Source: a virus. Taken from it: 20,057 nucleotides of DNA. The stretch lies in IMG/VR virus record IMGVR_UViG_3300030102_000849, positions 2,609-22,665 of that record. The stretch is one strand, 5' to 3'. Below, piece after piece: positions 1 through 20,057 of this stretch. Each line of letters opens with the position of its first letter. The first letter of the stretch is position 1. A model generated the notes under the pieces. The model made no database searches. It was given only the letters and a program-made list of their open reading frames with translations, and was not told where the DNA came from. The position numbers and the translations under genes were made by a program.

Positions 1-1
1 T

Positions 2-1711
2 GAATTAGAGGAAGCTACCTTTGGTAGAGGCAAATGGTTTGATATTGAAGACGATGTTGCTGACCCACAAAAGCAAGATATAGCATATTTAAGGGAAACT
101 CTTCTCAAAGATTTCAAAAAGAACAAAATTCGTAAAGGAATTGCGGAATGCCTTATAAATTCAGCAGTTTTTGGCACAGGTATTGCAGAAATTGTTCTTG
201 AGGAAGAAAAAACAATGGCTCCTGCTACTCAACCGGTTATGGGTGGCGATTTAACAGCAGTTGGTGTAAACATACAAGATAAAATATGTGTTAAATTACG
301 ACCAGTAATGCCTCAAAACTTTTTAATTGATCCTATTGCTACATCAGTTGAAGAATCAATGGGAGTTGCAGTAGATGAGTTTGTTTCTTTACACTCAGTT
401 GAGTTATCACAAGAAAAAGGAATATACAGAAAAGCTGATATAGCTACTTCCCCACCTGATTTTGATATTGAACCTGACCAAGACGCTGTTTCTTACTCAG
501 ACAATAAAGTTAGACTTTTAAAATACTATGGGTTAGTTCCTAAATATTTACTGGAAAAAGCACAAGCGGAAGAAAACGCTGAAGTTGAACAATTAACTGA
601 AGAAGACTCAGAAAATACTAGTGAATATGTTGAAGCTATTGTTGTAATAGCCAATGAAGGTGTTTTATTAAAAGCAGAAAAAAATCCTTACATGATGGGT
701 GACAGGCCCATAGTGGCATTTCCTTGGGATATCGTTCCTAGTCGTTTTTGGGGTAGAGGTATATGTGAGAAAGGATATAACTCACAAAAAGCTTTAGACG
801 CTGAAATAAGAGCTAGAATAGACGCTCTTGCTTTGACCATTCACCCAATGTTAGCTATGGATGCTACTCGATTACCTAGAGGGACTAGACCTGAAGTTAG
901 AGCCGGAAAAGTAATATTAACTAACGGTTCACCAAATGAAGTTCTTAAGCCATTTAATTTTGGTAATATAAATCAAATTACATTTGCACAAGCAGACGCT
1001 TTACAAAAGATGGTACAAACTGCTACAGGAGCTATTGATTCAGCAGGAATTCCGGGATCAATCAATGGTGACGCTACTGCCGCAGGTATATCTATGTCTC
1101 TTGGAGCAATAATTAAGAGACACAAAAGAACTTTGATAAACTTCCAAGAATCTTTTTTAATTCCGTTTGTAACAAAAGCCGCACACAGATATATGCAGTT
1201 TGCTCCGGAAGAATATCCTGTAGCTGATTACAAGTTTCATACATCAAGTTCTCTTGGTATTATTGCTAGAGAATATGAAGTATCACAGCTTGTACAGTTG
1301 TTACAAACAATGTCACCTGAAACACCAATGTATTCTCAGTTAATTATGTCTATCATAGATAATATGAATTTATCTAATCGTGAACAATTAATGCAAGCTC
1401 TTGAGCAAGCTAATCAGCCTGATCCTCAAGCTCAAGAAGCGGCTCTTGCAACACAACAATCTCAGTTGGCTTTCCAAGCGTCACAAACTGCCGCCTTAAA
1501 TGGACAAGCTTTAGAAGCACAAGCTAGGGCGGCTAAGTTAGCTACGGAAGCTGATATACTTCCTGAAGAGTTAGAAATTGATAAACTAAAAGCTATCACA
1601 ACTAACATTAAAGAAGGAAATCAAGATGATAAAGAGTTTGAAAAACGATTAAAACTAGCCGATAAACTTCTTAAGGAAAGAGAAGTTGCAGTAAAAGAAA
1701 GGATGAATTAA
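2..1711 (+). CDS. Portal protein (partial, start lies left of window)
   Basis: The reading frame is open from base 2, well upstream of the first in-frame ATG at 215, so the gene starts outside the window; 569 residues are visible. The portal is the ring at the unique capsid vertex through which DNA is packaged and ejected. The upstream part reads as portal core (AECLINSAVFGTG, about residues 45-60 of the visible part). Mid-protein there is a PYMMGDRPIVAFPW segment followed by RFWGRGICEKGYNSQK and a long arginine/alanine helix, a pattern typical of P22/T7-like podovirus portals. The last 120 residues are Gln/Ala-rich and then charged helix (QPDPQAQEAALATQQSQLAF), as in portals with a helical barrel. 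The position upstream of scaffold and capsid fits. It overlaps the next gene by one base (TAATG). Family assignment is by motif and context only. Confidence 0.9.
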   Translation, partial: ELEEATFGRGKWFDIEDDVADPQKQDIAYLRETLLKDFKKNKIRKGIAECLINSAVFGTGIAEIVLEEEKTMAPATQPVMGGDLTAVGVNIQDKICVKLRPVMPQNFLIDPIATSVEESMGVAVDEFVSLHSVELSQEKGIYRKADIATSPPDFDIEPDQDAVSYSDNKVRLLKYYGLVPKYLLEKAQAEENAEVEQLTEEDSENTSEYVEAIVVIANEGVLLKAEKNPYMMGDRPIVAFPWDIVPSRFWGRGICEKGYNSQKALDAEIRARIDALALTIHPMLAMDATRLPRGTRPEVRAGKVILTNGSPNEVLKPFNFGNINQITFAQADALQKMVQTATGAIDSAGIPGSINGDATAAGISMSLGAIIKRHKRTLINFQESFLIPFVTKAAHRYMQFAPEEYPVADYKFHTSSSLGIIAREYEVSQLVQLLQTMSPETPMYSQLIMSIIDNMNLSNREQLMQALEQANQPDPQAQEAALATQQSQLAFQASQTAALNGQALEAQARAAKLATEADILPEELEIDKLKAITTNIKEGNQDDKEFEKRLKLADKLLKEREVAVKERMN

Positions 1712-1938
1712 TGAAAATTTGGTATTTACTTCCCCTATTGACTTTAGCATTTGGATGTGTTACAGTAGAAAAGGATTATAAGCCAATAACTTTTGAAGGA
1801 AAACCTTTGTTTGATCTTCACGAAGTACAATGTCCTAGAAACATGGTTAAATTCTGTCAAGGACCTAATAGAAAAAATGTAAATTGTGGGTGTGTTACTC
1901 AACGAGAAATGACTCAAGCTTTTGATTTTTTACGATGA
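1711..1938 (+). CDS. Small cysteine-rich lipoprotein
   Basis: A 75-residue protein. It begins with a short signal sequence (Lys2, hydrophobic residues 3-14) ending in the lipobox LAFGC, with Cys16 as the predicted lipidated residue; this satisfies the usual lipoprotein signal pattern. The mature part of 60 residues contains four further cysteines (41, 49, 59 and 61, the last two as CGC), which suggests disulfides once exported. It overlaps the portal stop by one base and the next start by four (ATGA). Phage lipoproteins of this size can be outer-membrane spanins or superinfection-exclusion proteins, but the sequence is not proline-rich like classic Rz1 and its position next to the portal is not a lysis locus. 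Function unknown; export and lipidation are the supported part. Confidence 0.8.
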   Translation: MKIWYLLPLLTLAFGCVTVEKDYKPITFEGKPLFDLHEVQCPRNMVKFCQGPNRKNVNCGCVTQREMTQAFDFLR

Positions 1939-2069
1939 GTTGGTTGGAAAACTATAACGGAGAAGGAGCCAAATGGTGGCACGTAATACTATTGTTTCTT
2001 TTCTGGGGTGGATTGTTTGGTTATATGTATTTTTTTGGTGGAGAACCAGAGGTAATAATAAATGAGTAA
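1935..2069 (+). CDS. 44-residue single-helix membrane miniprotein
   Basis: ATG at 1935 overlaps the lipoprotein stop (ATGA) and the gene ends eight bases inside the next gene, so it is translationally tied to both. The 44 residues are a polar N-terminus (MSWLENYNGEGAK), one hydrophobic aromatic-rich segment at about residues 14-34 (HVILLFLFWGGLFGYMYFF), and a short acidic tail ending EVIINE. This looks like a single transmembrane helix with charged ends. I do not recognise the family. The perfect fit between the two neighbours, with no gap, is the main argument that it is a real gene. Confidence 0.65.
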   Translation: MSWLENYNGEGAKWWHVILLFLFWGGLFGYMYFFGGEPEVIINE

Positions 2070-2352
2070 GAAAAAAGATCCAAGATTAGAGAGGGCCGGA
2101 GTTAGTGGATACAATAAACCGAAACGTACCCCCAATCACCCTACAAAGAGCCATGTTGTCGTGGCAAAGGAAGGTGACAAAATCAAGACGATTAGATTTG
2201 GTCAGCAAGGAGCCAAAACAGCGGGAAAACCAAAAGCGGGTGAATCTGCTCGTATGAAAGCTAAAAGAAAATCTTTTAAAGCAAGACACGCTAGAAATAT
2301 AGCCAAAGGTAAAATGTCTGCGGCATATTGGGCTAATCGTACAAAGTGGTGA
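2062..2352 (+). CDS. Basic conserved phage protein, 96 residues
   Basis: A very basic protein rich in Lys, Arg and Ala. The start at 2062 has a good ribosome site (AGAGG at 2048-2052, nine bases upstream). The middle reads HVVVAKEGDKIKTIRFGQQG, a short beta-like stretch, followed by a Lys/Arg-rich helix with KRKSFKARHARNIAKGKMSA and the end AAYWANRTKW. I recognise this as a type of small protein widespread in marine phages, especially in structural gene clusters, without known function. The charge suggests nucleic-acid binding or association with packaged DNA, which is inference. The opposite strand is also open here (2086-2289), but that is a by-product of the Lys-rich codon pattern. Confidence 0.85.
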   Translation: MSKKKDPRLERAGVSGYNKPKRTPNHPTKSHVVVAKEGDKIKTIRFGQQGAKTAGKPKAGESARMKAKRKSFKARHARNIAKGKMSAAYWANRTKW

Positions 2353-2355
2353 GAA

Positions 2356-2511
2356 ATGAAAAAGTTATGGAAAATATGGGCGTTAAGCCTAGGTCAGCCT
2401 ATTGGTGATACTGAATCAGAGGTAGAACTAGTTTCCATAATAAGAACAATTATAGTTCTAATAAATATAACTTGTTGTTTTTTAATTATGTATAATATAT
2501 TAATGAGGTAA
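2356..2511 (+). CDS. 51-residue membrane miniprotein
   Basis: ATG at 2356 lies three bases after the preceding stop and the gene ends two bases before the next ATG. The 51 residues start with MKKLWKIWALSLG, then an acidic linker (DTESEVE) and one long hydrophobic segment at about residues 28-50 (IIRTIIVLINITCCFLIMYN). The pattern of an amphipathic WKIWA start, a short acidic hinge and a C-terminal membrane helix resembles a small protein I have seen repeatedly in marine podovirus genomes near the portal. Its job is unknown. A role in the host membrane is inferred from the helix alone. It is the only hydrophobic product amid the run of basic miniproteins. Confidence 0.7.
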   Translation: MKKLWKIWALSLGQPIGDTESEVELVSIIRTIIVLINITCCFLIMYNILMR

Positions 2512-2513
2512 TT

Positions 2514-2690
2514 ATGGCTAAAGGTGTAAAACATTATTTTCGAGATGGTACTCCTCATATGGGAGGAACTCATAAAATGCCCGATGGTTCATTACACAGC
2601 GGAGCAAGACATACAAAAAACAGTAAGCCTTTGTTTCACATGAAGGACTTATCTAAAACTGCTAAAGCAAAAGCAATGAGGAAAAAATAA
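2514..2690 (+). CDS. 58-residue Lys/His-rich miniprotein
   Basis: ATG at 2514 is preceded by TGAGG (2504-2508). The product has two similar halves: HYFRDGTPHMGGTHKMPDG and then SLHSGARHTKNSKPLFHM, with HMGGTHKM and LHSGARHT spaced about 14 residues apart, and then a basic C-terminus (KAKAMRKK). The repeated G-x-x-H-T/K pattern with seven histidines could bind metal or simply be a small beta-hairpin repeat; this is inference. It resembles a small protein common in phage structural regions, function unknown. The stop overlaps the next ATG by one base (TAATG). Confidence 0.75.
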   Translation: MAKGVKHYFRDGTPHMGGTHKMPDGSLHSGARHTKNSKPLFHMKDLSKTAKAKAMRKK

Positions 2691-2815
2691 TGCCAAAGAA
2701 AAAAATGACACCCAAGCAAAAAAAGCTTGCGGCTATAGCACCTCCTAGAAATAAAATAACTAGAAGAGATATTATTACAGCGGCTAGAAGAAATAAAAGA
2801 AGAGGCAAAAAGTAA
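2690..2815 (+). CDS. 41-residue Lys/Arg-rich miniprotein
   Basis: The gene starts in the TAATG of the previous gene and ends in the TAATG of the next. The product opens MPKKKMTPKQKKLAAIAPPR and continues NKITRRDIITAARRNKRRGK. About 17 of 41 residues are Lys or Arg and there are no acidic residues apart from one Asp. The middle (LAAIAPPRNKIT-RDIITAAR) looks like a short helix-turn-helix-sized segment with basic tails. Similar short proteins occur beside portal genes of marine phages. Function is unknown; DNA or RNA contact is inferred from charge. Confidence 0.7.
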   Translation: MPKKKMTPKQKKLAAIAPPRNKITRRDIITAARRNKRRGKK

Positions 2816-2985
2816 TGGCTAGTAAAAATGTTCCTGTAAATAAATCTTTATATTCAAGAGTAAAGTCAGAAGCAAAGCGTAAGTTTGCAGTATATCCCTC
2901 AGCTTATGCCAATGCTTGGCTAGTAAGGGAGTACAAAAAACGTGGCGGTACATACAAAAAAGTCAGCACCAAAAAGAAAAAGTAA
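2815..2985 (+). CDS. 56-residue basic miniprotein with YPSAYANAWLV motif
   Basis: Starts in a TAATG overlap. The 56 residues carry a compact motif, SLYSRVKSEAKRKF-VYPSAYANAWLVREY, followed by KKRGGTYKKV and a poly-Lys tail. The YPSAYANAWLV-EYK-RGG-Y pattern is one I recognise as conserved in small proteins of marine podoviruses and cyanophages, function unknown. The predicted structure is two short helices with a basic tail. The last 44 bases are also coding in another frame, because the next gene starts inside it at a GTG. Confidence 0.8.
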   Translation: MASKNVPVNKSLYSRVKSEAKRKFAVYPSAYANAWLVREYKKRGGTYKKVSTKKKK

Positions 2986-3238
2986 AGCTAGTGGCGGTTT
3001 GACTCGTTGGTTCAAAGAGGACTGGCGAGATATTAAAACTGGCAAAAAATGCGGTAGAGGAAAGAATGAAAAAGGAAGGCCGTACCCGGCTTGTAGACCG
3101 TCTAAGCGAGTCTCAAGTAAAACACCAAAGACTACTGGTGAAATGTCTTCTGCTGAAAAGACGAAATTTAAAAGAGCAAAAACTTCAAGCAAAAAAATTT
3201 CTTACCAACACAAAAGAAAGGGAGTAAAAAAGAGATGA
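2942..3238 (+). CDS. Basic conserved protein, 98 residues, GTG start inside previous gene
   Basis: No ATG lies near the start of this frame. The GTG at 2942 is preceded by AAGGGAG (2925-2931, ten-base spacing), so I choose it; this places 44 bases of overlap in a different frame with the previous gene. The product has a basic N-tail, then GGLTRWFKEDWRDIKTGKKC, GRPYPACRPSKRVSSKTPKT and a Lys-rich C-tail. The GGL-RWF-E-W, C-G and CRPSKRVS-KTP pattern, with two cysteines 24 residues apart, is a conserved family in phages of unknown function. The paired Cys could bind metal. It overlaps the next start by four bases (ATGA). Confidence 0.85.
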   Translation: MAVHTKKSAPKRKSKASGGLTRWFKEDWRDIKTGKKCGRGKNEKGRPYPACRPSKRVSSKTPKTTGEMSSAEKTKFKRAKTSSKKISYQHKRKGVKKR

Positions 3239-3312
3239 TGTACGGATATGGTAAACCCAAAAAGAAAAAGAAAACAGTTACTAAGCCAAAGCGAAAGCCT
3301 AGAAAAAAGTAA
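3235..3312 (+). CDS. 25-residue poly-lysine microprotein
   Basis: The open frame runs from ATG at 3235 (ATGA overlap with the previous stop) to TAA at 3310-3312. AGGGAG at 3219-3224 sits ten bases upstream, the same spacing as for the GTG gene at 2942. The peptide is MMYGYGKPKKKKKTVTKPKR followed by KPRKK: 13 Lys or Arg in 25 residues and no acid. It is below usual annotation limits, but the good ribosome site, the exact four-base coupling and the MYG-KPKKK start, a look shared by other marine phage microproteins, argue that it is translated. Function unknown. Confidence 0.6.
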   Translation: MMYGYGKPKKKKKTVTKPKRKPRKK

Positions 3313-3315
3313 TAC

Positions 3316-3344
3316 TTGACTTTTTCTTAAAAATGTGATACAAT
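3316..3344 (+). promoter_or_regulatory. Extended -10 sigma70-type promoter
   Basis: TTGACT at 3316-3321 (-35, five of six consensus) and TACAAT at 3339-3344 (-10) are separated by exactly 17 bases, and TG at 3336-3337 adds the extended -10 element. Transcription would start at about 3350-3352. It lies in the longest gap among the head genes and would drive the zinc-ribbon, scaffold and capsid genes, the products needed in the greatest amount. This is the only site in the window with all elements in a non-coding position. Confidence 0.75.
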
Positions 3345-3350
3345 ATAAAG

Positions 3351-3364
3351 TATACTATAGTATA
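3351..3364. promoter_or_regulatory. Perfect 14-bp palindrome at predicted transcription start
   Basis: TATACTATAGTATA is its own reverse complement and lies exactly where transcription from the preceding promoter should begin. TATAG is then repeated (TATAGTATAGTATAT, 3357-3371). It could be a repressor operator. Alternatively the ACTATAG core (3354-3360) resembles the initiation region of single-subunit phage RNA polymerase promoters (SP6/T7 end in CACTATAG). Both are inference; AT-richness raises the chance of accidental symmetry. Confidence 0.4.
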
Positions 3365-3401
3365 GTATATTAATTAACTAACTGTCCTTTGGAGAAACAG
3401 T

Positions 3402-3698
3402 ATGGATACAACAGAAGATCAAGTCACTATTGAAAGAATCCACAGAGAGTATGAAGAAATGTTCAGAACTCAAGGTTGGAAAAATCTTCTCAAAGACTTA
3501 ACTAATAATGCAATTCAAATAAACTCAGTAGATGCTTGTAAAGACCTAAAAGAACTTCATTTTCGTAAGGGTCAACTTTCAATTATAGCAAATGTATTGA
3601 GTCTTGAACAAAGTTTAAAAACAGCTAAAGAACAAGCTGAACAAGAAGAAATAGAATCACTTGAAGAAGATACTGAAGTTTCTAAAAGCATAAACTAA
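3402..3698 (+). CDS. Helical acidic protein upstream of scaffold
   Basis: First gene after the promoter; the ribosome site GGAGA (3391-3395) sits six bases before ATG. The product has 98 residues and is almost wholly helical, with the pattern RIHREYEEMFRTQGWKNLLK, then INSVDACKDLKELHFRKGQL and a long acidic coiled coil (EQAEQEEIESLEEDTEVS). I recognise the YEEMF-T-GWK and LYFRKGQL-like segments from small proteins that precede the scaffold in marine podoviruses; their role is unknown. It could help in head assembly, judged from its operon partners. Its stop overlaps the next start (TAATG). Confidence 0.85.
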   Translation: MDTTEDQVTIERIHREYEEMFRTQGWKNLLKDLTNNAIQINSVDACKDLKELHFRKGQLSIIANVLSLEQSLKTAKEQAEQEEIESLEEDTEVSKSIN

Positions 3699-3928
3699 TG
3701 AGAATCTTTATTGATTTTAAATGCAGTAACGGACACACTACTGAAAAATTTATAGATAATAAAACTAAAGAAATAGAGTGTCCAGTTTGTTCAGAAATAG
3801 CTAGTAAAGTTATATCTCCTGTTCGTAGTCTCCTTGATCCCATATCAGGTGATTTTGTAGGTGCTACCATGAAATGGGCTAGAGACCGCGAAAAGAAGAT
3901 ACAAAAAGAACGTAAGGCAAATTCGTAG
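3698..3928 (+). CDS. Zinc-ribbon protein, FmdB-like
   Basis: A 76-residue protein with a zinc-ribbon: Cys9 and His13 (KCSNGH), then Cys28 and Cys31 (CPVCS), 15 residues between the pairs. This matches the size and layout of FmdB-type regulatory zinc ribbons, with His replacing one Cys. The second half has a conserved-looking SLLDPISGDFVGATMKWARD followed by a basic helix (REKKIQKERKANS). The combination of ribbon and LDPISGDFPGAT-like segment recurs in marine phage genomes between the portal and capsid genes. Function unproven; protein or nucleic-acid binding is inferred. It is translated with the gene before it through a one-base overlap. Confidence 0.85.
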   Translation: MRIFIDFKCSNGHTTEKFIDNKTKEIECPVCSEIASKVISPVRSLLDPISGDFVGATMKWARDREKKIQKERKANS

Positions 3929-3979
3929 TAATCCTTACATAATACACCTCCATAATTGGATTACCAACGGGGTTTAATA

Positions 3980-4813
3980 ATGGCAACTTTTATAGATGAG
4001 CGTCAGGATAAAGACGATAAAAACGAAACTGAAGAAATTAGCGATATAAATGAAACTAGTGTTGACAAACCTTTAGAACCAATCGAGGAATCAACACCCG
4101 AACCAGAAGCAAAAGAAAGTACTGAGGAAGAACTTCCAGATAAGTACAAAGGTAAAAGCACAGCGGAAATAGTGCGTATGCACCAAGAAGCTGAAAAACT
4201 TTTAGGTAGACAAAGTTCTGAAGTAGGTGAGCTAAGAAAAGTCGTTGATGATTATATCCAGACTCAACTCTCGACCACTAATGCACCGAAAACAACGGAT
4301 GAACGACAGGAAGAGATAGATTTTTTTTCTGATCCTGAAAAAGCAGTTGATAATGCGATTAGCAATCATCCTAAAATAAAACAAGCAGAACAAGCATCTG
4401 TAGAGTATCAACAAAAAACAGCGATGTCTGAATTACAAAAAAGACACCCTGATATGAAAGATATTTTATCTGATGGTAAGTTTGTTGATTGGATAAAAGC
4501 TAGTAAAATAAGAACTCAACTCTTTGCACAGGCAGATCAAGATTATGATTATGAAGCCGCTGATGAATTGTTTTCCACATGGAAAGAACGTCAGCAAATA
4601 GTAAGCCAAACTGCAAATAATGAAAAGCAACAACGCAAAGATGCACTTAAAGCGGCATCTACTGGCAATGCTAGAGGAAGCGGTGAAAAACCATCTAAAA
4701 AAATCTATAGACGTTCAGACATTATTAAACTAATGAAGGACGATCCAGAAAGATATTTAGCATTGTCAGATGAAATAATGCAAGCCTATCAAGAAAGGAG
4801 AGTCCGAAACTAA
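3980..4813 (+). CDS. Capsid scaffolding protein
   Basis: 277 residues from ATG at 3980. I prefer this start to an in-frame TTG at 3956 because GGGG (3969-3972) lies seven bases before the ATG and MATFIDERQ begins a normal acidic N-terminus. Order: an acidic disordered region (residues 1-60, rich in Glu, Asp and Pro), LPDKYKGKSTAEIVRMHQEA, a helix with GRQSSEVGELRK, an acidic middle, and a basic C-terminal part (KPSKKIYRRSDIIKLMKDDP). Scaffold proteins direct capsid assembly and bind the coat through a basic C-terminus; length, composition and position just before the capsid gene all agree. The DKY-GKS-EIV-MHQEAEKL segment is characteristic of podovirus scaffolds. Confidence 0.88.
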   Translation: MATFIDERQDKDDKNETEEISDINETSVDKPLEPIEESTPEPEAKESTEEELPDKYKGKSTAEIVRMHQEAEKLLGRQSSEVGELRKVVDDYIQTQLSTTNAPKTTDERQEEIDFFSDPEKAVDNAISNHPKIKQAEQASVEYQQKTAMSELQKRHPDMKDILSDGKFVDWIKASKIRTQLFAQADQDYDYEAADELFSTWKERQQIVSQTANNEKQQRKDALKAASTGNARGSGEKPSKKIYRRSDIIKLMKDDPERYLALSDEIMQAYQERRVRN

Positions 4814-4829
4814 TTAAGGACTTAGTATT

Positions 4830-5786
4830 ATGGCTACATCAACATATCCCGCAATGGGCGGGGCGGTAGGAGTATCAGACGTAGGTACGTTTATTCCAGA
4901 GATTTGGAGTGACGAGGTTATTGCCGGTTATGAAAAATCTTTAGTACTTGCTAATTTAGTCAAAAAAATGGCTATGACTGGTAAGAAAGGAGATACTTTA
5001 CACATACCAAAACCAACAAGAGGTACTGCCTCTCAAAAAGCTGAAAACACAGCAGTAACAATTCAAAACGCATCTGAAAGTGAAGTTCAAGTAACAATTA
5101 ATCAACACTTTGAGTATTCACGTTTAATTGAAGATATTGTTGAAGTTCAAGCTTTAGCTTCACTACGTCAGTTCTACACAGGTGACGCAGGTTACGCTCT
5201 TGCTAGACAAGTAGACTTAGACTTGTTTGCACTTGGTAAGTCACTAGGTGACGGAGATGGATCAGACTTTACACACTCAAACGTATTTAATTTTAAAGGT
5301 ACAAATGGTATTGAATTATATGCGGCTGATGCTGTTGCTGATACTGACGTTTTCAATGATGCCGGTTTCCGAGCGGCTATCCAACAACTAGATGACGCAG
5401 ATGTCCCAATGGACGGACGTTCTTTAGTTATACCACCATCAGTAAGAAATGAAATTATGGGTATTGACCGATATATGTCTTCTGACTTCGTAGACGGAAG
5501 AGGCGTAAGAAACGGTCTTATCGGTAACCTTTATGGTATCGATATCTTTGTTTCATCTAACTGTCCAGTAATTGAAACTGCGGCTCAAAATAGCGCAGGT
5601 ACAAAAGATGTCAAAGAAGCTCTACTTCTCCATACAGACGCTATGGTTATGGCAGAGCAACAAGGTGTACGTTCACAGACTCAGTACAAGCAAGAGTTCC
5701 TTGGAACCTTGTATACTGCTGACACTCTTTACGGAGTCAAGGTACTTCGACCAGAGTCAGGCATAGTATTAGCTGTCAACGGATAA
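4830..5786 (+). CDS. Major capsid protein
   Basis: 318 residues; AAGGA at 4816-4820 precedes the ATG. This is the shell subunit. The sequence has the features of T7-like/HK97-fold coat proteins: a Gly/Ala-rich N-arm, TFIPEIWSDEVIAGYEKSLV, a long helix, KGDTLHIPKPTRGTA (E-loop region), HFEYSRLIEDIVEVQA (spine helix), RSLVIPPSVRNEIM and YGIDIFVSSNCP near the A-domain, and a basic/aromatic end. It lies directly after the scaffold and before a strong hairpin, the same arrangement as T7 gene 10 with its terminator. Codons here are less A-ending than in the neighbours, as expected for a highly expressed gene. Confidence 0.93.
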   Translation: MATSTYPAMGGAVGVSDVGTFIPEIWSDEVIAGYEKSLVLANLVKKMAMTGKKGDTLHIPKPTRGTASQKAENTAVTIQNASESEVQVTINQHFEYSRLIEDIVEVQALASLRQFYTGDAGYALARQVDLDLFALGKSLGDGDGSDFTHSNVFNFKGTNGIELYAADAVADTDVFNDAGFRAAIQQLDDADVPMDGRSLVIPPSVRNEIMGIDRYMSSDFVDGRGVRNGLIGNLYGIDIFVSSNCPVIETAAQNSAGTKDVKEALLLHTDAMVMAEQQGVRSQTQYKQEFLGTLYTADTLYGVKVLRPESGIVLAVNG

Positions 5787-5794
5787 GTAAAAAC

Positions 5795-5818
5795 GAGGGG
5801 AGTCTTTTGATTCCCCTC
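5795..5818 (+). terminator. Hairpin after capsid gene, probable terminator
   Basis: GAGGGGAGTC (5795-5804) pairs with GATTCCCCTC (5809-5818): ten pairs including one G-U, closed by a TTTT loop. It starts nine bases after the capsid stop. Only a short ATTTA follows, so the U-tract is weak; termination may be partial, letting some transcripts run on to the fibre genes, or the stem may protect the 3' end of the capsid message. Confidence 0.7.
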
Positions 5819-5835
5819 ATTTACTAGGAGTTATC

Positions 5836-6150
5836 ATGGCATTATTTAGAGGAGCAGGTGGCTCTGGAACATCTACAGCTTTTGGTCTTCTTGATGAAGT
5901 TACTCAACAAGCTTTACTTGCTCAAAACGCAAGTGCTCTTGCAACTCAAGCTATTAACTCTTTTGATAGTTTTGATGATAGATATTTAGGAAGTAAAACT
6001 TCAGACCCTACTTTAGATAATGATGGAAATACATTATTAGTAGGTGCTTTGTATTTTAACTCTTTATCAAATGATTTAAAAGTTTACACAGGATCAGCTT
6101 GGATAGTTACTTTAAATTCAAATAGTAATATAGACGCAGGAAATTTCTAA
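5836..6150 (+). CDS. Short tail-fibre/collar-type structural protein
   Basis: 104 residues; AGGAG at 5826-5830 precedes the ATG. It has an Ala/Ser-rich N-half with a helix (DEVTQQALLAQNASALATQA), then FDDRYLGSKTSDPTLDNDGN and GALYFNSLSNDLKVYTGSAW, an element commonly found at the N-terminal end of phage tail fibres and collar-attachment proteins. Here it stands alone, so it may be a small adaptor between tail and fibre. It ends NSNIDAGNF, close to the last residues of two other small fibre-like proteins in the window. It overlaps the next gene by one base. Confidence 0.75.
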   Translation: MALFRGAGGSGTSTAFGLLDEVTQQALLAQNASALATQAINSFDSFDDRYLGSKTSDPTLDNDGNTLLVGALYFNSLSNDLKVYTGSAWIVTLNSNSNIDAGNF

Positions 6151-7115
6151 TGGCACAAACAATTCAAATTAAAAGAAGCACCGGAAACTCGGCTCCAACT
6201 AGTCTGGCTAACGGTGAATTAGCTTATCTTAATCACGCTTCCGCAAAAAAACTTTATATAGGCCGTCCCGGTGGCAACGCAGGCGATATTGACATTATAG
6301 GCGGTAAAGATACGGTCGATTTAGCTGACGGTGCGCTACAAAGAAATGGCGGCACAATGACAGGTGATATTACATTTAACAGCACGCAAGCTTTTGATGG
6401 CAGAGATTTATCTGTTGACGGTGCAAAATTAGACGGTATTGAGTCTAGCGCAGATGTAACAGATGCTACGAATGTTGCGGCCGCAGGTGCATTAATGAAA
6501 ACTGGCGGCACGATGACTGGAAATCTTCAGCTTGAGGACGGTGTAAAAATTCAATTTGGTGATAATCAAGATTTTCAAATAGTTCATGGGGCGACTACTG
6601 GGAATTTTATATTTGACCAAGGTCCGGGTGATTTTAAATTAATTACTAACGGTTCTGGCATCGAGATACGTGGTGGTGGTACAACAGGCGGCTCTTCAAA
6701 TGTTAGTTTAGCAAAATTTCATTCTGATACTTCAGCGGCCTCTGGTGATCAATATTATGTTCAATTAAATCATGGAAGCAGTGGTTCGCAAAAATTGCGA
6801 ACAGCTTCTGGTGGTGTTGAAATTACTGGAAGCCTCACTGTATCTGGTGACTTAAATATTACTGGAGATGTCAATAGTACCAGTGTTACAGATTTAGATG
6901 TTACTGATAAAACTATAACAGTCGGTGTAGGGCAAACATCTGCACAAGCAGGAGCGTCAGGTCTTGAGGTTGATCGGACTGACGGAACTAATCCAAAATT
7001 TTTATACAACGGAACACAATTTGAAATCGATGACGGTGACGGTAATTTACATGGAGTTATACACGAAGGTAATTCTGCTACACAAACTTACACTATTGAT
7101 GGCGGTACATTTTAA
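6150..7115 (+). CDS. Tail fibre protein, 321 residues
   Basis: The N-terminus (MAQTIQIKRSTGNSAPTSLA, then NGELAYLN) is of the type found at the start of many fibre proteins and resembles the N-terminal domain of the Bordetella phage Mtd protein. Two GGTMTG motifs follow (residues 67-72 and 119-124), a repeat well known in phage fibres, with a FDGRDLSVDGAKLDGIES segment between them. The rest is beta-repeat sequence rich in Gly, Asp and Thr (SLTVSGDLNITGDVNSTSVT), ending YTIDGGTF. It would form a trimeric beta fibre. No chaperone domain is present at its C-terminus, unlike in the next gene. Codons are visibly richer in G and C than those of the head genes. Confidence 0.85.
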   Translation: MAQTIQIKRSTGNSAPTSLANGELAYLNHASAKKLYIGRPGGNAGDIDIIGGKDTVDLADGALQRNGGTMTGDITFNSTQAFDGRDLSVDGAKLDGIESSADVTDATNVAAAGALMKTGGTMTGNLQLEDGVKIQFGDNQDFQIVHGATTGNFIFDQGPGDFKLITNGSGIEIRGGGTTGGSSNVSLAKFHSDTSAASGDQYYVQLNHGSSGSQKLRTASGGVEITGSLTVSGDLNITGDVNSTSVTDLDVTDKTITVGVGQTSAQAGASGLEVDRTDGTNPKFLYNGTQFEIDDGDGNLHGVIHEGNSATQTYTIDGGTF

Positions 7116-7129
7116 TTAGGTAGTCCTTT

Positions 7130-10100
7130 ATGGCTCAAACAATTAAGTTAAAAAATTCTGGTACGTCATCTAATATACCCTCATCATTAGAACATGGTGA
7201 GTTAGCTATTAACTATGCTGACGGCAAAATATTTTATAAAAACTCTAGTAACAATATAGTTGAATTTGCTTTATCAAGCACTGCAACAGGCGTAAATGTT
7301 ACAGGCGTAAGTACAAATGCCGCATTAGGACTTGTGTTTCACACTGGCGGCAACACATTACAAACAGATGCCCATTCTCAATTAACCTTTAATCCATCAA
7401 CAAACATTTTAAGTGTTCCGAAAATTGGGGTGGGAACGTCAGCACCCGCGACTTTATTTAATGTATTTACTGATACAGGTCGTGATTTTAGAGTTGATCA
7501 TGGAACTGCAAATAGAACGATATTATCTACTGATCGTGGAATGATAATCAAAGCGGGTGGAGGTTATTCATTAGATTTAGATACAAATAGTTCAAGCGGA
7601 ACACTGCGGTTTTTTGCTAACGGTAGTGAGGTTGCTAAGTTTGATAGTTCTGGTAATTTTACTATAACGGGATCAAACGCTGATCTTACTCTTGGCGCAA
7701 CTGGCAATGATATTACATTCAATAGAAATGCTGATAATTATATAAATGCTCAAGCGGGAACATCTTCAAATATAATAATCAATCCTGAAAATCGTTTTGT
7801 TGTAAATACATCAGATACAGAGCGTTTACGCGTTGATAGTTCTGGTCGTTTACTCATTGGGACAACAAGCACGACTCCGGGATTCTCTACAACAAACGGA
7901 CATGCTTTTCACGTAGGAGATGCGTCACATATATCTCGTGATCAAGGTGTTGCTCTTGTTATAAATAGAGGAACGAATGATGGTGGAATAGTACAGTTCA
8001 GAAAATCAGGCACTTATGTAGGCGGTATTGAATCTCGTTCAGGTGCTGTCACTACAATGATTTTCGATCCACGTACAAATGGATCGGGAATAAGTGGTAC
8101 AACAAACGGTTTAATACCAACAAACCAATCAGGAACACCAACAAATAATCATGTTGATTTAGGTTCAAGTACTAATAAATTCAAAGACGCTCATTTCAGT
8201 GGAACAATAACTGGTGGACAAGACTTTAAAGCCACTGGCAATAACATGAAACTTCATGCGGGTGGCAATCATATTATCAACATGGATTTAAACGGTAAGT
8301 TTTATCCACAAACGCATAATGCCGTTGATCTTGGTTATAGCAGTACGTTAGCGTTCAAAGATTTGTATCTTAGCGGAAGTATCAAACATTCGGGTGACAT
8401 GACCATCGATGTTGGTGGTGGAGATATCTTGTTAAAAGACGATGGGACATGGTTTGGCTTGATAGCAAATACAAGTAGCGATTTGGTTATCAAATCCATC
8501 ATACAAGACAAGGATATAATCTTTAAAGGAAATGACGGTGGATCGAATGTCGATGCGCTTAGACTTGATATGAGCCAAGCGGGTGAAGCAGATTTCAATA
8601 GTGCCATAAAAGTAGCGGGTGGTATTGTTGCTCATCAAACAAACAGAGGTGTATTGGAATACGCATCAAATGTTTTCAAGATACGATCTTATGGTGCTAC
8701 CTCTGGAAGTGGCTCAATAACGCTTTCAACAGGTGGAGGCGGTGCAAGTGCTGATACGGTTGCTCTTACATTAGATAGCAACCAAAACGCTACATTCTCA
8801 GGTAGCGTTAGTACAGATCAAATAAACAGCGATTCTTTCAATCTACGCAATACCTCAAATGGCAATATGATCAAAGCTGTTTCGGGTGGTGCAGTAACTT
8901 TGTATCACAATGAAAACGCTGTGGTTAAAACAAATGGCAGTGGTTTAGTTGTAGAGTCTGGCATGAATTTTAACATGACAGGCAATATGATGATCGGAGC
9001 GACTACTACGCCCGCTTCAAGGCTCCACGTCCAAAATTCGACAACGGAAGAATTTATTTTTGAAACAACCAATAACAGCACTAGGTCACAATTAGAAGTT
9101 AAATCTCCAAACAGTTCTGGCAATCCTATACAGGTCAGACTAAGCAGTATGGGAGATAGTAATTATGGCTTGCTCTACACATTTACAAACCACAATTTAA
9201 GTTTTGCAACAAATAACGCGGCTCCACAAATGACTCTGGATACATCAGGGCGCTTGGGTATTGGAACTTCTCCCGCACAAAAACTTGACGTTGCAAATGG
9301 TCATATAAAACTTTCCGCAGGTTACTCCTTACAATGGGATAATTCTCACGAAAGAATAGAACAATCAGATGGTAATTTAGAATTTTTTACAAATAATAGT
9401 CAACAAATGACCATAAGTGGCTCAAATGTTGGTATTGGTACATCATCCCCTAATTCGTATTCTGGTTATAACGCACTAACAATCAATGGTTCAAGTGGAG
9501 GCTTGTTAGATTTTGAAACAAACGGCACATTTGTTGCAGAGGTTTGGGGAGATGGAACCGCGGGTTTAGGATTACAAGCAATCGGAAGTCGGTATATAAG
9601 ATTTCTCACTAATAGCACAGAGCGCGTAAGGCTTTCGCCAGATGGTAAGCTTGGAATCGGAACCTCATCGCCAGACGCACCTTTAACAATTCATAATAGC
9701 TCCGATCCAGAAATTAGAGTTGGATATAACTCATCACAAGATCACAGACTGACTTGGGATAGTTCAAAGTTATTTTTAGACGCTGATCCAGATAATGCTA
9801 ATAACAACTCAGCGTTGGGTTTTAGAGTTGACGGCAGTCAAGTCGGTTATTTTACTAATAGCGGAAATTTTGGTATCGGAGCGAGCACATCGCTTAGTTA
9901 CAAGTTCCAAGTGAGAAACGATGTTGCCGCATCAACCGATTTAGATCCCGCTTCAGTACGTCTTTACAACAACTCTGATGGTGGCGCGGCAATTTTATTT
10001 GAGAATGGCGTATCAGCAAAATCAAAAATTTCTTTTGGTGTGGAAGGAACTGGAGCAAGCACAGATGAAACTTTCATAGGCTTTAGCACTGGTGCTAATA

Positions 10101-12745
10101 CGTCAATGAGTGAAAGCGCGAGGATAACAAGTGGCGGTTCTCTTCTTGTTGCTAAAAGCGATTTTACTTTTACGACTACGGGTATTGAGTTACGAGGCGG
10201 CAATGGCGGAGCACGGTTTATTAGAAGCAACGCCGAACCTGTCATTATGAACCGAACAGGTTCAGACGGTAAAATCCAAGGACTGTATAAAGATGGAGTT
10301 GAAATAGGTAGTATTGGTGTAGACAGCGGCGACAACTTATACATTGCAGGGTCTGCGTCTAATCATGCCGGTTTGTATTTAGGTACAAATGTAGTTGCTC
10401 CTCTCAGCGCAGGAAGTTTAACTGACGATGCTGTTGATATAGGAAATTCCGATTATCGTTTTCAAGACGCTAATTTAAGTGGGACGGTAAATGCAAACAA
10501 TATAAGTGTTGCAGAGGATATTAAACACGCAGGCGATTCTGACACTTACATAAGTTTTGAAAGTAACAGCCAAGTATTTTATTCGGGCGGAACACGAAGC
10601 ATCGATCTGAATCCGGGGTCAATAGTTCTCAATGAAGGTGGTGGTGATCAAGACTTTAGAGTAGAAGGTGTAGGCAAAAGTCATTTGTTATTTACAGATG
10701 CCGCAAATGGTAGGGTTGGCATAAATATATCAAATCCTACACAGACTCTTGATGTTAACGGTGGCGCTAATGCGTCAGCAAGATTTATCACAGGAAACTC
10801 AGCGGCACAATTTAATCAATACAATAGCGGAGCAGTGTTGTGGCTTGATGGATCAGATGGCGATTTTGCGGGTGGTGATTACTTTGGATTACACGCACAA
10901 TCAGCAACCGATTTTTACATTAGTTATGCTTCAGCAAGAATAATGACCCTTACGAGTGGATCGCTTGTTGGTATTGGCGAACAAAATCCAGACTCTCAGT
11001 TACACATTAAGAAATCTGGACCGATCAATATTACAAGTGGCGCGAATCGTACAGGTGCAGTCTTAACACTAGAGCACGATGCACAGTGGGAGAACGGTTA
11101 TACAGGCGGTGACTTCTACGGTGGTATTGAATTTAAGAGTGGTGATGGTTCATCGGGTCAAGGTTTACGAGCCGCAATACGATCTGAAAATACAACTTAT
11201 TACAATGCAAGCAACTTAGTTTTACAGGTTGCTAACCATGACGACAATATTACAGATACCAAAGTAGAAATCGAAACTCACGCGATTACATTCTTTACAA
11301 ATAATACGTCTGGCACGAACCAAGAACGAGCAAAAATTACTGACGAACAATTACTTGTCGGTAAATCTGCGAGTAATATAGCTACGCAAGGTGTTGAAAT
11401 ATCAACGACAGGTCAGATTGTTGCATCACAACCGGGCGCATCCGCTTTAAAAGTCAATCGGCAAACTAATGAAGGTGCATTGATTCAATTCTATCAAGGC
11501 AACAACTTTCGGGGTGAGATTGGGATATTTGGCTCTGATCCTTATATTGGTTTACAAGATACAGGATTACGATTTGGTTATGCGGGACTAAATAACATTA
11601 TCCCATTTGACGTTAACGATGTTCAGATAAGTGACAATGCAACAAGCCTAGGGCATCAAAACGCTAGGTTCCACGATCTTAATATGGGCGGGACTGCTTA
11701 TATCGGGGAAAAAATTGCGGTGGGTACGACATCAGCAGACGGTTTGTTGCACGTTTATAAAGGAAACAGTGGGCATACTTGGAGCTTTGATGGTGGCGAT
11801 GCTTTTATTCTTGAAAACAGCGATTCAGTAAGCATTAATATTGCTACCCCCGCATCAAATAGTGGAAACATTTTATTCTCTGACGTAAACGCAAGAGGTC
11901 AAGGGCGTATTTCTTATACTCACCATGACGATGCTATGTCATTTATGACGGGGGGTATTAGCAATACGCGTCTGTTTATTAACAGTTCTGGACGTGTTGG
12001 TATAAACACAGTATCACCCACAACAAAATTAGAAGTAAAAGACACTGGATCAACTTCTCTTGGTGATGACGCTAACGTCATGCGAGTAGTAGGTGATGAT
12101 CACACTAGATTGGTTATAGAAAGCACATCGACAAGCGGACACAGAGGTTGTTTAGTACTCAAGTCAGATGGTGGTGAAGAAGTAGATATTTCCACTTTTG
12201 GCAATAACATCATGCTTTTCAATGTTAATAGACAGGAGGCTATGAGGATTGATGCTAATAAACGCCTTATTATTGGCGGGACATCATATGGAGCCTCAAA
12301 CAGTGTTGGTATTAATTCAAGCGGATCAGCATATTTTGATTCTACAGCTACAAATGTTGTAGAAGTAAACAGAACTTCAAATGGAAATGCCTTGGCGTTT
12401 CATAATAGCGGTAGTTTGGTTGGCTCAATAACTCTCGGTAATACATCTACCGCATATAACACATCTTCAGATGCTAGATTAAAAGACAATATTGAAGATG
12501 CAGACGATAGCGGTGAAAAAATAGACGCTATTCAAGTCCGTCAGTTCGATTGGAAGTCAACTGGCAAACATCAAGATTTTGGAATGGTTGCACAAGAGTT
12601 GATCCATGTAGCTCCTGATGCTGTAACTGTACCAGAAAATACAGGCGAAATGATGTCTGTAGATTACTCAAAACTAGTTCCTTTACTTATGAAGGAAATT
12701 CAACAACTACGGGCGAGAGTCCATAAACTCGAAGAGGAAAAATAA
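7130..12745 (+). CDS. Giant tail fibre with C-terminal S74 self-cleaving chaperone
   Basis: 1871 residues, 28% of the window; AGG at 7118-7120 precedes the ATG. Residues 1-46 repeat the N-terminal module of the fibre before it (SLEHGELAINYADGKIFYKN). The long middle is beta-rich Gly/Ser/Asn/Thr sequence with about eleven G-I-G-T-x-x-P type motifs and four V-D-L-G...F-D...SGT units, typical of trimeric fibres. The C-terminal part from residue 1779 has SSDARLKDNI and FDWKSTGKHQDFGMVAQELI, the signature of the intramolecular chaperone of endosialidase (peptidase S74), and ends in a coiled coil. It likely recognises the host surface. No enzymatic (glycanase) domain is recognisable by eye. Confidence 0.92.
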   Translation: MAQTIKLKNSGTSSNIPSSLEHGELAINYADGKIFYKNSSNNIVEFALSSTATGVNVTGVSTNAALGLVFHTGGNTLQTDAHSQLTFNPSTNILSVPKIGVGTSAPATLFNVFTDTGRDFRVDHGTANRTILSTDRGMIIKAGGGYSLDLDTNSSSGTLRFFANGSEVAKFDSSGNFTITGSNADLTLGATGNDITFNRNADNYINAQAGTSSNIIINPENRFVVNTSDTERLRVDSSGRLLIGTTSTTPGFSTTNGHAFHVGDASHISRDQGVALVINRGTNDGGIVQFRKSGTYVGGIESRSGAVTTMIFDPRTNGSGISGTTNGLIPTNQSGTPTNNHVDLGSSTNKFKDAHFSGTITGGQDFKATGNNMKLHAGGNHIINMDLNGKFYPQTHNAVDLGYSSTLAFKDLYLSGSIKHSGDMTIDVGGGDILLKDDGTWFGLIANTSSDLVIKSIIQDKDIIFKGNDGGSNVDALRLDMSQAGEADFNSAIKVAGGIVAHQTNRGVLEYASNVFKIRSYGATSGSGSITLSTGGGGASADTVALTLDSNQNATFSGSVSTDQINSDSFNLRNTSNGNMIKAVSGGAVTLYHNENAVVKTNGSGLVVESGMNFNMTGNMMIGATTTPASRLHVQNSTTEEFIFETTNNSTRSQLEVKSPNSSGNPIQVRLSSMGDSNYGLLYTFTNHNLSFATNNAAPQMTLDTSGRLGIGTSPAQKLDVANGHIKLSAGYSLQWDNSHERIEQSDGNLEFFTNNSQQMTISGSNVGIGTSSPNSYSGYNALTINGSSGGLLDFETNGTFVAEVWGDGTAGLGLQAIGSRYIRFLTNSTERVRLSPDGKLGIGTSSPDAPLTIHNSSDPEIRVGYNSSQDHRLTWDSSKLFLDADPDNANNNSALGFRVDGSQVGYFTNSGNFGIGASTSLSYKFQVRNDVAASTDLDPASVRLYNNSDGGAAILFENGVSAKSKISFGVEGTGASTDETFIGFSTGANTSMSESARITSGGSLLVAKSDFTFTTTGIELRGGNGGARFIRSNAEPVIMNRTGSDGKIQGLYKDGVEIGSIGVDSGDNLYIAGSASNHAGLYLGTNVVAPLSAGSLTDDAVDIGNSDYRFQDANLSGTVNANNISVAEDIKHAGDSDTYISFESNSQVFYSGGTRSIDLNPGSIVLNEGGGDQDFRVEGVGKSHLLFTDAANGRVGINISNPTQTLDVNGGANASARFITGNSAAQFNQYNSGAVLWLDGSDGDFAGGDYFGLHAQSATDFYISYASARIMTLTSGSLVGIGEQNPDSQLHIKKSGPINITSGANRTGAVLTLEHDAQWENGYTGGDFYGGIEFKSGDGSSGQGLRAAIRSENTTYYNASNLVLQVANHDDNITDTKVEIETHAITFFTNNTSGTNQERAKITDEQLLVGKSASNIATQGVEISTTGQIVASQPGASALKVNRQTNEGALIQFYQGNNFRGEIGIFGSDPYIGLQDTGLRFGYAGLNNIIPFDVNDVQISDNATSLGHQNARFHDLNMGGTAYIGEKIAVGTTSADGLLHVYKGNSGHTWSFDGGDAFILENSDSVSINIATPASNSGNILFSDVNARGQGRISYTHHDDAMSFMTGGISNTRLFINSSGRVGINTVSPTTKLEVKDTGSTSLGDDANVMRVVGDDHTRLVIESTSTSGHRGCLVLKSDGGEEVDISTFGNNIMLFNVNRQEAMRIDANKRLIIGGTSYGASNSVGINSSGSAYFDSTATNVVEVNRTSNGNALAFHNSGSLVGSITLGNTSTAYNTSSDARLKDNIEDADDSGEKIDAIQVRQFDWKSTGKHQDFGMVAQELIHVAPDAVTVPENTGEMMSVDYSKLVPLLMKEIQQLRARVHKLEEEK
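7424..12040 (+). repeat. Degenerate protein-level repeats in the giant fibre
   Basis: Motifs of the form [LVF]GI[GN]-x-x-x-P-x-x-x-L-x-[VI] occur at about residues 99, 242, 619, 709, 766, 840, 914, 1195, 1280, 1528 and 1623 (for example LGIGTSPAQKLDV and VGINTVSPTTKLEV). A second unit, V-D-[LI]-G-x(5)-F-x-D-x-x-x-[SG]-G-T, occurs near residues 341, 397, 1100 and 1502. Nucleotide identity between copies is low, so this is old divergent repetition, not recent tandem duplication. Confidence 0.75.
12467..12745 (+). other. S74 chaperone domain, predicted cleavage before Ser1780
   Basis: By analogy with the endosialidase tailspike chaperone, in which a Ser and a Lys five residues later form the self-cleavage dyad (S-D-x-R-x-K), Ser1780 and Lys1785 of this fibre are the counterparts. 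Cleavage between Ser1779 and Ser1780 would release 92 residues after the fibre has trimerised. The later conserved parts (FDWK, GMVAQEL, DYSKLVPLL) are present and the end is a charged coiled coil, so the domain looks intact. Confidence 0.8.
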
Positions 12746-12746
12746 A

Positions 12747-13082
12747 ATGGCAGTAACTTGGAAAATCGTTCAGTTAGAGCGTAATTCAAAAGCACCTAAT
12801 AAGGACGGAGTAATTGTCGCTCATTGGGAGTGCACAGATAGTGAAACAGTAGGAACTGGAGATAGCGCAGTAAACCATTATGGGCGTATGTACGGGTCAA
12901 TTTCGTGGACTCCAGATTCTACAAAAGAAGGTTATATTAAATGGTCAGACTTAACCGAAGCAGACGTTATTGGTTGGGTACAAGAATCTGAGCAAATTAA
13001 TAAAGATGAAATCGAAGCAAGTGTAGCGGCTCAAATTGCTGAGTCTAAAGCACCTGCGGTAACAATGGGAGTGCCTTGGTAA
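12747..13082 (+). CDS. Small beta-rich protein following the fibre
   Basis: 111 residues, two bases after the fibre stop; GAGG within the last fibre codons serves as ribosome site. It reads MAVTWKIVQLERN, VIVAHWECTDSETVG, YGRMYGSISWTPDSTKEGYI, KWSDLTEADVIGWVQE, and ends PAVTMGVPW. The W-I-x-Q-x-E-R, AHW-x-x-x-D-x-E and DLTE-VIGWV pattern is a family of short proteins found beside tail-fibre genes in many marine phages, function unknown. Its place suggests a fibre assembly helper or minor tail component. It overlaps the next gene by one base (TAATG). Confidence 0.8.
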   Translation: MAVTWKIVQLERNSKAPNKDGVIVAHWECTDSETVGTGDSAVNHYGRMYGSISWTPDSTKEGYIKWSDLTEADVIGWVQESEQINKDEIEASVAAQIAESKAPAVTMGVPW

Positions 13083-13387
13083 TGTCTAATCCTAGTGTAC
13101 AACTGCCCTTGTGGGCCTTGCCTTTGGTGGTATCGGTGTTTGTTGGTGCAGTCTCCTACGGAGCGGCCCAAGCTAATGCACAGGCTACCGCTAAAGAGGT
13201 TGAACGAGTTGAAAAGATAGTTGAGAAGGTTCAGGCTAGTTCATCTGAGCATGGTAAGCAGATAGCTTTGAATTCACAGGCAATCAAAACGATTGCTGAT
13301 GGATTAGCAGAGCAAGCTGAAATATCTAAAAGCACAGATGAAAAGTTAGGCAAACTTATTGAGATAATGCTAGAATCTAAAAGGTGA
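13082..13387 (+). CDS. Membrane-anchored coiled-coil protein, possible inner spanin
   Basis: 101 residues from ATG at 13082 (TAATG overlap); an in-frame TTG six bases earlier is less likely. Residues 6-29 form one hydrophobic segment (VQLPLWALPLVVSVFVGAVS), followed by a Glu/Lys/Gln-rich helix to the end with heptad-like spacing (KEVERVEKIVEKVQ, IKTIADGLAEQAEI). A membrane anchor followed by a coiled coil is the architecture of Rz-type inner spanins. The next gene, an exported product, overlaps its end by four bases and a holin lies 0.8 kb downstream, which would fit a lysis locus. Alternatively it is a hypothetical tail-associated protein. No lipoprotein partner is adjacent. Confidence 0.75.
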   Translation: MSNPSVQLPLWALPLVVSVFVGAVSYGAAQANAQATAKEVERVEKIVEKVQASSSEHGKQIALNSQAIKTIADGLAEQAEISKSTDEKLGKLIEIMLESKR

Positions 13388-13635
13388 AATTAAAACTTCT
13401 ATTTGCACTTATAATTATTGTAGAGGGGGAGCCGGAAGGAAAACGTACTACATACTGGAGAAGCTTACAGGACTGTCGGTGGTATGCACAACTGCTAAGT
13501 CAAGAAGACAGCTACTATCATCCTGTGGAAAAAGCATATTGTAAAGCGGCTTGGGTAAATCCAGATGAAGTGGAAATAAATAGTTTAAAAATAAAACCAA
13601 AACCAATAGCAGAAGAAAACGAAAACAATAATTAG
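13384..13635 (+). CDS. Small exported protein, GTG start
   Basis: 83 residues; the start is a GTG in a GTGA overlap with the previous stop, chosen because no ATG follows in this frame and the first residues form a short signal-like hydrophobic stretch (MKLKLLFALIIIVEG). The rest reads RTTYWRSLQDCRWYAQLLSQ, YYHPVEKAYCKAAWVNPDEV and an acidic/Asn tail. Two cysteines 31 residues apart could form a disulfide after export. The DCR-YA-LS...YC-A-WVNPD pattern is familiar from many marine phage proteins of this size near fibre and lysis genes; its function is not known. There is no lipobox, so it is not a classic outer spanin. Confidence 0.75.
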   Translation: MKLKLLFALIIIVEGEPEGKRTTYWRSLQDCRWYAQLLSQEDSYYHPVEKAYCKAAWVNPDEVEINSLKIKPKPIAEENENNN

Positions 13636-13644
13636 GTAATTATA

Positions 13645-14211
13645 ATGACTACAATTTTAATTAAATCAAAAACTACTTCAGGAGCACCTGCTGAATCAGA
13701 CTTAACAGTAGGCAATAACTCTAGTACTTTTGGTTCTGAAATAGCAGTAAACACAGCAGATCAAAAGATATATACTAAAAATGTATCTGGTAGTGTTGTT
13801 GAGTTATCTCCTGCTTTACATGCTTATCCTGTAGGTTCTATTTATATTAGCACTTCAGCTACTAATCCTTCAGGAATTTTTGGAGGAACTTGGGAAGCAT
13901 TTAGTGCCGGAAGAGTATTAGTGGGACACAGCGGATCAGACGGTGATTTCAATGCGGCAAGTGCTACAGAAGGTGGAGCAAAAACAGTAACAGCCAGTAT
14001 TACAGTTCCTAGAGATGGTTGGGGAAATGAACAAACTGGAAATAAACTTACTGAGCCTACTCCGGCAGGTAGATTAATTACTGGAGATGGAACTTCAGAT
14101 AACCAAGATTTTAATAATTTAGCAACAGCATCAGGAGATAGAACTTTTACAGATGATATTTCTACTTTGCAACCTTACATTGCTGTTTATATGTTTAAAA
14201 GGACCGCGTAA
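13645..14211 (+). CDS. Short fibre protein with T4 gp10-C-like end
   Basis: 188 residues. The N-terminus (residues 1-54) has the same adaptor type as the two fibres upstream: SEIAVNTADQKIYTKNVSGS against GELAINYADGKIFYKNSSNN in the giant fibre. The remainder is a beta-domain starting YPVGSIYISTSATNPSGIFG, with GTWEAFSAGRVLVGH, and finishing LQPYIAVYMFKRTA. The PVGSIY...GTW...GRV-VG...LQPYI-VYMWKR frame is the C-terminal domain of T4 gp10/collar-type proteins. It probably trimerises as a short side fibre or a tip. The gene has a weak AT-rich upstream region; AGG at 13634-13636 is the likely ribosome site. Confidence 0.88.
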   Translation: MTTILIKSKTTSGAPAESDLTVGNNSSTFGSEIAVNTADQKIYTKNVSGSVVELSPALHAYPVGSIYISTSATNPSGIFGGTWEAFSAGRVLVGHSGSDGDFNAASATEGGAKTVTASITVPRDGWGNEQTGNKLTEPTPAGRLITGDGTSDNQDFNNLATASGDRTFTDDISTLQPYIAVYMFKRTA

Positions 14212-14586
14212 ATGTCACTCTTGCTAAATACATTGGTTGAGCCAGTAACAGGATTATTAGATAAGTTTATTCCTGACGCAGATAAGAAAGCTAAGTTAGC
14301 TCACGAGATAGCTACGCTTTCCGAAAAACAACATCAGGAAATAATGCTTCAACAAATAGAACTTGCTAAAATAGAAGCACAAGGCAGTATGTTACAGCGA
14401 ACTTGGCGGCCTATGATTGGTCATTGCTGTTGGATTGGCTTGATGTATAATGTAATTATAAGCCCATTTTTAGGCATTTGGTTACCCGTACCGGAGATAC
14501 AGAGCGACTTGCTTTATCCCGTTTTACTTGGTATGCTAGGCATGTCTGGAATTAGAGGGGTCGAAAGAGTTAAGGGGAAAGCATGA
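14212..14586 (+). CDS. Holin, GTA three-helix type
   Basis: 124 residues starting directly after the previous stop. The N-half is an amphipathic helix (PVTGLLDKFIPDADKKAKLA, then HEIATLSEKQHQEIMLQQIE), then WRPMIGHCCWIGLMYNVIIS, and a second hydrophobic stretch LLYPVLLGMLGMSGIRGVER. The PVTGLLDK-I-D-DKKA-LA, WRP-IGW and GIRGVEK pattern matches the three-transmembrane holin family first named from gene-transfer agents of alphaproteobacteria. The protein would permeabilise the inner membrane at lysis. It overlaps the tail-tube gene by four bases (ATGA), so holin level is tied to late structural expression. No endolysin is next to it. Confidence 0.85.
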   Translation: MSLLLNTLVEPVTGLLDKFIPDADKKAKLAHEIATLSEKQHQEIMLQQIELAKIEAQGSMLQRTWRPMIGHCCWIGLMYNVIISPFLGIWLPVPEIQSDLLYPVLLGMLGMSGIRGVERVKGKA

Positions 14587-15230
14587 CATATTTAGAAGCT
14601 GTAAATAGTGTATTATTAAGATTAAGAGAGAACGAAGTTCCATCAGTATCAAATAATAGTTATTCAAAATTAATTGGTGAGTTTGTAAATGATGCAAAAA
14701 GAATTGTTGAAGATTCTTGGGATTGGCACTCACTTAGAACTACGTTTACAATAACTACTGTTGCAAATACGTTTAGTTATCAACTGTCAGGATCAGATGT
14801 TGGCTTAAAAACATTAGATGTTATTAATGATACTTCTAATTATTTTATGAAACCAGTATCATCAACGTATATGAATAATGCTTATTTAAACAGTGCTGTC
14901 CCTAATAGTTCTCCAGTGTATTATTCTTGGAATGGTTTCAGTCAATCAGGGGAAGCTTTAATAGATGTTTATCCTATTCCTGATAAAGCTTATACTATAA
15001 GAGTAAACGCTGTAGATAAAAAAGCTAGGATGTCATCAGATAGTGACAATTTATTTGTACCTTCAGACGCAGTAATACAATACGCTTATGCTTTAGCCGC
15101 TAGAGAACGTGGAGAAACTGGAGGAACATCTGCCGCAGAACTCTTTGGAATTGCAGATCAAACATTAGCGGATAGAATTGCATTAGACGCAGGAAGAACG
15201 GAAGAAGAAACTATTTGGAAACCCGTATAA
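14583..15230 (+). CDS. Tail tubular protein A-like (gp11-type) adaptor
   Basis: 215 residues. The opening MTYLEAVNSVLLRLRENEVP, then FVNDAKRIVEDSWDWHSLRT, and the beta-rich middle (FSYQLSGSD, ALIDVYPIPDKAYTIRVNAV) followed by a helix AVIQYAYALAARERGETGGT are all typical of T7 gp11/P22 gp4-like adaptors. These form a twelvefold ring under the portal and open the tail. The position directly before a gp12-like gene matches T7 order, although here fibre genes come first. It overlaps the next gene by one base. Confidence 0.9.
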   Translation: MTYLEAVNSVLLRLRENEVPSVSNNSYSKLIGEFVNDAKRIVEDSWDWHSLRTTFTITTVANTFSYQLSGSDVGLKTLDVINDTSNYFMKPVSSTYMNNAYLNSAVPNSSPVYYSWNGFSQSGEALIDVYPIPDKAYTIRVNAVDKKARMSSDSDNLFVPSDAVIQYAYALAARERGETGGTSAAELFGIADQTLADRIALDAGRTEEETIWKPV

Positions 15231-16759
15231 TGGCCCAACCAATAAAACAACTTACTATACAGGCTCCAGGATTTTTTGGGATAAATACCCAAGATTCCCC
15301 TGTAGGTATTAATCCTAATTTTGCTTCCGTTGCTAACAATTGTGTTATAGACAAGCAAGGAAGAATAGGGGCAAGAAAAGGTTTAAGTAGAATAAGCAAT
15401 GCTGATGTTACTAAAAATATTGAAACTATATTTGAAGCTACTGATCTTGATGGTGCAGTTACTTTATTTTCCACTGGTAATAATAAAATATATAAAGGTG
15501 ATACTACTTTAACTGAATTAAATTTACCTAATGGATATTCAATATCAGCTAATAATTGGAAAATAGTAAATTTAGCTAATAAAGTTTACTTTTTTCAAAC
15601 TGGCCATGTTCCTTTAGTTTATACTACAGGTACTTCTATTTTAGCAAATACAAACGCTCCTCAAGGTAATGAAGCATTAGCCGCTTTTGGTAGAGTTTGG
15701 GTAACAGACACAGCAAGCGATAAAAGTACAATTAATTATTCAGATGACTTAGACGGTACAACGTGGTCCGGAGGTTCATCAGGAACATTAGATGTAAGAG
15801 AAGTTTGGACATCAGGTGCAGATGAAATAGTTTCACTACAAGCACACAATGGTTTTTTAATTATTTTCGGTAGACATGAAATATTAATTTATAGAAATCC
15901 AGATGATGTAATAACTTCAGGAGAATTTTCTTTATCTGACACAATAGAAGGTGTTGGGTGTATAGATAGAGATTCAATACAAAATATAGGAACTGATATT
16001 TTATTTTTATCAGATACAGGAGTAAGAAGCTTAGGTAGAGTAATACAGGAAAAATCTTTGCCTATGAGAAATGTTAGTAAAAACATTAGAAATGATGTGT
16101 TAGACTTAATTGCTCAGGAAACATTGCCTATAAAATCAGCATATAGTACACAAGAGGCTTTTTATTTACTTACGTTTCCTACTAGTAATACTGTGCTTTG
16201 TTTTGATATTAGGTCTCCTTTAGAGGACGGAACTTATAGGGCAACAACTTGGTCTGAAATGAATCCTAAATGTTTTTGTGTTAGAAAGAATGGAGATTTA
16301 CTAATAGGTAAATTAGGAGGAATATATAAATATTTTGGATTTAACGATACTGAAGTAGTTAGCGGTGCTTATCAAATAACCGATTATGATTTAAGATATT
16401 TTAGCAATCCTATGAATTTTGGTAATTCATCAAATATTAAATTTCTTAAAAAACTTAAGATAAGAGTTATAGGTAATAATTCATCTGAGACAGTACTAAA
16501 TTGGGCTTATGATTATTCAACTAATTTTAACAAACAATTATTTGTAAATACTAACCAACAAACAAATTTAGCGGAATATGGAATAAGCGAATATAATACA
16601 ACTGCTGAATACTCAGGAGGACTTGATTTACAAAATCCAGAGGTTAATGGAACAGGAAGCGGAACAGTTTTAACTATAGGTCTTGAAACTACCATTGATG
16701 GGGCCGAATATTCAATACAACAAATAGACTTAAGTGTATTACTAGGGAGAATCATATAA
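15230..16759 (+). CDS. Tail tubular protein B-like (nozzle)
   Basis: 509 residues. I take the ATG at 15230, which overlaps the gp11-like stop, over an in-frame TTG at 15215. The N-terminus reads IQAPGFFGINTQDSPVGINP and NNCVIDKQGRIGARKG, the hallmark start of marine podovirus nozzle proteins (T7 gp12 counterpart). The body is beta-rich with repeated blade-like segments (GTTWSGGSSGTLDVREVW, VSLQAHNGFLIIFGRHEILI, DTIEGVGCIDRDSIQNIG, LFLSDTGVRSLGRV), consistent with a beta-propeller-like nozzle core. It would form the distal channel of the short tail. It is strongly AT-rich, unlike the fibre block before it. Confidence 0.87.
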   Translation: MAQPIKQLTIQAPGFFGINTQDSPVGINPNFASVANNCVIDKQGRIGARKGLSRISNADVTKNIETIFEATDLDGAVTLFSTGNNKIYKGDTTLTELNLPNGYSISANNWKIVNLANKVYFFQTGHVPLVYTTGTSILANTNAPQGNEALAAFGRVWVTDTASDKSTINYSDDLDGTTWSGGSSGTLDVREVWTSGADEIVSLQAHNGFLIIFGRHEILIYRNPDDVITSGEFSLSDTIEGVGCIDRDSIQNIGTDILFLSDTGVRSLGRVIQEKSLPMRNVSKNIRNDVLDLIAQETLPIKSAYSTQEAFYLLTFPTSNTVLCFDIRSPLEDGTYRATTWSEMNPKCFCVRKNGDLLIGKLGGIYKYFGFNDTEVVSGAYQITDYDLRYFSNPMNFGNSSNIKFLKKLKIRVIGNNSSETVLNWAYDYSTNFNKQLFVNTNQQTNLAEYGISEYNTTAEYSGGLDLQNPEVNGTGSGTVLTIGLETTIDGAEYSIQQIDLSVLLGRII

Positions 16760-17016
16760 TGTCTAATTATACTAAAACAACAAATTTTACAGCAAAAGAC
16801 TCTTTGGCTTCTGGTAATGCTAATAAAATAGTTAAAGGTGCTGAGATAGACACAGAGTTTACTAATATTGCAACACATATAGCAACAAAAGCAGATTTAG
16901 CTAGTCCTACTTTTACAGGAACAGTTAATGCTACAAACATTACTTTAGCAGGAACAATAACAGCCGCTAATATTGCGGGAAATTTAGCAGGAACGATAAG
17001 TGGAGGTACGTATTAA
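16759..17016 (+). CDS. Small tail-fibre-like protein, 85 residues
   Basis: Starts in a TAATG overlap with the nozzle. The N-terminus reads NFTAKDSLASGNANKIVKGA followed by EIDTEFTNIATHIATKADLA, an arrangement common in fibre N-terminal domains (x-F-x-x-K-D-x-L-x-x-G...KG-E-ID-EF-x-IA). The rest is ASPTFTGTVNATNITLAGTI, two beta-repeat units, and the C-terminus is GTISGGTY. It is therefore a fibre protein reduced to head plus a short stalk. It could be a tail tip or a docking point for other fibres. Its last residues resemble those of the proteins at 5836 and 6150. Confidence 0.8.
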   Translation: MSNYTKTTNFTAKDSLASGNANKIVKGAEIDTEFTNIATHIATKADLASPTFTGTVNATNITLAGTITAANIAGNLAGTISGGTY

Positions 17017-17874
17017 ATGTCATTATTTGGAGACATAGTGTCTGGCATTTTAGGATATAAAGACTCTAAAAGAGCCATAAAAAGACAAAGAAATTTTATG
17101 GACGAAATGCTAGGACGGTATACCGATGCCGGTCAGGAAGCTAGAGATGATTCTCAGTTTCGACCTTTTAGTGTTACGTCTTCAATAGGAGGTGCTGACG
17201 CTACAGCAGAGGGAGGTTTTAACATAAACCTATCTCCTCAGCAACAAGCCCTTCAGGACCGTTTATTTGCCGCCTCAGGCATGTTTCTTGATCAACTAGG
17301 GGGAGACCCTTTTGATAAAGCAGGACAGCTCTATGAGCAATTAAGAGCCATACAGAGGCCCGAAGAAGAACAAAGACAATTAGCTCTTGAAAGCAGATTA
17401 AGAAGACAAGGAAGGCAGGGCTTAAGAACTTCAATGTTTGGTGGAACTCCTGAGCAACTTGCATTAGATTTAGCTAGAGAAAGAGCTAGAAATGAAGCAT
17501 TGTTCCGATCTTATGGACAAGCAAGAAGAGATCAAATTCAAGACTTTGGATTAGTACAAGGATTACTAGGAGCAGGTGATAGCAGAAATAAACAAATTCA
17601 AGACTTAATTAGGCTAGGTCTTGCAGGTTCCGAAATAGCACAAAGAGGACAACTAGCAGGAGCTAAAAATAATCTAATGGCTACATTAGGTGGTTTAGGT
17701 TTCTATGGAAATCAAGGGCTAAACTTGTTAGACATGCAAAGTGAAAAGGACAGCGCGAGGTCTGGTTTCTTTAATAATTTATTTGGTAACCTAGAAAGTG
17801 CTTTTGCAAACGCGGCAATGGCCGGAAGTGGCGGCAGTACTGGGGGAAATCTTAGCGGTGGAGGTGGTTTTTAA
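17017..17874 (+). CDS. Probable internal virion / ejection protein
   Basis: 285 residues. It opens MSLFGDIVSGILGYKDSKRA and is rich in Arg, Gln, Gly and Ala with long helical segments (QRPEEEQRQLALESRLRRQG, LARERARNEALFRSYGQARR), ending in a Gly/Ser tail (GGSTGGNLSGGGGF). Proteins of this type lie after the nozzle gene in marine podoviruses, in the place of T7 gp14 or P22 gp7, and are thought to be carried in the head and ejected with the DNA. The role is inferred from order and composition; I cannot point to a catalytic motif. The TAATG overlap couples it to the next gene. Confidence 0.7.
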   Translation: MSLFGDIVSGILGYKDSKRAIKRQRNFMDEMLGRYTDAGQEARDDSQFRPFSVTSSIGGADATAEGGFNINLSPQQQALQDRLFAASGMFLDQLGGDPFDKAGQLYEQLRAIQRPEEEQRQLALESRLRRQGRQGLRTSMFGGTPEQLALDLARERARNEALFRSYGQARRDQIQDFGLVQGLLGAGDSRNKQIQDLIRLGLAGSEIAQRGQLAGAKNNLMATLGGLGFYGNQGLNLLDMQSEKDSARSGFFNNLFGNLESAFANAAMAGSGGSTGGNLSGGGGF

Positions 17875-19088
17875 TGGCTATTAATGATTTAGTAGGTTTA
17901 CTGACTGGGACTAGCATGACTCAGCAGTTACCTCCAATTACTTCTAATCCTCAAGTTAATATTTTAAATAGAATGAGGGCAAATACTCAGCAAATAACTA
18001 AAGCAGGACGAGGTGTTGCAGGGGGAGTTAGAGGATTATTAGGATTACCTCCGCTTCCTCCAAGTGAAGAAGAAAAAGCACAGACGTTAAGACAAAACTT
18101 AAATGCTTTAGATTTAACTAATTTAGATGATCTTGAGTCATTTGTAAATATGATAACCCCTTACGATCCCATTAGAGCGGCAAATATAGCTACTGGAATA
18201 AGAGAAAAAAGAGCTATTGAAGCAGATAAAGTAGCAAAAAGATTAGAAAAAGAAAAAGAACAAGATATTTTTGGTGATTATTTAGATAAACATTTTCCGG
18301 ATCAAGGTTTAGGTGAGTTAGCAAGGAGCGGTGTTTTAACTTCTGATAATTTTAAAGATGTGCTATCCTCTGGAGATGATGATTCTTTACCTTTTCAGTT
18401 TGGAGGATCAGATCAAGTTATGGATGAAGAGGGTAACATTTTTTATGTAACTCAAGTAAAAAATCCTTTAGATGGAACAACTAAAACCTCATACTCACCT
18501 ATTGGGGGATCATCAAATACACAACCTGTAGGTAAACTAACTCCTTTAACAAGCTCAGGAGAAACTGCGGCAGTTCAAAGAAAAGGAAAAACTGAAGCTA
18601 AACTTCAAGAAGAGTACGGTAAAAGAAGAATGAACGCTTTGACTAATATGCCAGATTTACTAGCAACAGAAGAAAAACTATTTAGAGCAGTAGAGTTAGT
18701 AAATACAGTTCCAACTGGAGGACCGATAAATTTAGTAGCTTATGGTTTATCTGATTTCTTTGGAACTACTTCAGCAGACAAAGCAGAATTAGAAGTTCTT
18801 CTTGGTCAAGAAATGTTTGCAATTTTAAAGCCTTTATTTGGTGGTGTTATTTCTGAAGGAGAAAGAGAGTCGATTCAACGTATTTATCCAAACTTAAAGA
18901 GGGGAAGTGCGGCTAACCAAGGAATACTTAAAGTTTTAACTAAGGCGGCAACAGACGCAGTTAGAAATGGAAATCTTTTAATAAAATATAAAAATTATGC
19001 TGATTATGATACAGCAATTAGTCAGCTTGTAGAGGAAAAAGATAAAACAAGCGAGACAAAAACAATTAAGTTTTCCGATTTAACATAA
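17874..19088 (+). CDS. Probable internal virion protein, 404 residues
   Basis: Starts with MAINDLVGLLTGTSMTQQLP, and then shows a basic Gly-rich stretch (KAGRGVAGGVRGLLGLPPLP), helices with NALDLTNLDDLESFVNMITP and IREKRAIEADKVAKRLEKEK, a beta-like middle (QVMDEEGNIFYVTQVKNPLD), and a second helical half (LLGQEMFAILKPLFGGVISE). No enzyme motif is seen. It is placed between two other probable ejection proteins, so it likely belongs to the same internal core or injectosome. I do not recognise a named family. An in-frame stop and a 9-base gap separate it from the next gene. Confidence 0.65.
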   Translation: MAINDLVGLLTGTSMTQQLPPITSNPQVNILNRMRANTQQITKAGRGVAGGVRGLLGLPPLPPSEEEKAQTLRQNLNALDLTNLDDLESFVNMITPYDPIRAANIATGIREKRAIEADKVAKRLEKEKEQDIFGDYLDKHFPDQGLGELARSGVLTSDNFKDVLSSGDDDSLPFQFGGSDQVMDEEGNIFYVTQVKNPLDGTTKTSYSPIGGSSNTQPVGKLTPLTSSGETAAVQRKGKTEAKLQEEYGKRRMNALTNMPDLLATEEKLFRAVELVNTVPTGGPINLVAYGLSDFFGTTSADKAELEVLLGQEMFAILKPLFGGVISEGERESIQRIYPNLKRGSAANQGILKVLTKAATDAVRNGNLLIKYKNYADYDTAISQLVEEKDKTSETKTIKFSDLT

Positions 19089-19097
19089 GGAATAATA

Positions 19098-20057
19098 ATG
19101 ACAGAGCTAGTAAACATTGAGCTTCCTAATGGTACAATTATTGAGGGAGTTCCTGCAAACATTAGTCCGGAAGTATTAAAAGATAAAGCAATTAAAAATG
19201 GATTAGCAAACGCTGAAGATTTTAATGTTGCTACCGTTAAAAATGAGGCAGGTTTTTTAGAAAGCAATCTTGATATACCTTTTGGTATTGGAGGAGCTTT
19301 AGCAGGAGCAAAAGCAGGTGCAATGACTGGTGTTCCTCCTTTGATTCCTGTAGGTATGGTATTGGGAGGTGCTTTAGGTACAGGAACAGGTTCTTTAACT
19401 TCCGACTATTTAACTAAAGATGAATTAGACTTTGATAAAGCAGTTAAAGAATCTTTAATATCTATAGGATTTGACGTAGGAACATTAGGTGCAGGAAAAG
19501 TAATTAAACCGGCATTTTTAGCCTCCAAAAAAGCACTAGGTTTTACACCAAACGAAGTAGCAGAAGAGATAGCGGCTAGTTCTAAAGTGGCCCAAGCAGG
19601 TTCCGAAGAATCACTAGCACAGACACAAAAAATACTTGAGGGTCAAGGCTCTAGTTTAACTAGATTTCAAACTGGAAAAGCTTCAGCATTAGAAATCTTT
19701 AGTGAAAAGATAGCGGAAGCCGGTCTTTTATCTGGTCAAGAAAGCTTAAAAAATATTTCAAAAGTAAATGAGGCCGCACAAAAAGCTTTAGATGAAGTAA
19801 TGACAAGAGTTGACTTAAGAACAGGTGTTTCACCCTCAAACATAGGTGATGCAATGTTTGATACTGTATCGGCAGGTCGTATAGCTCTTAGCGAAACGTA
19901 TGAAGAAGGTTTAAATTTTCTACAATCAAATTTGCTTAATAAAACAGTAAATGCTATTGGAGTAAAAAAAGCACTAGAAAATTTTTTAAAACAAAATACT
20001 GAACAAACTTTTGATATAATTAACGGAGTTAAAGAAGTAAAACAAATATCAACTTTA
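19098..20057 (+). CDS. Large internal virion protein (partial, runs off right edge)
   Basis: ATG at 19098 has AAGGA (19087-19091) six bases upstream; the frame stays open for 320 codons to the end of the window. The start reads VNIELPNGTIIEGVPANISP, a short domain that often begins very long phage proteins. Residues 60-93 hold a Gly/Ala/Pro-rich hydrophobic hairpin (FGIGGALAGAKAGAMTG, then PLIPVGMVLGGALGTGTG), like the glycine-zipper segments of proteins that insert in membranes. After that come long helices rich in Ala, Glu and Lys. By order it would be the counterpart of T7 gp15/gp16. Whether it carries a transglycosylase domain lies beyond the window. Confidence 0.75.
   Translation, partial: MTELVNIELPNGTIIEGVPANISPEVLKDKAIKNGLANAEDFNVATVKNEAGFLESNLDIPFGIGGALAGAKAGAMTGVPPLIPVGMVLGGALGTGTGSLTSDYLTKDELDFDKAVKESLISIGFDVGTLGAGKVIKPAFLASKKALGFTPNEVAEEIAASSKVAQAGSEESLAQTQKILEGQGSSLTRFQTGKASALEIFSEKIAEAGLLSGQESLKNISKVNEAAQKALDEVMTRVDLRTGVSPSNIGDAMFDTVSAGRIALSETYEEGLNFLQSNLLNKTVNAIGVKKALENFLKQNTEQTFDIINGVKEVKQISTL

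Follow-up and report, generated by a model that had tools for sequence, protein, structure and literature searches.

A cassette of small basic proteins beside the portal gene of a podovirus-like genome: probable internal head proteins packed with DNA

Introduction

In a marine phage record of 22,665 bases (IMG/VR record IMGVR_UViG_3300030102_000849), a run of small and extremely basic reading frames is located next to the portal gene, which raises the question of whether these frames are real genes and what their products do beside the head genes. The initial annotation proposed histone- or protamine-like products that could neutralise packaged DNA, act in the prohead or interfere with host nucleic acids. 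The window analyzed here is a stretch of 20,057 nucleotides inside this record (positions 2,609 to 22,665), and all coordinates refer to it unless a contig is named.

Results and Discussion

Organization and Charge of the Block

The gene order of the record was found to be probable terminase small and large subunits, portal, basic cassette, c98, zinc-ribbon-like protein, probable acidic scaffold, major capsid protein and tail genes (Table 1). The terminase genes are located upstream of the window and were assigned by eye from sequence and position. A very long tail-fibre gene (7130–12745, 1871 aa) shows matches to tail-fibre families in the C-terminal part of its product and a chaperone-like end.

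Between portal and c98, a 75-aa protein with a lipoprotein-like start and a 44-aa membrane protein precede the block at 2062–3312. The six basic ORFs of the block, named P1 to P6 (96, 58, 41, 56, 98 and 25 aa), overlap or abut and have the lengths and positions originally annotated. The membrane miniprotein reported among them was identified as mem51. The described coupling was also observed: gaps of 3 and 2 nt flank mem51, TAATG forms the P2/P3 and P3/P4 junctions, and overlaps of 44 nt (P4/P5) and 4 nt (P5/P6) follow. Purine-rich Shine-Dalgarno-like stretches are found upstream of the starts.

The extreme basicity could be confirmed. The summed net charge of P1 to P6 is +106 (individually +11 to +28) and the pI ranges between 10.5 and 12 (P1 11.4, P2 10.7, P3 12.0, P4 10.5, P5 11.1, P6 11.0). 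The six proteins share the small, basic and lysine-rich character of T4-type internal proteins. For the 19 other genes tested, the net charge per residue is between −0.09 and +0.05.

A strong promoter-like element follows the block and is conserved, so the scaffold and capsid genes may have a transcript of their own. In the relative L004 it reads TTGACA and TATAAT. In the window, the stretch 3316–3375 holds this element and then the palindrome TATACTATAGTATA, which is operator-like in look. An Rfam search of the window gave no match.

Table 1. Features of the portal-to-capsid region of the window.
Feature	Position	Strand	Evidence and remarks
Portal gene	2..1711	+	PHROG 1216 portal, E 2e-40; 5′ end upstream of window
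a75, lipoprotein-like start (by eye)	1711..1938	+	ORF; net +3; flanking, outside basic cassette
b44, small membrane protein, overlaps P1 start	1935..2069	+	ORF; weak holin PHROG match, E 0.11
P1, 96 aa, net +23	2062..2352	+	PHROG 7595
mem51, membrane miniprotein, 51 aa, net +1	2356..2511	+	PHROG 1679, E 1.9e-11; dN/dS 0.12–0.15
P2, 58 aa, net +11, His-rich HYFRDG..HKMPDG family	2514..2690	+	In 8 of 48 slots; CRP-902, CRP-207
P3, 41 aa, net +16	2690..2815	+	Among relatives only in L003, L004
P4, 56 aa, net +15, N-terminal half of DUF5872	2815..2985	+	Pfam E 2e-9, profile 1–52
P5, 98 aa, net +28, GTG start, C-terminal half of DUF5872	2942..3238	+	Pfam E 1e-13, profile 45–114
P6, 25 aa, net +13, Lys/Arg tail-like	3235..3312	+	Conserved in L002–L004
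Promoter-like element TTGACT-17-TACAAT with TG	3316..3344	+	Conserved in L002, L004
c98, conserved acidic protein, closes slot	3402..3698	+	Charge; order in relatives
Zinc-ribbon-like protein	3698..3928	+	Zn_ribbon_8 E 0.0012, below cut-off
Probable scaffold, acidic (net −16)	3983..4813	+	Position, composition; PHROG 13678 of unknown function
Major capsid protein	4830..5786	+	PHROG 267 E 1.5e-55; Pfam PF19821

Selection on the Reading Frames

Two close relatives, L002 and L004, whose capsid proteins show 95% and 91% identity, served as references for dN/dS. In this order the values are 0.05 and 0.10 for P1, 0.10 and 0 for P2, 0.03 and 0.04 for P4, and 0.16 and 0.18 for P5. These four genes are under purifying selection, and a dN/dS near 1, named at the outset as an argument against the genes, is removed for them. 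For P3 the value is 0 with one silent change only (L004), and for P6 it is 0.22 and 0.46 with only two or three differences per comparison; in both genes the changes are too few to decide.

The basic ORFs in the block comprise 477 aa. When the sequence was simulated 1,000 times by a first-order Markov model that keeps its nucleotide-neighbour statistics, such ORFs reached 44 aa on average and 229 aa at most. Random lysine-rich ORFs arising from an A-rich strand are ruled out by the simulation together with the dN/dS values.

Family Assignment of P1, P4, and P5

Residues 2–96 of P1 match positions 2–96 of the PHROG 7595 profile, i.e., end to end over the full length (E 5.7e-44). The last 73 residues also match PHROG 220, but more weakly. 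PHROG 220 is a large protein, to only a small part of which P1 corresponds, and its label, minor head protein and DNA pilot, is a database annotation. No Pfam match was found for P1, DUF6321 included. Homology of P1 to DUF6321 was not significant (hhalign 7–9%, shuffled pairwise z 1.1–1.8), nor was homology to an 84-aa family by hhalign and shuffled pairwise scores. The structure model of P1 is moderately confident (pLDDT 68.5) and gave no PDB fold match at E ≤ 0.001.

P1 was identified in 45 phage records, ranging from roseophages, HMO-2011 and SIO1 through to cyanophages, and DUF6321 in 510. A further 68 P1 loci are found in GTDB genomes. Since all of these are metagenome-assembled, binned or single-cell genomes (largely aquatic by their titles), the loci are probably phage contigs. 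Their P1 neighbours include genes for portal, terminase, major head protein and endolysin, and also for helicase and endonuclease. In the roseophage CRP-207, phage C72C1 and the cyanophage P-SCSP2, several of the families occur together near portal, terminase or scaffold.

P4 and P5 score 38.5 and 52.3 bits against Pfam DUF5872 (PF19197), above the curated cut-off of 27.5, and cover adjacent parts of the profile. Judged by these matches, both are members of DUF5872 in a split form: instead of a single polypeptide with both profile halves, separate overlapping genes are found in the window and also in L002 to L004. Since L002 and L004 share the overlap, an assembly error was rejected as the cause of the split. 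Programmed P4–P5 frameshifting would need a shift of +1 (or −2), and separate initiation is the simpler explanation, since P5 has its own GGGAG-GTG start, conserved in L002 and L004. An 84-aa P5b family was considered as a P5 homologue and rejected as weak (hhalign 24% at best, 2% with an expanded set).

Gene Content of the Portal-to-c98 Slot in Relatives

Eighty contigs with related capsid proteins were examined, of which 48 (window included) have a usable slot between portal and c98. The order of portal, c98, zinc-ribbon protein, scaffold and capsid gene is constant across the relatives, while the gene content of the slot turns over strongly. At least one strongly basic miniprotein was found in 43 of the 48 slots and two to six in 35; the count is an underestimate, since P1 escaped the simple gene caller in some slots. 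The position between portal and scaffold is kept and the filling is nearly always lysine-rich, but the families in the slot change.

P1 occupies 35 of the 48 slots and an 84-aa DUF6321-related protein eight others; the two were found together in none. When mapped onto the capsid-protein tree, this pattern can be explained by only two or three changes. The mutual exclusion is therefore no proof of equivalence and was downgraded, although it is suggestive of two interchangeable proteins. Other recurrent slot families are a 47-aa NIHAKRKR family, a 40-aa QTHGGKGS family and GKGTYGSKVGRPPAKKK. A pair of 60 and 84 aa also recurs and is fused to 132 aa in L016, L041, L050 and L072. The fused form matches positions 2–109 of DUF5872 (E 0.0014), below the cut-off.

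The zinc-ribbon-like protein (3698–3928) is kept between basic cassette and scaffold in nearly all relatives. In one contig, the genes of the probable terminase subunits, small and large, are separated by that of a 120-aa protein that by eye resembles a D-Ala-D-Ala-type peptidase (L082, 746–1108).

Fusion of the Domains in T4-Like Phages

In cyanophage S-BM3, the P4 match is located inside the 337-aa protein T4-GC119, which adjoins the terminase small subunit and is composed of a P5-like segment (P5c), P4 and DUF6321. A survey of related viral contigs revealed this order in 30 ORFs, of which about 14 are distinct with a P4 E-value below 1e-20. In two contigs, L119 and L147, a single ORF carries P5c, P4 and P1. 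The correspondence was supported by profile comparison, in which P5 equals P5c (96%, E 2e-9) and P4 equals P4b (81–82%, E 1e-5). Because the P1, P4 and P5 domains are found in one chain elsewhere, they are expected to work together (Rosetta-stone argument).

T4-GC119, a protein of marine T4-like cyanophages, was called hypothetical by Sullivan et al. 2010 (PMC3037559), and the S-E7 annotation labels it structural protein. It resembles the block in its P5-like and P4 domains and in its place beside packaging genes, and related S-CREM2 proteins were found in virions. It differs in being one large protein, ending with DUF6321 in most cases and with the P1 domain only in L119 and L147, whereas in the window the miniproteins are separate and DUF6321 is absent. 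A model of the T4-like multidomain protein (pLDDT 63.9) gave no informative structural match.

Virion Proteomes and Targeting-Like Starts

Two proteins of cyanophage S-CREM2 carry the domains in profile searches. In gp137, DUF6321 spans residues 420–490 (E 2.5e-24); in gp160, which has a DUF5872-like match, P5c was found at 140–210 (E 1.3e-21) and P4 at 261–290 (E 7.6e-5). Both were detected in the S-CREM2 virion proteome, gp137 with 4 unique peptides (4.1% coverage) and gp160 with 7 peptides (13.1% coverage) (PMC10665884, Table 3); the authors caution that some detected proteins were possibly co-purified (PMC10665884). The DUF6321 protein of S-SZBM1 (SSZBM1_192) is absent from the 30 virion proteins detected (PMC9146016). 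For P-SCSP1u, cryo-EM reported no ordered extra capsid protein, and a close relative of this phage encodes DUF6321. This null result is neutral on packaging, neither support nor refutation. Standard proteomics would miss lysine-rich miniproteins because their tryptic peptides are too short.

T4-like capsid-targeting starts were found on several stand-alone DUF6321 proteins, namely those of S-CREM1 (MKTYNDFITE), S-SZBM1 (MKTFKQYITE), L136 (MKTFSQFMAE), L156 (MKTFKAFISE) and L158 (MITFKQFLDE). In the T4 propeptide, positions 4, 7, 8 and 10 are aromatic, aromatic, aliphatic and glutamate, respectively. In IPIII, targeting depends mainly on residues 4 and 7 and processing on residues 8 and 10 (PMC9026906). 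Targeting-like starts were not significantly enriched (p = 0.16). The loose motif also opens the plastoquinol oxidase of S-BM3, and 25 of the 28 other matches belong to one neighbouring gene family directly after the fused protein.

The fused basic protein is followed in about 25 contigs by a protein of roughly 105 aa with the start MKS[FY]..F.SES.. (e.g., L092, 4065–4409; L147, 2015–2332). By its targeting-like start this protein is a candidate internal head protein. A further small protein, the 87-aa hypothetical S-SZBM1_195 (L176, 4878–5141), adjoins the terminase small subunit and has the third highest emPAI in the S-SZBM1 virion proteome (PMC9146016).

The proposal that basic head-gene products act with packaged DNA gains indirect support from the S-CREM2 virion proteins and the targeting starts, but the products are not six unrelated ones.

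Comparison With Histones, Protamines, and T4 Internal Proteins

The label histone- or protamine-like could not be upheld. Pfam searches of P1 to P6 against histone, HU and protamine families gave no match at E up to 1, and P1, P4 and P5 are conserved in sequence and partly folded, not simple lysine/arginine tracts. A protamine-like composition was found only in P6 and P3.

A closer likeness is to the T4 internal proteins IPI, IPII and IPIII, an exchangeable set of small, basic, lysine-rich proteins made with the head, whose targeting start recurs in some homologues of the domains. The T4 proteins are present in about 360 copies each (PMC9026906) and contact DNA phosphates via lysines only (PMC3012670). 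They are diverse anti-restriction proteins (PMC3012670), and T4 without IPIII forms aberrant heads (PMC9026906).

The T4 proteins are capsid-targeted and processed by gp21, whereas inspection of the translations of P1 to P6 revealed no T4-like targeting propeptide with a gp21-type cleavage site, and no prohead protease was recognised in the 22.7-kb record. The window has six different families in one operon beside the portal of a podovirus-like genome. Since the targeting propeptide was looked for and not found, P1 to P6 are not T4 internal proteins; by analogy, they probably work like them.

Proposed Role and Alternative Explanations

The reading that we favour with moderate confidence is that the block forms an exchangeable cassette whose small, basic products are internal head proteins packed with the DNA. 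It draws on conservation, charge, position, the fusion in single polypeptides and the published detection of homologous-domain proteins in S-CREM2 virions. Packaging in the window phage, DNA binding, charge neutralisation and ejection are what we infer, DNA contact and ejection from charge alone.

The proteins would be made late, on the packaging/portal transcript, and would enter the prohead or bind the DNA during packaging, possibly attracted by the acidic scaffold or by DNA; the prohead entry of proteins without a targeting sequence is the weakest step. On the packaged DNA they would stay as a cationic filler with their lysines on the phosphates, and part of them may be ejected with it. P4 and P5 would act as a single split DUF5872 unit, and P1 would be their partner domain, fused elsewhere to P4- and P5-like domains. 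A rough calculation gives the scale: a genome of an assumed 40 kb has 80,000 phosphates, of which about half would be covered by the +106 set at about 360 copies, the T4 number (PMC9026906) assumed for each protein.

It is rather unlikely, yet it deserves weight, that the proteins are late intracellular nucleic-acid-binding proteins that remain unpackaged and, for example, coat concatemeric phage DNA, bind ribosomes or RNA, or aid the substrate choice of the terminase. Such a function would fit the nearby terminase genes in T4-like phages and the terminase, helicase and endonuclease genes elsewhere, and also the undetected DUF6321 protein of S-SZBM1 and the P-SCSP1u structure, whereas the two S-CREM2 proteins detected in virions and the targeting-like starts of some homologues argue for packaging.

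Assembly factors that bind the acidic scaffold or the portal in prohead assembly, and are lost or low-copy afterwards, are improbable. The block does lie between the portal and the acidic scaffold, portal and capsid are acidic too, P-SCSP2 has the same families between scaffold and capsid genes, and the aberrant heads of IPIII-deficient T4 (PMC9026906) point in this direction. However, the fast exchange of families beside a conserved scaffold and capsid suggests no fixed scaffold contact, and little or nothing is found in the slots of some relatives.

Least probable is a role in anti-defence or host takeover after ejection, with packaging as in T4 IPI and a basicity that serves packaging and ejection only: the fast exchange within a fixed slot, the mutual exclusion of P1 and the 84-aa family (35 and eight slots) and the diverse anti-restriction T4 proteins (PMC3012670) would agree with it, but that exclusion amounts to two or three changes on the tree, and the strong conservation of P1 and P4 in unrelated phages that infect different hosts is unlike that of an arms-race protein.

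Implications for Marine Phages

The annotation of the algal giant virus CpV-BQ1 includes DUF5872 as well (PMC12085832), whereas DUF6321 was not found in the literature searched. The linkage between the families and the proposed role are new relative to this literature. If the internal head protein cassette is set in a wider frame, it is possible, though only tentatively put forward, that marine podo-, sipho- and myoviruses, and perhaps, by way of DUF5872, algal giant viruses, share an exchangeable kit of small basic domains coating packaged viral DNA. This kit would comprise P1, P2, P4/P5 (DUF5872), DUF6321 and others, used either singly as miniproteins or strung like beads in one protein. With the same reserve, such a coat may have no earlier description as one system.

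In abundant ocean phages, genes of several of these families have lacked an explanation, and the fusion, the shared slot and the published virion proteomics give them a testable role. If this role is true, protein-based neutralisation or protection of packaged DNA would be common in the sea, beyond the T4-like coliphages.

Follow-up and report, generated by a model that had tools for sequence, protein, structure and literature searches.

Gene content and features of the window

The window, the whole stretch of 20,057 nucleotides that was analysed, corresponds to bases 2609 to 22665 of an IMG/VR virus record (IMGVR_UViG_3300030102_000849; 22,665 bases in total). Its gene order comprised a portal, a scaffold, a capsid protein, fibres, an SU10-type adaptor protein, and a nozzle-like protein. 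This layout is that of a small marine short-tailed phage (podovirus-like), and the isolates nearest by capsid protein were cyanophages, such as A-4L and Pf-WMP3, with approximately 30 – 35% identity. The features relevant to the fibres are listed in Table 1. The ORFs of the three fibre proteins of 321, 1871, and 188 residues were retrieved as a first-pass annotation, made from the sequence alone, had drawn them. The C-terminal S74 domain of the giant fibre and the gp10-C-like domain of the 188-residue protein, both named in that annotation, scored above the cut-off in Pfam. The latter match reached 73.7 bits, versus a curated cut-off of 27, and its sequence also matched PDB entries 6ov6 and 2fkk. 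The 321-residue protein gave weak or general fibre matches in Pfam and PHROGs. Elsewhere in the window, a 76-residue protein with cysteine pairs (3698 – 3928) has, from its sequence alone, a zinc-ribbon look of the FmdB type, and a DUF7936 protein (12747 – 13082; E 6e-20) is encoded between the giant fibre gene and lysis-like genes.

Table 1. Fibre-related features of the window (positions are those of the window).
Feature	Position	Strand	Basis or remark
Major capsid protein	4830..5786	+	used to fetch relatives independently of fibres
104-residue protein, putative proximal anchor of chain 1	5836..6150	+	ORF; directly after the major capsid protein gene
C-terminal plug IDAGNF of the 104-residue protein	codons 6130-6147	+	plug rule
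321-residue putative middle fibre of chain 1, class A module and plug	6150..7115	+	ORF, HMM, class rule
N-terminal module (putative socket), class A, of the 321-residue protein	6150..6305	+	iterated HMM, E 1e-15 to 6e-20
C-terminal plug IDGGTF of the 321-residue protein	7095..7112	+	sequence, plug motif
1871-residue giant fibre, putative distal part of chain 1	7130..12745	+	ORF, Pfam
N-terminal module (putative socket), class B, of the giant fibre	7130..7285	+	HMM; family of the T4-type gp37 N-terminus
Peptidase_S74 intramolecular chaperone, giant-fibre residues 1780-1833	12467..12628	+	Pfam PF13884, E 1.4e-11
188-residue short protein, putative tip of chain 2	13645..14211	+	ORF, Pfam
N-terminal module (putative socket), class B, of the 188-residue protein, with an insertion of ~8 residues	13645..13809	+	HMM
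gp10 C-terminal-like domain (Gp10_C), residues 60-187 of the 188-residue protein	13822..14205	+	Pfam PF21939, E 3.9e-20
85-residue protein, putative proximal anchor of chain 2	16759..17016	+	ORF; plug rule
C-terminal plug ISGGTY of the 85-residue protein	codons 16996-17013	+	sequence

The shared N-terminal module

The N-termini of the three fibre proteins are related, as had been supposed; an iterated HMM started from each of them found the other two (E ≤ 1e-10). The ungapped 23-position match between the 188- and 1871-residue proteins, with its 12 identities, held on the sequence. In addition, the local alignments of the 321- with the 1871-residue protein and of the 1871- with the 188-residue protein scored above 2000 of 2000 shuffles; the direct alignment of the 321- with the 188-residue protein was weak, 46 of 2000 shuffles equalling its score. 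The module is about 45 – 55 residues long, its HMM matched 738 phage records, including residues 1 – 50 of T2 gp37, and it was located at the extreme N-terminus in all 162 matches at IMG/VR loci. A role of this shared module in attachment is supported. The 104- and 85-residue proteins were considered as further homologues of the module and rejected, their scores not exceeding those of shuffled controls.

Structures were predicted with AlphaFold2 as single chains, with alignments drawn from the window and IMG/VR loci only. A four-stranded module was predicted in a relative of the class B type described below (pLDDT ~90) and likewise in the 188-residue protein. The closest solved folds were the trimerization domains of collagens XVIII and XV (Z 5.0, rmsd 2.5, 52 of 55 residues); the score is middling and would fit a trimeric cap without proving one. 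Foldseek of the module model against the PDB gave nothing significant, and no PDB chain was matched by the module profile in a sequence search. A comparable case is Mtd of a Bordetella phage, a trimeric receptor-binding protein with a beta module at its N-terminus (Mtd_N; PF18454). The module model showed a weak fold match to residues 6 – 49 of Mtd (1yu4; Z 2.1), and several BFVD matches were proteins annotated with an Mtd N-terminal domain. Pfam Mtd_N matched neither the window proteins nor the record; as control genomes gave no match either, the domain may still be present. Finally, in a single-chain model of plug and module joined by read-through (TAA read as S), the module was folded and the plug was undocked (pLDDT ~60).

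C-terminal plugs and their linkage to the module

In the relatives, the product of the gene 5' of a module gene nearly always ends in [ILV]x[GA]Gx[FY], with the consensus [I/L]DGGT[F/Y] and, in full form, [ILV]-[DNS]-[GA]-G-x-[FY]-COOH. The commonest of these tails, hereafter plugs, were IDGGTF, LDGGTY, IDAGNF, LDAGAF, and LLGGTY. The proteins bearing them are otherwise very unlike one another, comprising 104-like proteins, proteins of 126, 131, 152, and 384 residues, and module-bearing fibres. Three such tails occur in the window, missed by the first-pass annotation, on the 321- (TIDGGTF), 104- (NIDAGNF), and 85-residue (TISGGTY) proteins; the giant fibre ends without a plug.

The linkage between plug and module was counted over deduplicated gene pairs in the IMG/VR relatives, at loci picked by criteria other than the tail. 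A plug gene was followed by a module gene in 78 pairs and by another gene in eight, and a gene without a plug was followed by a module gene in 18 and by another gene in 1057. Loci fetched by the capsid protein alone gave 12, 2, 7, and 416 pairs, respectively. Similarly, of the proteins that themselves start with a module, 38 had a plug and a module in the next protein, three had a plug only, none lacked a plug and preceded a module, and 40 had neither; the three cases with a plug only reflected an interposed gene for a 69-residue protein, a gene-calling artefact, and a contig end. The P-values of 1e-17 to 1e-94 are nominal, the relatives not being independent and the motif pattern having been fixed after the first loci were inspected. 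Contigs chosen solely by DNA encoding IDGGTF followed by a stop carried a module ORF at most 1.5 kb downstream, mostly as the next gene, in 57 of 81 usable cases. The 124 DNA matches comprised 93 different nucleotide spellings, indicating that the peptide is what selection keeps and ruling out a DNA-level signal for translational coupling in its place. Plug genes precede module genes in isolates too, namely Vibrio phage 1.293.O, Pelagibacter phage Mosig, Limnohabitans phage DC31, and P-HM1. The rule linking plug and module is well supported at the level of sequence, with exceptions in both directions. For some plug genes, no module lay near enough to be paired, and some module genes, situated behind the capsid gene or within lysis regions, adjoined a gene without a plug; the modules of BcepSaruman, ACG-2014f, and S-CBS2 had no typical plug in front. 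Neither IDGGTF nor a C-terminal plug in phage fibres was found in the literature, a search with subscription journals mostly outside its scope, and an earlier description may exist.

Several loci displayed peculiarities of their own. Many tail-selected ones contained a gene for 50 – 125 residues, often helical-looking (MDEQLLNEYINNLASQV...), between the plug gene and the fibre gene that follows it (L184, 8792 – 9001; L188, 7699 – 7905; also L191, L197, L199, L206, L282, and L302), possibly coding for a chaperone or a coiled-coil linker. On the reverse strand of L201, two neighbouring, unrelated-looking proteins (78 and 107 residues) share the ending IDGGTF, and no module lies within 1.5 kb of them. 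In L147 (2926 – 4334), a middle fibre gene is apparently split by a frameshift into a 58-residue module piece and a 355-residue remainder ending in IDGGTFS.

Plug and module also come and go together. In a matched family of anchors, that of the 104-residue protein, encoded right after the capsid gene and starting with M(A/P)(I/L)(F/Y)RG, the next gene started with a module in 13 of 13 cases when the anchor carried a plug, and lacked a module in 11 of 11 cases when the anchor was fused to a long fibre and carried no plug; none of the 24 was mixed. Likewise, a short 85-like anchor with a plug was accompanied by an otherwise unpaired module in the genome, even kilobases away (the window and genomes G001, G002, and G006), and genomes in which the 85-like anchor was fused to a long fibre (263 – 1367 residues; G003, G004, G007, G029, and G030) had neither plug nor module. 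The record G006 has its sole plug on the 85-like protein and its sole module on the 188-like protein, which fixes the pairing of these two. The numbers of plugs and modules were equal in 26 of 28 records when open-ended ORFs were included and the variant tail IDGENF was accepted as a plug, and were 3:3 in the window. The two unequal records were zobelliviruses of Vibrio, with three plugs and two modules. In the Zobellvirus Vibrio phages, two paralogous anchors each end in a plug (L349, 19809 – 20773; L354, 17944 – 18905). The 540-residue fibre of SIO1 (L352, 6348 – 7970) starts as the plug-bearing Vibrio anchors do (L349, 19809 – 20773), is fused and plug-less, and is a further fused-versus-split case.

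The reading that best accounts for these data, with a probability of roughly 80%, is that the module of about 50 residues acts as a socket for the C-terminal plug of the preceding subunit, which would string fibre proteins end to end. Alternatively, the module may be a generic trimerization cap and the plug a generic stalk end, their linkage following from the gene order of fibre operons and not from binding. The occurrence of the module in 738 phage records and its predicted fold, like that of a trimerization domain, agree with such a cap, but the complete lack of plug-less module proteins in front of a module gene (0 versus 38 with a plug), the joint loss of plug and module where anchor and fibre form one protein, and the matching of plugs and modules across kilobases make it unlikely. 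The first-pass annotation had itself envisaged that the similarity would be generic to fibre starts, with no shared docking partner; the first half stands, in that the module is widespread, and the second does not, as candidate partners, the plugs, do exist.

The module comes in two grades, likewise missed by the first-pass annotation. These were compared over 191 deduplicated plug-module pairs, 39 modules remaining unclassified by a simple rule. Class A modules (GELAY...KLFIG) are 321-like, and class B modules (GELAxNxxDxK) are 1871- and 188-like. Class A modules were preceded by an anchor without a module of its own in 59 of 60 cases. Of the 60 plugs before them, 29 had A at position -4 and 12 had T at -2; of the 92 plugs before class B modules, all had G at -4 and 80 had T at -2. 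The window plugs fit these grades, IDAGNF preceding the class A module of the 321-residue protein and IDGGTF the class B module of the giant fibre. This bears on the earlier proposal that the three fibres compete through a common adaptor for one site on the virion, giving mixed particles. The homology of all three modules would suit such competition, as would the shared grade of the 1871- and 188-residue proteins, whose presumed plugs (IDGGTF and ISGGTY) are alike. Yet the 321-residue protein has a module as well as a plug, which would place it in mid-chain ahead of the giant fibre, its module is of the other grade, each module has its own plug, and G006 retains just an 85-like plug and a 188-like module, so that one-site competition is very unlikely. 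It is hardly credible that plug and module are one stop-split domain fused by read-through or frameshifting, for the genes often abut (gaps of -1 to ~20 nt) but the gap lengths are spread over all three reading frames (66/43/83), often with extra stops, and read-through fusion is therefore not the rule, and partners may lie kilobases apart.

Putative fibre chains and comparison with known systems

In the end-to-end arrangement, the module would form a small, probably trimeric beta domain at the end of a fibre subunit nearest the virion, and the C-terminal peptides of one trimeric subunit would insert into the module of the next trimer, joining fibre proteins in series without a peptide bond. 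A first chain would run from the 104-residue anchor (IDAGNF) via the 321-residue middle fibre (IDGGTF) to the 1871-residue distal fibre with its S74 tip, and a second from the 85-residue anchor (ISGGTY) to the 188-residue tip with the gp10-C-like domain. The N-terminal portions of both anchors would hold them on the virion. The 104- and 85-residue proteins had been put forward as docking partners before; the plug and module pattern favours them in that role, but the geometry probably differs from that proposed, each module having its own plug. A branched receptor apparatus, the other arrangement proposed, is not indicated, and two separate unbranched chains fit better.

The closest known counterpart is the distal half-fibre of T4, in which trimeric gp36 binds the N-terminal region of gp37 (PMC3004832). 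An HMM of the module that was built from the IMG/VR loci and the window, without any isolate, matched the gp37 N-termini of T-even phages (E 1e-10 to 1e-19). In addition, T-even gp36 proteins end in plug-like peptides, namely QDFGYY (T4T, G50), IQDFGTY (Karamvirus), VIDFGTF (Krischvirus), IIDFGSY and TIDFGTY (Klebsiella phages), and VIDFGVV (Serratia PS2). As in T4, the distal subunit of the window (the giant fibre) begins with a gp37-homologous module, and the gene just upstream encodes a proximal protein ending in a plug (IDGGTF in the 321-residue protein, IDFGTF-like in gp36). By this analogy, the joint between the 321- and 1871-residue proteins would correspond to the gp36:gp37 joint, including its physical docking. 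Unlike T-even gp36, which has F at plug position -4, the window has G or A; its genome is small and podovirus-like, with three plug-module pairs versus one; its anchors are a capsid-linked 104-residue and an 85-residue protein with no annotated link to gp34 or gp35; and its giant fibre has an S74 chaperone instead of gp38.

Branched receptor-binding complexes with a T4gp10-like domain and an N-terminal conserved peptide are known from G7C, K1-5/SP6, and Klebsiella phages (PMC6872550). They resemble the window in that one fibre protein is attached to another by a short conserved peptide. However, that peptide is N-terminal on the outer protein and produces branches by docking to a gp10-like domain, whereas the peptide of the window is C-terminal on the inner protein and would pair with an N-terminal module, giving chains. 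A complex of the G7C/K1-5 type was rejected for the window, as its Gp10_C domain is solely C-terminal, in the 188-residue tip, and its conserved peptides are C-terminal. In the T5-like phage DT57C, the outer fibre is likewise held via the inner one (LtfA/LtfB), the joint being reported as branched and not resolved (PMC10713586); the part of that description available mentions no plug motif.

Both the giant fibre and the 188-residue joints are of the T-type grade, and exchange between the chains is therefore possible, the 321 plug entering the 188 module or the 85 plug the 1871 module. In the three genomes with both chains (the window, G008, and G025), the 85-like plug was ISGGTY or ISGGSY, and that of the middle fibre was IDGGTF, INGGTF, or VDGGNF, differences that may keep the chains apart. 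More broadly, a general plug-and-socket code across tailed phages is moderately probable. It would have two or more grades, in which class A modules pair with A/N-type plugs and class B modules with T-type plugs; order and partners could be read from it, and fibres would have been lengthened, shortened, or exchanged at its joints in the course of evolution. The proposed joint would be the known one of the T4 distal half-fibre, with an apparent threefold use in a small marine phage and an apparently common occurrence in tailed phages. Few phages have fibres of several proteins whose order has been worked out, and in metagenomes fibre genes mostly lack an assignment; joints marked by a tail of six residues and a module of 50 would make fibre architecture readable from sequence, and joints of this kind would explain the natural mixing of anchors and adhesive tips. 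The plug-module pair also points to a testable interface for the gp36:gp37 joint of T4, for which no solved structure was found. Lastly, two partial contigs (L216, 13526 – 13762; L247, 5097 – 5330) encode proteins homologous to the 85-residue anchor that end in the plug IDGGTF, and the partner modules of these proteins are predicted to lie elsewhere in the respective genomes.
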